A stretch of 64,000 bases of DNA, from contig PMDS01000023.1 in NCBI GenBank assembly GCA_003155655.1, forward strand, positions 1 to 64,000. The letters are read 5' to 3'. Origin of the DNA: Melioribacter sp. GTDB lineage: Bacteria > Bacteroidota > Ignavibacteria > Ignavibacteriales > Melioribacteraceae. Shown here piece by piece: positions 1-64,000 of this stretch (the stretch's first letter is position 1; every line of letters starts with the position of its first letter). Position numbers and translations under genes: made by a program. The notes under the pieces are model-generated. The model searched no databases, was not told where the DNA came from, and saw nothing but the letters and a program-made list of their open reading frames with translations.

Positions 1-6
1 TTATCC

Positions 7-2070
7 TCAACCGGACAGTAGTGATTCCTGGATTATTCTAAATATTGCCAGCTCGTTTTCATTATCGAGATGGCATTCATCACATTCAGAAAATAACCGG
101 CACTTAATTTTTACTTCCTTATTATATTCTTGTATATACCATTCAAGGGCAGGAATTAATCCAAGTTTGTCAAGTAATTCCGGTCTAAGTTGTGTAATTA
201 ATTTTCTTACCCGCGCTACAGCATTATCTATTGTTTTATTTAGTGAATCAATCTCCGAAAGTATTTTTACATAATTGGTATTTTCTCTGTCTTCTACCTG
301 ACGGTGTATTAAGACAAGATTCATTTTGATAGAACTAAGAATTTGCCCCAGTTCGTCGTGCATTTCTCGGGCTATTGCAGTCCTTTCCTCTTCTCTTACT
401 GTTTGAAGATGTGCTGCTAATTCCCTGTACTGCGTGCGTGATTTTATAATCTCTTCTTCAGCTCGCTTACGTTCCGTAATTACATCAAATACTGCCACAA
501 AAAATTCTTTTTTAGGGCTGTAAACAGATATCGAAAACCACATATCAAGAAGAGGTATATAATCTTCGAATCTTTCAGGTATTCCTGTTGAAGCTACCCT
601 GTTATATATTTCGAACAACTCCGGGTTGCTTTCTTTAATTCCAGGTATCAAGTGAGTAACTTTTTTCCCGATAGCGTTCTTCAATCCTGTAAGCTGCTCA
701 AATTTCTCGTTTACATTGATATAAACAAAATCAACGGGATTGCCATTATCGTACAGCATCATACAATAAGCAAAACCCTCTACCATATTTTCAAATAGAT
801 ACTTAAAACGTTCTTCGCTTTTATGAAAATCTGCTTCAGCGTGGAATTTGGAAATGGCAATGGCAAGGTACCCGGCTAGTCTTTCCCACATCAAAATTAC
901 TTCAATTGTAAAAATCCCGGCCCGGTTATCATTTAATTGAACAAGTCCGAATGTCTTTTCACGGTAACGGATTGGCACTAATGCAACAGATTCAAATCCT
1001 GAGCTGTTGCATCTGTTGCGTATTATTGTCTGTTTATCTTCATAAATTGTGCTTGTAAGTAGTTTTGTTGTACTGTTTGTCCAATAACTTCCATTTTTTG
1101 TGAAGTAAGGTTTTAAAGGATCAAATCTGTTGGAAATTATATTGCCGCATATGCATTCTAAAATAGGGCTCCCTTCATCATTCCTTAATTTACTACCTGT
1201 TTGATTTCGCGAGCATAAACTATTTTCAAGAACAACAAACTCGGGAGGGAAACCTTGTGAAACATAGTAAGGGTAGTCGTTGCCATCCTGCAGGCGGATT
1301 CCTACAGCTTCACAGCCTGATTGTTTATTGAAAAAAATTACTGTTGACTGAATCATCTCTTTAAGAGAAGCGCTTTCATTAATAAGTCGTAAAAAATCTA
1401 AAGCTATTTCACTCTCTCGCTCCAAACGCTTTCGTTCTGTAATATCTCTGGAAACCCCTACCAATTCTTCTACTTTACCAAGATTGTTCTTGATTAGAGC
1501 TGTAACAATTTCAGCTGAAACACTTGTGCCGTCTTTGTGCAAATGATCGATTTCGAATATTTGAGATTTTGAGGAATCTGTATCGTTTTCAAATTCTCTT
1601 ATTCGTAACGGTAAAGAAGAGTTAACAAACTTTAATGATTTTTCAGTTATGAAATCTTTTAAAGCCAGGTTTAATATTTCTTTGGGCGTATAACCCAATA
1701 GTTTTTCAACAGAAGGGCTAATATATGTAATGTGCCCGCTCTCAAGATTGTAATCTCAGATAACGTCAGTTGTATTATCAGCTATGAGTTTATATCTCTT
1801 TTCAGTTTGATTTATCTGGCTGTTCAAATTTGCCGCTTCTTTTAATGCGGTGCGTATTAGTGAAAAAAGAAGCCATGAAGTTACAATTACAAATCCCCAT
1901 CCTTTTATTATTGAAATTTTTGTTTTTATTTCTTCAGAAACAGGCAAATTGAAAACAAGGGTATCGGAAAAAAATATCCAAAGTGAACTAATGATGAAGT
2001 ATATAGAAACTATTCTGACGGTTCGCGAAGAGGAAATTCTTATTAAAAAATTAATAAGATGTTTTTTCAT
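7..2070 (-). pseudogene. Broken membrane-anchored PAS/GAF sensor histidine kinase
   Basis: Two reading-frame blocks in one frame form one kinase. The N-terminal block (start ATG at 2070, with a GGAGGAGAG Shine-Dalgarno) carries two membrane helices and the beginning of a PAS domain, then stops at a TGA near 1756. Translation continues in the same frame after the stop: PAS remainder, GAF, a second PAS, and a HisKA_3-type dimerisation region with the phospho-acceptor motif REMHDELGQ. A tryptophan fits the stop position (DVI-x-DYN), so a TGG-to-TGA change is the simplest lesion. The 3' end also fails: after FRIIQES the usual LTN N-box of the HATPase_c domain is replaced by LLSG and a stop at 7-9, so no ATP-binding domain is present. 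Sequence beyond position 1 is not visible, so a frameshift continuing outside is possible. Non-functional as read. Confidence 0.8.
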
Positions 2071-2102
2071 ACTGCTCTCCTCCCCCATTATATTTTAGTG
2101 AA

Positions 2103-4547
2103 TTACTTTGCTAAGGGCAGCGTAAAGAAAAATTTGCTTCCCTTACCTGGTTCACTTTCAACCCAAATTTTACAACCATGTTTTTCAATAAATTCCTTGC
2201 ATAGAATAAGACCTAAACCGGTGCCGGCTTCATTTTCTGTTCCGGCTGTTGAATGACTTGTGTCTAACTTGAATAGGTTGTTCCTTGTTTTCTCATCCAT
2301 TCCAGTGCCTGTGTCGGAAACGCAGAATTCTATTTGATTATTCTTTATAGTAGCTGTGACGTCAATTTTGCCGCCTTTGCCCGTAAACTTTAATGCATTT
2401 GTAAGCAGGTTTCTTATTATTGTTTTTAGCATTTCGTCATCGGCAAATACAAAATAGTCATCCGGGATGTCACATGTAACGTCAATGTGTTTTTTCTCTG
2501 CACTTGCTTTGATAAGTTCTGAATTGAGGTTGACAAGATCTTTTAAATTAAGATTCTGTGGGTTAAATTCAATCCTTCCGGTTTGTGAGCGCGACCACTG
2601 AAGTAAGTTCTGAAGAAGATTGTGCGATACTTCTGCTGATTTTTTCATCTCCGTTATGTAATATATTTTCTCTTCGTCGGTGATTTCTGAAAAATCAGAA
2701 AGAAGTAGATCGGAGAATCCTAGAAGAGTAATAAATGGATTTTTTAAATCGTGCGCTATAATCGAGAAAAATTTATCTTTAGTTGTATTTAGCTGTTTAA
2801 GTTCCTCGGCATATTTTGCAATTTCATCTGAACTTCTCTTCCGCTCTATAACTTGGGCAATTTGCTCGGATACGAAAGTCAGAATTTGCATTTCCTCTTC
2901 GCCGTAGGCTTTTTCATTTTCATAATCCTGTACAACAACAACTCCAATGTTTTTACCGCCAAGTTTTAAAGGAACACCAAGCCAGATAGCCTGCGGTGCG
3001 CCTATAAGTTCAACTTCTCCGCTCTTTCTTAATTGTAAATCTTTTTCTGCATTTACAAGTAATGGCATGCCATGACGTATTACATATTCGGTTAATCCCT
3101 TGCCGGGTTTTTTTGGCGGCTGGGGCGGATCATATTCGTCTACAAAATATGGAAATGAAAGCAAGTCTGTCTTTTCATCATAACGGGCAATATAAATATT
3201 TTTAGTCGGCATTAACTTGCCTATTGCCTCGTGTATCTTTTTATACAGTGTGTACATATCGGAAGCAGTATATGCAGCCTCTGATATTTCGAATAATCCT
3301 TCGCGTATTCTTTCAGCTTTTTTCTTCTGTGTTACATCATGCAGGTGGGCTTGTATAATTTTTTTACCTCTGATGATAACAGACTTTAGAGAAATATCAC
3401 AGTCAACAAGGGCATTATCATATCTTTTGTGCTGCCATGCAAAATGCTGCGCTTGACCTTCAAATGCCATCTCTATGTATTCGTTTGCTGAATCTAGTGA
3501 GTCTGTTCCATCTGGCTGGTAGACAGGTGAAAAATCCGCTGGGGAATGTCCAATTACAAAATCGCGTGAACACTTAAGTATTCTAAGTACTGCCTGGTTG
3601 CAATCTATAACAACCCCGTCGGAAATTAATAATATCCCGTCTTCAGAACTTTCAAATAACGACCGGTACAACTGTTCATTTTCTGCTATTCTTTCCTCAT
3701 TTAATTTGCGTTCTGTTATGTCTCGCGATATACCAAAAGTCCCCATTATTTTATTTTTAGAATCATAAAGCGGCATTTTTGTTGTGAATGCCCATGTGGT
3801 TCTACCGTCCGGCCAATCTTCTCTTTCTTCTTTTCCAATTAATGGTGTGCCGGTTTTTATTATCTGCTGTTCGTCTGAATATGCTTCGGCGCTATGGCTT
3901 GGTCCGAATATGTCGGCATCTGTCTTCCCAATTAACATTTCCGGGTTGTTTACACCGTGCTTATTTGCTAGTGCAGTATTAGCTTTAAAGAATCTGCTGT
4001 TTAAATCTTTGAAATAAATATTGTCCGGTATTTTTTCTAGTAATGTTGCAAACAGGTTCTGCTCTGTTGCAAGTTTATCTGAAATTTGTTTTTGTTCGGT
4101 AATGTCTTCTATAAGGGCTAAAAGTGTTCCTTCTGTATCATTCTCATCTTCAATCCGGGAAAGGTTTACTCTTACAAATTTTATTTTTCCTTCTTTGGAA
4201 ATGTATCTTTTTTCAATCTGGTAATCTTTCCGTTTACCTGAAGCCAATTCTAAAAATAGCTTAAAATCTACTTTATAATCGTGTGGATGTGTAAAATCTT
4301 TTACTTGTAACTTATTTAGCTCAGTTTCATTGTAGCCGACAATTTTCTGAAAGGCTAAATTGGTCCGCAGTATTTTTCTCTTAAAGTTTAAGAAAACAAT
4401 TCCAATTCCGGCTTTATCCAAAATTGATTGCAGTATTGCATCGGATCCGGCTATTTTCTTTTTTGTCTTTGCTTTAATAACTTTTACGGGTTTAACTTGA
4501 TTGGCTTTTTTTTGTTCGATTTTAGTGCTGTTTTTCTTTTTCAACAT
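2103..4547 (-). CDS. Multi-PAS/GAF soluble sensor histidine kinase
   Basis: Cytoplasmic sensor kinase of about 814 residues without membrane helices. After a Lys-rich N-terminus come three PAS domains (roughly residues 35-145, 160-280 and 290-410), a GAF domain (about 420-570), HisKA with the H-box motif IAHDLKNP and a HATPase_c domain with intact N box (RNLLTNALKFT), G1 (DTGTGMD) and G2 (GTGLGL). It should autophosphorylate and pass phosphate to a response regulator, which is not adjacent. An upstream in-frame TTG at 4598 would add 17 residues; the ATG at 4547 is preferred. It lies 32 bp upstream of the broken kinase and is read in the same direction, so the two may have formed one signalling unit. 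The ligand is unknown. Confidence 0.85.
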   Translation of the reverse strand: MLKKKNSTKIEQKKANQVKPVKVIKAKTKKKIAGSDAILQSILDKAGIGIVFLNFKRKILRTNLAFQKIVGYNETELNKLQVKDFTHPHDYKVDFKLFLELASGKRKDYQIEKRYISKEGKIKFVRVNLSRIEDENDTEGTLLALIEDITEQKQISDKLATEQNLFATLLEKIPDNIYFKDLNSRFFKANTALANKHGVNNPEMLIGKTDADIFGPSHSAEAYSDEQQIIKTGTPLIGKEEREDWPDGRTTWAFTTKMPLYDSKNKIMGTFGISRDITERKLNEERIAENEQLYRSLFESSEDGILLISDGVVIDCNQAVLRILKCSRDFVIGHSPADFSPVYQPDGTDSLDSANEYIEMAFEGQAQHFAWQHKRYDNALVDCDISLKSVIIRGKKIIQAHLHDVTQKKKAERIREGLFEISEAAYTASDMYTLYKKIHEAIGKLMPTKNIYIARYDEKTDLLSFPYFVDEYDPPQPPKKPGKGLTEYVIRHGMPLLVNAEKDLQLRKSGEVELIGAPQAIWLGVPLKLGGKNIGVVVVQDYENEKAYGEEEMQILTFVSEQIAQVIERKRSSDEIAKYAEELKQLNTTKDKFFSIIAHDLKNPFITLLGFSDLLLSDFSEITDEEKIYYITEMKKSAEVSHNLLQNLLQWSRSQTGRIEFNPQNLNLKDLVNLNSELIKASAEKKHIDVTCDIPDDYFVFADDEMLKTIIRNLLTNALKFTGKGGKIDVTATIKNNQIEFCVSDTGTGMDEKTRNNLFKLDTSHSTAGTENEAGTGLGLILCKEFIEKHGCKIWVESEPGKGSKFFFTLPLAK

Positions 4548-4733
4548 GTTCGTTTCCAGGTGCAGTAAAATATTCTCTTTACCACTGAAATATATCAAAT
4601 TCTGCTTTAATAATTGAATCTACTTCGTAAAACAATCACGATTTAACAAACCGTGAATTTGTTAAAGAAGGAGGTCTGATAGGTGTAATTAGGCTCTAAT
4701 TAAAAAATATCACAACGGGAATATTGATTTTTT

Positions 4734-7160
4734 CTATAACAACGGTGTATTTAGCCCGATAATAAAATCATTCTTTCCCGGATAATTTAATCTCCAGGTA
4801 AATTCAAGTCTGAATGGAATAAGAGGATGCCCAATTCCAAAGCCTAATTCATAAAAAGGTGATTTATATTCTGTGAGAAATTGAGCCGTGTTTAAAATAG
4901 AGCTAGGAATAATTCCTTTGCTATTTGGAGATATTTCTAAAAGTGCGGCATTAAAATGCAATGAAAGATTCATCTGGAGTTTAGTTAAAAAATTTAGACC
5001 GAATAATCTGAAGAGTTCATCATTAAAATTATTTTCTATAGAAAGTGTTAAAACTCTGTCGCCAAAAACTTCGCCGGTTCTTAGAGTTCTCATCGTTGAA
5101 GATAGTCCGGCTCCTTCAATATTTCCGGGCAAGGCATACATCATTTGGAATGGAACCGGACCATCAGAATAAATTCCATTTAGAATAAAATTGGCGTATG
5201 CCGACCTGAACATAGGAATAAATCCATTGATCTTGAGTTTATATAATTGAAAATCAAGGCCGCTTCCAAGTGTATTCTGGCCGCTTAATATTGCATCACC
5301 GCTAACCGTTACATTAACTTTTCTTTGCCCGACTCTGAGTCTAAAGTAGCCGTCTTCAATGTACTTGCGAAAATCCAGCTGAAAACCCGCTGTTAGTGCA
5401 TTTATCTTGGTCTCATAAATTTGTTTGTTAATGCTATATGTTTTGCTTGTGCTAAAAAAAGAAAAGTCGGAATTGTTAAAACCATTGCTGTCTGTCCTGT
5501 TAAAGAATCCTGCACTTAGACGCAGAATTGGAAAAACCTCGTTTTGAATTTCAAAACCGAAACCGCTTGTGTAGTAGTAATCTCTGAAATCATATTTTCC
5601 AAATAGGTTTGTTAGGGTTGAAGTAAATTTGTCGTATCTCATCGATTCAGCAAAGAGATCGGTTAATTTATTAAAACCAGTAAAAGAAATCGAATGTGTG
5701 CGGTATTCTCCAAAAAGGTATCTTCCCGAAAAATCTGTTTTAAAACGCTTATCACTAAAACCATACGAAAAATCCAAATTTGAATTAAATCTCTTTTCAA
5801 ATTCTTGATAAATATTTAATCCAAAGTTAAGTGTGTGTCCTTCTACCCTGTCGAATGAATAAAGTCCTAATGGTCCGGTAATAGATAAATTATCATTCAG
5901 GTTAATTCGCGAGGCTAGAAATGAAAAGTTGTCCCAAAATGTATGCGGTATCGCTTCCAAACTATCAATTCTTTGATAAGCCTTTATTTCATCAAGCGAG
6001 TTTGGAATTGTTTGTGTTGTTTTCCAATATGCTGAATCTTTTTTATCTGCATTGGGCATTACTTTAATAATAGACATTCCAAAAAAATCATCATTAATCT
6101 GCGGGTTGATCTGGTAATCGTAAAAAATAGTGTTCAGCTCAAATCCAAATTTTGCGAGTCCAAGAAAATTTCCTTCAACAAAAATACGGTAGTCAACCGG
6201 CATATATATGTTTTTTTCTACGGGCGTAAACTGCTGGATGATTTCTGTTTTGTTAAAAAGCTTTCCGGGGTTTGCAATATCGTTCAATGCAACATCAATT
6301 TTAATCAGGGAAAAAACGCTGTCTACAATAAATATTTTTCCAATAAATCCCGGATCAGATTTAGATAGCGGCTCAACATGAATTTGGTAAACTTTATGTT
6401 TATCCATTGCAAGAGTATCTTCAATTAGAAAGTCGTAATAATCTATTGCTTCATCTGAAATGGGGCTCGGTATTGGTCTTCCGAAAAATTGAATATCATC
6501 TATATAAAAATTTTGGATTATTCTTCCGCCGGTAAATATATTAACCGAGGATGGGGTATTAGCGCTTTGTTTGCGGGCAATAATTTCATCTTTGTAGTCA
6601 TTAGGCTTTTTGTAATAACCTTTGCTTTCATTTTCGATTATACCGGTAATTTTAAGCTGCGCAGTATCTTGACCAATTGAAAGACCTACGTTATTTCCGT
6701 GCGAAGAAAAATCTTGGGTTGTTTTAACTAGTCCTTTTGTGTATGCATGAAATTCATAAGAATTCAGTCTGTTGTTCCTATCATGTTTCGCTTTGATAGT
6801 TTGCCTGATAATTTCTAAAGCGGGATTTTCACCAGGTAAAACTTTTATTTCTGCAAATGAAACTGAAATCTGCTGAAGTGAGAAGGAAATTGATTTATTT
6901 GCATTTAAATTGACGGTGATAGTGTCGGATTTATACCCGATAAAAGAAGCTATTAGTTTATAATTACCGTGCTGCAAGCGCAGTTCAAAATTCCCTTCAA
7001 AATTTGTGGTTGTACCGGATGTCGTGCCGGCTATTCTTATTGTTGCATAAACAAGTGGAGAATAACTGGTTTTATCAGATACCTTTCCTTTTAGTATAAA
7101 CTGTTGTGAAAAAGTAAGTGAAGTAAAAATTAAAAAAAATGATATCGATGAGATTTTCAT
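4734..7160 (-). CDS. DUF5686-type outer-membrane protein with carboxypeptidase-regulatory-like domain
   Basis: About 808 residues. It begins with a signal peptide (helix around residues 3-17, ending at FSQQ), followed by a CarboxypepD_reg-like beta-sandwich (about 20-100, with the typical GxVSDKxxxxPL, ATIRIAGTTxGTTTNxxGxF and YKxxxSFIGY features). A long region then follows that is rich in alternating aromatic/polar strands, as in outer-membrane barrels of the DUF5686 family common in Bacteroidota. The protein ends in a hydrophobic strand. Function of the family is not established; an outer-membrane surface or assembly role is inferred. The reading frame opens at a TTG two codons earlier; the ATG at 7160 is used here. 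It is a single gene, facing away from the divergent epimerase. Confidence 0.75.
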   Translation of the reverse strand: MKISSISFFLIFTSLTFSQQFILKGKVSDKTSYSPLVYATIRIAGTTSGTTTNFEGNFELRLQHGNYKLIASFIGYKSDTITVNLNANKSISFSLQQISVSFAEIKVLPGENPALEIIRQTIKAKHDRNNRLNSYEFHAYTKGLVKTTQDFSSHGNNVGLSIGQDTAQLKITGIIENESKGYYKKPNDYKDEIIARKQSANTPSSVNIFTGGRIIQNFYIDDIQFFGRPIPSPISDEAIDYYDFLIEDTLAMDKHKVYQIHVEPLSKSDPGFIGKIFIVDSVFSLIKIDVALNDIANPGKLFNKTEIIQQFTPVEKNIYMPVDYRIFVEGNFLGLAKFGFELNTIFYDYQINPQINDDFFGMSIIKVMPNADKKDSAYWKTTQTIPNSLDEIKAYQRIDSLEAIPHTFWDNFSFLASRINLNDNLSITGPLGLYSFDRVEGHTLNFGLNIYQEFEKRFNSNLDFSYGFSDKRFKTDFSGRYLFGEYRTHSISFTGFNKLTDLFAESMRYDKFTSTLTNLFGKYDFRDYYYTSGFGFEIQNEVFPILRLSAGFFNRTDSNGFNNSDFSFFSTSKTYSINKQIYETKINALTAGFQLDFRKYIEDGYFRLRVGQRKVNVTVSGDAILSGQNTLGSGLDFQLYKLKINGFIPMFRSAYANFILNGIYSDGPVPFQMMYALPGNIEGAGLSSTMRTLRTGEVFGDRVLTLSIENNFNDELFRLFGLNFLTKLQMNLSLHFNAALLEISPNSKGIIPSSILNTAQFLTEYKSPFYELGFGIGHPLIPFRLEFTWRLNYPGKNDFIIGLNTPLL

Positions 7161-7341
7161 ATACAACCGTACCCTGTATTTTTGATGTAAGCGGTCTATT
7201 ATGGATTTATTCTAGAATGAATGCAATTTCAAAGCAAAGATATTAGTTTATTGGCATTCAAAAAAGTCAGAAAATATTCTTGTCTTTAACAACAAAGAAA
7301 ACTTATTTTTCACTTAACCGGTTATTTATAAAAAGTATTAA

Positions 7342-8250
7342 ATGAAAAAAATAGTTATCTCTGGTGCTACGGGACTTGTTGGTAAAAAAATTACCCAACA
7401 ATTAATTAGACGTGGCGATGATGTTACGGTTCTGACCCGTTCGATTAAAAATGCAAAAGAACTCTTGCCCGGTGCCCACAGTTATATTGAATGGAACAGT
7501 TCTAATAGTGATTGGCAGTTTTGCCTTGAAGGGAAAGATGCGGTAATTAATCTTGCCGGGGAAAATCTTATGGCAAAACGCTGGAATGAAATACACAAAA
7601 AAAATATTCTGGAAAGCAGGGTTAAAGGAACCCGGGCTTTAGTTCGTGCAATCGAAAACCTCAATAAAAAACCGGAAATTTTTATTTCAGCTTCGGCTGT
7701 AGGTTTTTATGGAAATTCCGAAACGGCAGTAAATGAAGAATCAAAAATGGGTAACGGCTTTCTTGCTAAAGTTGTTGATGCTTGGGAAAGTGAATCAATG
7801 GTTGTTGAACAATTTGGCGTCAGAAGGGTTAATGTGAGATTGGGTGCGGTCCTGGATAAAAATGAGGGCGCATTTCCGCAATTGTATAAACCCTTTAAAT
7901 TTTTTGCCGGCGGGGCATTGGGCAATGGAAAGCAGTGGTTCCCATGGATTCATATTGATGATGTTACTGGAATATTTTTATATGCTCTTGATAATAAAAA
8001 TGTGAAAGGGGTTTATAATGCTGTATCGCCTGTTCCTATCCGCATGGCAGATTTTTGTAAGACACTTGGAAAAATTATGCACAGACCTTCATTTTTTAAT
8101 GTGCCGGAATTTATTCTGAAAATAATTTTTGGTGAAGGCGCTGATGTTTTACTGAATGGTACAAATGTTTTACCCGAAAGAACAATTGATGCAGGTTATG
8201 TATTTAAATACCCTGAGTTGACTTCTGCTTTAAAAAGTTTATTGTACTAA
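7342..8250 (+). CDS. TIGR01777 family NAD(P)-dependent epimerase/oxidoreductase
   Basis: A 302-residue extended short-chain dehydrogenase. The nucleotide-binding Rossmann motif GATGLVG is at residues 8-14, and the family segments VINLAGEN, SASAVGFYG and a C-terminal DUF1731-like part ending with ERTIDAGYVFKYPELTSAL are all present. Length matches the family (about 300). This family is often annotated as a nucleoside-diphosphate-sugar epimerase or YfcH-like protein, but its substrate is unknown. It stands alone, with divergent transcription upstream and convergent secreted genes downstream 48 bp away; the short gap contains an AT-rich inverted repeat that could serve as a weak terminator. Confidence 0.85.
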   Translation: MKKIVISGATGLVGKKITQQLIRRGDDVTVLTRSIKNAKELLPGAHSYIEWNSSNSDWQFCLEGKDAVINLAGENLMAKRWNEIHKKNILESRVKGTRALVRAIENLNKKPEIFISASAVGFYGNSETAVNEESKMGNGFLAKVVDAWESESMVVEQFGVRRVNVRLGAVLDKNEGAFPQLYKPFKFFAGGALGNGKQWFPWIHIDDVTGIFLYALDNKNVKGVYNAVSPVPIRMADFCKTLGKIMHRPSFFNVPEFILKIIFGEGADVLLNGTNVLPERTIDAGYVFKYPELTSALKSLLY

Positions 8251-8298
8251 TATGATTTACTTATCATTTTTTTAAAAATGGTATTTGAAAATATACTA

Positions 8299-9576
8299 TC
8301 ATTCAAACCATGATACTATTTGGTAAGTACCGCAGCCTGGATAAAAGGGCGGGTATGTTGTTTGCAAACGGCTGTCGTATTTGTATCTTTTATTATATCC
8401 CGTTTTAATTGAGCCATTACTCGCTAAAGTTCCTACCGCTCCTCTTATATTTTGTGTTATTCCTCCGTATAGATTGATGAAACCGTCAATAGATCTTGTA
8501 TCATAATTCTGAGCGCCAAAAGACCCTTTCTGACAGTAGATTGACGCCTGTACATTGACATTGCCGCTGTTGGCATCATTATCAGTTATCCAAACATTAT
8601 TGTAGGCTAACAATCCCAGCATATCTGTTGACGTAGAATTGGGTGTTGTTGGATCTGTTTTATAAGTAATGTCATTATCAATATAAAAGCTTCCTAGGTT
8701 TGTGGATGTAGCTGTATTATCTACTGCCAGTGAATATCTTCCCTTTACAACTCCCGAAACATGTACTTCAGCATTTTGAAAATAAATAACTCCGTTAGGT
8801 GCAAATGTTGACGCTAGTTTATATGTCCATGTGCTGCCGGTACCCGATGTACTATATCTGTATCTTATACTATCACCATTATTCTTATCGCCCCTAAATT
8901 CAAAATAGACTAGACTGTGACCTGTAAATTTAGCTGTGCTAGCAGCATATCTGGCTACATGTGATACGCCTGTATCGGGTATTCCAATCTGAACATTCGT
9001 TTGTAAGCCTTCCTGAAACTGCGGATGATCGTTGCTGCCGTTTGCTTTATTTACTGTTCCACCAATTGTAACTGAGCCTTCAAATACAGGATTTCCGCTG
9101 ATGTTAAGATTATCATTTGTATGCATTGGTCCAAAAACTGTATCCTTTGATGCCCAGTAAATGGTTGATCCGTTTGGTGTTTCATCATTTGAAAAATAGG
9201 CAAACTTGGAAAACAAACTCGGTTTAATTATTACTTTGGATGTTGAGGAGTATATAGTTCCATCACCAAGAGTAATTTTGCCAATTGAAACGATCTTTTT
9301 AATATTTTGTATTTGATCTAATGTAACAAGAGAATCCGTAATTGTTCCGCCGTCAAAACTGAAAGAATATGTTCTATCTGCAATGCCTCCATTTTTCCAT
9401 AGAAAGTTATTGACTAAATTAATGCCGCTTGAAGCCATATTCCGGCACTTGGTACTGTAATAATATTTAGTATAATTATCAATTGTTGCTGTTGCTGTGC
9501 TATTGAAATTTCTTCCTGCAATCATAAAGATGAAGGTAAAACCAATTACCAATATAAGAGATGCCCTGCCGCCCAT
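8299..9576 (-). CDS. Secreted pilin-like/surface protein (DUF4900-like), last of three-gene set
   Basis: A 425-residue protein starting MGGRASLILVIGFTFIFM, a very short basic leader with a single hydrophobic helix like type IV prepilin-type or PilX-like proteins. The body is rich in Ser, Thr, Asn and Gly, with beta-strand patterns (for example NDNLNISGNPVFEGSVTIGG), resembling DUF4900-type extracytoplasmic proteins; the family assignment is from memory of such proteins. The start follows an AAGGAG site. It is third in a tightly spaced set with the two genes upstream (14 bp gap), so they are likely exported and assembled together. No enzymatic motif was seen. Confidence 0.6.
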   Translation of the reverse strand: MGGRASLILVIGFTFIFMIAGRNFNSTATATIDNYTKYYYSTKCRNMASSGINLVNNFLWKNGGIADRTYSFSFDGGTITDSLVTLDQIQNIKKIVSIGKITLGDGTIYSSTSKVIIKPSLFSKFAYFSNDETPNGSTIYWASKDTVFGPMHTNDNLNISGNPVFEGSVTIGGTVNKANGSNDHPQFQEGLQTNVQIGIPDTGVSHVARYAASTAKFTGHSLVYFEFRGDKNNGDSIRYRYSTSGTGSTWTYKLASTFAPNGVIYFQNAEVHVSGVVKGRYSLAVDNTATSTNLGSFYIDNDITYKTDPTTPNSTSTDMLGLLAYNNVWITDNDANSGNVNVQASIYCQKGSFGAQNYDTRSIDGFINLYGGITQNIRGAVGTLASNGSIKTGYNKRYKYDSRLQTTYPPFYPGCGTYQIVSWFE

Positions 9577-9590
9577 GTTTTATTAACTCC

Positions 9591-10268
9591 TTACCGTTTA
9601 CTAAAATTTTTTTGAGACAATCTTATTTGTTTCCACATTGCTCTTTTTTCCCAGGAATAAGCTACTTTTCCTCCTGTTGTATCTATAACAGCTGTGGAGT
9701 TTTCTACTGCAACTTCAATTTGAATAGAAGCTATTAGTAAAGGTGGTGTTGATGGAAGCGGATTTGAGGTGGTGCCAAGTTGATTTCCCAAAGCATCATA
9801 ATATGTCAAGTGAAATCTTGTTATTCCTAAATCTGATCCTTTAGGTGTATCATGGTTTACTACTCTATATAAAATCCTGTCGCGTGGGTTTGGTGTTGAA
9901 GATAATTCTGAAGTTGGACCTATATAATAATGAACAGTATCAATTACGCCGTCTCCATATTGTAAATCGCTAAGTGGGCTGGTAATTATGGGTAGATCAG
10001 TTTGATATGTAATACTTGTTGAATCAGCCTGTAGAATTGCCTTCGACTGTACTATTGGTGTCTGGTTCTGACCTTTACAATAGCCTATTTTTCTAAAATC
10101 GTATTCTAGTAATTGTACAACGTCAACCAGATTCTGCTGCACAATTCTTTCGCCCGTATAATCGTAGTTATTTTGTGAGGATGTCATATTCATTCTCATT
10201 AATATAATCAGCAGCAAACCGCCAATTACAGTAGAACCTACAATATCTAAAAGTGTTGTAAAGCCCAT
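9591..10268 (-). CDS. Type IV prepilin-like protein (PilW/minor pilin type)
   Basis: A 225-residue protein with N-terminus MGFTTLLDIVGSTVIGG followed by more hydrophobic residues: a Gly-Phe junction as in class III (prepilin) signal sequences, then one helix and a globular part with long spaced beta strands. The Glu5 that most pilins need is absent; an Asp lies at position 6 after the Gly-Phe junction. Spacing to the genes on both sides is short (9 and 14 bp). A minor-pilin or pseudopilin role in a type IV pilus or secretion-like system is inferred from leader shape and context. No pilus motor genes are in the window. The start has the ribosome site AAAGG. Confidence 0.6.
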   Translation of the reverse strand: MGFTTLLDIVGSTVIGGLLLIILMRMNMTSSQNNYDYTGERIVQQNLVDVVQLLEYDFRKIGYCKGQNQTPIVQSKAILQADSTSITYQTDLPIITSPLSDLQYGDGVIDTVHYYIGPTSELSSTPNPRDRILYRVVNHDTPKGSDLGITRFHLTYYDALGNQLGTTSNPLPSTPPLLIASIQIEVAVENSTAVIDTTGGKVAYSWEKRAMWKQIRLSQKNFSKR

Positions 10269-10277
10269 TTTATACCT

Positions 10278-10847
10278 TTATGGTAAATACCAATAACTGT
10301 AAACTGTTGATAGTTTAACCGTATCTGTTTTCCCGGTAAGCGGATCAGACAAGTCTTTAGAATATACGTATAATCTAAGACGTTTAGTCCATGTTCTGGT
10401 TGCTGATGAAACATCCGGGTTATTTGAACTTACATAATCTACTTTGCAGATTGTTAGAAAGCGTACCCATGTGTTTGCAACTCCTTGAACAGCGATTGAA
10501 TCTTTTTTTGGTGCATGGTTGGCATCGCTATTGTTAAAACAATTATAATCATCAAAGTCATCAAATGTCGCCGGGTCCCGGCTTTCACCTGTATCAATTC
10601 CTAAGAGAGTGGGTGCTGTTAATGTAGTTGAATCTTTTGTTGCACCGCTAACTGTTGTTTCATCAAATGCCATATTTGGAGCTGTAGCATCTTCAATAAT
10701 AGAAGTTCCTAAAGAGATAGCCATAATGTCATACCTGCTGCTTGATACTACTGATGCAGTGTTGTTGGAGTTCTTGGTCACCGTCAAAATAGTCATTGAC
10801 AACAAGAAAGCTGCTAAAATTGTTATCATCATTTGACCGGTACTCAT
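10278..10847 (-). CDS. Type IV prepilin-like small exported protein
   Basis: About 189 residues from the ATG at 10847, preceded by GCAGGT; the open frame extends 20 codons further upstream but that extension is AT-rich and has no better start. The N-terminus MSTGQMMITILAAFLLS is a short leader plus helix ending in Ser/Thr-rich sequence (NSNNTASVVSSSRYDIMAISLG), typical of pilin-like proteins. It is first of three linked genes and would be translated ahead of the PilW-like protein. The Gly in STG-QMM could be the prepilin peptidase site, but no Glu5 is present. Function inferred only. Confidence 0.55.
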   Translation of the reverse strand: MSTGQMMITILAAFLLSMTILTVTKNSNNTASVVSSSRYDIMAISLGTSIIEDATAPNMAFDETTVSGATKDSTTLTAPTLLGIDTGESRDPATFDDFDDYNCFNNSDANHAPKKDSIAVQGVANTWVRFLTICKVDYVSSNNPDVSSATRTWTKRLRLYVYSKDLSDPLTGKTDTVKLSTVYSYWYLP

Positions 10848-11076
10848 ATTACCTGCAATTTTATACTGTTTATAAAATATATAAAATACACATATTATTC
10901 TAATCAAAAATCATGCAATATTAAAAACGTGTTTTTTATCAAAAAACGTAATTAAAATATCAGGGTTGCAAGGTTTACATGTATTTTTGTACCATTTTGA
11001 GTTAGTATCTTAAAAATCAATATTACTTGCAAAGTTGTTATATTTAAATCAAAAATTTTGGTAAATAAAGGGCAGT

Positions 11077-11664
11077 ATGGATCCAATTAATCTACTTGTT
11101 GCAATTAATCTATTTGTTTCTATAACCGCAAATTATTCTGGTGCGCGTAAAGGTTTAAAGACTTCAGTAACTAAAGTAGTCGAAAGACCGGTAACATATC
11201 TTCAGAAAATGCCTCCAAATGTGGCTGCTATAGTTCTGGTTCTTACTATAATTTCTATTTTTAAAATTGGCTCGCTTCCGGAAGAGTATGAAGTTAAATT
11301 TTCAACTCTGAGAGCTATTGGTCTGTTAATGTTTGTAATTTTTTCTTGGCTCCAGGTGTGGGCTTACAAATCTTTAGGTAATTCTTATGCTCAGGATATT
11401 GTTATCTTAAAGGATCATAAACTTTGCAAAGATGGAATTTATAAGTTTATCCGCCATCCCCAATATATCAGTCAGATTCTTAGTGATTTAGGTGCGGGAA
11501 TTGCCCTGCTTAGTTATACTATATTGCCCGTTGTTATATTTTTTGAATTGCCGCTTTTTATCTTACGCGCCGCAAAAGAGGAAGGGCTGCTTAACAAACA
11601 TTTTAAGGATAATTTCAAAGCTTATAAAAAACAAAGCGGTTTTATGATTCCATTTATTGGGTAA
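11077..11664 (+). CDS. Isoprenylcysteine carboxyl methyltransferase-like (ICMT/PEMT) membrane protein
   Basis: A 195-residue integral membrane protein with about four to five hydrophobic segments. The C-terminal part has the signature of the ICMT/phospholipid methyltransferase superfamily: YKFIRHPQYISQIL, followed by a hydrophobic helix, then an acidic E-E motif (KEEGLLNKHFKDNFKAYKK) close to the end. These residues bind S-adenosylmethionine in the family. Its acceptor (lipid, isoprenoid or protein) cannot be deduced. It starts at an ATG with an AAAGGGC site and is followed 8 bp later by the amidase, suggesting one transcript. Confidence 0.75.
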   Translation: MDPINLLVAINLFVSITANYSGARKGLKTSVTKVVERPVTYLQKMPPNVAAIVLVLTIISIFKIGSLPEEYEVKFSTLRAIGLLMFVIFSWLQVWAYKSLGNSYAQDIVILKDHKLCKDGIYKFIRHPQYISQILSDLGAGIALLSYTILPVVIFFELPLFILRAAKEEGLLNKHFKDNFKAYKKQSGFMIPFIG

Positions 11665-11672
11665 GTTTTTCC

Positions 11673-13274
11673 ATGAAGATTAAATTTATTTTCTTCTTTG
11701 TTTTATTTGCTTGCTCTGTTTCTCTTTCACAAAGAGTTTATAAAATTACTGCACAGGTTGAAGGTAAAGAAACAACCTTATCCTTTGTTTTGAAAAATGG
11801 CATTGAGTATGTTTCTGCCAAAGAACTGGGCTCTCTTCTCGGGGCTAGTAAGTTTTACAATTCAGAGTCATCCAAAATTGAGATTAAATTTGGGGAATAT
11901 TCATTAAAGTTTACTGCTAGAAATCAATTTGTTGTATTGACTAAAAAATCCGATGGCACACAATCAATATTTCAACTTCCCCTTTCGACCTTATTGTTCA
12001 ACGAGGATGTATTTATTCCATTAATGTATTGCCTTGATTTTTTTAATCTTGGTTATGGCAAACGTCTTGTTTATGACAGCGGCATAAAGAATTTAAAAGC
12101 TACTGATGATGAATTTTCAAGCGAAGATTTCCTTACTCCAAAAGCTGCTGTAACTGAAAAAATAACACCGGCACTGCAACAGCCTGCAACTTTGAAATCC
12201 AATTCAAAATATGATATAAGTGCTATTTCAGTCGAAGATAAATCAAACGGAACTCTTGTAAGATTAAAAGCAAATAGAAAAATCCCGATTCCCCGGCATT
12301 CAATAAGCAATGCAACGTTGTATATCTTTTTAACGGGAGTGACTGTGCAGCCTGATCTTATAAATGTTGTTAAACCTGCCGGACTTATTAAGAAAATCAA
12401 GAAGACTACCATTAGTTCAAAAAATGTCCAGTTAGAATTTGAACTTGCTGATGGTTACTCTACTACCGAGGCATTTCAGGATGTTGAGAGCGATGATATT
12501 TTGATTACAATTAACAATAAACTTTTTTCCGAACCTGTTCCAATCGTCCAGGATGCAAAATCAAAATGGATTTTTGATGCTGTTGTTATTGATGCCGGTC
12601 ACGGTGGTAAAGACCCAGGTGCCATTGGCGTTACTGGCGTTAAAGAAAAGGAGATTAATCTTGAAGTTGCTCTTAAGCTGGGAAAACTGATTGAGAAAAA
12701 CCTGCCCGGCATTCACGTTATTTATACAAGAAAGACGGATGAATTTATTGAATTATATAAAAGAGGAAAAATTGCAAATGAAAATGGCGGGAAACTATTT
12801 ATTTCAATTCATTGTAATTCAACTGAAGCAAAAGATATTAGCTACCGCGGATTTGAAGTTTATCTTTTACGCCCGGGACGAACTCAAAAAGCTATAGCAA
12901 TTGCAGAATTTGAAAATAGTGTTATTAAGTATGAAGACAACCCGCAGCGTTATCAAACTCTTACTGATGAAAATTTTATTCTTGTTAGTATGGCACATTC
13001 ACAGTATATGAGGTACTCTGAAAAATTTTCTGATATTTTAAACCAGGAGTGGAAACATGGGGTTAAAATTCCCGTACTGGGAATTAAGCAGGCAGGATTT
13101 TATGTGCTTGTTGGTGCTTCTATGCCGGGTGTGTTAATAGAAAACGGATTTCTTTCAAATAGAAAAGATGAAGCTTACCTTGCAAGCAAAGCCGGGCAAA
13201 ACGAAATTGCTCAAACTATCTTTAATTCAGTAAAAAGATATAAGCAAAATTATGATAATGAGTTGAAAAACTGA
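11673..13274 (+). CDS. N-acetylmuramoyl-L-alanine amidase (AmiC-like, Amidase_3)
   Basis: A 533-residue secreted cell-wall hydrolase. Signal peptide at residues 1-20 (cleavage after SLSQ). A copper-amine-oxidase-N-like segment covers about 20-150 (GIEYVSAKELGSLLG), an AMIN-like beta domain about 185-280 and the zinc amidase domain about 295-525. Catalytic ligands are visible: VVIDAGHGGKDPGA (His), KEKEINLEVALKLG (Glu), FISIHCNS (His) and GVLIENGFLSN (Glu). It cleaves the amide between MurNAc and L-Ala of peptidoglycan in the periplasm, usually for daughter-cell separation or remodelling. Length is typical of the Bacteroidota version with the extra N-terminal part. Confidence 0.9.
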   Translation: MKIKFIFFFVLFACSVSLSQRVYKITAQVEGKETTLSFVLKNGIEYVSAKELGSLLGASKFYNSESSKIEIKFGEYSLKFTARNQFVVLTKKSDGTQSIFQLPLSTLLFNEDVFIPLMYCLDFFNLGYGKRLVYDSGIKNLKATDDEFSSEDFLTPKAAVTEKITPALQQPATLKSNSKYDISAISVEDKSNGTLVRLKANRKIPIPRHSISNATLYIFLTGVTVQPDLINVVKPAGLIKKIKKTTISSKNVQLEFELADGYSTTEAFQDVESDDILITINNKLFSEPVPIVQDAKSKWIFDAVVIDAGHGGKDPGAIGVTGVKEKEINLEVALKLGKLIEKNLPGIHVIYTRKTDEFIELYKRGKIANENGGKLFISIHCNSTEAKDISYRGFEVYLLRPGRTQKAIAIAEFENSVIKYEDNPQRYQTLTDENFILVSMAHSQYMRYSEKFSDILNQEWKHGVKIPVLGIKQAGFYVLVGASMPGVLIENGFLSNRKDEAYLASKAGQNEIAQTIFNSVKRYKQNYDNELKN

Positions 13275-13366
13275 TATTAGAAGGGTAGTATTCAAAATAG
13301 AGATTTGTTATTATATTATCATCAAGTTAACTTTGTAAAGATAAATTTTTTGTTGAAAGGATTTGA

Positions 13367-13783
13367 ATGACTAACGCTCAAAAATGGGTAATTTCTGCTC
13401 TTTGTATTTTTCTCCTTCTCCTTTTTATTGAAATTAAAACAAAAAAAGAAGAACAACCTGTACCCCAAATGCCCGGTCAAATATCGCAGCAGCAAACTAC
13501 AACTTCCAATGATGCAGATGGATTAACTTTAATTAATCAAAATGGGTGCACTTCATGTCATGGTTCTGATTTAAACGGTTCCGCTGTTGCACCGGCTCTT
13601 ACTAGTATTAAGCAATACTGGACTCGCGATAAACTTATTAATTACTTGCGTAATCCTTCATCATATAGCGGGGATCCGCGTTTTGATGTTTACCGCTCAA
13701 AATATAATGCAATTATGCCTGCTTTCAATAATATTGATGTTAAGGAACTTGGCAAAATTGCAGATTATCTTTTGACCCGCTGA
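13367..13783 (+). CDS. Membrane-anchored monohaem cytochrome c
   Basis: A 138-residue c-type cytochrome with one membrane helix (about residues 7-21), a Gln/Pro linker and a single haem-binding motif CTSCH (about residues 58-62). The distal Met ligand is likely the Met in NAIMPAFNNID, and the C-terminal helix ends VKELGKIADYLL, a normal class I cytochrome c end. It should carry electrons on the periplasmic face of the inner membrane. The gene begins a run with the small membrane protein and dxr. The donor and acceptor are unknown; no oxidase is encoded nearby. Confidence 0.85.
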   Translation: MTNAQKWVISALCIFLLLLFIEIKTKKEEQPVPQMPGQISQQQTTTSNDADGLTLINQNGCTSCHGSDLNGSAVAPALTSIKQYWTRDKLINYLRNPSSYSGDPRFDVYRSKYNAIMPAFNNIDVKELGKIADYLLTR

Positions 13784-13828
13784 GCTAAAATCTTATTATA
13801 TTAACAGCAATAATTGCGAAAGGAACAA

Positions 13829-14323
13829 ATGATGGACTATTCGTTTATATATATATTTCATTTGATATTTGCCGGTATATGGCTTATTAATTTTCTTACT
13901 GATTTTCTTTTACGCGGGTATGTAATTAAGAATAGAAGCAAAATTGGTGAAAAAAAAATCATTCACCTTTATTTAACTTTTGCCAACCTGTTTGGAATGA
14001 TTGGGGCGCTTGGAATATTGATTACTGGTATTACACTTGTTTCAGTAAACTCAGCATTTGGATATTTTCAGACATCAATTAATCATTGGTTAACAGCAAA
14101 GCAAATTTTGATGACTATTCTGCTGATTATTCTTGCTGTGTTTGTAATTCCAACTGCAAAAAAAGTTAGAGCGGCTATTGGAAAAGACCTCGAAAGTCAT
14201 TCGGCAATTAGTGAAGATGGATATAAAAAATTGCACGAACTTTTTAAATTAAATACAATTATTAACATTATAGTTTTGATTAATTTTCTCCTCGCTATTA
14301 CTCATAGATTTTTCACTAACTAA
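13829..14323 (+). CDS. Small four-helix membrane protein with conserved-looking histidines
   Basis: About 164 residues starting at the ATG-ATG pair after GAAAGGAAC (an in-frame TTG 15 bp upstream is a poorer start). Four hydrophobic segments are visible, at about residues 3-25, 45-70, 85-110 and 140-162. Several His residues lie near helix ends (FHLIF, IIHLYL, INHWLT, LHELF, THRFF), a pattern seen in haem- or copper-binding membrane proteins such as CopD or DUF2269-type proteins. It follows the cytochrome c gene by 45 bp and precedes dxr by 9 bp. A redox or haem role is only a suggestion; no family was recognised firmly. Confidence 0.5.
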   Translation: MMDYSFIYIFHLIFAGIWLINFLTDFLLRGYVIKNRSKIGEKKIIHLYLTFANLFGMIGALGILITGITLVSVNSAFGYFQTSINHWLTAKQILMTILLIILAVFVIPTAKKVRAAIGKDLESHSAISEDGYKKLHELFKLNTIINIIVLINFLLAITHRFFTN

Positions 14324-14332
14324 CCGGCACTA

Positions 14333-15478
14333 ATGAAGAAAATTTTAGTCCTCGGATCTACAGGATCTATTGGCGTTAATACATTGGAAATTGCGCGTTC
14401 TTTCCCGGATGAAATTCAAATTGTTGGTTTATCTGTTAATAAAAGAATTGATGAACTGGAAAAACAAATTGCGGAATTTAATCCTGCCGCCGTTGTAGTT
14501 AGAGACACCGATCAATCCGCAGAATTGAAAAAACGAATTGGAAACCGGTGTGAAATTCTTTCCGGTGATGAAGGTCTTCTGGAAATTACGGGCAGGGGAA
14601 ATTATGATATTCTTGTATCTGCGTTAGTTGGTTTTGCAGGACTTGCGCCCACTATCGAAGCTATAAAACAGAAAAAGAGAATTGCGCTTGCAAATAAAGA
14701 GACACTTGTTACTGCAGGGGAAATAATTATTGAATTATCTAAAAAATATGGCGCTGAAATTATACCGGTTGATTCAGAACACAGTGCTATTTTTCAATGC
14801 CTTATTGGTGAAGAGAAAAAGAACATTCATAAAATTATTCTCACTGCTTCCGGCGGACCTTTCTTAAATAAAAAAAAATCCGGGCTTCAGAATGTTACGG
14901 TTCAGGAAGCGCTGAACCATCCTAACTGGAAAATGGGCAATAAAATAACTATTGATTCTGCTACAATGATGAACAAAGGTCTTGAAGTTATTGAGGCTTT
15001 TTGGCTTTTTAACCTCTCAAGAGAGAAAATTGAAGTGCTAATTCATCCCCAGTCTGTTGTTCATTCTATGGTACAATTTAATGACGGCTCAATAAAGGCG
15101 CAGTTGAGTTCACCGGACATGAAGCTCCCAATTTTATTTGCTTTGACATACCCAGAAAGATATGTTTTTAAGGAGGTTGTGACTGATTTCAAGAAGTTAA
15201 ATATGTTAACGTTTTTTGAGCCGGATTTTGATACATTTGTTTGTCTTAAAATTGCTTATGATGTAATAAGTCAGGGTGGCACGGCTCCTTGTATTTTAAA
15301 TGCGGCAAATGAAATTGCTGTCGAAAAATTTCTATCTGGAAAAATTGGCTTTATGCAAATTCCGGAACTTATTAATGACGCATTGGATAATGTTAAGAAT
15401 TATTCTAACCCGGATCTTGAAACAATTATTCAGAGCGATTGTCAGACAAGAAAGTATTTAGTTAATAAATATATTTAA
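14333..15478 (+). CDS. dxr: 1-deoxy-D-xylulose 5-phosphate reductoisomerase
   Basis: The second enzyme of the MEP isoprenoid pathway, converting 1-deoxy-D-xylulose 5-phosphate to 2-C-methyl-D-erythritol 4-phosphate with NADPH. The 381-residue length is typical. Motifs seen are the NADPH fold LGSTGSIGVNTL, ALANKETLVTAG, the metal/substrate site PVDSEHSAIFQCL, TASGGPF, HPNWKMGNKITIDSATMMNKGLEVIEA and HPQSVVHSM, and the C-terminal NAANEIAV. It is placed directly before the rseP gene with 8 bp between, an arrangement found in many bacteria. Confidence 0.96.
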   Translation: MKKILVLGSTGSIGVNTLEIARSFPDEIQIVGLSVNKRIDELEKQIAEFNPAAVVVRDTDQSAELKKRIGNRCEILSGDEGLLEITGRGNYDILVSALVGFAGLAPTIEAIKQKKRIALANKETLVTAGEIIIELSKKYGAEIIPVDSEHSAIFQCLIGEEKKNIHKIILTASGGPFLNKKKSGLQNVTVQEALNHPNWKMGNKITIDSATMMNKGLEVIEAFWLFNLSREKIEVLIHPQSVVHSMVQFNDGSIKAQLSSPDMKLPILFALTYPERYVFKEVVTDFKKLNMLTFFEPDFDTFVCLKIAYDVISQGGTAPCILNAANEIAVEKFLSGKIGFMQIPELINDALDNVKNYSNPDLETIIQSDCQTRKYLVNKYI

Positions 15479-15486
15479 GGTTTAAA

Positions 15487-16854
15487 ATGGAATATATTGT
15501 CTATTTCATAATTACTATTGGCATTTTAGTTTTTGTTCATGAGTTCGGACATTTTGCCAGTGCAAAGCTTTCCAAAATGCGCGTAGATGTTTTTGCCATA
15601 GGATTTGGTAAACGCTTGTTTGGCTGGAATAAAGTTAATGGCTTTACATTTGGAGATCTTCCGAAAGATTTTGATTCTCAAGGTTTTACTGATTATAGAT
15701 TATCTCTGCTTCCTCTTGGAGGGTACGTTAAAATTGCGGGAATGGTTGACGAAAGTTTTGATACTAAATTTGCTGAATCTGATCCGAAACCTTATGAATT
15801 CAGGGCTAAGAAAACCCTGCCAAAGCTTTTTGTAATTTCTGCCGGTGTGATGATGAACTTAACGCTCACACTTTTAATTTTTTGGGGAATTAATTTCTTC
15901 CATGGCAAACAGTTTTTTAATACTACTACTGTTAGCAATGTTGAATTAGGTAGCGACGCTCAAAAAGCTGGGTTCCAATCTTTTGATAAAATTCTCTCTG
16001 TTGATGGCGTTAAAGTTGATAATTGGGATGAAATTGTTGACCAGATGATTGCTAACATTTCTGCACACGATGTTAAAGTTCTGGTGGAAAGAAATAATAC
16101 CCGGCAGGAATTTCATATTCCTAAAGAGATACTGTCTCAGAACATGCAAAAAGGGTTTTTCATTTCTCCGTACCCTAGCCAGCTGAATATTTATGTGCAA
16201 GAAGTAATGAAAAATTCTCCCGCTGCAGATGCCGGCATAAAATCAGGAGATTTTCTTCTGGCAATTAATGGTACGAAGTTAGGTGAGAAAGACCAGGTTA
16301 TTGATATCATTTCTTCAAACAAAGAAAAAAGCATTCCTATTGTTTATCAACGGGGTGAAGATACACTGCGTTCTATGGTGAACCCTGGTATGGACGGCAA
16401 GATTGGTATCAGTTTTGCACAGGCACAAACTTATACTGGAAAAATTGAATTCCGCAGATATGGTTTTTTTGCTTCAGTTACTCATGCCTTTGATGATGCT
16501 GTGCAATATACTGTCCTCACTTTTAGCATGATGAAAAATGTTATTGTCGGGAAAATAGCTTTCAAAGAAGCATTTGGCGGACCAATTAAAATTGCCCAGT
16601 TTGCCGCAAAATCTGCAGACATTGGTATTATTTCTTTCCTCCACTTTTTAGCTATGCTTAGTTTAAGTCTGGCAATTATCAACATACTGCCGTTTCCTGT
16701 ACTCGATGGCGGACACGTTGTGATTATTGCTCTTGAGGGATTGTTCAGAAAGGAACTGCCGATCAAAGTAAAAATTGCTATTCAAAATGTCGGCTTTGTT
16801 CTTCTTCTTTTGTTAATGGCGTTCATTATTTACAACGATGTTATAAGTTTATAA
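15487..16854 (+). CDS. rseP: RseP-type site-2 zinc protease
   Basis: A 455-residue intramembrane metalloprotease. The zinc site HEFGH is in the first helix (about residues 18-22), and the second catalytic motif NILPFPVLDGGH is in the C-terminal helix region. Two PDZ-like domains lie between: about 150-230 (GSDAQKAGFQSFDKILSVDG) and 235-310 (NSPAADAGIKSGDFLLAING). It cleaves membrane-bound substrates, classically anti-sigma factors in envelope stress. An ECF sigma/anti-sigma pair is encoded only 3 kb away, though that does not prove a link. Translation begins right after dxr; transcription ends at the hairpin at 16864. Confidence 0.95.
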   Translation: MEYIVYFIITIGILVFVHEFGHFASAKLSKMRVDVFAIGFGKRLFGWNKVNGFTFGDLPKDFDSQGFTDYRLSLLPLGGYVKIAGMVDESFDTKFAESDPKPYEFRAKKTLPKLFVISAGVMMNLTLTLLIFWGINFFHGKQFFNTTTVSNVELGSDAQKAGFQSFDKILSVDGVKVDNWDEIVDQMIANISAHDVKVLVERNNTRQEFHIPKEILSQNMQKGFFISPYPSQLNIYVQEVMKNSPAADAGIKSGDFLLAINGTKLGEKDQVIDIISSNKEKSIPIVYQRGEDTLRSMVNPGMDGKIGISFAQAQTYTGKIEFRRYGFFASVTHAFDDAVQYTVLTFSMMKNVIVGKIAFKEAFGGPIKIAQFAAKSADIGIISFLHFLAMLSLSLAIINILPFPVLDGGHVVIIALEGLFRKELPIKVKIAIQNVGFVLLLLLMAFIIYNDVISL

Positions 16855-16863
16855 TTTTAATTC

Positions 16864-16891
16864 ATCGAGGCGGTAATTAAGCCGCCTCGAT
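16864..16891. terminator. Bidirectional hairpin terminator
   Basis: A perfect 10-bp inverted repeat (ATCGAGGCGG / CCGCCTCGAT) with an 8-nt loop in the 52-bp gap between convergent rseP and the TonB-like gene. The GC-rich stem and central placement support a shared terminator; only short T runs flank it. Confidence 0.75.
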
Positions 16892-16906
16892 AAATCTTTC
16901 CCAAAA

Positions 16907-17617
16907 TTATTTCTTCTTATTTTTTAGATAATTAACAAATTTGAAAATCTCTTCTAAACTATCGGCTCTGTATTTATATATGTTAACACCATCACGAGTA
17001 ATAAAACCGTACCATGTTTTGTCTTTTTGAATTACTCTATAAAGAGCAGATTCATCTCCAAAAGAAATGTTTCCTCCAATCTTATCATACCTCCATCCCT
17101 CTGTATTTGCTTTCTTCAATGCCATCTCAATCAATCCGTTCATATTAGTCTTAGCTAATTCAACAGTATCAAAAGTTTGCGGTCCGGCTTCGGAGTAATC
17201 TTGCACTTGATTTTCCGTTTCAAATCTATACGGCAGAACAATCCAGACTGAAATAGGAAGCCCTTTATTAAAGGCAGGAGTAAACTGGCTTTGCATCGCC
17301 GCATCTACTGCCGGTTTAATGAAAAGTTCACTGTCACTCTTTATAACAAAAGCTTTTATTGGCTTTCCTTCCTTATTTACCAAAACTTTTACATAGGCTT
17401 TACCGCTAATATTATTTTTCTTTGCTTCATCTGGGTAGACGGGGTTGGCAGCATTTACCATCTCGGGCAGTTTTTCAACTGCGATTCTTTCTTTTGGATC
17501 CGGATTATCAGTAGTAAATGTTGCATCCTTTTTCTCTTGTGCCGTTGTAATGCCGCAAGTAATTAAAAGAATGATTGACACTGCTAATAATGCAAATAAT
17601 ACTCTGTAGGTTTTCAT
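16907..17617 (-). CDS. TonB-C domain protein with an extra repeated C-terminal domain
   Basis: A 236-residue exported protein: N-terminal hydrophobic segment (residues 5-26), one TonB C-terminal-like domain (about 50-135: NAANPVYPDEAKKNNISGKA, KVLVNKEG, FTPAFNKG, VWIVLPYRFE) and then a roughly 95-residue domain around GGNISFGDESALYRV and DGVNIYKYRADSLEEI that recurs in the neighbouring gene. It lacks the proline-rich spacer of a true TonB, so energy transduction is doubtful. It overlaps the upstream gene by 4 bp (ATGA), showing translational coupling, with the site GAGGGC before its ATG. It is likely periplasmic or membrane-tethered. Confidence 0.7.
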   Translation of the reverse strand: MKTYRVLFALLAVSIILLITCGITTAQEKKDATFTTDNPDPKERIAVEKLPEMVNAANPVYPDEAKKNNISGKAYVKVLVNKEGKPIKAFVIKSDSELFIKPAVDAAMQSQFTPAFNKGLPISVWIVLPYRFETENQVQDYSEAGPQTFDTVELAKTNMNGLIEMALKKANTEGWRYDKIGGNISFGDESALYRVIQKDKTWYGFITRDGVNIYKYRADSLEEIFKFVNYLKNKKK

Positions 17618-19329
17618 TTAGCGCCCTCGTTTTTATTTGTGGAATTCTTCTCTTTTTCTTTTAAATCATCCACGTATTTCTGTATATCTGTAATGTTAAG
17701 TGCATTTGTCCTGTAAATTTTAGCACCTTTACGGGCAATAAACATATATTTGAAATTATATTCATTGTCTTCCGGCCAGACTTTGTAAAGAGCAGATTGA
17801 TCACCATAAGATACTTTCCCTTCAATCTTCTCAGCTTTCATATCCGGCAAATTTCCCGTGTCTTTTCTCCACTTAGGATTATCCCACATAAAAATAGATG
17901 TATCAAAACTTTTTTTGGCATCTTCTATTGAGTCCTGAATGTCACTTTCTCCTTTTTCTTTTCCTGGCAATGCAAATCTATATGGTAACACTATCCACAC
18001 AGAAACCTTCTCTCCATTATAAAGTGCAGGCGTAAATTTGCTTTTCATTACCGCATCCATTGCAGGTTTAGTAAAAATGCCGTTTTCACTTCTAATTACT
18101 CTAACTATTCGGGGAGAACCATCTAAATCAACCAAAACTTTAAGATAAACTTTTCCTTCGATTCTATTTTTCATTGCTTCTTCGGGATAATCAGGTGTGA
18201 TTGAATTAATAATTTCGGGCAGTTTAAAAACCTGTGGGTTTTTATCATTCCCGGGTTCATTGACATTTTTAGATTTATTATTATTCCATTCTTCAACTTG
18301 TTTACGTATTTCATCAAGTGTTTGAGCCTTAAACTTATAAACCGATTTTCCTTTTCTAGCAACAATGTTATAAGTCACACCTTCTTTAGCAGAAGTGCCT
18401 TTGAATAATTTTAACTCATCCCCAAATGAAATATTCTCGTTAGTTTTTTCTAATTTCAAATCTTCAGGAACATTAGCTACAATATTTTGCAATTCTTTGG
18501 GGTTATCACACCAATAAACCCAAAGATTATAGCTTATTTCAGCTCCATCAATAGAGCTGTATTCCTCTATTCCTATGTCTTTAAGGACTACAGGGTTTTC
18601 AAACTTATCTTCCAATGGTTTACCTGCCAGTTGAAATCTATATGGCAATACAATCCACACGGCAATTGGCTGTTTATCCTTCATTGCAGGAGTAAATTTA
18701 CTTTTCATTGCAGCATCAATTGCAGGTTGATTTAATATCTCGTTATCACTTTTTATGACGAAAGCTTTTTTAGGATTGCCTTCTTTGTCTACTAAGAGTT
18801 TAACAAAAACTTTTCCAGTAATTCCATTTTTCTCCGCTTCTTCTGGGTATGCCGGCTTGACAGCATCAGTCATTTCCGGCATTTTTTGTACCGGGATAAA
18901 GTCATTCATTCCGGGTTCATCGTTCTGGCCCAAAGTATTTTTTTTATCTACATCGAGTTTAAAAGCAATAGGAAGAACAACCCAAACCTTTATTGGTTTA
19001 TTATTCAACATTGCAGGGGAAAATTTTGCTTTTTTTGCAGCAGCCAATGCCGAATTATCCAATAAATCTTTAACTCCCTGTTCAACTTTTGCTTTTACCA
19101 CATTGCCTTTTTCATCGATAAGTAATTTTAAGTAAACAGCGCCTTCTATTCCGGCAAGTTTAGCTTCATTTGGATAAACGGGCTTCAATTCGGAAATCAA
19201 CGCCGGTGCTTTATCAACCTGTATAAAACCGGATTCGTCGGCTTTCATTAATTTCGCGCCTTCTTTTTGCTGGGCAAACGCACTGGCAAAAGAAATGAGT
19301 AATACAATTAATAAAAATTTAGCTTTCAT
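17614..19329 (-). CDS. Secreted protein with three TonB-C domains and two copies of an accessory domain
   Basis: About 571 residues, signal peptide ending near FASAFAQ. Three TonB-C-like domains (about residues 45-130, 152-240 and 375-465 counted from the upstream ATG at 19341) each carry P-x-YP-x-EA, a G-K/A-V-Y/F strand, L-x-D-x-x-G and KFxPA plus VWVVLP or VWIVLP. Domain 2 and domain 3 are each followed by a copy of another roughly 100-residue unit (NISFGDELKLFKG; KVSYGDQSALYKV). The start at 19329 follows AGGTTA; the ATG at 19341 overlaps the anti-sigma stop codon and is an alternative. No anchor or proline-rich arm exists, so it probably acts as a periplasmic binding or scaffold protein. 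It belongs to the sigma-factor operon. Confidence 0.7.
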   Translation of the reverse strand: MKAKFLLIVLLISFASAFAQQKEGAKLMKADESGFIQVDKAPALISELKPVYPNEAKLAGIEGAVYLKLLIDEKGNVVKAKVEQGVKDLLDNSALAAAKKAKFSPAMLNNKPIKVWVVLPIAFKLDVDKKNTLGQNDEPGMNDFIPVQKMPEMTDAVKPAYPEEAEKNGITGKVFVKLLVDKEGNPKKAFVIKSDNEILNQPAIDAAMKSKFTPAMKDKQPIAVWIVLPYRFQLAGKPLEDKFENPVVLKDIGIEEYSSIDGAEISYNLWVYWCDNPKELQNIVANVPEDLKLEKTNENISFGDELKLFKGTSAKEGVTYNIVARKGKSVYKFKAQTLDEIRKQVEEWNNNKSKNVNEPGNDKNPQVFKLPEIINSITPDYPEEAMKNRIEGKVYLKVLVDLDGSPRIVRVIRSENGIFTKPAMDAVMKSKFTPALYNGEKVSVWIVLPYRFALPGKEKGESDIQDSIEDAKKSFDTSIFMWDNPKWRKDTGNLPDMKAEKIEGKVSYGDQSALYKVWPEDNEYNFKYMFIARKGAKIYRTNALNITDIQKYVDDLKEKEKNSTNKNEGAK

Positions 19330-19337
19330 TTTTAACC

Positions 19338-19811
19338 TCATATTTTAGGTCTAACTATTATTTGTTTTGTTTGAAAATACCCGCCCTGAACTTCTACTTG
19401 AGGTAAAGCATTCATAAGAAGTTCGAGCTTATCGTTCTGTTGTTTGACTTCGCGCGTTAAGTCAACAAACTGAACTTTGTATTCTTCCGATTTTGAATAA
19501 AAAAAGATTGTAAGTGCTAGAAGAACTATTGTAATTGAAAAAGCTACAGCTGTAAAAATTTTTTTATCCTTGAAAAAAGAAAAACGTTTTTCGCTAAGAG
19601 AACCGGTTTTTCTAAGAATTTTTTCATCCAGGTTAGATGGAAATTCCTGCATAGAATTTGCCATTTCAGTTTTCAGCACGTTCATCTTCTTAAAATATTC
19701 ACGTGCTTCAAGATCTTGCGATAATTGTATAAACATTATTGGCTCTTTACTTTTTTCAAGTTCATTATCAAAATAAAGATCAACTATTGTTATCAATTCA
19801 TTTGTATTCAT
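19338..19811 (-). CDS. Putative membrane anti-sigma factor
   Basis: A 157-residue single-pass protein. The N-terminal cytoplasmic half (about residues 1-80) is charged and helical, with DLYFDNELEKSKE resembling the start of zinc-less anti-sigma domains (YFDGEL-type motif). A membrane helix follows at about 85-105, then a short periplasmic coiled tail. It lies 40 bp downstream of the ECF sigma gene, the classical position of the cognate anti-sigma factor, and overlaps the TonB-C gene by 4 bp. No His/Cys zinc motif was seen. It may tether the sigma factor to the membrane until an envelope signal releases it. Confidence 0.65.
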   Translation of the reverse strand: MNTNELITIVDLYFDNELEKSKEPIMFIQLSQDLEAREYFKKMNVLKTEMANSMQEFPSNLDEKILRKTGSLSEKRFSFFKDKKIFTAVAFSITIVLLALTIFFYSKSEEYKVQFVDLTREVKQQNDKLELLMNALPQVEVQGGYFQTKQIIVRPKI

Positions 19812-19851
19812 AACTGCTCCAAATCTTTTTATTCTTTTATTTGCTTTGACT

Positions 19852-20379
19852 TCAAGCTTCTACAATTTTTGAAAGTTTATTGATTAATTTCTGTCTTACC
19901 TTAAACAATCTGCTCTTAACCAACCCCACATCAATACTCATTACCTCGGCAATCTCCTTATATGAGAGATTTCCATATTCTTTGAGTAAAAAAACCTCGC
20001 TTTGATCGTAAGTCATTTTATCAAGTTCTGTTATAATAAGTTCATTCATTTCTTTTAATTCAAATTCCTCATCAAGCTTAACAGAAGCGTTAATTTCAAT
20101 CTCGTCAGAGTCTGCAACTTTAAACTGGTCAACATGAGTTTTTTTAGTTCTGTAAAAAGAATAAATCTCATTCCGTGTTGTTGTAAAGAGCCAGACCTCC
20201 ACGCGTTCATTATTGCGCATGCGTTCAAGATTTTCAAAAAACTTTACAAAAACATTTTGTATTATATCCTCACACAACATTTTATCATTGAGCATTTTGA
20301 GTGCATAGTTATAGAGTTTCTTCTTATGCTGGTTGTAAACCAGTGTAAACTCAATAATATTTTTTGATGAATTGCTCAA
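19852..20379 (-). CDS. ECF-family RNA polymerase sigma factor
   Basis: A 175-residue sigma-70 family protein of the extracytoplasmic-function type. Region 2 is seen at about residues 10-85 (LYNYALKMLNDKMLCEDIIQNVFVKFFENL and WLFTTTRNEIYSFYR), region 4 at about 115-170 (MTYDQSEVFLLKEYGNLSYKEIAEVMSIDVGLVKSRLFKVRQKL). The start is a TTG at 20377-20379, as no other in-frame start codon occurs before the conserved region. It is first in a four-gene operon with the anti-sigma-like gene and the TonB-C genes, which it probably controls along with itself. Confidence 0.9.
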   Translation of the reverse strand: MSNSSKNIIEFTLVYNQHKKKLYNYALKMLNDKMLCEDIIQNVFVKFFENLERMRNNERVEVWLFTTTRNEIYSFYRTKKTHVDQFKVADSDEIEINASVKLDEEFELKEMNELIITELDKMTYDQSEVFLLKEYGNLSYKEIAEVMSIDVGLVKSRLFKVRQKLINKLSKIVEA

Positions 20380-20459
20380 AGCTGTCTTTTCTTTTACTTA
20401 AAGATGCTTGAAATTAAGAAATGTTGCCTGGTAAATTTTAGAGAAGAGGATATCGTGAG

Positions 20460-21062
20460 TTATTTAATCGAAGAAAGAACAGTGTTCTGGATTTTATATA
20501 GTTCTTGAGCCGGCTGGTCTTTAACGGGCGCTGCAGTTAATTCATAAAATTTGTTATTGTACTTTAACACAACAACACGTGTTGCCCTGTTTTGGCTATC
20601 AATGTATTCATAAGCTGCAAATTGGTTTTTGTCATTTGTAAAATATTCTTCATTTGTAAATGCTTTTAACGAATTTCCATATTTAGCTCTTTTAAAAGTT
20701 TTGCTTATACTTAAAACTGTCTCAAGCTCACTTTTGCCGGACTCTTCTTTTACAGCAGTCGAATCAACATTGAGTGAAATGAAACTTAGTGTTGCAGAGT
20801 AATCATTTTTTATCAGCCATAAATCAATGCAGTTACATTCATTATCATCTGCAGCATACCATCCGGCTGGAATTTTCACTGTAAGCATGGAAGTCTTGGA
20901 TTTTACTATTTCATTTGTAAGATGGTAATTGGAATTATACATCGAAGCATTACCGCCCCCGCATCCTGTTAATGAAAGTAAAGAAAATACAACTAGCCCG
21001 CAGAATACTCTGCAGGCTAATTTTGATTTTAAAAATGATGATTTTTTTTTCACTCTTTTCAT
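20460..21062 (-). CDS. Putative lipoprotein of unknown function
   Basis: A 200-residue protein with a basic N-terminus, hydrophobic helix and lipobox LTGC (about residues 31-34), so it should be lipid-anchored. The mature part has alternating beta strands (MLTVKIPAGWYAADD, LSFISLNVDST, RATRVVVLKYNNKFYELTA) reminiscent of small PsbP- or DUF1795-like domains that bind hydrophobic ligands, though the match is only in shape. It lies 6 bp downstream of the peroxiredoxin gene and probably shares its transcript. Confidence 0.6.
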   Translation of the reverse strand: MKRVKKKSSFLKSKLACRVFCGLVVFSLLSLTGCGGGNASMYNSNYHLTNEIVKSKTSMLTVKIPAGWYAADDNECNCIDLWLIKNDYSATLSFISLNVDSTAVKEESGKSELETVLSISKTFKRAKYGNSLKAFTNEEYFTNDKNQFAAYEYIDSQNRATRVVVLKYNNKFYELTAAPVKDQPAQELYKIQNTVLSSIK

Positions 21063-21068
21063 TGGGAA

Positions 21069-21632
21069 TTAGATCTTACCAACCAAATCTTCACCGGGCA
21101 CTAAAGTTTTATCCCCTGGTTCCCAGCTTGCAGGGCAAACCTGCTCAGGATGTTTACGTACATATGCGGCAGCTTTAACTCTTCTTAATATTTCTTTTGA
21201 ACTTCTGCCGATACTGTTATCATGGATGTCAATTGTTTTAAGAATACCGTCGGGATCTATTATGAATGTGCCTCGCAATGAAAGCCCTTCATCTTCAATG
21301 TAAGTCCCAAATTCCTTGCAAATTTTTCCTGTCGGATCAGCACCCATCGGGTATTTAATCTTTCCTATGGCTTTTGATGTATCATGCCATGCAAAATGAG
21401 CAAACTTTGTATCTGTGCTGAAACTAATTAATTCCGCGCCTTCTTTTTTGAAGTCATCATAAAAGTGTGCGGCTTCTTCTAATTCTGTTGGGCAGACAAA
21501 AGTAAAATCTGCAGGGTAAAATAATAGCACAAGCCACTTTCCTTTGTAGTCGGAAAGGTTCATTGTTTTGAATTCGTTATTATGATAAGCGTCGAACTGA
21601 AAATCAGGCACTTGTTGACCTATCTTTAACAT
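21069..21632 (-). CDS. 2-Cys peroxiredoxin (AhpC-type)
   Basis: A 187-residue thiol peroxidase that reduces peroxides. Peroxidatic Cys in DFTFVCPTEL (about residue 46), resolving Cys in the C-terminal HPEQVCPASWEPGDK (about residue 167), both in the positions expected for typical 2-Cys Prx of the AhpC class. The ATG at 21632 follows AAGGAG with good spacing. No AhpF or thioredoxin gene is adjacent. Cytosolic; cofactor reductant unknown. Confidence 0.93.
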   Translation of the reverse strand: MLKIGQQVPDFQFDAYHNNEFKTMNLSDYKGKWLVLLFYPADFTFVCPTELEEAAHFYDDFKKEGAELISFSTDTKFAHFAWHDTSKAIGKIKYPMGADPTGKICKEFGTYIEDEGLSLRGTFIIDPDGILKTIDIHDNSIGRSSKEILRRVKAAAYVRKHPEQVCPASWEPGDKTLVPGEDLVGKI

Positions 21633-21715
21633 TTATATATCTCCTTAATTTATTTTTGATGTGAATTTCTATTACTATAAAATACAAAAAAAGTTTATGA
21701 ATGGTTCAAAATGGT

Positions 21716-21738
21716 GAGATGACGTTTGGGGTCATCTC
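21716..21738 (-). terminator. Hairpin downstream of the PorV-like gene
   Basis: GAGATGAC / GTCATCTC, an 8-bp perfect inverted repeat with a 7-nt loop, lying between the PorV-like stop and the peroxiredoxin start on the minus strand. It has only a short T run, so it may be an imperfect terminator. Confidence 0.5.
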
Positions 21739-21766
21739 TAGCTGCGGATCTTGCTTTTACTCGAAA

Positions 21767-22798
21767 TTACATACCTTCGCGGACATATTTTTGCTGCTCA
21801 AGAGTTATTATTAATGAAATTCTATGGGATGCTGGCAGGCTTTCTACATTAGATTGCGATGAGCGCGCATAAGAATAATCCAGTTGGAGCTTGGGTAAAA
21901 ATATTCCAGCGCCCAACGTAAACTCTTTTACTTCATTGTATCCTGCACGGATGGCAAAAATATTCTTGAATTTGTATTCAAAGCCTGAATGTACGTCAAA
22001 ACTTACAGGTCCAACTGCAAATGTAGAGGCTGTTTTTCTGTTCTCGAATCTTATATCAAAATCGAGCGCAGGCATTAACTTACCGCTGAAAATGGAAAGT
22101 GCATAAGCAGCGCCTATCTTTAGAGTTGGTGAAATTAACTCATTTGTTCCTGTGCTCCAGGCTACAAGGGTTGTGGTAACATCTTGAATATTAGCTCCAA
22201 GAAAGAAATTTTCCGTTGGTATATAAATAGCGCCAACATCAAAGCCTATTCCGGTTGCGTTGAATTCAGCAATGTTTCTCCTGATAATTTTAACGTTTGC
22301 ACCCCAATAAAAATTATCCTGCTGCTTTTTTGCAAAGGTTAAATAAAATGCCCAATCTGTATTATTGAATTCGGTAATCTTTGAATTATCCAGCCTGTCG
22401 GTATTAATATTCAAAACGCCGTCGCCATTTGCATCGTAAAGAGCGTTGCGCGTATCGGGAATTCCATCAATGCTTGACCGAATAATGGTTAGCCCAAAAC
22501 TCATATCTTTTCCATAAGGAATGGCAACACCTGCATAATTATAATTAACAAGACTTCCGAAATGTTCTTCATGCATCAGGGCTACCTGCGGATAGTTCAA
22601 CATTGCAAGTCCTGCAGGATTCCAGTAACCGGCGGTAACATCATTAGCAACCGCCACCTGGGCGCTGCCCATTGCAAGCGCGCGTCCGCCTACGCCAATT
22701 GCAAGAAATTCTCCCGCATATTTTGCGATTACCGTTTGAGAGTATATATAGGAGAAGGAAGAAAAGAGAAAGAATACTACAAAAATTGCTTTTTTCAT
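21767..22798 (-). CDS. PorV/PorQ-family outer-membrane protein
   Basis: About 343 residues from the ATG at 22798 (AAAGGAAAC site; an open frame continues 22 codons upstream but lacks a signal). Signal peptide ends at IYSQ. Then the family opening GEFLAIGVGGRALAMGSA, AVANDVTAGYWNPAGLA and a beta-barrel body with a strand-rich end. In Bacteroidota such proteins are the PorV/PorQ family of FadL-like 14-strand barrels; PorV takes part in type IX secretion, others have unknown roles. No other T9SS genes are visible here. It lies downstream of gpmA. Confidence 0.8.
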   Translation of the reverse strand: MKKAIFVVFFLFSSFSYIYSQTVIAKYAGEFLAIGVGGRALAMGSAQVAVANDVTAGYWNPAGLAMLNYPQVALMHEEHFGSLVNYNYAGVAIPYGKDMSFGLTIIRSSIDGIPDTRNALYDANGDGVLNINTDRLDNSKITEFNNTDWAFYLTFAKKQQDNFYWGANVKIIRRNIAEFNATGIGFDVGAIYIPTENFFLGANIQDVTTTLVAWSTGTNELISPTLKIGAAYALSIFSGKLMPALDFDIRFENRKTASTFAVGPVSFDVHSGFEYKFKNIFAIRAGYNEVKEFTLGAGIFLPKLQLDYSYARSSQSNVESLPASHRISLIITLEQQKYVREGM

Positions 22799-22866
22799 AT
22801 ACGGTTTCCTTTGTAAGTAGTTATTGTAGCAATAACTATCTTCTTTCTCCTTTAGTTGGTGCAATA

Positions 22867-23613
22867 TTACTTTTTCTCTGTCTGTTTTGCAACTGCATTA
22901 ATTGCCGCATTAATTGCTTCCTGGTCGCCAAGATAATAATGCTTAATTGGCTTCAAATCTTTATCAAGTTCATAAACCAGCGGAACGCCGGTAGGAATGT
23001 TAAGCTCAACAATATCGTTATCAGAAATATTGTCAAGATATTTAACCAATGAGCGCAGGCTATTTCCATGTGCAGCAATAATTACCCTTTTTCCGCTTTT
23101 AATAGCAGGTGCAATTGTACCATGCCAGTATGGTAGAAATCTATCAACAGTTAGTTTTAAACTTTCTGTTAATGGAATATCTTTCTTATCCATATCGGCA
23201 TAACGGCGGTCTTTGCCGGGGTAACGTTCGTCATTTTCTTCCAATGCCGGTGGTGGTACGTCATAGCTTCTTCTCCAAATTTTTACTTTTTCAGCACCGT
23301 ATTTTTCGGCGGTTTCTGCTTTATTCAATCCCTGGAGCGCGCCGTAATGCCGCTCATTTAACCGCCATGATTTTTCGATTGGAATCCAGAGTAAATCCAG
23401 TTCTTCTAAAATGATTCCCAGTGTTCTTAAAGCTCTTTTTAATACGGAAGTGAAGGCGATATCAAATGTATAGCCTTGTTCTTTTAAAACTTTTGCACCT
23501 TCATGCGCCTCTTGAAATCCTTTTTCGGAAAGATCAACGTCCGTCCAGCCGGTGAACAAGTTCAATTTGTTCCATTCGCTTTCGCCGTGTCTTACTAAAA
23601 CCACTTTGTACAT
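22867..23613 (-). CDS. gpmA: 2,3-bisphosphoglycerate-dependent phosphoglycerate mutase
   Basis: A 248-residue glycolytic enzyme interconverting 3- and 2-phosphoglycerate. The phosphohistidine motif [10 protein letters not shown] is at residues 6-15. Also visible are [33 protein letters not shown] and the second catalytic His in [14 protein letters not shown]. Length and motifs match the cofactor-dependent family throughout. Its start codon lies in a typical position 40 bp after an AT-rich region. Confidence 0.95.
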
Positions 23614-23959
23614 TTTTCAGTTTCCATAATTTGTTTATAAATGCATGCCAAATATAAAATTTATTTTCTGCCATTTCGAGTTTTTTACTTTAATGATTCA
23701 GAATTTAATACCACTTCCACTACCCCTGTCATCTCCCGCTGACTGCCGTTGTGCAAGTTTGTAATCGGTGGGATTAAGCCTCATAATTATTTAACGGAAC
23801 TTAAATCTATATGCTTAAATCATGCAATTTTATTGAAATAAAGAAAATAGAGTTGAAAAAGTGGATCGCAGCCAAAAAAATTAATATTTATAGCAATTGG
23901 TAACATTTGACATTCTTATTCTGATCGTTTACTTTTCTTTTGGAAGTTAAAGTTGGATT
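23614..23959. other. Intergenic region, 346 bp
   Basis: Between divergent gpmA and the DUF4160 gene. It is AT-rich with a somewhat GC-richer patch near 23720-23790, but no clear gene, tRNA or strong hairpin was seen. It should hold promoters for both sides. Confidence 0.4.
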
Positions 23960-24190
23960 ATGCCTACTTTATTGATTAAGGATGGGTTCAAGTTTTTTTT
24001 CTATGCTAATGAGCATCTCCCGAAACATATTCATGTTACAAAAGGAGATGATTACGCTGAAATTGATTTGGAAAGTTTGACAGTTATTGAAAATTACTTC
24101 CGTGGTTCGGAAATAAAAAAAGTTTTGAAAATAACAAAAGAAAATAATGAATATTTTTTGAGAAAATGGGATGAGTACTTTAAAGGGTAA
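23960..24190 (+). CDS. DUF4160 family small protein
   Basis: A 76-residue protein with the family features FFYANEHLPKHIHVTKGDDYAEIDLESL, where the PKHIHV segment is the hallmark. The C-terminal helix ends with LRKWDEYFKG. DUF4160 genes are commonly paired with DUF2442 genes and have been proposed as toxin-antitoxin-like or regulatory pairs; the biochemical role is not known. The stop overlaps the next gene by 20 bp, which argues for coupled translation. Confidence 0.8.
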   Translation: MPTLLIKDGFKFFFYANEHLPKHIHVTKGDDYAEIDLESLTVIENYFRGSEIKKVLKITKENNEYFLRKWDEYFKG

Positions 24191-24419
24191 AAAAGTTACA
24201 TTCGACGATTCTTATTTAAATGTTGAATTAAGCGATGGAAGAATTATATCAACGCCTCTTAATTGGTATCCCGAATTAAAAAAAGCAACCGTATCTCAAC
24301 TAAAAAAATATTCCTTTATTTGTAGAAATACCGGAATAGAATGGGATGATTTGGATTATTATCTAAGTATTGAAGCAATGATACTTGGAAAAAAAGTTGG
24401 AAAACATAGAGCCGCATGA
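24171..24419 (+). CDS. DUF2442 family small protein
   Basis: An 82-residue protein with the DUF2442 pattern: VTFDDSYLNVELSDGRIISTPLNWYPEL, then WDDLDYYLSIEAMILGK. The family forms the partner of DUF4160. Its start lies within the preceding gene (20 bp overlap in another frame). It could be the antitoxin or DNA-binding partner; the actual activity is unknown. Confidence 0.8.
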   Translation: MSTLKGKKVTFDDSYLNVELSDGRIISTPLNWYPELKKATVSQLKKYSFICRNTGIEWDDLDYYLSIEAMILGKKVGKHRAA

Positions 24420-24514
24420 TTTTATAATTTTATATTTATTTCACATCAATTTATAAACTTCTATTTGTTTTAATTCGTCCATCCAATTATCTTTGCTACA
24501 AAAGAGTATACGAA

Positions 24515-24973
24515 ATGGAACAATTAGTATATCAGTACTTCTCCGATGACGATTTTCTAAGAATCTCGAATAAAATCAAGGAAAATGAAAAATCCACTTC
24601 CGGTGAAATCCGCGTTGCAATTAAAGATCACAGGCATTTTTTAGACTGGAGAAAGGATATACGCCGGCTTGCTGAAAAGGAATTTTACAAACTTAAAATG
24701 CACAACACCCGCGACAAAACAGGTATTCTTCTGTATCTGCTTTTAAATGAAAAACAATTTTACGTTCTTGCAGATCAGGGAATACATCAAAAGGTAGAGG
24801 ATAATACCTGGCACCAGGTGTGTGACGAAATTCAGTCTCATTTTAAAGAGGGAAATTTTTGCAATGGCATTCTTTGGGGTATCGATAGGGTTGGGAAAAT
24901 TCTTTCTGAACATTTTCCTGTTAAATCTGATGATACAAACGAACTGTCTGATGAAGTTGTAATTGAGAACTAA
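24515..24973 (+). CDS. TPM-domain (TPM_phosphatase) protein
   Basis: A 152-residue soluble protein with a TPM-domain pattern: FLRISNKIKENEKSTSGEIRVAI, then DKTGILLYLLLNEKQFYVLADQGIH. The family, first named from plant thylakoid photosystem II repair, includes bacterial proteins of uncertain phosphatase or chaperone role. This copy has no signal peptide or membrane anchor, unlike many homologues. No operon partner is certain; the MBL gene is 60 bp downstream. Confidence 0.7.
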   Translation: MEQLVYQYFSDDDFLRISNKIKENEKSTSGEIRVAIKDHRHFLDWRKDIRRLAEKEFYKLKMHNTRDKTGILLYLLLNEKQFYVLADQGIHQKVEDNTWHQVCDEIQSHFKEGNFCNGILWGIDRVGKILSEHFPVKSDDTNELSDEVVIEN

Positions 24974-25032
24974 TGCCTGCCCAGTAAATCCTGATTTGGA
25001 ATTTTTCTTATGACACTTCCGTTTTAATAATT

Positions 25033-25968
25033 ATGAAGAGAAGAAATTTTATAAAAAGAAGTTTTTTTGCGGCAATTGCAACTCTTTTTGCACCGCTATT
25101 TTTTAGAACAAAAACCAGTGCAGAGCCTCAAGTAAAATTAAATTATAAACCGGAACCGGGTAAATGGAGCAATAATGATCTATCAATTGCGTGGATTGGT
25201 CATTCTACAATCCTGATGAATTTCCTTGGAAAATGGATTTTAACTGATCCCGTACTGTTTGACCGTGTGGGTGTTTATTTTTTCGGCGGTACTATTGGTC
25301 CCGCGCGTATTACTCCACCGGCGCTTCAATTAAATGAAATACCGAAACCGGATTTAATTCTTCTTTCGCATGCTCATATGGACCACATGGATTACGCAAC
25401 GTTGAGGGCAATTTCTAAAAAGTATCCCGGGCAAATTGATGTTGTGGTAGCTTACCTTAATAAAGATGTAATAGATGGCTTGGATTGGAAATCGATTAGC
25501 GTCCTCGACTGGGGCCAGCAAAAAACAATTCAGGATGTAAGTATTAAAGCCAATGAAGTTAAGCATTTTGGTTTCCGCTATCCGTGGGAAAAAGACCGCT
25601 CGCGCGGTTATATGAAAGACGGAAGAAGTTACAACGCTTATGTTATTGAATACAAAGGTAAAAAAGTTCTGTTTGGCGGGGATATGTCTTTAAGCGACAA
25701 GCTGCGTCCTCTGAAAAGTGAAAACATTGATGTTGCTATTATGCCGATAGGCGCATATAATCCATGGATTAGAAACCACTGCAATCCCGAACAGGCGTTA
25801 CAAATGGCAGATGAAATAAACGCAAAATACTTTATCCCGATTCACACGAAAACATTTATGCAGAGTGTTGAACCGTTTAACGAGCCGATTGACTGGATGA
25901 AACGTTCCGCTCCTAAGTATAATCTCAAGATCGGTCTTGATGAAATTGGGCAAACGTTTGTGTTGTGA
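25033..25968 (+). CDS. Metallo-beta-lactamase-fold hydrolase with Tat-like signal
   Basis: A 311-residue MBL-fold hydrolase. The N-terminus MKRRNFIKRSFFAAIATLFA has a twin-arginine and a hydrophobic run, compatible with Tat export of a folded metalloenzyme. Zinc motifs: WIGHSTILMN, HAHMDHMD (HxHxDH) around residue 115-122, GGDMSLSD and PIHTKTF. The pattern is that of the UlaG/NAPE-PLD-like branch (beta-lactamase superfamily 2). The substrate is unknown; lipid-phosphodiesterase activity is one possibility. Confidence 0.8.
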   Translation: MKRRNFIKRSFFAAIATLFAPLFFRTKTSAEPQVKLNYKPEPGKWSNNDLSIAWIGHSTILMNFLGKWILTDPVLFDRVGVYFFGGTIGPARITPPALQLNEIPKPDLILLSHAHMDHMDYATLRAISKKYPGQIDVVVAYLNKDVIDGLDWKSISVLDWGQQKTIQDVSIKANEVKHFGFRYPWEKDRSRGYMKDGRSYNAYVIEYKGKKVLFGGDMSLSDKLRPLKSENIDVAIMPIGAYNPWIRNHCNPEQALQMADEINAKYFIPIHTKTFMQSVEPFNEPIDWMKRSAPKYNLKIGLDEIGQTFVL

Positions 25969-25972
25969 TGAA

Positions 25973-26191
25973 CTAAAGCCCTTTTAAAAACTCATCGTCG
26001 GTAATTTCAGCATCGCGGAGTATTTTCCTTAACAGAGAACGGTCTATCGATTTATAATTTGGGATTGTTATCGATTTTTTATTCGGGCAATGCAGGCGGA
26101 TATGGCTTCCTCTTTGACGAACAACAGAATATCCGACTTTAGATAATGCTTTGATAATTTCTTTTCCTGAAAGGATTGGAAGCTCTGACAT
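25973..26191 (-). CDS. hicA: HicA-family mRNA interferase toxin
   Basis: A 72-residue YcfA/HicA protein: GKEIIKALSKVGYSVVRQRGSHIRL contains the double-stranded RNA-binding-like fold with the catalytic His of GSHIRL. The C-terminus SLLRKILRDAEITDDEFL is typical. HicA cleaves mRNA when its antitoxin is lost. The gene is 1 bp after the HicB stop, on the same strand. Small size is normal. Confidence 0.9.
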   Translation of the reverse strand: MSELPILSGKEIIKALSKVGYSVVRQRGSHIRLHCPNKKSITIPNYKSIDRSLLRKILRDAEITDDEFLKGL

Positions 26192-26192
26192 G

Positions 26193-26441
26193 TTACAATG
26201 TTATTGTATGTAAACTTATTTCTTGGGGATTGTAACCACGTAAAATTTTTTGTGCGTTCTTTTCTTCAAGGATCAATTCAATTACCTCTCTGATGTTTAT
26301 AATGGCTTCATCAATTGTTTTACCTTGTGTATAACAGCCGTTGAAAAGAGGACATTCAACAATATACCAGCCGTCTTGCCCGCGTTCTATTAAAAGAGGA
26401 AGTTTACGGTTGTATTTTGTTTTCTTTTTTACAGTTCCCAT
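26193..26441 (-). CDS. hicB: HicB-family antitoxin
   Basis: An 82-residue protein with the HicB partial-RNase-H-like fold: LPLLIERGQDGWYIVECPLFNGCYTQGKTIDEAIINIREVIEL. It neutralises the downstream HicA. It lacks a clear C-terminal DNA-binding helix-turn-helix, so autoregulation may be weak or need another factor. It is the first gene of the pair, the less common antitoxin-first order. Confidence 0.88.
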   Translation of the reverse strand: MGTVKKKTKYNRKLPLLIERGQDGWYIVECPLFNGCYTQGKTIDEAIINIREVIELILEEKNAQKILRGYNPQEISLHTITL

Positions 26442-26575
26442 CCTATTGCCTAAATTTTAATATCAAAATAAAATTCGCTTTTTCTAAAGTCAAATTTACA
26501 TAAATAGATCTGATAAACGTTTGTACTGTTATAAACCTTTTTATAATTTGTAAATAATTTTTAGAGAATATCTTT

Positions 26576-27049
26576 ATGAATGAAAACCAAAAATTATCGG
26601 ATGAATTGTTCAAGTCGGTATTTGGTGACCCTTGGCACGGTGCATCATTAAAAAATATTCTTGAGAGCTGCCCGGCCGAAAAAATATTTCTAAAACCAAT
26701 TACTAATGCTCATAGTATAATCGAGCTTGCTCTGCACATAAATACTTGGACTGAAGAAGTGCTAAGCCGCTTTGAAGGGAATCCACCTGCGGAACCGAAA
26801 GAAGGCGATTGGCCCAATACGCAATCTTCATCCGCTGAATATTGGGAAAGCCTGAAGCAAAAAATTTATGACAACACAAATAAATTGATTGATGTTGTTA
26901 AAAACATGACTGATGAAAAGCTGAATGAACCTGTTGGAAAAGAAAGAAACGCTCCGCTTGGTACGGGTTATACTTTTGAAGAAATGTTAATTGGTCTGCT
27001 TCAGCATAATGCTTATCATGCAGGACAAATTTCACTGCTGGCAAAATAA
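26576..27049 (+). CDS. DinB-family metal-dependent hydrolase-like protein
   Basis: A 157-residue four-helix-bundle protein. Three His ligands are seen in the DinB/YfiT arrangement: ALHINTW (around residue 50), then LLQHNAYHAGQISLL near the C-terminus. The family includes thiol transferases and hydrolases whose substrates are mostly unknown. No neighbour explains its task; it is divergent from hicBA. Confidence 0.8.
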   Translation: MNENQKLSDELFKSVFGDPWHGASLKNILESCPAEKIFLKPITNAHSIIELALHINTWTEEVLSRFEGNPPAEPKEGDWPNTQSSSAEYWESLKQKIYDNTNKLIDVVKNMTDEKLNEPVGKERNAPLGTGYTFEEMLIGLLQHNAYHAGQISLLAK

Positions 27050-27058
27050 TATTTGTAT

Positions 27059-27949
27059 CTACGTACTTCTCTTTATTTGCTCTAATTGCTGGTACAAAAT
27101 CCCGCCCAATATCAATGCAAGCCCCACGATTGAAGAAATAATTATTTTTTCACCTAGTACAAAAGCAATTAAGAATAATGATATTACCGGAAAGAGATAC
27201 ACAATTGTAGAAGTTTTTGTTTTGTTATCGCTAAGCGATAACGCCTTTAGCCAGACAAAAAATGTTATTCCCATTTCGAACAAGCCTATATAAACAGAGC
27301 CCATGATAAATTTTATTTCAAAAGGATCAAAGGAATCAAAAAAGAAAATGTAGATGAATGAATAAATTGCTCCAAATAAAAACGCTCCGAACAGTTTGAT
27401 AGACTCTTCTCTTTTATCAAGAAGATTTACTATCCAGAAGCCTGCCCATATAAATGAACTGCTGATACATAACAAAACTCCGTATAAATTATGGAAGTGC
27501 AGTGAAAGAATATCCCCTCGTGTAGCTATTACGACCACGCCGGTAAAAGAAATTATTAAGCCAACAATTGTTTTAAAAGAGATCTTCTGTTGTAAAAATA
27601 TTACCGATAGAATCGAAAGAATTAGGGGCCAGGTTAGGTTTATCGGCTGTGCTTCCTGAGCAGGCAATAAAGAATAACCCTTGAATAAAATTAAATAGTA
27701 TATGAAAGGATTAATGAATCCGAAAAGCATGTTCCTCGGTAATTGATCTTTTGAAAATATTCTCTTCAGCTCCTTAGGCGAATTTTTTAAAGCAAAAAAG
27801 AACAATACAATTACGCTTGTCAGTGAAGAATAAAATAATAACTGCGCGAGATTCATGCCAAGCAAAGTAAGCTTAAATGCAGTTGCAACTGTTGACCAGA
27901 ATAAAACTGCCAGTAATGCGTAATACAAGGATTTGGAGCTGTCTTTCAT
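27059..27949 (-). CDS. EamA-family drug/metabolite transporter
   Basis: A 296-residue inner-membrane permease with ten hydrophobic segments in two repeats of five. Diagnostic pieces are LFWSTVATAFKLTLLGMN at the start, QPINLTWPLILSILSV and FFVWLKALSLSDNKTKTSTIVYLFPVISLFLIAF in the second half, where each repeat ends with a helix-breaking acidic/Pro motif. Substrate unknown; DMT proteins export metabolites or amino acids. It is transcribed away from the glycyl-radical cluster, 130 bp away. Confidence 0.85.
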   Translation of the reverse strand: MKDSSKSLYYALLAVLFWSTVATAFKLTLLGMNLAQLLFYSSLTSVIVLFFFALKNSPKELKRIFSKDQLPRNMLFGFINPFIYYLILFKGYSLLPAQEAQPINLTWPLILSILSVIFLQQKISFKTIVGLIISFTGVVVIATRGDILSLHFHNLYGVLLCISSSFIWAGFWIVNLLDKREESIKLFGAFLFGAIYSFIYIFFFDSFDPFEIKFIMGSVYIGLFEMGITFFVWLKALSLSDNKTKTSTIVYLFPVISLFLIAFVLGEKIIISSIVGLALILGGILYQQLEQIKRST

Positions 27950-28079
27950 AATTATAATTTATCTGCTGAGAAAAGTTGTACTTAAAATGAATATCTGGAC
28001 TTAAAGATAAAAATTAATTGAATAGAGAAATAATAAAATCTATTTTACACCTAATAGTGATTTCTTTTTTACAAAGCTG

Positions 28080-28889
28080 ATGATGCAGAATACAGGCTAC
28101 ATTTTTGATATAAAAAAATACTCAGTTAACGACGGACCCGGTATACGTACAACCGTTTTTTTTAAGGGCTGCCCGTTAAACTGTTGGTGGTGCCACAACC
28201 CGGAAAGCCAGCGCGGCGAACCTGAAAAAGTAGATCAATGCACTTTTAGATGGAACCTGTCCAACGATTATTCAAAGCGCAATTCTATCGGCAGCCAGGT
28301 TTTAGTTGAAGAAGTAATGAAAGAAGTCGAAAAGGATCTACCTTTCTATGAAGAATCAAATGGCGGGGTTACCTTTTCCGGCGGCGAACCAATGCTGCAG
28401 GTTGATTTTCTTCATTCCTTACTTTTAGAATGTAAAAAAAAAGATATACAAACAGCAATAGATACTACAGGCTTTACTTCCATTAATGATTTTGAAAAAA
28501 TTTATGATATTACAGATATTTTCCTTTATGATTTGAAATTGATTGATGATAAACTTCATTATAAATATTGCGGTGTATCCAATAAGATGATTCATGAGAA
28601 TCTAAAAATGCTCTCTTCGCAGGGAGAGAAAATTATTTTGCGTCTTCCCATAATTCCAACAATTACTGATACTGAACAAAATATATTTGAGACAATGTCA
28701 TTCATCTCAGCATTAAAAAATATTCAGGAGATTGACCTGCTTCCGTATCACCAATCAGCAAAATCGAAATATGAACGGATGCAAAAGGAAAACAAGGTTG
28801 CAGAACTTATTCCGCCCACAAAAGAATATATGAACGAATTAAGAAATAAATTTTTGCAATTAGATATTCCGGTGAAAATCGGAGGTTAG
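28080..28889 (+). CDS. Glycyl-radical-enzyme activating protein (radical SAM), ferredoxin segment reduced
   Basis: A 269-residue radical-SAM activase that uses a [4Fe-4S] cluster and S-adenosylmethionine to install the glycyl radical on the next gene's product. The cluster motif is CPLNCWWC (about residues 31-38) in the context FFKGCPLNCWWCHNPE, followed by GGVTFSGGEPMLQ and TTGFTS. Many dehydratase activases carry two further ferredoxin-like clusters between these motifs; here the linker (about 40-90) holds only one Cys, so it is of the short PflA form. It directly precedes the radical enzyme (2-bp gap; ribosome site overlaps the stop). Confidence 0.9.
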   Translation: MMQNTGYIFDIKKYSVNDGPGIRTTVFFKGCPLNCWWCHNPESQRGEPEKVDQCTFRWNLSNDYSKRNSIGSQVLVEEVMKEVEKDLPFYEESNGGVTFSGGEPMLQVDFLHSLLLECKKKDIQTAIDTTGFTSINDFEKIYDITDIFLYDLKLIDDKLHYKYCGVSNKMIHENLKMLSSQGEKIILRLPIIPTITDTEQNIFETMSFISALKNIQEIDLLPYHQSAKSKYERMQKENKVAELIPPTKEYMNELRNKFLQLDIPVKIGG

Positions 28890-28891
28890 AT

Positions 28892-31252
28892 ATGAACGAA
28901 AGGATAAAAAAACTTAGACAGCAGTCAATTGATGCCGTGCCAACAATGTCGCATGAGCGCGCGCATTTGTTAACTGAATTTTATAAATCGGGTGAGCCGC
29001 AGAAACATTCAGTGCCCGTTGCCCGTGCGCTTGCTTTCAAATATATATTGGAAAGAAAAGAACTATGTGTTAATGATGGTGAACTCTTTGTAGGTGAAAA
29101 AGGGCCCGCGCCAAAAGCCACGCCGACTTATCCGGAACTATGTGTTCATTCGGAACAGGATTTGGAAATTCTGCATAACCGTGAAAAAGTTTGGTTTAAA
29201 TCTGATGAAGAGACTCGACAAATAATGTTAAAAGAAGTTGCCCCTTTCTGGAAAGGGAAGAGCATTCGCGAAAAAATTCTTGATGAGGTTGATCAAAGGT
29301 GGCGCGATGCATACAACGCCGGCATTTTTACAGAGTTTATGGAGCAGCGCGCTCCGGGACACACTGTAGGGGATGACAAAATTTTTAGAAAGGGGATGCT
29401 CGATTTTAAAAAAGAAATTCAAGATGCAATTAACAGTCTTGATTTTTATAATGACCCGGAAGCATTTACAAAACGTGAACAACTGCAGGCAATGGAAATT
29501 GCAGCAAATGCTTTGATTGTTTATGCACAGCGTTACAGCAAAAAACTTCTTGAACTTGCTGCTAAGGAAAAAAACATCGAGCGTAAAAATGAATTGGAGA
29601 CAATGGCTGGAATATGCAGCCGGGTTCCTGCAAATGCGCCAAAAACATTCTGGGAAGCGCTTCAATATTATTGGTTCGTTCATCTTGGCGTTACAACTGA
29701 ATTAAATACGTGGGATTCATTCAATCCCGGCAGACTTGATCAGCATCTTTATCCTTTTTTCAAACGTGATATTGAAAGCGGACTGCTAACCGAAGAGCAG
29801 GCGCACGAGCTGCTTCAATCTTTCTGGATCAAGTTTAACAATCAGCCGGCGCCGCCAAAGGTTGGTGTAACAGCCCAGGAGAGCAACACCTATACTGATT
29901 TTTGTTTGATAAACATTGGCGGCTTGACTGAAAAGGGTGAAGACGCTTCGAATGAAATGAGCTACATGCTTCTCGATACTATTGAGGAAATGCGTCTCTT
30001 GCAGCCGAGCTCAATGGTGCAGGTAAGCAAAAAAAATCCTGATAGATTACTAAGGCGCGCGCTGAATATAATTAAAACTGGCTATGGGCAGCCGTCAATC
30101 TTTAATACTGATGCGATCATACAGGAATTAACTCGGCAGGGAAAATCAATTATTGACGCGCGGTGCGGCGGCGCAAGCGGCTGCGTTGAAGCCGGTGCGT
30201 TTGGTAAAGAAGCATATATTCTTACAGGGTATTTTAACATTCCTAAGATTTTGGAAATCACGCTCAATAATGGATTTGATCCTTTTACTCAAAAGCAGAT
30301 TGGTCTTAAAACAGGCGACCCAAATTCATTTACTTCTTTTGACGAATTATATGATGCATTTGAAAAGCAGTTCAATCATTTTATAGATATTAAAATAAAA
30401 GGCAGTATTATTATTGAAAGAATCTACGCTCAGTATATGCCTTCCCCGTTTTTATCAATTCTGATTGATGACTGCATAAAGAAAGGAAAAGATTATAATG
30501 CAGGAGGCGCGCGGTATAATTCCTCATACATACAGGGTGTTGGTTTGGGTACAATCACAGATTCATTATCATCAATAAAGTTTAATGTATTCGACAAGAA
30601 AAATTTTACTATGAAACAAATGCTTGAAATCCTTGAAAAAAATTTTGAAAATAAAAAAGAAGAACAGGAGAAGCTTCTGTTTTTTACGCCTAAGTACGGA
30701 AATGATGATGACTATGCAGATGATTTAACGTGCAGGGTCTTTGAAACTTATTTTAAAGCCGTTGACGGCAAGCCAAATACAAGAGGCGGACATTTTAGAA
30801 TTAATCTTCTTCCAACAACCTGCCACGTATATTTCGGAAGTGTTCTTGGCGCTACCCCCGATGGACGCTTTGCTAATGAACCGGTAAGTGAAGGTATTTC
30901 ACCCGTACAGGGTGCTGATGTTCATGGTCCAACCTCGGTTATCAAATCTGCATCAAAGATAGACCATCTAAGAACGGGCGGAACGCTTCTAAATCAAAAA
31001 TTTACTCCCAATTTCCTTGAGACCGATGAAGGTATAGAAAAAGTATTGCAGTTGATAAGAACTTATTTTAAGCTGGATGGGCACCATATTCAGTTTAATG
31101 TTGTTAATGCAGAAACACTGCGCGAGGCTCAAAAACATCCTGAGAAATACCGCGACCTGATCGTACGTGTTGCCGGGTACAGCGACTACTTTGTTGATCT
31201 TGGAGAATATCTGCAGAACGAAATTATCAAGCGAACTGAACATACAGGTTAA
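28892..31252 (+). CDS. hypD: Glycyl radical trans-4-hydroxy-L-proline dehydratase (HypD-type)
   Basis: A 786-residue glycyl radical enzyme. The radical glycine is in VRVAGYSDYF (Gly762), the catalytic thiyl site in SGCVEAGAFGKEAY (Cys431, Glu433). From memory, many stretches match the Clostridioides difficile HypD: FTEFMEQRAPGHTV, LNTWDSFNPGRLDQHL, FGKEAYILTGYFNIPKILE, TPKYGNDDDYADD and LPTTCHVYFG. HypD removes water from trans-4-hydroxyproline to give (S)-1-pyrroline-5-carboxylate, which the P5C dehydrogenase encoded in the same cluster could oxidise to glutamate. The alternatives, glycerol or propanediol dehydratase and PFL, fit poorly. It is oxygen-sensitive, so it should work anaerobically. 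Start ATG with GGAGG. Confidence 0.88.
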   Translation: MNERIKKLRQQSIDAVPTMSHERAHLLTEFYKSGEPQKHSVPVARALAFKYILERKELCVNDGELFVGEKGPAPKATPTYPELCVHSEQDLEILHNREKVWFKSDEETRQIMLKEVAPFWKGKSIREKILDEVDQRWRDAYNAGIFTEFMEQRAPGHTVGDDKIFRKGMLDFKKEIQDAINSLDFYNDPEAFTKREQLQAMEIAANALIVYAQRYSKKLLELAAKEKNIERKNELETMAGICSRVPANAPKTFWEALQYYWFVHLGVTTELNTWDSFNPGRLDQHLYPFFKRDIESGLLTEEQAHELLQSFWIKFNNQPAPPKVGVTAQESNTYTDFCLINIGGLTEKGEDASNEMSYMLLDTIEEMRLLQPSSMVQVSKKNPDRLLRRALNIIKTGYGQPSIFNTDAIIQELTRQGKSIIDARCGGASGCVEAGAFGKEAYILTGYFNIPKILEITLNNGFDPFTQKQIGLKTGDPNSFTSFDELYDAFEKQFNHFIDIKIKGSIIIERIYAQYMPSPFLSILIDDCIKKGKDYNAGGARYNSSYIQGVGLGTITDSLSSIKFNVFDKKNFTMKQMLEILEKNFENKKEEQEKLLFFTPKYGNDDDYADDLTCRVFETYFKAVDGKPNTRGGHFRINLLPTTCHVYFGSVLGATPDGRFANEPVSEGISPVQGADVHGPTSVIKSASKIDHLRTGGTLLNQKFTPNFLETDEGIEKVLQLIRTYFKLDGHHIQFNVVNAETLREAQKHPEKYRDLIVRVAGYSDYFVDLGEYLQNEIIKRTEHTG

Positions 31253-31263
31253 TAAATAATAGC

Positions 31264-31335
31264 ACGCAGATTTTTATGATCTTTTATGATGCTCACTGAT
31301 CATAAATAATCTTAATAGATCATAATGATCAGCGT
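31264..31335. repeat. Intergenic inverted-repeat element with ATGATC motifs
   Basis: The 72-bp segment begins ACGCAGAT and ends ATCAGCGT, an imperfect inverted repeat, and contains several ATGATC/GATCAT tracts in between. It resembles a recurring non-coding element I have seen in Bacteroidota-type genomes. It lies between the radical enzyme and the aminopeptidase. Confidence 0.5.
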
Positions 31336-31367
31336 TCCATTGCATTTTTAAAGAGAGGATAAATATT

Positions 31368-32762
31368 ATGTTTAATTCAAAAACTTACATTAAGCGCAGG
31401 GAAATTTTAAAAAAGAAAATCGGCAAAGGCATTATACTTTTGCTTGGCAATAACGAAGCCCCGATGAATTACGCCGATAACACCTACACATACCGCCAGG
31501 ACAGCACCTTTCTTTACTACTTCGGCATAGACCGCGCGGAACTTGCTGCAGTGATTGATGTGGATGAGAACAAGGAAATTATTTACGGAAATGATTTCAC
31601 TCTTGATGATATTGTCTGGATGGGACCCCAGCCTACAATAAAACATGAGGCAGCCAAGAGCGGTGTAAAAAATATTGGCACATTAAATGATCTTGAAGAG
31701 TTTTGCGGCAATGCTGTTAAGCAGGGAAGGAAAATTCATTTTATTCCACAGTACCGGTATGATAATATTTTCACGCTTCACAGAATTCTTGGAATCATGT
31801 CAAGCCGCATAAACAATTTTGCCTCCACAGAACTTATCAAAGCAATAGCAGAGCAGCGTTACATTAAATCGAAAGAAGAAATTGAAGAGATGGAAAAAGC
31901 TATTGAAGTTGCATACGAAATGCAGACTTCGGCAATGCGCTTTGCCAAACCCGGAATGACTGAACGCGATGTAATGGGCTTCATTGCGGGATTGTCAATG
32001 TCGCTTGGCAGCGGATTATCATTCCCGGTTATATTCTCCCGGCATGGCGAGACTCTGCATAATCATCATTATGATAACATATTTCAGGATGGTGATCTTG
32101 TTGTTAATGATTCCGGCGCTGAATCAGAATTACATTATGCTAGCGATATAACCCGCACTTTCCCTGTAAGCGGAAAATTTACACTGCAGCAAATGGATAT
32201 TTATGAAATTGTTCTTCTTGCCAACCTCACGGGTATTGCAGAAATGAAGCCCGGTGTAAACTTCAAAACTGTTCATCTTAAAGTTGCTGGATTAATTACG
32301 GATGGTATGAAGGCTCTCGGTTTCATGAAAGGTAATACTAAAGAAATTGTTGAAGCCGGCGCGCATGCATTGTTCTTCCCCCACGGGCTCGGTCACCTGC
32401 TGGGGCTGGATGTTCATGATATGGAAAATTATGGCGAGAATAATATCGGCTATGATGAAAAACAAAAACGCAGTACACAGTTTGGACTTAAATCGTTGAG
32501 ATTTGCCAGACCTTTAAAACCGGGAGTAGTGATAACTGTTGAGCCCGGAATTTATTTTATTCCGCAGCTTATAGATAAATGGCAGAAAGAGAAAAAGTTT
32601 ACAGAGTTTATTAATTATACCAAGGTAAACCAGTACAGAAATTTCGGCGGAATAAGAATTGAAGATGATGTTGTTGTTACTCAAAACGGCAGCCGGGTTT
32701 TAGGCAAGCCGATTCCTAAAGCCATTGAAGATGTTGAAGAAGTAGCCTCTGATAAAATATAA
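31368..32762 (+). CDS. Aminopeptidase P-type Xaa-Pro aminopeptidase (M24)
   Basis: A 464-residue pita-bread metallopeptidase with an N-terminal AMP_N domain (about 1-140) and a catalytic domain (about 170-450). Metal ligands are visible: VVNDSGAESELHYASDITRTF (Asp, Asp), FFPHGLGHLLGLDVHD (His), TVEPGIYF (Glu) and IRIEDDV (Glu). The enzyme removes N-terminal residues that precede proline and so frees Pro- or Hyp-containing peptides for the downstream enzymes. RBS AGAGAGGA. No signal peptide, so it is cytoplasmic. Confidence 0.9.
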   Translation: MFNSKTYIKRREILKKKIGKGIILLLGNNEAPMNYADNTYTYRQDSTFLYYFGIDRAELAAVIDVDENKEIIYGNDFTLDDIVWMGPQPTIKHEAAKSGVKNIGTLNDLEEFCGNAVKQGRKIHFIPQYRYDNIFTLHRILGIMSSRINNFASTELIKAIAEQRYIKSKEEIEEMEKAIEVAYEMQTSAMRFAKPGMTERDVMGFIAGLSMSLGSGLSFPVIFSRHGETLHNHHYDNIFQDGDLVVNDSGAESELHYASDITRTFPVSGKFTLQQMDIYEIVLLANLTGIAEMKPGVNFKTVHLKVAGLITDGMKALGFMKGNTKEIVEAGAHALFFPHGLGHLLGLDVHDMENYGENNIGYDEKQKRSTQFGLKSLRFARPLKPGVVITVEPGIYFIPQLIDKWQKEKKFTEFINYTKVNQYRNFGGIRIEDDVVVTQNGSRVLGKPIPKAIEDVEEVASDKI

Positions 32763-32812
32763 ATGGATTATGATTTCTCATCGCACTATCTGAAAATGAA
32801 GGGAGGTACGGG

Positions 32813-33742
32813 ATGAGTCTTTCACGCGGTATTCTTTTGTGGGCTTCTGAAAATCAATGGATGAGGCGGCACGTTCCTACGTGGAAATTTGTTAAGCATG
32901 CCGTTAAAAAATTTATGCCGGGGGAAAATCTTGAAGATGCTCTTGATGCGGCTAAAATTTTTCAATATGATTCAATTCCTGTTATACTTACTCATCTTGG
33001 TGAAAATATAAAAGACCTTTCAGAAGGCGGGGATGTATGCGATCATTACCTTGAAGCAATTGATAGAATAGTTGAGAAGAAACTTGATATTGAGCTTTCC
33101 ATAAAATTGACCCAGCTTGGTTTCGATATTTCATTCGATGAAACTTATTCCCGGTTCAAAAAAATTGCCGCCAAGGTTAAAGAAGAATTAGGGAATATTC
33201 TCTGGATTGACATGGAGGGAAGCTCTTACACTAAGAGAACAATAGATTTCTATAAAAAAATAAAAAGCGAGTTTGATAACATTGGCATTTGCGTGCAGGC
33301 ATATCTTTATAGTACTGAAGCTGATATTAAGGATATATTAGACATCAATCCAAATATTCGTTTGGTAAAGGGTGCTTACAGCGAGCCATCCGGCATTGCA
33401 TTTCCTAAAAAGGAAGATGTGGATAAAAACTATCTGCATCTGGCTAAGATGGTAATGAAAAACATGGCTGAAAAGAAAGCATTTATTGGTTTTGCAACAC
33501 ACGATGAAAATATTTGCGCTCATTTAATAAGAGAGGCAAAACATTACAGCGTTCATAAAGATAAATTTGAGTTCCAGATGCTTTACGGAATAAAACCGGC
33601 TTTCCAAAAAGAAATGAAAAGTCACGGATTCAGGTTAAGAGTATTGATTAGTTACGGAAATTTCTGGTATCCGTGGTACATGCGCCGTTTGGCAGAACGC
33701 CCCGCAAATGTTTGGTTCGTTTTGAAAAATATATTCAATTAA
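32813..33742 (+). CDS. Proline/hydroxyproline dehydrogenase (PRODH fold, FAD)
   Basis: A 309-residue flavin-dependent beta/alpha barrel, the size of monofunctional PRODH. Family motifs: RLVKGAY, FATHD, FEFQMLYGIKP and the substrate carboxylate-binding MRRLAER near the C-terminus. It oxidises proline to P5C, or 4-hydroxyproline to 3-hydroxy-P5C. The Tyr expected in the VYVPYG-type motif (E. coli PutA Tyr540) is replaced by Leu278 in RVLISYGNFWYPW; from the literature this Tyr discriminates against hydroxyproline and is also lost in human PRODH2. Hence a hydroxyproline-oxidising role is favoured. Start follows GGGAGGTACGGG. Confidence 0.85.
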   Translation: MSLSRGILLWASENQWMRRHVPTWKFVKHAVKKFMPGENLEDALDAAKIFQYDSIPVILTHLGENIKDLSEGGDVCDHYLEAIDRIVEKKLDIELSIKLTQLGFDISFDETYSRFKKIAAKVKEELGNILWIDMEGSSYTKRTIDFYKKIKSEFDNIGICVQAYLYSTEADIKDILDINPNIRLVKGAYSEPSGIAFPKKEDVDKNYLHLAKMVMKNMAEKKAFIGFATHDENICAHLIREAKHYSVHKDKFEFQMLYGIKPAFQKEMKSHGFRLRVLISYGNFWYPWYMRRLAERPANVWFVLKNIFN

Positions 33743-33829
33743 AAACTTTGTCACTTAGACACGTTGCGACTTTTTCACTCCAACAGTAGAATTGCAAAGT
33801 AACAGAGTAACCACAAAATTATAGGAATA

Positions 33830-34720
33830 ATGAAATTGAAACCATTAAAAGGAATAATGCCTCCAATTGCAACACCGTTTATAAATGATGAGATAGCTCT
33901 GGACAAACTTTCACATAATTTTACTAAATGGAATACAACGGGCTTAAGCGGTTTTGTTGTAATGGGCTCCAACGGGGAAAGCGTTTTTTTAACCCGCGAT
34001 GAAAAAGTGAAATTAGTTAAATCTGTTAAAAAAAATATTCCTGATGATAAATTATTAATTGCGGGAACCGGCTCCGATTCAATTAAGGAAACAATATCTT
34101 TAACTAATGGCGTGGCAGATTGCGGAGCCGACTATGCATTGATTCTTACTCCGTCTTTTTACAAATCGGAAATGAAGCCTGCTGCGTATATAAAATATTT
34201 TTATGCAGTGGCGGAGAAAGCAAAAATTCCAGTGATAATTTATAATGTGCCGAAATTTACCGGGGTTGATATTGAAGCGGAAACAGTTGCCAAATTAGCT
34301 GAGCATAAAAATATTGTAGGAATAAAAAACAGTTCTGAAAATATCCGCCAGACGCTTGAAATTATTGCTCAAACACCAAAAGACTTTGCAACTATAATAG
34401 GAACAGCTTCTGTTCTTTATCCCGCACTTGCAGCGGGGGCAGTAGGCGGTATACTTGCTCTTGCAAACATTGCACCAGTTGAATGCGTACAAATCCAAAA
34501 ATTTGTTGACGAAGGAAAGCATAAAGAAGCTTTGGAAGTTCAAAAAAGAATGCTGCCGGTTAATAAATCCGTAACTGCTAAGTATGGAGTGGCAGGTTTG
34601 AAATGTGCTATGGATATGCTCGGATATTTTGGCGGGGAGCCGCGCTTACCGCTTTCTGTCTTAAATGACTCTGATAAACAATTGCTTGAGCAAATATTAA
34701 TTAACGCGGAATTAATGTGA
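33830..34720 (+). CDS. 4-hydroxy-2-oxoglutarate aldolase-like (HOGA1/DapA family)
   Basis: A 296-residue class I aldolase of the DapA superfamily. The Schiff-base Lys is in NIVGIKNSS (Lys166) and the catalytic Tyr in VIIYNVP (Tyr138). The chain resembles human HOGA1 more than DapA, by memory: GFVVMGSNGESVFLT, IAGTGSDS, GAVGGILALANI and GLKCAMDMLGYFGG all parallel it. HOGA1 splits 4-hydroxy-2-oxoglutarate into pyruvate and glyoxylate, the late step of hydroxyproline breakdown. It precedes an alanine-glyoxylate aminotransferase, exactly the enzyme needed for its glyoxylate product. Dihydrodipicolinate synthase is less likely here. Confidence 0.82.
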   Translation: MKLKPLKGIMPPIATPFINDEIALDKLSHNFTKWNTTGLSGFVVMGSNGESVFLTRDEKVKLVKSVKKNIPDDKLLIAGTGSDSIKETISLTNGVADCGADYALILTPSFYKSEMKPAAYIKYFYAVAEKAKIPVIIYNVPKFTGVDIEAETVAKLAEHKNIVGIKNSSENIRQTLEIIAQTPKDFATIIGTASVLYPALAAGAVGGILALANIAPVECVQIQKFVDEGKHKEALEVQKRMLPVNKSVTAKYGVAGLKCAMDMLGYFGGEPRLPLSVLNDSDKQLLEQILINAELM

Positions 34721-34762
34721 AATTATTTTATTGTAGTTGTTATTTGAAGAAAAGGAAATTAA

Positions 34763-35878
34763 ATGTCATATAAATCATTCAAACCTGAGAACAGATTTTT
34801 AATGGGACCTGGTCCTTCAAATGTTAATCCAAAAGTTTTGGAAGCAATGTCAAAACTTCCTCTTGGCCATCTGGACCCGCAGTTTATAGAGCTGATGAAT
34901 GATCTCAAGTCGCTTCTTAAGTATACATTCAAAACAGAAAATGAAAATACTTTTGTTCTTTCCGGTCCTGGCTCTCTTGGAATGGAAATGTGTCTTGTTA
35001 ATTTGATTGAACCTGGAGATAAAGTTATTGTCTGTGTTGGCGGTTACTTCGGAAACAGGATGGTGCAGATTGTAGAAAAAATTGGCGGACAGGCTGTTGT
35101 TGTAAAAGAAAAATGGGGAAGGGCAATTGAACCTCAAAAACTTGAAGACGTACTCAATGTAAATCCTGATACAAAAATTGCAGTATTCGTTCATGCTGAA
35201 ACTTCTACAGGCGCGCTATCTAACATTAAGCAGCTTTCCGGAATAGCCCACAGAAAGAGTTGTATTGTTCTTGCTGATGTGGTTACATCACTCGGCGCAG
35301 TAGACATTTATGTTGATGAATGGAATCTTGATGCGGTTTATTCATGTTCACAAAAAGGATTAGCCTGCACTGCTGGAATGTCTCCTGTAACTTTTAGTGA
35401 GCGTGCGGTTGCCTCAATAAAGAATAGAAAAACTCCAATTAAAAGCTGGTTCAATGATTTGAATTTACTTCAGGGCTACTGGAATGGCGGGGCTAAAAGA
35501 ATTTATCATCATACAGCGCCAAGCAACCAGTATTACGGACTGCATGAAGCGTTATTAATTCTAAAAGAAGAAGGAATTGAAAACGCATGGCGCAGGCATA
35601 AAGAAAACAGCGCTAAGATGATTTCCAGACTAAAACAAATTGGTCTTGAGCCGTTTGTGCCGGAAGGAGAAAGAATTCCAAACTTAATTACGGTAAAAAT
35701 TCCTGATGGAATTGACGAAGCTAAAGTAAGAAGCGAACTCTTGAACAAACACAATCTTGAAATTGGCGCGGGACTTGGCGAGCTTGCCGGCAAAATCTGG
35801 CGCATTGGTTTAATGGGCTATAATTCAAATGAAAAGATGATAGATTACTGCATAAATGCGTTGAAAGATGTATTATAA
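34763..35878 (+). CDS. Alanine-glyoxylate aminotransferase-like (AGXT/SPT, class V)
   Basis: A 371-residue PLP-dependent aminotransferase. Features: FLMGPGPSNVNPKVLEAM at the start, HAETSTGAL, VLADVVTSLGAVDIYVDEW and the PLP lysine in SCSQKGLAC. The C-terminal half includes RIYHHTAPSNQYYGLHEAL and ENAWRRHKENSAKM, which by memory parallels human AGXT. It should convert glyoxylate plus alanine (or serine) to glycine plus pyruvate. The gene is 42 bp from the aldolase and translated from AAAGGAAATTAAATG. It may be the last enzyme of the hydroxyproline route. Confidence 0.85.
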   Translation: MSYKSFKPENRFLMGPGPSNVNPKVLEAMSKLPLGHLDPQFIELMNDLKSLLKYTFKTENENTFVLSGPGSLGMEMCLVNLIEPGDKVIVCVGGYFGNRMVQIVEKIGGQAVVVKEKWGRAIEPQKLEDVLNVNPDTKIAVFVHAETSTGALSNIKQLSGIAHRKSCIVLADVVTSLGAVDIYVDEWNLDAVYSCSQKGLACTAGMSPVTFSERAVASIKNRKTPIKSWFNDLNLLQGYWNGGAKRIYHHTAPSNQYYGLHEALLILKEEGIENAWRRHKENSAKMISRLKQIGLEPFVPEGERIPNLITVKIPDGIDEAKVRSELLNKHNLEIGAGLGELAGKIWRIGLMGYNSNEKMIDYCINALKDVL

Positions 35879-35922
35879 ATTTGCAATAAGTTTTACAGCA
35901 GAAAAATGGATATTTTTAAAAA

Positions 35923-36492
35923 ATGAAAAATTTAAAAGTAGAGAAGAAGAGTAATAATCCGGATAAAAATATTCCGTGGAGAGATAATGCTTTTTCTATG
36001 ATGGCATTATATTCAATACTAACTGGCATGGTTGGTGTTTTTTTAGCAGTAATAATTCCCGATAAAGAAATAGAGGATAATTGGTATTGGCCAGTTGGTT
36101 TATTGTCCCTTTCAATAATTTGCTTTGTTTTAGGAACAGAAAAATATAGTGATGCTCTTGATGAGGATGATGTTGATAAACATCTCTCATGGTTTCTAGT
36201 TTATAATTTTGGTGTCATCTTGATGTTCTTCGGAATCGCAGCATATATCTTTTTACATTATCATTTATGTTTTCCAATATATAAAACAGATGAATATTGG
36301 AATCTGATTCCATTTCTTGTTGCTTTTATTGCATCATATAAATGGTTGAAGGACATATATTATTTACTTTTTCAGAATACTAAAGATTATGAAGAGTACA
36401 AAAAGGAGTTGTTAGGTCGAAAACGCCCAAAACTGGATCCAGATTGGTTAATGAAATTACACGTGGACATAAGAAAATTGTTACGCAGGTAA
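35923..36492 (+). CDS. Four-helix membrane protein of unknown function
   Basis: A 189-residue protein with a charged N-terminus, about four hydrophobic segments (residues 25-46, 55-70, 88-112 and 125-145) and a basic, positively charged C-terminal tail. No family was recognised. It ends 1 bp before the SET-domain gene and the two look co-transcribed. The pair interrupts an otherwise metabolic run of genes, so it may be an insertion with its own role. Confidence 0.45.
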   Translation: MKNLKVEKKSNNPDKNIPWRDNAFSMMALYSILTGMVGVFLAVIIPDKEIEDNWYWPVGLLSLSIICFVLGTEKYSDALDEDDVDKHLSWFLVYNFGVILMFFGIAAYIFLHYHLCFPIYKTDEYWNLIPFLVAFIASYKWLKDIYYLLFQNTKDYEEYKKELLGRKRPKLDPDWLMKLHVDIRKLLRR

Positions 36493-36493
36493 A

Positions 36494-37021
36494 ATGAGAA
36501 GAAGATTTAAAAATGTTATAGTTGAACTCCGGCCATCTAAAATTGATCCTAAAGGTGTTGGAGTATTTGCAATCACCAATATTAAACAAGGGACAAAAAT
36601 TTTTGATGGAATATATCTTGAAGATTTTAATAATCTCATCTCTTGGAAGATAGTTAAAAATCTGCCCGAAATGACACTTCAAAAAATTAATGCATTTTGT
36701 GTAGGTACACCAAAGGGTTTTTTTCCACCAGAAAACTTTGATTTCAATAATCTTTCAATTGAATGGTATTTGAACCATTCTTGCGACGGAAATATTGGAT
36801 TTAATAAGGATGGGGACTTTATTGCCATAAAGGAGATTAAACCCAATGATGAACTTTCTTATGATTATGGATTAGTTGAATCAAACCCCAAATTTAAAAT
36901 GTTATGTAACTGTGGTAGTTATAATTGTAGAAAAAAAATCACAGGTAATGATTGGATAAAATTATTAGATGATCCTGAAAAGAAAAAATTCATGCATCTC
37001 TATTTGAGAAGTAAAATATGA
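36494..37021 (+). CDS. SET-domain protein lysine methyltransferase-like
   Basis: A 175-residue protein with the SET core: GVGVFAITNIKQGTKIFDG at the start, NHSCDGNIGF (S-adenosylmethionine/pseudoknot motif, residues about 95-104), DELSYDYG and a post-SET cysteine cluster in CNCGSYNC followed by RKKITG. SET enzymes methylate protein lysines; bacterial ones are uncommon and their targets often unknown. It is short and complete, without extra domains. The start is 1 bp after the membrane-protein stop, and a strong terminator follows it. Confidence 0.8.
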   Translation: MRRRFKNVIVELRPSKIDPKGVGVFAITNIKQGTKIFDGIYLEDFNNLISWKIVKNLPEMTLQKINAFCVGTPKGFFPPENFDFNNLSIEWYLNHSCDGNIGFNKDGDFIAIKEIKPNDELSYDYGLVESNPKFKMLCNCGSYNCRKKITGNDWIKLLDDPEKKKFMHLYLRSKI

Positions 37022-37050
37022 ATTCACTTTAGAAATACATTTTGAACATT

Positions 37051-37094
37051 ATTATTACGTCTTTTCCGTTACAGAAAAAACGTAATAATTTTTT
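37051..37094 (+). terminator. Rho-independent terminator after the SET gene
   Basis: A 10-bp perfect outer arm (ATTATTACGT / ACGTAATAAT), continued by TTTTC / GAAAA after one mismatch, and followed by a T run on the plus strand. It ends the transcript that includes the SET gene. Confidence 0.8.
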
Positions 37095-37216
37095 AGAGTA
37101 TTATATTTGGTTGTTGTAGCTATTCCATGACGAGTTAAATAGATTGTGTACACACCAAAGATTTTTCCTAATTTTCGAATATTAAAAAACAGCTTTAGAA
37201 CTAGAAAGGTACTTAT

Positions 37217-38854
37217 ATGTCAAATGCAAAGTTTAACATTCCGCTTCCTCCTAATGAACCCGTAAAAAATTACGCTCCAGGTTCACCGGAAAAAGCAGCT
37301 CTCAAATCAAAGCTTCAGGACTTATCAAATCAGCAGATAGATATTCCAATAATTATCGGTGGTAAGGAAATCAGGACAGGCGAAACAGACAATTGTGTAA
37401 TGCCGCACGATCACAAACACGTTCTTGCAAAATATCATAAGGTGGGAACCAAAGAAGTTAACGACGCGATTGAATCATCAATGAAAGCGCATAAACAGTG
37501 GTCACGTATGGACTGGTACGACCGTGCTTCGGTTTTCATGAAAGCCGCTGATCTGCTTTCACTTACCGAATGGCGTTATACTATTAATGCCGCGACAATG
37601 CTGGGACAAAGTAAAAATCCTTTCCAGGCAGAAATTGATGCTGCTGCCGAGCTGACTGACTTTTTCAGATTTAACTGCTACTATGCAATGAAAATTTATG
37701 AAGAACAGCCGCTTCACTCACCGTTTGGAATGTGGAACAGGATGGAATACCGCGGGCTTGAAGGATTTATTTTTGCTGTGGCGCCGTTTAACTTTACATC
37801 AATCTGCGGCAACCTGCCCACTTCGCCTGCATTAATGGGAACAACTGCATTATTAAAACCTGCTTCAAGCGCGGTGTACTCCGCTTACTGGGTTATGAAA
37901 TTACTCGAAGCTGCAGGACTGCCGGAAGGCGTAATTAATTTTATTCCCGGTTCAGGCGCAAAAGTTGGTAATCCTGTTATGGATTCTGAATACTTTGGCG
38001 GAATTCATTTTACGGGCAGCACCCCAACATTTCAATCAATGTGGAGAACCGCAGCAAATAATTTAGCTAATTATAAAGCATATCCAAGAATAGTTGGTGA
38101 AACAGGAGGAAAGGATTTTATTTTTGCTCATGCTAGCTCCGATCTGACAGCTTTGGGCGTCGCATTAATACGCGGTGCATTTGAATACCAGGGACAGAAA
38201 TGTTCAGCCGCTTCACGCGCGTACATTCCAAAATCTATCTGGTCTAAACTGAAAGATTATGTTGTAAGCGAATTAAAATCCGTTAAGATGGGTGATCCGT
38301 CGGATTTCACAAATTTCTTTAATGCAGTAATTGATAAGGCAGCATTTACTACAATAACAGACTATATAAAATTTGCAAAATCATCTAATGAAGCGGAAAT
38401 TATTTCCGGTGGCGGCTTTGATGATTCAAAGGGCTACTTTATCGAACCTACAATTATAGTTACAACAAATCCAAAATTTAAAACAATAGAAGAAGAAATT
38501 TTTGGACCTGTACTTACAATCTATGTTTATGATGATAATAAATATGAAGAGACACTCCATATTTGCGATGAAACTTCTCCATTCTCGTTGACAGGTGCAA
38601 TCTTTGCACAGGACAGGTATGCAGTTGAAACAGCAAATAAAATTTTATTAAACGCGTCAGGTAATTTTTATATAAACGATAAACCCACAGGCGCCGTAGT
38701 TGGTCAGCAGCCGTTTGGCGGTGCGCGTGCAAGCGGTACAAACGATAAAGCTGGCAGCTACCTTAATTTACTGCGCTGGGTTTCTGCAAGAACAATTAAA
38801 GAAAATTTTATTCCGCCTCACGATTACCGTTATCCTTTTATGTCGGAAAAATAA
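37217..38854 (+). CDS. pruA: 1-pyrroline-5-carboxylate dehydrogenase (group 1)
   Basis: A 545-residue NAD-dependent aldehyde dehydrogenase that oxidises P5C (as glutamate semialdehyde) to glutamate; it can also oxidise the 3-hydroxy form to 4-hydroxyglutamate. Motifs: APFNFTSICGNLPTSPALMG, FTGSTPTFQSMWR, GETGGKDFIF, catalytic Cys in YQGQKCSAASRAY, and the C-terminal EEIFGPVLTIYVY, GQQPFGGARASGTNDKAG. The length and these pieces match ALDH4A1-type P5CDH. It lies 3' of the SET terminator, with its own start, but completes the pathway of the upstream genes. Start ATG after AGAAAGG. Confidence 0.93.
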   Translation: MSNAKFNIPLPPNEPVKNYAPGSPEKAALKSKLQDLSNQQIDIPIIIGGKEIRTGETDNCVMPHDHKHVLAKYHKVGTKEVNDAIESSMKAHKQWSRMDWYDRASVFMKAADLLSLTEWRYTINAATMLGQSKNPFQAEIDAAAELTDFFRFNCYYAMKIYEEQPLHSPFGMWNRMEYRGLEGFIFAVAPFNFTSICGNLPTSPALMGTTALLKPASSAVYSAYWVMKLLEAAGLPEGVINFIPGSGAKVGNPVMDSEYFGGIHFTGSTPTFQSMWRTAANNLANYKAYPRIVGETGGKDFIFAHASSDLTALGVALIRGAFEYQGQKCSAASRAYIPKSIWSKLKDYVVSELKSVKMGDPSDFTNFFNAVIDKAAFTTITDYIKFAKSSNEAEIISGGGFDDSKGYFIEPTIIVTTNPKFKTIEEEIFGPVLTIYVYDDNKYEETLHICDETSPFSLTGAIFAQDRYAVETANKILLNASGNFYINDKPTGAVVGQQPFGGARASGTNDKAGSYLNLLRWVSARTIKENFIPPHDYRYPFMSEK

Positions 38855-38863
38855 CCCTTCCTA

Positions 38864-38889
38864 TTATCCTCCCCGCATGGGGAGGATAA
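38864..38889. terminator. Perfect 11-bp hairpin between P5CDH and S37 peptidase genes
   Basis: TTATCCTCCCC / GGGGAGGATAA with a 4-nt GCAT loop, lying in a 60-bp intergenic gap. No T run follows, so it may be a terminator, an attenuator or a small repeat element. Confidence 0.55.
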
Positions 38890-38914
38890 AATAGTTGAAT
38901 ATATTGGAGAGCTT

Positions 38915-40207
38915 ATGAAACGTAACTTCCGGTTTTTATTTATTGCAATACTTTTCATCTCAACATCTGTTTTTCCCCAGAACGATTCCGCACTTCTTAA
39001 AAAGTTAAAATCATTCAAAGAAATAACGGATATAACACCGGTAAAACATGATACATCTTATTCAGAAGCCTATGAAATGATGATTACCCAGCCGCTTGAT
39101 CATAACAAACCAAACGGGCTAAAATTCAAGCAGAGGATTTTCCTTTCGCATAAAAATTATGAATTGCCAATGGTTTTTATTACTGAAGGGTATGCGGCTG
39201 ACAATAACTATAATTCCGAGCTTGCAAAGATTCTTAAATCCAACCAGTTGATTGTTGAGCATAGATATCTCGGAAAATCCGTTCCGGCAAAAATTAATTG
39301 GAAATATCTGAACATTAAACAAGCTGCGGCAGATCATCATGCAATAGTTCAGCTTCTCAAAAAAATATATACCGGTAAGTGGGTTAGCACGGGAATAAGC
39401 AAGGGCGGGCAGACCTCGTGTTACTTTAAAAGATTTTATCCTGAGGATGTAGATGCTGCTGTACCATACGTGGCGCCAATTAACGTTGCGCAGGAAGATC
39501 CGCGCATTTACATGTTCTTAAACACCGTTGGTACGGAAGAATGCAGGAATAAAATAAAACAATTTCAACGCGCCTTCTTAACCAAACGCGAAGAAATAAA
39601 GAAATTATTAATGCAGGATTGTGAGAAAAACAATACCCGCTTAGCATGGGATTACGATTTTGTCCTTGAGTACATGGTTCTTGAATATTCTTTTGCTTTC
39701 TGGCAGTGGGGACAGACAAAGTGTGAAGACATACCTAGCCCCGATGCACCCGCCGAAGCTTTATATTCTCACATGATAAAATCAAATCCGATTTATTTCT
39801 TTACGGAACAAGCTATGAAATATTTTGGTCCGTTCTACGTACAGGCTTACAACGAAATTGGTTATTATGGATATGACCTTTCGCCATTTAAGGATTTGCT
39901 GAAGGAAATTAAAGACGGCTCAAACATCATTCTTGTTCCCAAAGATGCCAAAATTAATTATGACTGTAGTGTACTGCAGGATATAAATACATGGCTTCAA
40001 AAAAAGGGGAACAACATTCTATATATTTATGGCGGTAATGATACCTGGAGCGCTACATCCATTCAACTGCTTGGGCAGACTAATTCTGTTAAGATGGTAA
40101 AGAAAGGCGGATCGCACGGAACGCGCATTTCAAGTTTTGATGGGGCGGAAAGGGAAAAAATATACTCTACGCTGGAAAACTGGCTTGGAATAAAAATTAA
40201 AAGATAA
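38915..40207 (+). CDS. Secreted S37-family prolyl tri-/tetrapeptidyl aminopeptidase-like protein
   Basis: A 430-residue secreted serine peptidase. Signal peptide at about 1-21 (ending VFPQ). The alpha/beta-hydrolase nucleophile motif GISKGG (Ser162) sits in STGISKGGQTS, followed by RFYPEDVDAAVPYVAP, which by memory matches the Streptomyces PS-10/S37 tripeptidyl aminopeptidases that release Xaa-Yaa-Pro tripeptides. The C-terminal GGSHGTRISS could contain the catalytic His, and GGNDTWSA an acid. A collagen-type peptide source (repeating Gly-Pro-Hyp) fits both this enzyme and the neighbouring hydroxyproline genes. Start follows GGAGAGC. Confidence 0.8.
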   Translation: MKRNFRFLFIAILFISTSVFPQNDSALLKKLKSFKEITDITPVKHDTSYSEAYEMMITQPLDHNKPNGLKFKQRIFLSHKNYELPMVFITEGYAADNNYNSELAKILKSNQLIVEHRYLGKSVPAKINWKYLNIKQAAADHHAIVQLLKKIYTGKWVSTGISKGGQTSCYFKRFYPEDVDAAVPYVAPINVAQEDPRIYMFLNTVGTEECRNKIKQFQRAFLTKREEIKKLLMQDCEKNNTRLAWDYDFVLEYMVLEYSFAFWQWGQTKCEDIPSPDAPAEALYSHMIKSNPIYFFTEQAMKYFGPFYVQAYNEIGYYGYDLSPFKDLLKEIKDGSNIILVPKDAKINYDCSVLQDINTWLQKKGNNILYIYGGNDTWSATSIQLLGQTNSVKMVKKGGSHGTRISSFDGAEREKIYSTLENWLGIKIKR

Positions 40208-40237
40208 ATAAGTAAAAACTTTATTTAAGAGGGACTA

Positions 40238-40729
40238 ATGGATCTTTTTAACAACCTGACGTTAAACGCAGTACAAATAATTCAAATTATGCTTGCACCC
40301 GCATTAATGATCAGCGCATGCGGGCTGCTGCTGCTTAGCATCAACAACAAATATTCCACTGTAGTAAACAGGATACGTTTAATGAATGAAGAAAAAAGAA
40401 AATTAATGGCTGTTATTGGTGAACGCGAATTGACAACTGATGATAACGTGCGTTTCGAAAGCATTGCAATACAAATTGAAGATTTAGTTCTGCGAGCAAA
40501 ACTTGTACGTAATTCGGTCTTAGCATTCGAAATTGCAATTGGTTTGTTTGTTGTTACATCTTTGCTTATTGGTGTCTCATCTTTCCTTTCATTGGGCAAA
40601 TTAAATTTTCCTATTATCATTGTTTTTCTTTTGGGTAAGATTTTTGTACTTGTTGGAACTGTCTACGCAGCCATGGAAACAAGAAAAGGGTACAATATTA
40701 TTTTGTACGAAGTAAATGCACATGAATAA
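40238..40729 (+). CDS. DUF2721 membrane protein
   Basis: A 163-residue membrane protein with three hydrophobic segments (about residues 12-33, 95-120 and 128-148) and a cytoplasmic charged middle helix (YSTVVNRIRLMNEEKRKLM), the DUF2721 pattern. Function unknown. The start codon follows AGAGGGACTA, and its end overlaps the aat gene by 14 bp, suggesting coupled translation. Confidence 0.75.
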   Translation: MDLFNNLTLNAVQIIQIMLAPALMISACGLLLLSINNKYSTVVNRIRLMNEEKRKLMAVIGERELTTDDNVRFESIAIQIEDLVLRAKLVRNSVLAFEIAIGLFVVTSLLIGVSSFLSLGKLNFPIIIVFLLGKIFVLVGTVYAAMETRKGYNIILYEVNAHE

Positions 40730-41324
40730 CAAAAAATCTTTTTCAAAAAAGGATTTACTTAAACCTGAGAACATGATTTTTATGTATGCAAGGGGAGCTT
40801 TCCCTATGGCAGATGAATCCGGCAGAATAGACTGGTACATGCCGGAAATACGTACGGTAATACCATTAGATAAATTCAACACTCCCCGGTCGCTTAAAAA
40901 GTTTTTGGACACTTCCGGTTTTGAATTTTATTACGATAAGAATACAATGGAAGTGATAAAAAATTGCTCGGACCGAGAATCTACATGGATTTCGGAAGAA
41001 CTTATAGACGCATATAGTGGATTGGAAAAACTTGGCTATCTCCATTCTGTTGAGGTTTATCAAAAGGCAAATTTGGTTGGGGGTTTATATGGAATTACAT
41101 ACAGGGGAGCATTCTTCGGAGAATCAATGTTTTCAAAAGTACCTCAAGCTTCAAAATGCGCTCTAGTAAAATTGGTCGAACGGCTTAGAGAAAAAAAATT
41201 TATTCTTCTCGACGTTCAATACCAGACAGAGCATTTAAAGATGTTCGGTGCAAAGGAGATTCCCTTTGAAGAATTTACCAGTCTTCTGCTTGAATCTTAT
41301 AATAAAGAGATTTCATTCAATTAA
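40716..41324 (+). CDS. aat: Leucyl/phenylalanyl-tRNA-protein transferase
   Basis: A 202-residue N-end-rule enzyme that adds Leu or Phe from aminoacyl-tRNA to proteins with N-terminal Arg or Lys, marking them for ClpS/ClpAP decay. Seen are IFMYARGAFPMADESGRIDWYMPE at the start, ESTWISEELIDAY, LVGGLYGITYRGAFFGESMFS and ASKCALVKLVERL, with DVQYQTEHLKMFGAKEI at the end. These are conserved in the family. Two ATG starts six bases apart are possible. Size is normal. Confidence 0.93.
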   Translation: MHMNNKKSFSKKDLLKPENMIFMYARGAFPMADESGRIDWYMPEIRTVIPLDKFNTPRSLKKFLDTSGFEFYYDKNTMEVIKNCSDRESTWISEELIDAYSGLEKLGYLHSVEVYQKANLVGGLYGITYRGAFFGESMFSKVPQASKCALVKLVERLREKKFILLDVQYQTEHLKMFGAKEIPFEEFTSLLLESYNKEISFN

Positions 41325-41533
41325 ACCCGGCTCTTTGTTACCGTAGCGTTTTAAAAATTTTGTATATTTGCCTCTGGCAAAATAATCCGTATTGGTGTTG
41401 AAGCGGCATTTCATTTGTGGAATTCTGAAGAGGATTAAAAATTGATTTTGCTCATCAAGCGGGAATAAATTTTTATATATTTATACTTAATTAAACAGAA
41501 TTAATTTTATTAAATAATATATTGGCGAAAAAT

Positions 41534-42526
41534 ATGACTACTTACAAAGAACTCGGACTTGTGAATTCAAAAGCACTTTTCCAGAAGGCAGTAAAAGGCG
41601 GGTATGCAATTCCTGCTTTTAATTTTAACAATCTTGAACAGCTCCAGGCAATTATTAGCGCATGCGTGGAAACAAAATCACCTGTTATACTGCAGGTCTC
41701 AAGCGGCGCGCGTAAATATGCAAACCAGACTCTTCTAAAGCACCTTGCTAAAGGAGCTGTAGATTATGCAAATGATTTGGGATATGATATTCCAATAGTT
41801 CTGCATCTTGATCATGGCGATACATTTGAACTTTGCGTATCTTGTATAGAATCCGGTTTTTCATCCGTAATGATAGACGGCTCACATCATCCTTACGATA
41901 AAAACGTTGAGCTTACACGCCAGGTTGTTGAATACGCACATAAGTATGATGTTAGCGTCGAAGGTGAGCTTGGTGTTCTTGCAGGAATTGAAGATGAAGT
42001 TTCAAGCGCCGTAACCCATTATACAAAACCGGAAGAAGTTGAAGACTTTGTTAAAAAAACAGGTGTTGATTCACTGGCAATTTCAATCGGAACATCTCAC
42101 GGCGCAAATAAATTTACACCGGCTCAATGTACACGCAATGCAGACGGCATACTTGTTCCCCCGCCGCTCCGTTTTGATATTCTTGAAGAATGTGAAAAAA
42201 GAATTCCCGGATTCCCCATTGTTCTGCACGGTGCTTCTTCTGTTCCTGCTGAACTTGTGAAGATTATTAATGCTAACGGCGGAAAATTAAAAGATGCTGT
42301 TGGTATCCCTGAAGATCAGTTACGCCGCGCTGCTGCTTCGGCAGTCTGCAAAGTAAATATTGATTCCGACGGCCGTCTTGCTATGACAGCCGCAGTCAGG
42401 AAAACTTTGACCGAGAACCCGGCTGAATTTGATCCGCGCAAATATCTTGGCCCAGCACGCGATGCGTTAAAAGAATTATATAAGCACAAAGTTGTTGACG
42501 TGCTTGGAAGTGCAAACAGAGCATAG
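41534..42526 (+). CDS. fba: Class II fructose-bisphosphate aldolase
   Basis: About 330 residues, zinc-dependent TIM-barrel aldolase cleaving fructose 1,6-bisphosphate to glyceraldehyde 3-phosphate and dihydroxyacetone phosphate. Zinc and phosphate motifs: VLHLDHGDTFELC, SVEGELGVLAG, IGTSHGANKF, VLHGASSVP and, near the C-terminus, CKVNIDSDGRL. The ATG at 41534 is used; the frame opens at a TTG 12 bp earlier. Ends just before a strong terminator. Confidence 0.94.
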   Translation: MTTYKELGLVNSKALFQKAVKGGYAIPAFNFNNLEQLQAIISACVETKSPVILQVSSGARKYANQTLLKHLAKGAVDYANDLGYDIPIVLHLDHGDTFELCVSCIESGFSSVMIDGSHHPYDKNVELTRQVVEYAHKYDVSVEGELGVLAGIEDEVSSAVTHYTKPEEVEDFVKKTGVDSLAISIGTSHGANKFTPAQCTRNADGILVPPPLRFDILEECEKRIPGFPIVLHGASSVPAELVKIINANGGKLKDAVGIPEDQLRRAAASAVCKVNIDSDGRLAMTAAVRKTLTENPAEFDPRKYLGPARDALKELYKHKVVDVLGSANRA

Positions 42527-42552
42527 TCAAATATATAGTATCAGCAGTAATG

Positions 42553-42587
42553 AAAAGGCGATCATTTTTGACCGCCTTTTTTTATTT
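42553..42587 (+). terminator. Rho-independent terminator of the aldolase gene
   Basis: Stem AAAAGGCG / CGCCTTTT, extended inward by TC/GA pairs, with a T-rich tail (TTTTTTTATTT). Confidence 0.85.
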
Positions 42588-43005
42588 ACTTTGAAAAACA
42601 CATCTGTTTCTACTCCCTGCCCGCGTTCATTACTTCAGTAATTCGGTAACGGTTCTGAGTCTGGTAAGCATCAAGATTTTTTGTCAATCTTGTAATCTTT
42701 TCGAGAATCTTTTTTGCAGAATATAACAATTCTCTTGTTAATACTTATCTACAACTTTTCACCCATTTCTACCAAGTTTCACCCCTTTTTTATGCTACTT
42801 TTGTGCCATTTTTTATGCCATTTGGGGTCCGTTTTTATCCCATTTTTGTCCCTTTTTTTCACCGCTGGGCAATTATGGAATAGTCAGTATGTCAAAGAAC
42901 TTTCTAGGGTAAAATATTTTAACAACAAATTACTCTTTGCGAATATGCAAAACTCCCTTAATAAATAATTTTGAACACTTCAAAAAAAAATCAGTTTAAA
43001 GCATT
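42588..43005. other. Non-coding region with a pyrimidine-rich tract
   Basis: Part of a 755-bp gap between the aldolase and the response regulator. From about 42740 to 42870 the plus strand is dominated by C and T, with recurring CCATTTT- and CCCTTTTTT-like units. No convincing gene was found; an 84-codon frame there has the same low-complexity composition. Confidence 0.5.
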
Positions 43006-43072
43006 CCCTGAGTTTACCGAAGGGCAAGCTCTGAGCTTACTCGAAAGGTTTACCCTGAATAATATCGAAGGG
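43006..43072. repeat. Three tandem 19-20 bp CCCTGA...CGAAGGG-type units
   Basis: Units at 43006-43024, 43029-43048 and 43053-43072 share the pattern CCCTGA...CGAAGGG (the middle one CTCTGA...CGAAAGG). The spacing between starts is about 23-24 bp. By memory such motifs are common as interspersed short repeats in diverse bacteria. Confidence 0.6.
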
Positions 43073-43089
43073 AAGAGTTTCCCCAATTT

Positions 43090-43240
43090 TTTTGTATTGA
43101 ACTTTTCCCGCCGTAGCTTGCCCGTCTCTGTCAGCTGAAGGAGGGCTTGTCCCGACGTTTTTAGCAGGGCGGTGTTTATGAGGAGTCAAGAAATGATTTC
43201 CACCTATCGCACGGGCGGCATAGCCACAAGCAGAACTCAA
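43090..43240. other. GC-richer non-coding segment, possible decayed repeat
   Basis: This stretch is more GC-rich than its surroundings (for example CTGAAGGAGGGCTTGTCC, GCAGGGCGG and CACGGGCGG) and has only a short, low-plausibility frame on the minus strand. It may be the remnant of a repeat or mobile element upstream of the response regulator. Confidence 0.4.
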
Positions 43241-43281
43241 TCTTCCAATTATCTTCAGAATTCATTAATTATATTTCACCT

Positions 43282-43959
43282 ATGAAATTAATCTTAATTG
43301 AAGACGAAAAAGATTTAGCTGGTTCAATAGAATCTTACCTTAAAAAGGAAGGGTATTTTATTGACCGTGCGCATTCCTTTTCTCAGGCAAAAGAAAAAAT
43401 AGGTTTTAACAGTTACGACTGCGCCCTTGTTGACCTAATGCTGCCTGATGGCAATGGAATTGAATTGGTTGACCAGATAAAAAAGATAAACCAGCAATGC
43501 GGGATAATTATCATATCTGCAAAGGAGTCTTTGGATGATAAAATTACAGGACTTAACATTGGCGCGGATGATTACATTACAAAACCCTTTCACCTTGCAG
43601 AACTCAACGCCAGAATAAAATCTGTTCTTAGAAGAAAATTTTATGACGGAAGCAATGAAATAATTATTAATGAGCTGACAATTGAACCTGATAAAAGAGA
43701 AATGTTTGTCAATGATGTATTAGTAGATCTAACCAGGCGTGAATTTGATTTACTGTTGTTTTTTATTAGCAATAAAGAAAGAGTCTTAAATAAAGAAGCA
43801 ATTATTGAACATGTTTGGGGTGATGATTCCAACGCTTTTGATAATTTGGATTTTGTCTATACTCACATAAAAAATCTTCGAAGAAAGTTAAAGGATTTAG
43901 GAGCAGAAGATTATATTAAGTCTGTCTATGGAATTGGATACAAGTTCAGCATAAAATGA
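43282..43959 (+). CDS. OmpR/PhoB-family response regulator
   Basis: A 225-residue two-component regulator. Receiver domain at about 1-115: acidic pair EDEKD, phospho-acceptor Asp in ALVDLMLPDGNG (about residue 51), GADDYITKPF with the switch Lys. Winged-helix trans_reg_C at about 125-225 (RREFDLLLFFISNKERVLNKEAII, YTHIKNLRRKL, IKSVYGIGYKF). The next gene overlaps by 4 bp and encodes the cognate kinase. The downstream TonB receptor gene may be its target. Confidence 0.93.
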   Translation: MKLILIEDEKDLAGSIESYLKKEGYFIDRAHSFSQAKEKIGFNSYDCALVDLMLPDGNGIELVDQIKKINQQCGIIIISAKESLDDKITGLNIGADDYITKPFHLAELNARIKSVLRRKFYDGSNEIIINELTIEPDKREMFVNDVLVDLTRREFDLLLFFISNKERVLNKEAIIEHVWGDDSNAFDNLDFVYTHIKNLRRKLKDLGAEDYIKSVYGIGYKFSIK

Positions 43960-45212
43960 AACTGCTTAATAAAATATCATATTACTATATATTGAATACA
44001 GCAATACTTTTTGTATTCGGTTTACTTGCAATATATTTATCAGTTAATAGAATAATTGATGGAAAAACAAGGGGGCAGCTTAAAGATACAAGTAAAGAAG
44101 TAATTTTAAAAATACAGCATGGAATTATAAATGAATATCCTCCTTTAGTGGAAATAACCGAGCTGAAAGACAAAAATTTTACTAAACCAGCATTTAGCGA
44201 TACAACAATTTTTTTGGCATCAGAAAATGATAGAGATCCTTACAGGCAATATAAAGTTTATAAACAAATTGGAGATAAGAATTACAGAATTATTGTCAGA
44301 ACTTCATTGATTGAGAAAGAAGATTTATTCTCAACCATTCTTATCATATTGGGAATTATAATTTCTTTTTTGTTAGCTGCTTTGTTTATAATAAACAGGT
44401 TTACAACGCGAAAAATATTTAAACCGTTTTATTCCAATCTGGGCAGGTTAAAAACTTTCTCGCTTCATAAAAATAATTCTTTGGAATTAGATAGGTCCAA
44501 CATCAATGAATTTAATGAACTTAATAATGCTCTAATAGAACTTTCGGAAAAGGCATTGAAAGAATACCAATCAATAAAAGAGTTTTCAGAAGATTTAAGC
44601 CACGAATTACAAACACCGGTTGCTGTTATAAAAGCAAAAGCGGAATTGCTTCAGCAGGAGGAATTTGAAGATCAGGAAACCAACAATAATTTGCAATCTA
44701 TAATAAATAACACAATTAAACTTGATAAATTAAATAAGTCTTTGGTACTTTTGGCAAAACTGGAGACTAAAGATTTCTTCCCTTCTCAAAAGACTGTTCT
44801 GAAAGATAAAATTGAAAAAATAGTCGAAAATTTTAGAGATATAGCTCACTCGAAGAACCTCAATCTGAAAATGAATTTAGATTCCAATTATGAAGCTGAT
44901 ATCAACGAAAATTTGCTGGATATTATGTTAAGCAACTTAATATCAAATTCTATAAAACATAATGTGACAGGGGGAGATATTATTGTGGGGCTTGAAAATT
45001 CAATTTTATCAATTATGAATTCAGGAAAAGTACCTAAACAGGAACCAGTGAATTATTTTAAAAGATTTTCTTATGATGAGAAATCCCCAAATTCTCTTGG
45101 ATTAGGTCTGGCAATTGTTAAAAAGATATGCAACCTGTACGGAATTGAAATCAAATACAGCTTTGAGAAATCGTATCATATATTTATTATTAATTTTGAG
45201 CCTTCACGTTAA
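43956..45212 (+). CDS. Membrane sensor histidine kinase
   Basis: A 418-residue kinase with two membrane helices (about residues 11-31 and 125-150) bracketing a roughly 90-residue periplasmic sensor, then HisKA with FSEDLSHELQTP (the phospho-His) and HATPase_c with N box (LSNLISNSIKHN) and G2 box (LGLGLAIVKKI). The usual DxGxG G1 loop appears as IMNSGKV, so the acidic residue is missing in this short version seen in some Bacteroidota kinases. Translationally coupled to the response regulator. Signal unknown. Confidence 0.87.
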   Translation: MKLLNKISYYYILNTAILFVFGLLAIYLSVNRIIDGKTRGQLKDTSKEVILKIQHGIINEYPPLVEITELKDKNFTKPAFSDTTIFLASENDRDPYRQYKVYKQIGDKNYRIIVRTSLIEKEDLFSTILIILGIIISFLLAALFIINRFTTRKIFKPFYSNLGRLKTFSLHKNNSLELDRSNINEFNELNNALIELSEKALKEYQSIKEFSEDLSHELQTPVAVIKAKAELLQQEEFEDQETNNNLQSIINNTIKLDKLNKSLVLLAKLETKDFFPSQKTVLKDKIEKIVENFRDIAHSKNLNLKMNLDSNYEADINENLLDIMLSNLISNSIKHNVTGGDIIVGLENSILSIMNSGKVPKQEPVNYFKRFSYDEKSPNSLGLGLAIVKKICNLYGIEIKYSFEKSYHIFIINFEPSR

Positions 45213-45331
45213 GACTATCCCAACCATCCAACATTATAATAATTTTTGCAAAAGAGTAGTTCTCTTCAAGGTTTCTTCAAAATCGCTCTTTATTTATACA
45301 CAGTAAAAATAATCCTCTAATGGAGAAATGT

Positions 45332-47752
45332 ATGCGTATTTGGTCTTTAGTAATATTTTTAGCTTTTATACTAATCCTTAGTATAACTACAAATGCACAG
45401 AATACTGGATCAATATCAGGAACAGTTATAGATTCCACAAGCCAACAAGGGATTGAATTTGCAAGTATCAGCATTATTAAGGAAGCGGATGGCATTGCTG
45501 TTACCGGCGCTATGACAAACAGCAAAGGAAAATTTGAAATAACCGATATATCATTTGGAAATTATTTAATTAGAATTAGTTCGGTTGGATATATAACAAA
45601 AAATACTGTAACCATATCGATTAGTACCAAGAATAGAATTATTAATCTTGGTAATATTATTTTAATGCCTGTTCCGGTTAATATGGATGAAGTTTCTGTT
45701 ACATCAAAAAAAATTATGTTGAATAATTCTATTGATCGTAAAGTATATAATGTGCAGGAAGATGTAATGAGCAAAACAGGATCTGCAAGTGATCTACTAC
45801 AAAATATTCCCTCTGTTCAGGTTGATATTGATGGGAATGTAAGTCTTCGTGGTTCTTCAAATGTTATGATTTTAATTAATGGAAAAGCAAATCCCCTCAT
45901 GGACAAAACAAGGGCAGATGCTTTGCAGCAGATGCCCGCAAATTCTATAGAAAGAATTGAAGTAATTACAAATCCTTCAGCAAAGTATAAACCTGACGGT
46001 TCTGCGGGCATTATAAACATTGTATTGAAAAAAGAAACTGCTACTGGGCTTAACGGGAATATTGGAGCAAATGCCGGAATCAAGGAAAGATATAATGGAA
46101 ATGTTTCACTTAACTACAAACCAAATGGTGTGAACTATTTTGGAAGTTTAAGCTTTAGGCAGGACGACCGCAACAGTATCTCATCTGATATAAGAACACA
46201 ATTTGACAGAGGGACAAATCTGCCTGGCTATTATAATAATAACAGTACTTCTCACTCACGTCCGCTTTCAAGGGGAGGTATGCTTGGATTTGATTATACC
46301 TTGGATCAATTAAACAGCTTTGGCCTTTCCGGGCATTATTTATACAGAGGTTTCACAAGAAATGATATGTCTAATTATATATTGAGAGACAATAATCTAT
46401 CAGTAACTGAAGATTACTCAAGAAGCCGGTATGATCCCGAATATGAAGAGGAAGGAGATGTTACGGGATTTTTTCAGCATAACTTTTCTAAAGAAGATCA
46501 TAAATTACGTTTTGAAGTAAATGCCTCATTTTCTCCTGAAGTTGAAGATAATCATTACGCAAACATTTATAGAATACCTGCTGTTCCAAATGAATTTGAT
46601 AATACCTTGATAAAACAAAAGGACAATAAATTGCAAATGGTTGCGGAATACTCAAATCCAATAAGCGAAAACGCATCTTTTGAAGCCGGGTACAATGGCG
46701 ACTTGAACAAAGTAGATTTGGATTTTTTTGGAGAAATTTTTGATCCAATGAAAAATGGTTTTGTAACAGATATGACCAGGACAAATCATTTTATTTATAA
46801 CGAAAGTTTACATGCTGTCTACGCAACATATTCAAATACATTTGGGCAATTTGGTGTTTTGGGCGGTTTACGTGTAGAACAATCTTTTATTAAAGCAAAT
46901 CTTGTTTCCAGGGATTCCGTAATTAATAATCAATATTTCAATATATACCCAACTCTTCATCTCAGCTATAAACTTAGTGATATTTTTCAGATTCAGTTGA
47001 ATTACAGCAAACGAGCAAACAGACCCGAAGGAGATGATTTAAATCCTTTCCCTGAGTATCAGGACCCAAGAAATATCAGGGCTGGAAATCCCAATCTTAA
47101 ACCGGAGTTTATTCATTCTTTGGAATTTGGAATCCAATGGCAAAATGATTTCTTAACAATTGTTCCAAGCCTGTTTTACAGGAGCCGGTTCAACAGGATG
47201 ACGAGCGTTACAACAGCTCTTAATGATACAACCCTTTTAACAACAAGAGAAAATTTATCCTCAGATCAATCGGCAGGATTTGAAATTGTTTTTTCCGGTA
47301 GTTTTGGAAATTTTTTAACTGCAAACCTGAGCACTAATGCATTTTATGAACAGATTGACGCAACAAATTTAGGGTTTGGTGCAAACAAATCTACAATTTC
47401 GTGGAGCGGCAATATGAGCTGCAACGTGAACTTAACCTCTACAACAATGCTGCAAATAAATTCCAATTTTAGATCTTCACAGCTAACACCGCAAGGAGAG
47501 AATAAACCGAATTTTGTTTTTAATCTTGGCTTAAGGCAGGATTTATTTGATGAAAAGCTGTCATTAATTTTTACAATGTCCGATGTATTTAAAACTCTGA
47601 AACGGGAAACGAACTTAGATACATCATGGTTAATACAGGCAACAAAAAACAGCAGGGATTCCCAGATTATGTATTTGGGAGTAACTTATCATTTAGGCAA
47701 GACTTCTAAAAAAGCGAAAGAGAAAGCAATACAATATGATAATGGAATTTGA
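45332..47752 (+). CDS. TonB-dependent outer-membrane receptor (OMP_b-brl_3 type)
   Basis: About 806 residues; signal peptide to about residue 22, CarboxypepD_reg domain at about 25-105 (GSISGTVIDSTSQQGIEFAS), plug domain with LLQNIPSVQVDIDGNVSLRG and NSIERIEVITNPSAKYKPDG, and a long beta-barrel with an aromatic C-terminal strand. The barrel resembles the outer-membrane beta-barrel family proteins of Bacteroidota. The ATG at 45332 follows GGAGAAATGT; an ATG 12 bp earlier is poorer. It follows the two-component pair by about 120 bp, suggesting regulation by it. Substrate unknown. Confidence 0.85.
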   Translation: MRIWSLVIFLAFILILSITTNAQNTGSISGTVIDSTSQQGIEFASISIIKEADGIAVTGAMTNSKGKFEITDISFGNYLIRISSVGYITKNTVTISISTKNRIINLGNIILMPVPVNMDEVSVTSKKIMLNNSIDRKVYNVQEDVMSKTGSASDLLQNIPSVQVDIDGNVSLRGSSNVMILINGKANPLMDKTRADALQQMPANSIERIEVITNPSAKYKPDGSAGIINIVLKKETATGLNGNIGANAGIKERYNGNVSLNYKPNGVNYFGSLSFRQDDRNSISSDIRTQFDRGTNLPGYYNNNSTSHSRPLSRGGMLGFDYTLDQLNSFGLSGHYLYRGFTRNDMSNYILRDNNLSVTEDYSRSRYDPEYEEEGDVTGFFQHNFSKEDHKLRFEVNASFSPEVEDNHYANIYRIPAVPNEFDNTLIKQKDNKLQMVAEYSNPISENASFEAGYNGDLNKVDLDFFGEIFDPMKNGFVTDMTRTNHFIYNESLHAVYATYSNTFGQFGVLGGLRVEQSFIKANLVSRDSVINNQYFNIYPTLHLSYKLSDIFQIQLNYSKRANRPEGDDLNPFPEYQDPRNIRAGNPNLKPEFIHSLEFGIQWQNDFLTIVPSLFYRSRFNRMTSVTTALNDTTLLTTRENLSSDQSAGFEIVFSGSFGNFLTANLSTNAFYEQIDATNLGFGANKSTISWSGNMSCNVNLTSTTMLQINSNFRSSQLTPQGENKPNFVFNLGLRQDLFDEKLSLIFTMSDVFKTLKRETNLDTSWLIQATKNSRDSQIMYLGVTYHLGKTSKKAKEKAIQYDNGI

Positions 47753-47803
47753 TAATACTTGAGCATTTCTAGTGGAAGCTTCTTTGAAAAATAAAAATAA
47801 TCG

Positions 47804-47824
47804 GGCTGCTGTATTTTAGCAGCC
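47804..47824. terminator. Bidirectional terminator hairpin
   Basis: GGCTGCT / AGCAGCC, 7-bp stem with a 7-nt loop, between the convergent receptor and MBOAT genes, flanked by T-rich tails on both strands (TATTTTATT; GATTATTTTTATTTT). Confidence 0.75.
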
Positions 47825-47833
47825 TATTTTATT

Positions 47834-49333
47834 CTAAAACTGGAAATATACAAACGGCTGAATATCCGCGGATTTAAATTGTGCGGCAATCCAGATTACA
47901 ATTACAAGTAAAGCAATCTTTCCGGCAAGGGGTAAAGCTGTAACAGTTTTTTTCATCCATGTGTAAAATTTAACAGGCAGGAAATGAGAAATGAATCCAA
48001 TTACAATCAAACCAAATATAAGCGGCATCTTCTCAATGAATTGAAGAAATACCTCCGCATGGAAGAAATCGGTAATCTGGTTTATCATATCCTTAATGGT
48101 TTGCAAATTGCTTAATCTGAATATCAAAAAAGAAAACGCAATAAAATGAAAAGTAATTACTATCTGGAAGAATTTTAAAATTTTTGTATTATAAATTTTT
48201 AAAGCCTTATAAAGTTTAATCTTGGGCTTTTGAATGATTATAGCAATGGACATTAATACACCAAAGTAAGTTCCCCAAAGAATAAAATTCCATCCGGCGC
48301 CGTGCCATAAACCGCAGATAAAAAATGTAACAACCAAAGCAATAATGTTCCCCCACATTTTTAGCCCGCGTAAAGAAATCTGTATTGGTTTAAATAGATA
48401 ATCCAGCAGCCAGGTTGAAAGAGATATATGCCAGCGCCGCCAGAAATCAGCTATGCTTGCCGCTTTAAATGGAGAATTAAAGTTATCCATAATTTTAAAA
48501 CCAAGCAGCAGGGAAATTGCAATTGCCAAATCTGTATAACCCGAAAAATCACAATAGAGACGGAGAGCATAAGTATAAATAGCCAGCAGGTTTTCTACAC
48601 CGGTATATCTCAAAGGGAATTCAAAAACCCTTGAAAGAAAATTATCTTCCAAATAGCTGCTGATTACTACCGTTTTTAGCAGTCCGGTACAAATTAATAA
48701 AGTAGCTCTTCCAAGATCATCTTTAGAAAGAAAAGGCTCTTTTTCTATCTGTGGAATAAATTTAGCCGCCCTGTCAATGGGACCCATTAATACATTTGGG
48801 AAAAAAACTAAATAGAGAAGAAAATCGAAAAAGTTTTTAGTCGGCTTCATTGTATCATAATAAATATCAAAAATGTATGTGAGCGCTTTGAAAGTATAGA
48901 ATGAAATTCCAATGGGTAAGAATATTGCAAGCGGGCTGAACTCAGTTCCGCGGAAATCATTTATTATCTGCAAAAAGAAATTTGTGTATTTGAAATAACC
49001 TAAGAGTGCAATGTTAAGAATAAGAGCAAGAACAAGAAAAATTCTCTTAATTGGAAAACTTTCGGTGCCGGCAATCCACCTGCCAAGAAAAAAATTGATT
49101 ATTGTTGATAATATCAATATTCCGGCATAATAGCCCGCCGCCAGGTAGTAAAAGTAAAAGGAGAAAATAATTAGAAGGCTTACACGTGCATGTTTATTGT
49201 ATTTAATTAGATTGTAAATTATTATCAAACCAAAAAAAAGAAACAAGAACAGGCTTGTGTTAAATAAAAGAGGTTCGTTGGGTTTGTACCCAAGAAGATT
49301 CCAGATGTTTTCAAATTTAATAGTATTGGGCAT
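47834..49333 (-). CDS. MBOAT-family membrane-bound O-acyltransferase
   Basis: A 499-residue polytopic membrane protein with about ten hydrophobic helices. MBOAT landmarks are IGISFYTFKALTYIFD in the first part, FWRRWHISLSTWLLDYLF in the middle and the catalytic His in CGLWHGAGWNFILWG. The family includes AlgI, DltB and PatA, which pass acyl groups from a cytoplasmic donor to an extracytoplasmic acceptor. The adjacent carrier protein and acyl-AMP ligases argue for a donor other than acetyl-CoA. The gap to the carrier gene is 283 bp and holds hairpins, so it may have its own promoter. Confidence 0.85.
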   Translation of the reverse strand: MPNTIKFENIWNLLGYKPNEPLLFNTSLFLFLFFGLIIIYNLIKYNKHARVSLLIIFSFYFYYLAAGYYAGILILSTIINFFLGRWIAGTESFPIKRIFLVLALILNIALLGYFKYTNFFLQIINDFRGTEFSPLAIFLPIGISFYTFKALTYIFDIYYDTMKPTKNFFDFLLYLVFFPNVLMGPIDRAAKFIPQIEKEPFLSKDDLGRATLLICTGLLKTVVISSYLEDNFLSRVFEFPLRYTGVENLLAIYTYALRLYCDFSGYTDLAIAISLLLGFKIMDNFNSPFKAASIADFWRRWHISLSTWLLDYLFKPIQISLRGLKMWGNIIALVVTFFICGLWHGAGWNFILWGTYFGVLMSIAIIIQKPKIKLYKALKIYNTKILKFFQIVITFHFIAFSFLIFRLSNLQTIKDMINQITDFFHAEVFLQFIEKMPLIFGLIVIGFISHFLPVKFYTWMKKTVTALPLAGKIALLVIVIWIAAQFKSADIQPFVYFQF

Positions 49334-49389
49334 AGAATTTTTTTTGTTCTAAAATTAGTAAATCACCTTATGCATAATCTAATTTATAA

Positions 49390-49444
49390 CCACGTCCTTC
49401 AGGACGTGGAGTGTAACCAAGTAAAAAAATCCGGGCTTTAGCCC
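49390..49444. repeat. Pair of small palindromes, REP-like
   Basis: CCACGTCCT-TC-AGGACGTGG (49390-49409) is a perfect 9-bp palindrome with a 2-nt centre, and GGGCT-TT-AGCCC (49433-49444) is a 5-bp one. They lie in the 283-bp gap between MBOAT and carrier genes. By memory they resemble REP or IS200/IS605-associated hairpins. Confidence 0.6.
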
Positions 49445-49616
49445 AACTCTTTGTTCAATGGACAGATAATTTTGTTATTAGCTTACATCTTCATAATGAA
49501 CTCGAAAATATGAAAGCATCCTTTGCTATTTAGTCTTAAAATCAATTGGTGCAAATACCGTTTTTGCGTAACGTGAGTTATTAAAATAAACTCTTACTCT
49601 TAATAACCGCTGAAAA

Positions 49617-49850
49617 CTACTTGCCGGTTTTTGTATCCACGAGTTTCTGAAGATCACCAACGTCTTTCAGACGCAGCACTTCATAACTCTTAAATTTAAT
49701 GTTGAAATGTTTTTCAACAGCAAGTATAATATTAACATGATTAAGAGAATCCCACCCGGGCACCTGTGTTGCCATAGTTTCATCTTGAAGATCAAAATCA
49801 TCAAGATCAAGCTGTGTGAGAATTACTTTTTTGAGTTCTTGTGAAATCAT
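49617..49850 (-). CDS. Acyl carrier protein-like
   Basis: A 77-residue phosphopantetheine carrier. The attachment serine is in QVPGWDSLNHVNIILAVEKH (Ser within DSL, about residue 35), followed by helix III with FKSYEVLRLKDVGDLQKLV. It should hold acyl groups made by the adjacent ligases. Its ATG shares one base with the stop of the upstream ligase (TAATG), indicating coupled translation; the site GGAG precedes it. Confidence 0.85.
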   Translation of the reverse strand: MISQELKKVILTQLDLDDFDLQDETMATQVPGWDSLNHVNIILAVEKHFNIKFKSYEVLRLKDVGDLQKLVDTKTGK

Positions 49851-51577
49851 TATCTGCTCCAGACTAGTTTATCTTGGCGGCTAATTATTCTTTCTTTATT
49901 AGTTGTTCTGCTGGGTTTGCCGGCAGAACTTTTTATCAGCCATCTTGGCGGTACCAGGTACACCTTATGAATGTTCACATCAATAGACATACCTGCCTTT
50001 ATCACAGCAAGACGAATATTATTTCTTTCCTTGTCATCTTCTGCTTTGGTTTCTGCAACAACAGCAATTTGTTCGGTGCCAATTTGTTCGTCTTCTTCAC
50101 CAAAAGCAATTACCCTTCCGGGAATTACGCCATCAACCAGGTTCATCGCGCTTTCAACATCTTCGGGATAAATATTTTTACCGGCAACTATTATTAAATC
50201 TTTTTTTCTGCCAATTATAAAATATTCATTATTATGGATAAATCCATAATCACCTGTAAAATACCACCCATCATGAACAACCTCCGCAGTTTTTTCAGGA
50301 TAGTTTCTATATCCATCAAACATTGAAATGGACTTGACGGCAATTTCTCCAACCCGGTCTCCCGGAAGATCATTCCTGTTGTCGTCAACTATTCTTATCC
50401 GGCATTCATTAATTAATTTGCCAGAAGAAACACAAGTGCGCGCGTTTATTCCCTCACCAGTTATTTCAACAAAACCTTGTGCAAGTTTAGTTCTGTCAAC
50501 TTTTAGCTCAGTTATTGTTGAACCTGGGGTTGTTTGTGTTATTGCAAATGTTGTTTCTGCCATTCCATAACATGCAGAAATTGCCAAGGGGTTAAAGTTA
50601 TATTTTGCAAACCGTGCAATAAATTTTTTATGACTTTCACTTCTTACCGGCTCGCTGCAATTTATTGTTAAGCGAAGGGAAGCTAAAGAAATTTCATTTA
50701 GTTCGTCTTCATCAATTTTATCTGCAAAAATGTTATAAGCAAAATTTGGAAGCCAGCATAAAGTTGCCTTCTCCAATGAGATAGCTTCAAGTTGAATAAT
50801 TGGCGCTACAACCCACTGGAAAGGATCAATCTGTATTGAAGTAATTCCATAAGATAATGGAAGGTGAAATGCTGCAATTAATCCCATATCGTGATAAAGA
50901 GGGAGCCAGCTTGCAATTTTATCCTGAGTTGATAAGTTCAATGCATTTTCCAGTCCGGCAATATGTTTTAACACCGCACTATGCGAAAGTATTACCGGTT
51001 TTTGCAATCCGGTTGTTCCTGAAGAATGCTGAAGAAGTACGGGATCGCTGCCTTTTACCTTGTTTGCGGCAATTTCAATTTCTTCATTAATGTTGGTGTC
51101 AATTTCCTTTTTTAAATCCCACTCTAAAGGAAAGAGCAATGCCTTGATAGTACTTCCGGGTTTTTCAGTCAGGGGACGAATAATTGGTTCGAGCTCACGT
51201 TCAGTTAGAATATAATCAAGACCCGAGCGTTGAGACATTCCCTCAATGCCTGAACGGAATTTATCCGGGTGCAGCCTAGTATTTGGGTAGGCAAGCACTG
51301 CAGGCAGTGCAGCGGCTCTTGAAACTCCAAGATATAATGGATAAAAAAATGGATTATGTCTTATAATTATTGCGCAGACCTCTCCGGGTTTTATTCCCGC
51401 AGATTTAATAAATGTTGAATATTTTTTGGCAGTATTGGTGAGTTTTTTAAATGTCCATCTTATTGGTTCTTCTCCCGCATTCCAATGAACAATTGCATCC
51501 TTATCGGGAATGCGTTCTGAATTAAGATTCCATCTCTGCCAAAGTGTAGTAGTTTCTTTAGAGTCGAATGATGACAT
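49850..51577 (-). CDS. Fatty-acyl-AMP ligase-like AMP-dependent synthetase, copy 2
   Basis: A 575-residue adenylate-forming enzyme. Motifs: P-loop-like QHSSGTTGLQKP, SWLPLYHDMGLIAAF, CYGMAETTFA, and the C-terminal GRKKDLIIVAGKNIYPEDVE and K-rich end. The LPLYHDMGLI and GRKKDLIIVAGKN...PEDVE forms are those of fatty-acyl-AMP ligases, which load acyl groups onto a carrier protein rather than CoA. It is a close paralogue of the preceding gene (51620-53344), matching over most of the length. The product would feed the adjacent carrier protein. Substrate chain length is unknown. Confidence 0.85.
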   Translation of the reverse strand: MSSFDSKETTTLWQRWNLNSERIPDKDAIVHWNAGEEPIRWTFKKLTNTAKKYSTFIKSAGIKPGEVCAIIIRHNPFFYPLYLGVSRAAALPAVLAYPNTRLHPDKFRSGIEGMSQRSGLDYILTERELEPIIRPLTEKPGSTIKALLFPLEWDLKKEIDTNINEEIEIAANKVKGSDPVLLQHSSGTTGLQKPVILSHSAVLKHIAGLENALNLSTQDKIASWLPLYHDMGLIAAFHLPLSYGITSIQIDPFQWVVAPIIQLEAISLEKATLCWLPNFAYNIFADKIDEDELNEISLASLRLTINCSEPVRSESHKKFIARFAKYNFNPLAISACYGMAETTFAITQTTPGSTITELKVDRTKLAQGFVEITGEGINARTCVSSGKLINECRIRIVDDNRNDLPGDRVGEIAVKSISMFDGYRNYPEKTAEVVHDGWYFTGDYGFIHNNEYFIIGRKKDLIIVAGKNIYPEDVESAMNLVDGVIPGRVIAFGEEDEQIGTEQIAVVAETKAEDDKERNNIRLAVIKAGMSIDVNIHKVYLVPPRWLIKSSAGKPSRTTNKERIISRQDKLVWSR

Positions 51578-51619
51578 AAACAGGATTTTTTTTGTCTAAT
51601 CGTTAATTATATTGAAAAA

Positions 51620-53344
51620 TTATCTGCACCAAATTAATGGATCATTCTTTTCAGCTAATCTTCCTTTATTGGCCATTCTGCTGGGTTTGCCGGCAGAACT
51701 CTTTATTAACCATCTTGGCGGAACCAGATATACTTTATGAATATTAATATCTATTTCCATCCCCGTTTTTAATATCGCCAGACGAATTTTATTCTTGTCA
51801 AGTCTTTCGTCTATTATTTCAGCCACAACGGCAACCTGCTCTGTTCCCATCTCATCGTCTTCTTCTCCAAATGCAATCACTCTTCCGGGCGTAACACCTT
51901 CAACTTTGTTGATTACGTCCTCAATATCTTCAGGGTAAAGATTTTTACCGGCAACAATTATTAAATCCTTTTTTCTTCCTATTATATAATATTCACCATT
52001 ATGCTTGAATCCAAAATCTCCGCTTATATACCATCCGTCATAAAAAGCTTCTTTAGTTTTTTCCGGATAATTTCTATACCCATCGAACATTGAAATCGAT
52101 TTAGCTAGAATTTCGCCTACAACTCCATCCGGCACATCAATTTTATTTTCATCAACAATTCTAATTTCACAGCCGTTAATCAATCTTCCGGTCGAAACGC
52201 AGACCCTTGTAACAGAATCTTTATCTGCAAATTTTAAAAAGCCCTTTGATAATTCATTTCTGTTCACTACCAATTCCGGCAATGGCAGACCCGGTACTGA
52301 TGTTACAAGACATAATGTAACTTCGGCCATTCCATAGATACAGGCAAGCGAAAGAGGATTTAAACCATATTTTTGAAATTTCTCTACAAATTTTTGGTGG
52401 CTGTCATGGCGGATTGGTTCCGCGCCGTTAAGTACAAGACGTAAACTTTCCAAATTAATTTCTGCCAATTCATCATCATGAATTTTTTCAGCAAGAACGT
52501 TATATGCAAAATTTGGCAGACACGTCATTGTTGCTTTCTCTTTTGTTATTGCTTCAAGCAAAATAACAGGAGCAAGCACCCATTCAAATGGATTCATCTG
52601 AATAGACGTAATTCCAAATGCTAATGGAATATGAAAGCAGGCGATCAATCCAAAATCGTGATAGAGAGGAAGCCAGCTTATTAACTTATCGTTCTCGGTA
52701 ACCTGCCATGCTCCTCCAAGATTTTTAACATGATCTAATATCGCCCGGTGAGATAACTTTATAGGCTTTTGCAATCCCGTTGTGCCGGAGGAATGTTGAA
52801 GCAGCATAGGATCTGTTTCTTGTATTGACTTTGCGATGTTTTCAACTTCAGCATCTTTTGCGGGATCTATATCTTTTTTGTAGTCCCATTCAAGAGGAAA
52901 GAAAACAGATTTTATTGTACTGCCTTCTTTTTCATATAATGGGCGGATCATTGGATCAAGATCAGCCTCAGTTAAAATATAATCAAGACCGGAGCGCTGC
53001 GACATTCCTTCTAATCCCTGCCTGAATTTATCAGGATGCAAGCGGGGATTAGGGTACGCTAGAACAGCCGGCAGGGCGCCGGCGCGCGAAATTCCTAAAT
53101 ATAGAGGGTAGAAAAGAGCATTGTGCCTCATTATAATTGCACAAACATCCCCTTTTTTTATTCCGGCATCTCTAATAAGAACAGAAAACTTTTTTGCGGT
53201 TTCAATTAGCTTTTTGTATGTCCACCGGAAAGGTTCTTCACCAGCAGCCCAGAAAACTATCGCATCACGGTCCGGTGTCCTTTGCGCATTGCGCTGCCAT
53301 CTTTCCCAAAGAGTTTTTGAATCATCAAAGTGTATATTAATCAT
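51620..53344 (-). CDS. Fatty-acyl-AMP ligase-like AMP-dependent synthetase, copy 1
   Basis: A 574-residue enzyme with the same order of motifs as its neighbour: QHSSGTTGLQKPIKLSHRAI, SWLPLYHDFGLI, LNGAEPIR, YGMAEVTLCL, then GRKKDLIIVAGKNLYPEDIE. The NGAEPI element is characteristic of fatty-acyl-AMP ligases. It lies 42 bp before copy 2 in the same direction. Two copies may activate different acids or form a two-protein complex; no catalytic residue is evidently lost in either. Confidence 0.85.
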   Translation of the reverse strand: MINIHFDDSKTLWERWQRNAQRTPDRDAIVFWAAGEEPFRWTYKKLIETAKKFSVLIRDAGIKKGDVCAIIMRHNALFYPLYLGISRAGALPAVLAYPNPRLHPDKFRQGLEGMSQRSGLDYILTEADLDPMIRPLYEKEGSTIKSVFFPLEWDYKKDIDPAKDAEVENIAKSIQETDPMLLQHSSGTTGLQKPIKLSHRAILDHVKNLGGAWQVTENDKLISWLPLYHDFGLIACFHIPLAFGITSIQMNPFEWVLAPVILLEAITKEKATMTCLPNFAYNVLAEKIHDDELAEINLESLRLVLNGAEPIRHDSHQKFVEKFQKYGLNPLSLACIYGMAEVTLCLVTSVPGLPLPELVVNRNELSKGFLKFADKDSVTRVCVSTGRLINGCEIRIVDENKIDVPDGVVGEILAKSISMFDGYRNYPEKTKEAFYDGWYISGDFGFKHNGEYYIIGRKKDLIIVAGKNLYPEDIEDVINKVEGVTPGRVIAFGEEDDEMGTEQVAVVAEIIDERLDKNKIRLAILKTGMEIDINIHKVYLVPPRWLIKSSAGKPSRMANKGRLAEKNDPLIWCR

Positions 53345-53374
53345 TTCAACTCAACTTTTTTCAATAGAAAAAAA

Positions 53375-54802
53375 TCATTTATTTAGATCTAATAAAGCAT
53401 CTGTTAATAAATCTGCAACTTTTTTTGCGCCTTGATCATTGAAATGAATATAGTCTTTAAAAGCCAGCGGCGGGTTAGCATTTACCCAATTAGGCATTGA
53501 ATTTTCACCGCCCATTGCTTCGAATAAATTCCAAATTGCAACATCTGCTTCTTTGGCAATATCTTTTTGAGTGTCGAGAAGTCGTAATATTGTCGGGTCA
53601 GTAACAAAACCTGATCCCTTCTTCATAGATTTATCGTGAATTGATATCATTAAGAAACTTGTGTTTGGAAAGGCTGATTTTAAGTTTTTGATCATCTTCA
53701 CCATTTCTTTTTCATACCAGCTGTAATCCGTATTCTTTGAGCCTGCAATGTTAAGTCCAAACTCGAGTATGATTAATTTATAATCAAGATATTTTGCAAA
53801 TTCTTTTAACAGTCCAACTTGTAATGAACCAAGATCAACGCCCGTATTTCCGCGTAGAGGAAAATTATCAACATAAATACCCGGTTCATTCTCTAAACTA
53901 ACTCCGTAAAAATATGCCTGGTCGGATTGCGGAAATTCAATTTTAATTGACTTTGCTCTTGTAGCAGGTTTTAAAATTAATTCTTGAAGAGCAGCGCCCG
54001 GTTTAAGGGTTGCTGTTTGCTTTGCGCCATTATCAAAAGAATAATTTATTGTTGAACTTTTCGCGTTTGCATAATAAAGGCGGACAAGGCTAAAGTCTTT
54101 GAGATACCTGCGCATTGTAGTAGTTTCATATTGAACCCATGCATTTCCTTTGGGAACAAAAGCTTCACCGCTGATTCCTAATGGTAATCCCTTTTGATTG
54201 CTAAGATAAAGAGCTGCAGTTTCCCAATTGCCCTGCGAGAAAGAATGTTTGGTTGTCATTCGAAATGTTATATCTTGAGAAGTGATGCCAAGCCAGCCAA
54301 CGCCATTGCCGCCAAATTTTGATTGTAGTTTCTCTCTTATATCAGAGGTAATTAAATCACCTTCTATTGCAGAGTCTCCATAATGAGCAATGCGGACAAT
54401 TTTTGATTTTGCATTTTTTAAAGCATCAAAAAAGAAATGCAACTGCCTTGTGTCTCCGGTAATGGGAGTCTTTTTCCCTTGAGGTAAAAAAGCGGAAGTG
54501 TTTTCACCGCTACCTGGTTCTGATTCAAAAAAGGAAATTGCCGATGAAATGATGTTTGTAAAATCCAGTGAAGCTTTGTTGACCGCCTTGGTCTGACCGA
54601 ATAATAAATTATTCATTTCGTTAGACGGCTGTTGATCAGTTGATTGCTGATCTTTTATGTCGGAAAGTATATCTACATTTTTTAATTTAAAATTTATTAC
54701 GGGAATTTCATAATCGGTTTTTATGAATGATATTGCATAGAGAATTATAATTGTTAATGCAAAAATCACCAACGGCTGCCTGATTTGGTTTTCGTTTTCC
54801 AT
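53375..54802 (-). CDS. Membrane-anchored SGNH/GDSL hydrolase-like protein
   Basis: A 475-residue protein with an N-terminal membrane helix (about residues 10-28), a low-complexity linker and an SGNH domain from about residue 100. The nucleophile motif is IAHYGDSAIEGD (Ser in GDS), with an Asn block (FGLNIAG) and the terminal DYIHFNDQG for the Asp-His pair. Periplasmic SGNH proteins beside MBOAT genes (AlgJ/AlgX, DltD, PatB) finish acyl transfer to polymers. A wall- or polysaccharide-acylation role is inferred from this context. Start follows AAAGGC. Confidence 0.78.
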   Translation of the reverse strand: MENENQIRQPLVIFALTIIILYAISFIKTDYEIPVINFKLKNVDILSDIKDQQSTDQQPSNEMNNLLFGQTKAVNKASLDFTNIISSAISFFESEPGSGENTSAFLPQGKKTPITGDTRQLHFFFDALKNAKSKIVRIAHYGDSAIEGDLITSDIREKLQSKFGGNGVGWLGITSQDITFRMTTKHSFSQGNWETAALYLSNQKGLPLGISGEAFVPKGNAWVQYETTTMRRYLKDFSLVRLYYANAKSSTINYSFDNGAKQTATLKPGAALQELILKPATRAKSIKIEFPQSDQAYFYGVSLENEPGIYVDNFPLRGNTGVDLGSLQVGLLKEFAKYLDYKLIILEFGLNIAGSKNTDYSWYEKEMVKMIKNLKSAFPNTSFLMISIHDKSMKKGSGFVTDPTILRLLDTQKDIAKEADVAIWNLFEAMGGENSMPNWVNANPPLAFKDYIHFNDQGAKKVADLLTDALLDLNK

Positions 54803-54834
54803 TATTTGCCTTTCAGTATTTATTTTTTAAAAAA

Positions 54835-55122
54835 TTATTTTTCGTTATATGATTTATCTTTCCAGTACCACCATTTCAATTTTTTAGCTTCAAGACGTTT
54901 TTCCGATGCAAAATAAACTGCACATCTAAAAGTATATAGTACGCAGGGGTCCTGCCGGGTACCGGTAATTTTATTCAGCTTGTTATACAAAGCCGCAGGA
55001 TTTTTACCTGCTAGTTCAGAGACTTTGTGAATACCAAGGTTCCAAAGATCATCGGATAAACTTTTACCTATTCCAGGTATGGTCTGTAGATCTTTCACCG
55101 CTTCTGCTTTTAACGTTTTCAT
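54835..55122 (-). CDS. Helix-hairpin-helix protein (Cdd1/pathogenicity-locus-like)
   Basis: A 95-residue protein with a helix-hairpin-helix: LQTIPGIGKSLSDDLWNLGIHKVSELA, followed by a motif rich in Arg/Cys (GTRQDPCVLYTFRCAVYFAS) similar to the small pathogenicity-locus (Cdd1) family. HhH units usually bind DNA without sequence preference. It lies 2 bp after the SGNH gene upstream and 32 bp before the next, so it is in the transcript but its link to acylation is unclear. Confidence 0.7.
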   Translation of the reverse strand: MKTLKAEAVKDLQTIPGIGKSLSDDLWNLGIHKVSELAGKNPAALYNKLNKITGTRQDPCVLYTFRCAVYFASEKRLEAKKLKWWYWKDKSYNEK

Positions 55123-55124
55123 AC

Positions 55125-55865
55125 TTATAATCTATGTTTAATTAAAACCTTTTCAACTTCGCGCCCCCAAAGTCTAAATGCTTCCGCTTTAAAATGAATT
55201 CCGTCAAAAGTTAAATCCGGGTTTAAAAACCCATCCTTGCCGGCAGTTAAAGAATTAATATCAATATAATCTATATTATTCTTTTTTGCATAATCTGAAA
55301 GCAGCTTGTTTAATTTATCGACCTCACGGTTTCTTCCAAAGTTACCTTCGGGTGTTCCGCCCCAGTCTTTTCCGTATGTTTTTGTTGCATAAGTTGTTGA
55401 TTGAATTACCGGGATAATATTTTTTAACTTCAAACCTTTAATTATTCGCAAATAAACAGCAAAGATATCTTCTACGGGTGTCCAGTTGTAAATATCATTC
55501 AACCCGCCCATAATAAAAACAATCTTAGGACTTAGTTTATAGATTGAATTTATTCTAGCTTCATAGCCGTATAATACATCAGAAGGAATACCACGCTCAA
55601 CTACATTTGAACGGCCGAGCAATTCATTCCACGCCGCGCCGTGAGTTAATGAATTACCCAGCATTACAATATCTGCCTGGCGTGTTTTATAAATATCAAA
55701 CATTGCCTGTTGAAGCGCATAAGTAGGATTTTTTTTGTAGCGCAAAGTGTCTTTAAGTTGCTGCGGCGGGGCAACCTTTGTTGATTGAATTTTTGATTGT
55801 CCTGAAAGTAATAGCAGGGCCAGTAATGGAAGTAAGAATATTTTACAGAGTCGGATTATCTTCAT
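55125..55865 (-). CDS. Secreted SGNH/GDSL esterase-like protein
   Basis: A 246-residue exported hydrolase. Signal peptide or anchor at about 1-22. SGNH motifs: MLGNSLTHGAAW (Ser block), Gly in ERGIPSDV, GGLNDIYNW (Asn block) and DGIHFKAEA (Asp-His). It resembles the GDSL-type lipases with platelet-activating-factor acetylhydrolase-like form. It could deacylate or transfer acyl groups in the same surface system as the other SGNH protein. Gene start codon is ATG with weak ribosome site. Confidence 0.75.
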   Translation of the reverse strand: MKIIRLCKIFLLPLLALLLLSGQSKIQSTKVAPPQQLKDTLRYKKNPTYALQQAMFDIYKTRQADIVMLGNSLTHGAAWNELLGRSNVVERGIPSDVLYGYEARINSIYKLSPKIVFIMGGLNDIYNWTPVEDIFAVYLRIIKGLKLKNIIPVIQSTTYATKTYGKDWGGTPEGNFGRNREVDKLNKLLSDYAKKNNIDYIDINSLTAGKDGFLNPDLTFDGIHFKAEAFRLWGREVEKVLIKHRL

Positions 55866-55986
55866 AATTTCAATTCTTTCAAAAATTTTTAGGTTATGTT
55901 AAGTGCAAGATAATGTTAATCAGTAAAAAATCAAAAACGGGATTTGGGGGAAATAATAGAGATTTAGAATCTGTACTGTTGTTAGA

Positions 55987-57639
55987 TCAATTGTTTCCTT
56001 CAACGGGATTAATCTTCTTTTCTTGTTCGGAAATTATATGCTTTAGGCTGTTTTCTCTGGCAATTAGCTCTGAAATTTTTGCTGTATGCTCTTCTTTTTT
56101 AGTTTCGACCAGTGCGGTTTCAGCTCTTAACTTACGCAATTCATTTTTAACAGTATCAAGCTGACTTGCAAGTTCGCCAAGCTCACGCGTACTCTGAGAT
56201 ATTTCAAGAATTAATTTTTGCTTATTTTCACTTAAATCAGAGTAATTTCCGCTTGATAGAGCAAGCAACTGTTTAATTTCCTTTTCGAGCGACTCTTTTT
56301 TCAACTCGATTGAGCCGGTTTCTGAGCGTAATTGCTGAATAATAATTTTGTGCTTATTAGATTCATCTTTAAGCCTGAAAACTTCCTCATTCAATTCAGA
56401 AAATTCTTCTTTAAGATTTTTCATAAATTGTTCTGTTGCAGCCCGTTCTTTTTGAAGTACTTTAGTCAAACCGCCGTATTCTGCAACCTGCGTTGTCTTC
56501 TCGAGAAGTATTTTTTCTTTAGAATTTAACTCTTTTTCTTTATCAATAATTTCCTGGCGTAAAGTCGAAAGTCTGTTTTTATAACTGTTTAACTCTTCAG
56601 TAAATTTAAGAAGAACCTGTGAAAAATTATTTTCTACGGTAAGGTGACTTTCTTCCATCTGGAGTTTTCTTTTCTCAAGGTCATCTATTAATTTTTGTTT
56701 CTGACCAGTGGATTCAGCCAATTCCTCTTCATCATTTCTAAGCTGGAAAATCTTTTCCTGGATTTCAATTTTAACTAATTCAAATTTTTTAATTTCTTCT
56801 GCTAAAGAATTTTTTTTCTCTTCAAGTTCCGATGTTTCTTCCCTAAGTTTATTAACAACTTCAAAAGCAGTTTTATATTTTAAATCAAATTCATCATATT
56901 CTTTTTGCTTAATCCTTAATTCCTCGAATAATGCATCCCTTTTGTTTGTGTATTCTGTATATAGCATTTCTTTATCAGAAAGCTGTCCCACAATTGATGC
57001 AAGCGATTGTTCAAGATGTGCTTTTATTTCTTCAGTAAGAGTAATTTTTTCATCTAGAGCCTTTATTGAAGCAGTTCTTCTAATCTCCTCATTCTTTAAC
57101 AGTAAATTTTTCTCATTTATTTTAGATTCGTCAATTTCGTCATATTGATTAATTAAATTTTTAATTTTTTCTTCATCCGAGTGCAATGATGCAAGATTTG
57201 CTTCTGAAGAAGTTATATTGCTTTGGATTGTTTTATATTCTTGAAGAAGCTTTTCGTGGGCAGACTTGAGTTCACTGTATTCCTTATTAAGCTTTTCAAT
57301 TTCAGCAAGTTTAGATCCAAAATCTTTGTTAATCTTTTCTTTAGTGCTTGATTCTAAAAACGACTTCTTTTCAATCAGCAGTTCAATTGCTTCAGAAAGC
57401 TCACGAATCTGACTGTTTTTTGTTACAATATCATCATTAAAGGTTTTTATATCTGACTGATATTTTTCAGTTTGCTGTTGGAGCTCGCCTAAATCTGTAC
57501 GCGCTTTTGCAAGTTTATTGTCTAATTCAACAAGATTTTGATGCTTCAGAAGTACCTGGTGCAGTGTGTTTTTTAGTTCATCATTTTCTTCTACAAGTTT
57601 TTCAATCTCGTTTTTATCCTTAGACGAAAAAAGACTCAT
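55987..57639 (-). CDS. Long coiled-coil protein of unknown function
   Basis: A 550-residue protein dominated by charged heptad repeats over nearly its whole length, beginning MSLFSSKDKNEIEKLVEENDELKN and ending in a short Pro/Gly tail (KKINPVEGNN). Composition is rich in Glu, Lys, Leu and Ser. No membrane segment or known domain was seen. Such proteins can be scaffolds, filaments or SMC-like structural elements; a homology search could not be made. It starts with GGGAG and lies between rmlA and the SGNH gene on the same strand. Confidence 0.6.
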   Translation of the reverse strand: MSLFSSKDKNEIEKLVEENDELKNTLHQVLLKHQNLVELDNKLAKARTDLGELQQQTEKYQSDIKTFNDDIVTKNSQIRELSEAIELLIEKKSFLESSTKEKINKDFGSKLAEIEKLNKEYSELKSAHEKLLQEYKTIQSNITSSEANLASLHSDEEKIKNLINQYDEIDESKINEKNLLLKNEEIRRTASIKALDEKITLTEEIKAHLEQSLASIVGQLSDKEMLYTEYTNKRDALFEELRIKQKEYDEFDLKYKTAFEVVNKLREETSELEEKKNSLAEEIKKFELVKIEIQEKIFQLRNDEEELAESTGQKQKLIDDLEKRKLQMEESHLTVENNFSQVLLKFTEELNSYKNRLSTLRQEIIDKEKELNSKEKILLEKTTQVAEYGGLTKVLQKERAATEQFMKNLKEEFSELNEEVFRLKDESNKHKIIIQQLRSETGSIELKKESLEKEIKQLLALSSGNYSDLSENKQKLILEISQSTRELGELASQLDTVKNELRKLRAETALVETKKEEHTAKISELIARENSLKHIISEQEKKINPVEGNN

Positions 57640-57743
57640 TCTTAAACTACTCCCTTAACTTGCTTTTTCTGTTTCTTATTGACAAAGATAATAAACTTTG
57701 TTTAATCAATCTCTATTTTCTTCTTTTAAGTGTTCCAAAATAC

Positions 57744-58622
57744 CTATTCAGCTAAAATTTTTTCAAGATAGTCCCTGTATAAGGATTTTGGTATACTGTT
57801 TATTAGAGAAATAAACTGGTCTTTATTTATAAATCCTTTTTGATATGCAATTTCTTCAATGCAGGCAACTTTAAATCCCTGCCGGTCTTCAATAATTCCA
57901 AAGAAATTGGATGCCTTTAAAAGTGATTCCGGAGTCCCGGTATCAAGCCATGCAACCCCGCGGCCAATTTTTTCGACAAATAGTTCACCGCGTTCAAGAT
58001 AAGTTCTGTTTACGTCGGTAATTTCAAGCTCATTGCGGCTTGACGGATTAAGTTTCTTTGATATTTCAACTACTTTATTATCATAAACATAAAGACCCGG
58101 TACTGCAAAATTTGACCTGGGTGTTTTGGGCTTTTCTTCAATGCTTATTGCTTTGCCATCATTGTTAAATTCTACTATACCGTAACGTTCAGGGTCATTA
58201 ACCTGGTAAGCAAAAATAATTGCACCGGCTTTTGATGATTTTGAATTTAATTTTTCAACAGCTTCATAAAAGAAATCTAACTTGCCGTAGAAAATGTTAT
58301 CTCCAAGAATCAACGAGACAGGTTCCCTTCCAATAAATTTTTCACCAATAATAAATGATTCTGCAATTCCATTTGGTGCGGGCTGAACAGCATATTCAAT
58401 TTTAAGTCCAATCTGTGAGCCATTTGCAAATAGCTTTTTGTAAAAAGGAATTGTTTCTTCATTTGAAATGATAAGTATTTCTGTTATTCCAGCAAGCATC
58501 AAAATAGAAAGCGGATAATAAACCAAGGGTTTATCGTAAATCGTAACTAATTGTTTACTATATACCCGGGTCATAGGATACATTCTAGTTCCAGAACCAC
58601 CGGCAAGAATTATTCCTTTCAT
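57744..58622 (-). CDS. rmlA: Glucose-1-phosphate thymidylyltransferase
   Basis: About 292 residues from the ATG at 58622 (GGAAG site; an in-frame TTG lies 27 bp upstream). It makes dTDP-glucose from dTTP and glucose-1-phosphate, the first step of dTDP-sugar synthesis. Motifs: GIILAGGSGTRMYPMTRVYSKQL, IYDKPLVYYPLSILMLAGI, LGDNIFYG, and VAWLDTGTPESLLKA. The usual rmlB, C and D are not in this window. It is at the start of the acylation cluster, possibly supplying an activated sugar for the acylated polymer. Confidence 0.92.
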   Translation of the reverse strand: MKGIILAGGSGTRMYPMTRVYSKQLVTIYDKPLVYYPLSILMLAGITEILIISNEETIPFYKKLFANGSQIGLKIEYAVQPAPNGIAESFIIGEKFIGREPVSLILGDNIFYGKLDFFYEAVEKLNSKSSKAGAIIFAYQVNDPERYGIVEFNNDGKAISIEEKPKTPRSNFAVPGLYVYDNKVVEISKKLNPSSRNELEITDVNRTYLERGELFVEKIGRGVAWLDTGTPESLLKASNFFGIIEDRQGFKVACIEEIAYQKGFINKDQFISLINSIPKSLYRDYLEKILAE

Positions 58623-58645
58623 AAATCTTCCATTATTCTGATAGA

Positions 58646-59410
58646 TCAATTTACTACTGTAATATAAGCCGTTTTGATTAATAAATCCTTTTCATCATAG
58701 ATGTTTATTTTATATTCACCTGTCTTATCGAACTTGAATTTGAAGAAAGTATCTGCCCAATCGGGATTGATTTGATATTTTTTATATGCAACAAATTCAT
58801 CATAATCCGTTGAATATTTCGATTTTCTTAAAAATCTCGCAAAAATTTTTTCTATATCTAACGGAGAACTACTCTTTACAAAAAAATAAACCTGCCCGTT
58901 ATCGTTTTTAATTGATATATTTTTTTTAATGTTTACCGGCTGCCCGGCGCTAATTTTTTCACAGATTATAATATCGGCATCTTTATATTTATTTGACAAC
59001 TGCTGGGCGGGTTGTTTTTCAATTATAGCTGGAGATATAGAAATTGATGCGCCCGCTAAACGGTTGCGCTCGAAGTCAGTAAAATAAATCTCATATTTCC
59101 CCTCTCTTATAAATTTAAAACTTTGAGCAATCCAGCTTCTAACCGGCTGGGCAGGAAATACTTTGTTAAATTGGTTTTGTTTTCCGTAATCTGTAATGCG
59201 GTCAATAAAAAGAAAAACAGGACTATCGGATATATCTTTTTTACCGGCATTAAAAAGGATACAGACAGATTGATTGAGTGGCATTTCTCTTGAATAAATG
59301 ACATCTATTGGTTCCCCTGTTTCTGTATAGGCTTTGCAAAAAGTAATATGCTGAGCCGGAATTTTACTTAAACAAAACCCAATGATGAAGATGAAAAAAA
59401 ATTTTTTCAA
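58646..59410 (-). CDS. Secreted protein of unknown function
   Basis: A 254-residue exported protein (signal peptide about 1-19, ending PAQ). The mature part has beta-rich stretches (CILFNAGKKDISDSPVFLFID, EIYFTDFERNRLAGASIS, YKINIYDEKDLLIKTAYITVV) consistent with a beta-sandwich. No family was recognised. It ends 23 bp before rmlA on the same strand, and the ORF start is a MKKFFF run with good leader. Role in the surface-polymer cluster is a guess. Confidence 0.5.
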   Translation of the reverse strand: MKKFFFIFIIGFCLSKIPAQHITFCKAYTETGEPIDVIYSREMPLNQSVCILFNAGKKDISDSPVFLFIDRITDYGKQNQFNKVFPAQPVRSWIAQSFKFIREGKYEIYFTDFERNRLAGASISISPAIIEKQPAQQLSNKYKDADIIICEKISAGQPVNIKKNISIKNDNGQVYFFVKSSSPLDIEKIFARFLRKSKYSTDYDEFVAYKKYQINPDWADTFFKFKFDKTGEYKINIYDEKDLLIKTAYITVVN

Positions 59411-59484
59411 TTTTATATGTATAATTTTAAACTTTTAATTAGCAAATCTACTTAATAAATCCAAAAAGTGTTACTTAGATATAA

Positions 59485-59958
59485 TTATAATTTTGAATGG
59501 TGGGATAATTTAATCAACCTTGGTTTCACCAATCTTTCGTAATCTTTAAAGCTCAATTGAAAAAGTTCCATATGGTTGCAGGCATTAAAAGCAATTTCTT
59601 CATCTTTAGCTAGGGATTCTTCAACAAAGACATTAATTCCATACAGATTTCCAAATGGAGGCATCGCGCCAACTTCACACTCAGGGAATTTATCCTGGAA
59701 TTCAACCTCATTTGCGAGTCTTACATTTTTGCCGTTGAAAAATTCTTTCAGCAAATCAAAATTAATTTTATTGGCTGCCGGTAAAACACACATTGCAAGT
59801 TTTCCGTCAATTTTAATTAGAACGGATTTTGCCAGTTCTTTTCCTTTAATATGTGCAGAAGCTGCAATTTCCTGAGCAGTAAAGGCGAGAGAATGTTTTA
59901 TAGTTACATATTTAATATTATTCTTATCCAGAAATTCTCTTAATATTTGTGTGGGCAT
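59485..59958 (-). CDS. YbaK/EbsC-type aminoacyl-tRNA deacylase-like
   Basis: About 157 residues. The YbaK/ProX fold is seen: VTIKHSLAFTAQEIAASAHIKGKELAKSVLIKIDGKLAMCVLP, with the Lys of GKELAKSVL. A further GAMPPFGNLYGINVF segment is diagnostic. These enzymes hydrolyse mischarged tRNA (for example Ala- or Cys-tRNAPro). The ATG at 59958 has a GGAGCGG site; an upstream ATG adds 7 codons. Which tRNA it edits cannot be told. Confidence 0.8.
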   Translation of the reverse strand: MPTQILREFLDKNNIKYVTIKHSLAFTAQEIAASAHIKGKELAKSVLIKIDGKLAMCVLPAANKINFDLLKEFFNGKNVRLANEVEFQDKFPECEVGAMPPFGNLYGINVFVEESLAKDEEIAFNACNHMELFQLSFKDYERLVKPRLIKLSHHSKL

Positions 59959-60272
59959 AACCGCTCCTTGTTTATTCAAAGATTTTTATAAAAAAATATG
60001 TGTCTCGATTATAATGAAAAAAGGTACGGAGTAAAAAGCAGGAATGATTTTGATGAAACATGCCATTAAGCCTCCTTGCTATTTTATTGCAGTAAGAACT
60101 GATAATCATTGCAAGGATGAAACTTCAGAAAAATATTTTGCCTTTAAAATGTAGTAACTCGCAGGGTGTTATTCAATGATGAATATAATTTGGGAATAAA
60201 AGTAAATATGATCTTTCTTTTAAGTTTATGTTAATTTCTATATTTTAGTGAATAATTAAGAAAAAACAAGAA

Positions 60273-61196
60273 ATGGGCTTACTAATTGGCATAGACGGGG
60301 GCGGTACAAAGACCAAATGTGTTCTTGTTGATCAGGAATTAAAAATTTTGACATCTGCTGAAGGAGGTTCCTCAAACCCTCTCTCTGTTGGAATTGAAAT
60401 TTCTGCTTCTGTAATTGTTAATTTGATAAAACGAGTGCTTACATTTGCAAAAGAGATTGAAATTGATGCGGTTGTTATCGGATCTGCAGGAGCCGGAAGG
60501 AAGAAGAATGCTGAAGATTTAAAGCGCGCGGTATTTGATTTAATTTTTCGCGAAAGGCTGTCAATTCCATATATTGAAGTTGTAAGTGATGCTGAAATTG
60601 CCATTGAAGGCGCATTTGCAGGTAACATTGGCGCAATTTTAATTGCAGGTACTGGTTCTATAATATTCGGCAAAGATAAAAAGGGCAAAATTGTGCGCTC
60701 GGGAGGATTTGGTAAAATTATTGGGGATGAGGGTGGTGGATATTCTATAGGAAGAAAGGGATTAAGTAGAGCTGCAAAGTTACTTGATGGAAAATATGTA
60801 AAAACCACTTTCGTTAACCTCCTGCGTAAAAATTTTGGAATTGATGATTTAGACAGTTTAATTTTGAATGTATACTCAGATAAATTTGACATCGCTTCAA
60901 CTGCTAGCCTTGTTATCAAGGCTGCAGGTAAAGGGGATAAAATTTGCAAAAAGATTTTAGATGAAGAAAGTGATGAACTTTTATATTACATCAAGAAATT
61001 CAAACAAAAGTTTAATCAGAAAACGTTCAAACTCTGTTTTTGCGGAGGACTTTTAACAACAGAAAATTATTATTCGAGAATGTTAAGAAGTAAAATCAAG
61101 AAAAATTTTAATGAGATTGAATTTGTAAAACCAACTTACCCGCCGGAAGTGGGTGCCGTGATTTTGGCTAATAAACTTTTACATAAACATAAATAA
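60273..61196 (+). CDS. BadF/BcrA-type N-acetylglucosamine kinase-like ATPase
   Basis: A 307-residue ASKHA-fold protein. Motifs: phosphate 1 LLIGIDGGGTKTKCVLVDQ (residues 3-21), VVIGSAGAGRK, ILIAGTGSIIFGKDK and GDEGGGYSIGRKGL, with the tail GAVILANKLL. This set is that of the N-acetylglucosamine kinase branch, which phosphorylates GlcNAc for recycling; benzoyl-CoA reductase-type ATPases are less likely as no Fe-S motif was seen. It is followed 13 bp later by an AmpG-like permease, so amino-sugar/muropeptide recovery is proposed. Confidence 0.8.
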   Translation: MGLLIGIDGGGTKTKCVLVDQELKILTSAEGGSSNPLSVGIEISASVIVNLIKRVLTFAKEIEIDAVVIGSAGAGRKKNAEDLKRAVFDLIFRERLSIPYIEVVSDAEIAIEGAFAGNIGAILIAGTGSIIFGKDKKGKIVRSGGFGKIIGDEGGGYSIGRKGLSRAAKLLDGKYVKTTFVNLLRKNFGIDDLDSLILNVYSDKFDIASTASLVIKAAGKGDKICKKILDEESDELLYYIKKFKQKFNQKTFKLCFCGGLLTTENYYSRMLRSKIKKNFNEIEFVKPTYPPEVGAVILANKLLHKHK

Positions 61197-61209
61197 AAAG
61201 AATATTAAA

Positions 61210-63009
61210 ATGATTATTGAGAAATCAGCAGAACCGAAAAAGAAAGAAAAAAATAAACCCTGGGCGTGGGTTCCAACATTATATTTTGCCGAGGGACTCC
61301 CTTATGTAATTGTTATTTCAGTTTCTGTAATAATGTATAAACGCCTTGGAATTTCCAATACGGACATAGCTCTTTACACAAGCTGGCTTTATTTACCATG
61401 GGTTATTAAACCTTTATGGAGCCCTCTTGTTGATGTTTTAAAGACAAAACGGTTTTGGATTACTACTATGCAGCTTGTAATTGGCGCAGGAATGGCTGGT
61501 GTTGCATTTACCATTCCAATGCCGGATTTCTTCCAATTTACTTTGGCATTTTTATGGCTGCTGGCTTTTAGTTCAGCAACGCATGATATCTCCGCAGACG
61601 GTTTTTATATGTTAAGCCTGACAGAAAACCAGCAGGCTTTTTTTGTTGGTATTAGAAGTACTTTTTATAGAGTAGCAATGATTGCCGGGCAGGGGCTGCT
61701 GATTGTTTTGGCTGGCTACCTGGAAAGTACTTTATCTGTTGGACCTGCTGAATTAAGGGTTGCGGCATCACCCGGAAAGTTTTTTACCGAGACAATTAAA
61801 GTTGATTCTCTAAGCGCAGGTGAATTAAGCGGACCAATTAGAATTCTTGCTAATCCGGATTATGTTGAAATCAGCACACATCCAAAAACTAGAGAAGAAG
61901 TTAGATCATATATTTCTTTTGCGCACAATTTTAATATTATGAATGGTTTCATAAAAGAGTTTGTTACTTTTCCCGATACCTCAAATTCAAATGATCTTGT
62001 TGGAAATGTTGGCATAGTAAAATTTGTTCTGTCTAAAAAGCCCGGCAATGACAAAGAATATATTGTTAACTTGAATTTTGTTGAAGGAGACGGGAAGATT
62101 AAAGTTGTTGAAGGAAAAGTTTTAAAATTCAATTCAAACAATTGGAACAAACCTGCTTTTGCTGTCTTTCAGCTGGATTCCACTATTACTAATTCATCAA
62201 CTGCCGTATTTAAAGTCCAAACTGATAAAGTGCCACTTGCCTGGGTATTTACATTTAGTGCTGTTGCGTTCCTCTTTGTTTTGTTCTTTATTTATCACAA
62301 ATTTATTCTTCCAACACCTGTAACTGATATTGCGGTGGGTTACAACAGGCAGAGTTCTACTGCCAAGGAATTTTTCAGAGCATTTTTCAGGTTTTTTGAA
62401 AAGAAGAGAATTATAGTAGTTATTTTATTCCTTTTATTTTACAGGCTGGGTGAAGCGCAACTTGTTAAAATGGCGGCGCCTTTTCTGCTTGATTCGCGTG
62501 AAGTGGGAGGTCTTGGGCTATCAACAGTTGAGGTTGGTTCTATTTATGGAATTGCCGGTATTGTTGCTTTAATGGTGGGTGGTCTTCTTGGCGGATTTGT
62601 TGTTGCAAGAAACGGGTTAAAATTTTGGCTGTGGCCAATGCTGCTTGCAATAAATATTCCTCACGTTCTTTACATATATATGGCGTTTACACAGCCGACA
62701 AACATCTGGATAATTTATGGATGTGTTGCTGGAGAGCAATTTGGTTATGGATTTGGATTTACTGCTTATATGATGTATATGATTTATGCTTCGCAAGGTG
62801 AATATAGAACATCTCATTTTGCTATAACAACAGGTTTTATGGCTCTTGGCATGATGATTCCCGGGATGTTTAGCGGTATGATTCAGGAAGCAATTGGTTA
62901 TAAGTTTTTCTTTGTATGGATATTGATTACAATTATTCCAACATTACTTATTATTAAATTTCTACCTCTTGAGTACCAATTTGGAAAGAAAAAAAATATT
63001 GACGTATAA
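61210..63009 (+). CDS. AmpG-like MFS permease with a large inserted domain
   Basis: A 599-residue transporter. The first half (about residues 20-172) has MFS helices with WVPTLYFAEGLPYVIV, the conserved SWLYLPWVIKPLWSPLVD and AFSSATHDISADGFYML, as in AmpG-type muropeptide permeases. A roughly 170-residue hydrophilic region (about 172-342, positions 61723-62236) is inserted between helices and is predicted outside the membrane; the second half (about 343-599) completes the MFS helices (EQFGYGFGFTAYMMYMIYAS). AmpG proteins lack such an insert. Co-transcription with the kinase upstream suggests amino-sugar or peptidoglycan uptake. Confidence 0.8.
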   Translation: MIIEKSAEPKKKEKNKPWAWVPTLYFAEGLPYVIVISVSVIMYKRLGISNTDIALYTSWLYLPWVIKPLWSPLVDVLKTKRFWITTMQLVIGAGMAGVAFTIPMPDFFQFTLAFLWLLAFSSATHDISADGFYMLSLTENQQAFFVGIRSTFYRVAMIAGQGLLIVLAGYLESTLSVGPAELRVAASPGKFFTETIKVDSLSAGELSGPIRILANPDYVEISTHPKTREEVRSYISFAHNFNIMNGFIKEFVTFPDTSNSNDLVGNVGIVKFVLSKKPGNDKEYIVNLNFVEGDGKIKVVEGKVLKFNSNNWNKPAFAVFQLDSTITNSSTAVFKVQTDKVPLAWVFTFSAVAFLFVLFFIYHKFILPTPVTDIAVGYNRQSSTAKEFFRAFFRFFEKKRIIVVILFLLFYRLGEAQLVKMAAPFLLDSREVGGLGLSTVEVGSIYGIAGIVALMVGGLLGGFVVARNGLKFWLWPMLLAINIPHVLYIYMAFTQPTNIWIIYGCVAGEQFGYGFGFTAYMMYMIYASQGEYRTSHFAITTGFMALGMMIPGMFSGMIQEAIGYKFFFVWILITIIPTLLIIKFLPLEYQFGKKKNIDV

Positions 63010-63070
63010 TTAATATTTTGTAACAATATTTTTATTTATCCGTCTTATTTAACAAGCAAATGGAGGTTTG

Positions 63071-63994
63071 TTGAATTCAGAACAGGTAATAGAAGTTCGC
63101 GGCCTTACTAAAAAATTTCACGATGTAGTTGCTGTCAATAATCTTGATCTAAACGTTTACCGTGGTGACGTATTTGGATTTTTAGGACCTAACGGCGCGG
63201 GAAAAAGCACTACAATAAGAATGCTTCTCTCACTTATTAAACCAAGTGCAGGTGATATCAAAATTTTTGGAAAACCCTTAAAACAAAACCGCCAGGAAAT
63301 TATGACTAAAATTGGCGCTATTGTTGAAAAACCGGATTTTTATCTTTATCTCTCTGCGTATAAAAACCTGGAAATTCTTGGTAGAATATCAGGCGCAGAC
63401 ACATCCAACAAAAAAATAATGGAAATGCTTGAACTGGTTGGATTGGAAAAGCGGTACAAAAGCAAAGTAAAAACTTTTTCTCATGGAATGAAACAGCGTC
63501 TTGGTTTAGCACAGGCGCTTATTCACGATCCCGAACTTATTATTCTTGATGAGCCTACTACAGGACTTGATCCGCAGGGTATGAAAGAAATCCGTGACCT
63601 GATAATTTATTTAAGCAGCGCTAAGAACAAAACAATTTTTCTTTCTTCTCATATATTACGCGAAGTCGAAATTATTGCCTCGCGTATGATCATTATTAAT
63701 AAAGGCGCAACACAGGTTGAAGGAACAGTAGATGATCTTCTTAAAAGTGATAAAGTCAGCGTAACTTTTGAAGTTGATAATTCTGAAACCACATTGAAGC
63801 TTGTAAACGATTCAAAGTGGAAAGAGAGTTATAAATCAACATCAAAAAATGAAATTGTATTCGAACTTGGTAAAAATGAAATCCCGGAGCTAAATAGGTA
63901 TTTAAATGATAAAGGAGTTTCTGTTAGTGCTGTTATTCCTGTTCGCTCTCTTGAAGATTATTTCCTAAAAATAACCGAAGGAGGCGATAAATGA
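63071..63994 (+). CDS. ABC transporter ATP-binding protein
   Basis: About 307 residues with an ABC ATPase of the multidrug/antibiotic (CcmA) type. Walker A GPNGAGKST (about residues 37-45), signature FSHGMKQR, Walker B LIILDEPTTGLDP and H-loop FLSSHILREVE are intact. No ATG is near the conserved start; the frame begins with TTG-TTG after GGAGG, and the second TTG gives better spacing. Its C-terminal extension (about residues 220-307) is normal for these. The stop overlaps the next start by 4 bp. Confidence 0.9.
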   Translation: MNSEQVIEVRGLTKKFHDVVAVNNLDLNVYRGDVFGFLGPNGAGKSTTIRMLLSLIKPSAGDIKIFGKPLKQNRQEIMTKIGAIVEKPDFYLYLSAYKNLEILGRISGADTSNKKIMEMLELVGLEKRYKSKVKTFSHGMKQRLGLAQALIHDPELIILDEPTTGLDPQGMKEIRDLIIYLSSAKNKTIFLSSHILREVEIIASRMIIINKGATQVEGTVDDLLKSDKVSVTFEVDNSETTLKLVNDSKWKESYKSTSKNEIVFELGKNEIPELNRYLNDKGVSVSAVIPVRSLEDYFLKITEGGDK

Positions 63995-64000
63995 TTACTC
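63991..64000 (+). CDS. Start of an ABC permease gene (cut by window end)
   Basis: An ATG overlapping the ATPase stop codon (ATGA), preceded by GAAGGAGG. Only three codons are visible (M-I-T), so the assignment as the membrane partner rests on coupling and ABC gene order. Confidence 0.4.

Follow-up and report, generated by a model that had tools for sequence, protein, structure and literature searches.

The window, by which we mean the whole stretch of 64,000 nucleotides that was analysed, belongs to contig C126 in a genome of 4.6 Mb. Between positions 28080 and 40207 it carries ten consecutive genes, all on the + strand. Eight of them had been named in an initial annotation made from the sequence alone, and these proved to be intact open reading frames on that strand and in that interval, with family searches agreeing with the names. 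The row opens with a radical SAM activating protein for glycyl radical enzymes, the predicted HypD activase (28080..28889), and the dehydratase HypD itself (28892..31252). There follow an M24 aminopeptidase P-like peptidase (31368..32762; Pfam AMP_N and Peptidase_M24), a PRODH paralogue (32813..33742; Pfam Pro_dh), proposed here to be a hydroxyproline dehydrogenase, a predicted 4-hydroxy-2-oxoglutarate aldolase resembling HOGA1 (33830..34720), and an AGXT-like class V aminotransferase (34763..35878), which is proposed to convert glyoxylate to glycine. The next two genes encode a membrane protein (35923..36492) with no Pfam family above cut-off, the membership of which is uncertain, and a SET-domain protein (36494..37021; Pfam SET, 37.1 bits), the membership of which is doubtful. 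The row ends with a P5C (glutamate gamma-semialdehyde) dehydrogenase, P5CDH (37217..38854), and an S37 (PS-10) prolyl peptidase (38915..40207; Pfam Peptidase_S37, 218 bits) whose N-terminus, judged by eye from the sequence, is signal-like.

The intergenic gaps amount, in order, to 2, 115, 50, 87, 42, 44, 1, 195 and 60 bases. Eight terminator-like sites were predicted on the + strand, all of them inside genes and none between the ten, and a promoter scan gave no useful signal, with 57 sites against 46.7 expected. Since gaps of 1-195 bases and the lack of an intergenic terminator-like site allow for one transcript, expression of all ten genes as a single unit is compatible with the layout. The membrane protein and the SET protein have no counterpart in the loci of relatives; the SET-domain gene starts 1 base past the membrane-protein gene, between the aminotransferase and P5CDH genes. 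Comparisons covered 57 genomes: that of the window plus 56 others from the same genus, family and order. Being related, they are not independent observations.

HypD and the activase

The glycyl radical enzyme scored 1320.6 bits against the NCBIfam model NF043068 (cut-off 1100). Among solved structures it gave 1062 bits with 6vxc and 408.7 bits with HplG (7vua), and a hydroxyproline lyase of the HplG type, known from a further anaerobic hydroxyproline route, was rejected on this comparison. All ten residues of C. difficile HypD that were mutated in the structure paper, as given in an excerpt of PMC7077986, are identical in the window protein (H160, D278, S334, D339, F340, C434, E436, Y450, T645 and G765); their positions were placed on the 6vxc alignment by means of text and primer context from that excerpt. 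By these matches the enzyme is HypD, as had been claimed. Its activase has NF043069, the T4HPD activase model, as the best NCBIfam match, at 321 bits and so under the cut-off of 425, and the activase gene ends 2 bases upstream of hypD.

The likeness to the C. difficile HypD system lies in the whole-length match, the ten residues and the activase gene, which here adjoins hypD. The two differ in that a copy of proC adjoins hypD there (excerpt of PMC12899673), whereas here genes for a peptidase, a PRODH, an aldolase and an aminotransferase come after hypD, and ProC is encoded elsewhere in the window genome, outside the cluster. A second HypD subtype, 54-55% identical, was seen in L016, L017, L018 and L019, with the activase downstream and not upstream.

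Aldolase, aminotransferase and leucine-type PRODH

The best solved relative of the aldolase is human HOGA1 (3s5n) with 222 bits, the highest-scoring chain other than HOGA reaching 158, and the equivalents of HOGA1 S77, N78, Y168, K196 and S198 are kept. According to an excerpt of PMC3188589, Lys196 and Tyr168 of HOGA1 are catalytic, Ser77 takes part in a relay, and Asn78 and Ser198 are unique substrate-binding residues. The GSNGE loop of HOGA1 type and the Lys-x-Ser motif are present in all 23 genomes found to have the aldolase, the window's included. Lys-x-Ser, which contains Ser198, is non-specific, since many distant aldolases in other phyla have it too, and the more informative residue is Asn78. 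A distant aldolase of G063, 44% identical, reads Gly-Ser-Asn-Ser-Glu at the loop, and a DapA-like gene adjoining the G047 cluster has a GTTGE loop and Lys-Glu-Ala. The top match, the loop and the retained residues favour the original reading as a HOGA1-like enzyme over DHDPS, KDG aldolase or Pyr4H2C deaminase; KDG aldolase was rejected on the best solved relative and the kept residues. A plasmid search with the aldolase returned 1331 records, all below 60% identity, and gave no lead.

For the aminotransferase, the closest solved relative is an alanine-glyoxylate aminotransferase (1vjo, E 2.1e-114), which agrees with its predicted AGXT-like character. The protein has a GPGP motif and a lysine that we take to be the PLP lysine, and it reached 188.9 bits against the NCBIfam BhcA model, under the cut-off of 650.

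The PRODH scored 227.5 bits against the NCBIfam model for Thermus PRODH, under its cut-off of 500. At the position of PutA Tyr540 it has leucine (Leu278), as do all 22 cluster-type paralogues among the 57 genomes. The general PRODH keeps tyrosine in 14/14 genomes read, and three of these genomes (G000, G001, G013) have both types; one shortened row without the motif (L078) was left uncounted. Tyr540 restricts E. coli PutA to proline, according to an excerpt of PMC3718742, so the residue that holds the enzyme to proline rather than hydroxyproline is missing from the cluster-type PRODH of all 22 genomes. Residues D133, R183, R291, R292 and E295, which concern substrate and flavin and whose PutA numbering was matched by motif, are invariant in an alignment of 14 cluster sequences. 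Human PRODH2 has serine at the Tyr540 position, compared with leucine here, a difference that speaks against the parallel; the original study of this PutA residue is reportedly that of Ostrander in 2009.

In a quick tree of 137 PRODH sequences, from which hits that were shorter than 200 residues, lacked the motif or were identical had been dropped, the 81 Leu-type rows all fell on the same side of a branch with SH-aLRT 100. The window PRODH falls in a subclade of 32 rows (SH-aLRT 99) whose members come from genomes of its own class, from named Ignavibacteria and from a single record titled Bacteroidetes; the PRODH of L139 (Ignavibacteriales DeMMO6_29) lies within the window's own family, and the nearest named relatives among the matches listed are mostly Ignavibacteriales metagenome genomes, which suggests an Ignavibacteriales host. 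Members of the Leu-type clade also occur in Acidobacteriota, Gemmatimonadota, Chloroflexota and further groups (L144-L201 and more).

A locus search with the PRODH alignment took in the best 80 loci of at least 588 relatives, of which 54 are of the Leu and 26 of the Tyr type. Forty-seven of these 54 lie outside Ignavibacteria and Bacteroidetes, mainly in Acidobacteria, Gemmatimonadetes and Chloroflexi. Within this sample of the best 80, the stretches fetched for the 47 contain no close aldolase (L151 shows a match at 28%), and they showed together one Pro_racemase-family gene, a single AGXT match (46%) and a single POT gene. L145 and L150, which are Leu-type loci of Ignavibacteria from the same 80, are also without the aldolase. 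Ten neighbour genes at seven Leu-type loci yielded this same Pro_racemase-family gene as their sole hydroxyproline gene. The Leu-type PRODH is tied to the hydroxyproline gene set in 22/22 cases among the 57 genomes but not in other phyla, and the scan led us to drop the idea that leucine at the Tyr540 position proves the enzyme specific for hydroxyproline. Since Leu-type enzymes of other phyla occur without the aldolase, the substitution permits, but does not prove, use of hydroxyproline.

Co-occurrence in related genomes

Scored at E 1e-40, the aldolase is present in 23 of the 57 genomes and missing from 34. All 22 genomes with the cluster-type PRODH (more than 300 bits to that of the window; a G054 copy split over two contigs was counted once) and all 17 with AGXT are among those 23, AGXT being absent from six of them, including the near-complete G007. 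For PRODH as a whole, a match at E 1e-20 or better was obtained in 56/57 genomes, and a distant general PRODH in 55, that of the window included. The hypD gene occurs in 19/57 genomes, 15 of which have the aldolase; this count takes in contig-edge fragments of G006 and G022 and leaves out a 46-residue remnant in G010, a short second fragment in G024 and other glycyl radical enzymes (270-350 bits). The 57 genomes represent 41 genera, 12 of them with the aldolase, and within these aldolase genera fall 11/11 of the genera with the cluster-type PRODH, 9/9 with AGXT, 8/12 with hypD and 8/9 with a Pro_racemase gene.

A later test covered 395 genomes from the phylum, with the aldolase cut-off at E 1e-75. 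It found the aldolase in 22, all of the same class and nine of them previously unseen. The aldolase loci of these nine have the GSNGE loop in 9/9 cases, an adjoining AGXT in 8/9, a Leu-type PRODH in 7/9 and HypD in 4/9. An aldolase without an adjoining Leu-type PRODH was met in G030, G136 and G437. As the PRODH-HOGA-AGXT arrangement recurs both in relatives and in the later-fetched test genomes, the grouping of these genes is more than chance, and the linkage of this module with hydroxyproline genes that the initial annotation had put forward is supported. The same annotation had suggested a search for hypD beside M24, HOGA1-like, AGXT-like and S37 genes. The M24 gene follows hypD in all seven genus genomes with a full-length hypD (the window's own counted) and loci with aldolase and AGXT recur, but the S37 peptidase was found in the clusters of some relatives only.

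The M24, PRODH and aldolase genes are kept in G009 and G011, where hypD is missing, and G010 retains a 46-residue C-terminal HypD remnant (L025; G010:C169:3342-3470) between M24 and a metallo-beta-lactamase-fold gene, which is evidence, read from sequence, of hypD decay. These cases indicate that the dehydrogenase-aldolase branch stands without HypD. In one locus of G007 (L092:7255-9752), an AccI-like restriction endonuclease and an Eco57I-type methyltransferase lie between M24 and PRODH, and L090 and L094 have genes sized like this pair.

The identity of P5CDH, as originally assigned, is upheld by 782.5 bits against TIGR01236 (cut-off 613.6), a model which we take to denote the ALDH4A1 type, and at E 1e-60 the window genome has no second match. 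Its membership in a dedicated locus fared less well: a close copy (at least 63% identity) is present in 36/57 genomes, and 15 of these 36 are without the aldolase, which indicates that the enzyme is common to ordinary proline breakdown. P5CDH was therefore rejected as a marker of the cluster.

Several accessory genes were found in relatives. A Pro_racemase-family gene scored above the Pfam cut-off in 11/57 genomes (G017, below it, was left out), ten of them aldolase-bearing, and in 8/11 it lies at the aldolase or hypD locus. For four such genes that were scanned, the best model was trans-3-hydroxyproline dehydratase, below its cut-off. Among the 12 copies in the 11 genomes, ten have the Cys/Thr pair that characterises human L3HYPDH, an extra G030 copy has Cys/Cys, and one is shortened before the second site. 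Two clusters (G001, G136) include a POT peptide transporter, and two (G001, G012) a prolidase-like M24 enzyme. The genes for trans-3-hydroxyproline, prolidase and peptide uptake would fit a supply of collagen peptides.

Proposed use of hydroxyproline and alternatives

We consider it likely that the cluster serves a two-route use of hydroxyproline from collagen-like peptides in Ignavibacteriales; the reactions, their dependence on oxygen and the joint expression of the genes are predicted from families, active-site residues and co-occurrence. The S37 peptidase outside the cell and the M24 peptidase inside it would release proline and hydroxyproline, with the POT transporter and the prolidase-like M24 enzyme joining peptide breakdown in some relatives. 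When oxygen is lacking, activated HypD would dehydrate hydroxyproline to P5C, to be turned into proline by ProC or into glutamate by P5CDH. With a respiratory chain at work, the Leu-type PRODH would oxidise hydroxyproline to 3-hydroxy-P5C, which P5CDH could convert to 4-hydroxyglutamate and an aminotransferase to 4-hydroxy-2-oxoglutarate; cleavage of the latter by the HOGA-like aldolase would yield pyruvate together with glyoxylate, from which the AGXT-like enzyme would form glycine. The window genome has two COX1-family genes, which makes aerobic respiration of the host plausible.

The aminotransferase step between 4-hydroxyglutamate and 4-hydroxy-2-oxoglutarate had been marked as missing from the cluster. 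It is possible, though we think it doubtful, that the AGXT-like enzyme closes this gap by aminating glyoxylate with 4-hydroxyglutamate as the donor, giving 4-hydroxy-2-oxoglutarate and glycine. This would create, together with the aldolase, a loop fed by glyoxylate, yielding one pyruvate and one glycine per hydroxyproline with no outside amino donor, and it would mean that bacteria have rewired the mammalian route and combine it with HypD for periods when oxygen is absent.

An alternative, which we regard as unlikely, is that hydroxyproline is the business of HypD and the peptidases alone. The Leu-type PRODH would then burn proline made by HypD and ProC, and the aldolase and aminotransferase would handle glyoxylate or another 2-oxo acid. 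The AGXT and aldolase families are broad, and in three genomes named above no Leu-type PRODH adjoins the aldolase. Moreover, when the genomes of 30 of the 54 Leu-type loci (from the best 80 of at least 588) were searched, 25 of them from outside Ignavibacteria, the Leu-type enzyme was the sole PRODH in 14 of the 25, genomes of unstated completeness, as would suit an enzyme of proline breakdown. Against this, a general PRODH is encoded in the window genome as well, as in most of the 57, the cluster-type PRODH and AGXT are found only in aldolase genomes, and the aldolase retains the HOGA1 residues. That the hypD-M24 and PRODH-HOGA-AGXT groups are two unrelated units, neighbours by chance and not jointly used, seems very improbable. 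They share one locus in G000, G001, G004, G005, G007, G013, G019, G105, G121 and G422, and most hypD genomes have the aldolase; on the other side, hypD is on a separate contig in G012, G030 and G055 and occurs without the aldolase in G023, G024, G041 and G042.

Scarcely credible to us is the reading of the aldolase as DapA or as the Pyr4H2C deaminase of the Lhp/Hyp pathway, with hydroxyproline passing through the usual epimerase route. It draws on the fact that Pyr4H2C deaminases are DHDPS-like and located in Hyp clusters (excerpt of PMC6608401), and on a score against NCBIfam dapA of 202.9 bits, just under the cut-off of 206.15. However, DapA is unlikely for a gene absent from 34/57 genomes, and it was rejected on this absence, on HOGA1 as the best solved relative and on the HOGA1 loop. 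Two DHDPS-family genes near 4-hydroxyproline epimerases on Spirosoma and Sinorhizobium plasmids encode deaminase-like proteins 25% and 28% identical to the aldolase (278 and 229 residues compared, respectively); the Asn78 position is occupied by Leu in the former and by Met in the latter. The Spirosoma protein does retain the Ser198 equivalent, but HOGA1, which tops the relatives of the window protein, is not among its 60 best solved relatives. On identity and loop in these two comparisons the deaminase was rejected, and so was an epimerase route in the window genome, where the Pro_racemase (epimerase) family has no match.

The two-route reading, which we prefer, may be set beside known systems. 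With the mammalian mitochondrial route (PRODH2, P5CDH, AspAT, HOGA1, AGXT) the locus shares the enzyme families and the HOGA1 active-site residues. Unlike that route, it is a bacterial gene cluster and contains no AspAT, which in mammals acts on 4-hydroxyglutamate (excerpt of PMC8779045); its PRODH is nearest to short bacterial PRODHs and has leucine at the Tyr540 position. An excerpt of PMC5144071 contrasts the two kinds of route, the products being pyruvate and glyoxylate in mammals but 2-oxoglutarate in bacteria. The bacterial Lhp/Hyp pathway, consisting of an epimerase, D-Hyp dehydrogenase, Pyr4H2C deaminase and KGSA dehydrogenase, resembles the present proposal in that clustered genes serve to use hydroxyproline aerobically and in that a DHDPS-family enzyme takes part. 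It differs in that the window genome has no epimerase-family match, the DHDPS-family member belongs to another subgroup, and the predicted products are pyruvate and glyoxylate, not 2-oxoglutarate.

Bacterial routes described in the excerpts at hand are that of HypD under anaerobic conditions (PMC12899673) and that from D-hydroxyproline to 2-oxoglutarate (PMC5144071, PMC6608401). No such cluster was found in the titles and abstract openings of the open-licence PMC papers that literature searches listed. The parts and the mammalian pathway are known, and it is their combination in a bacterial cluster with HypD that appears to be new. If the proposal is correct, bacteria would possess another hydroxyproline route, with mammal-like glyoxylate and glycine formation, encoded beside HypD; a substrate would be suggested for the widespread Leu-type PRODH subfamily; and Ignavibacteriales would probably make use of collagen debris from animals. 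For HOGA1 and AGXT, the two enzymes concerned in primary hyperoxaluria, there would also be bacterial counterparts that are easy to assay.

A separate matter is the additional Pro_racemase-family gene of G030 (L126; G030:C38:207473-208444). Its product, the copy with Cys/Cys, is 64-66% identical to annotated 4-hydroxyproline epimerases, and in view of this resemblance G030 may also have the standard epimerase route.
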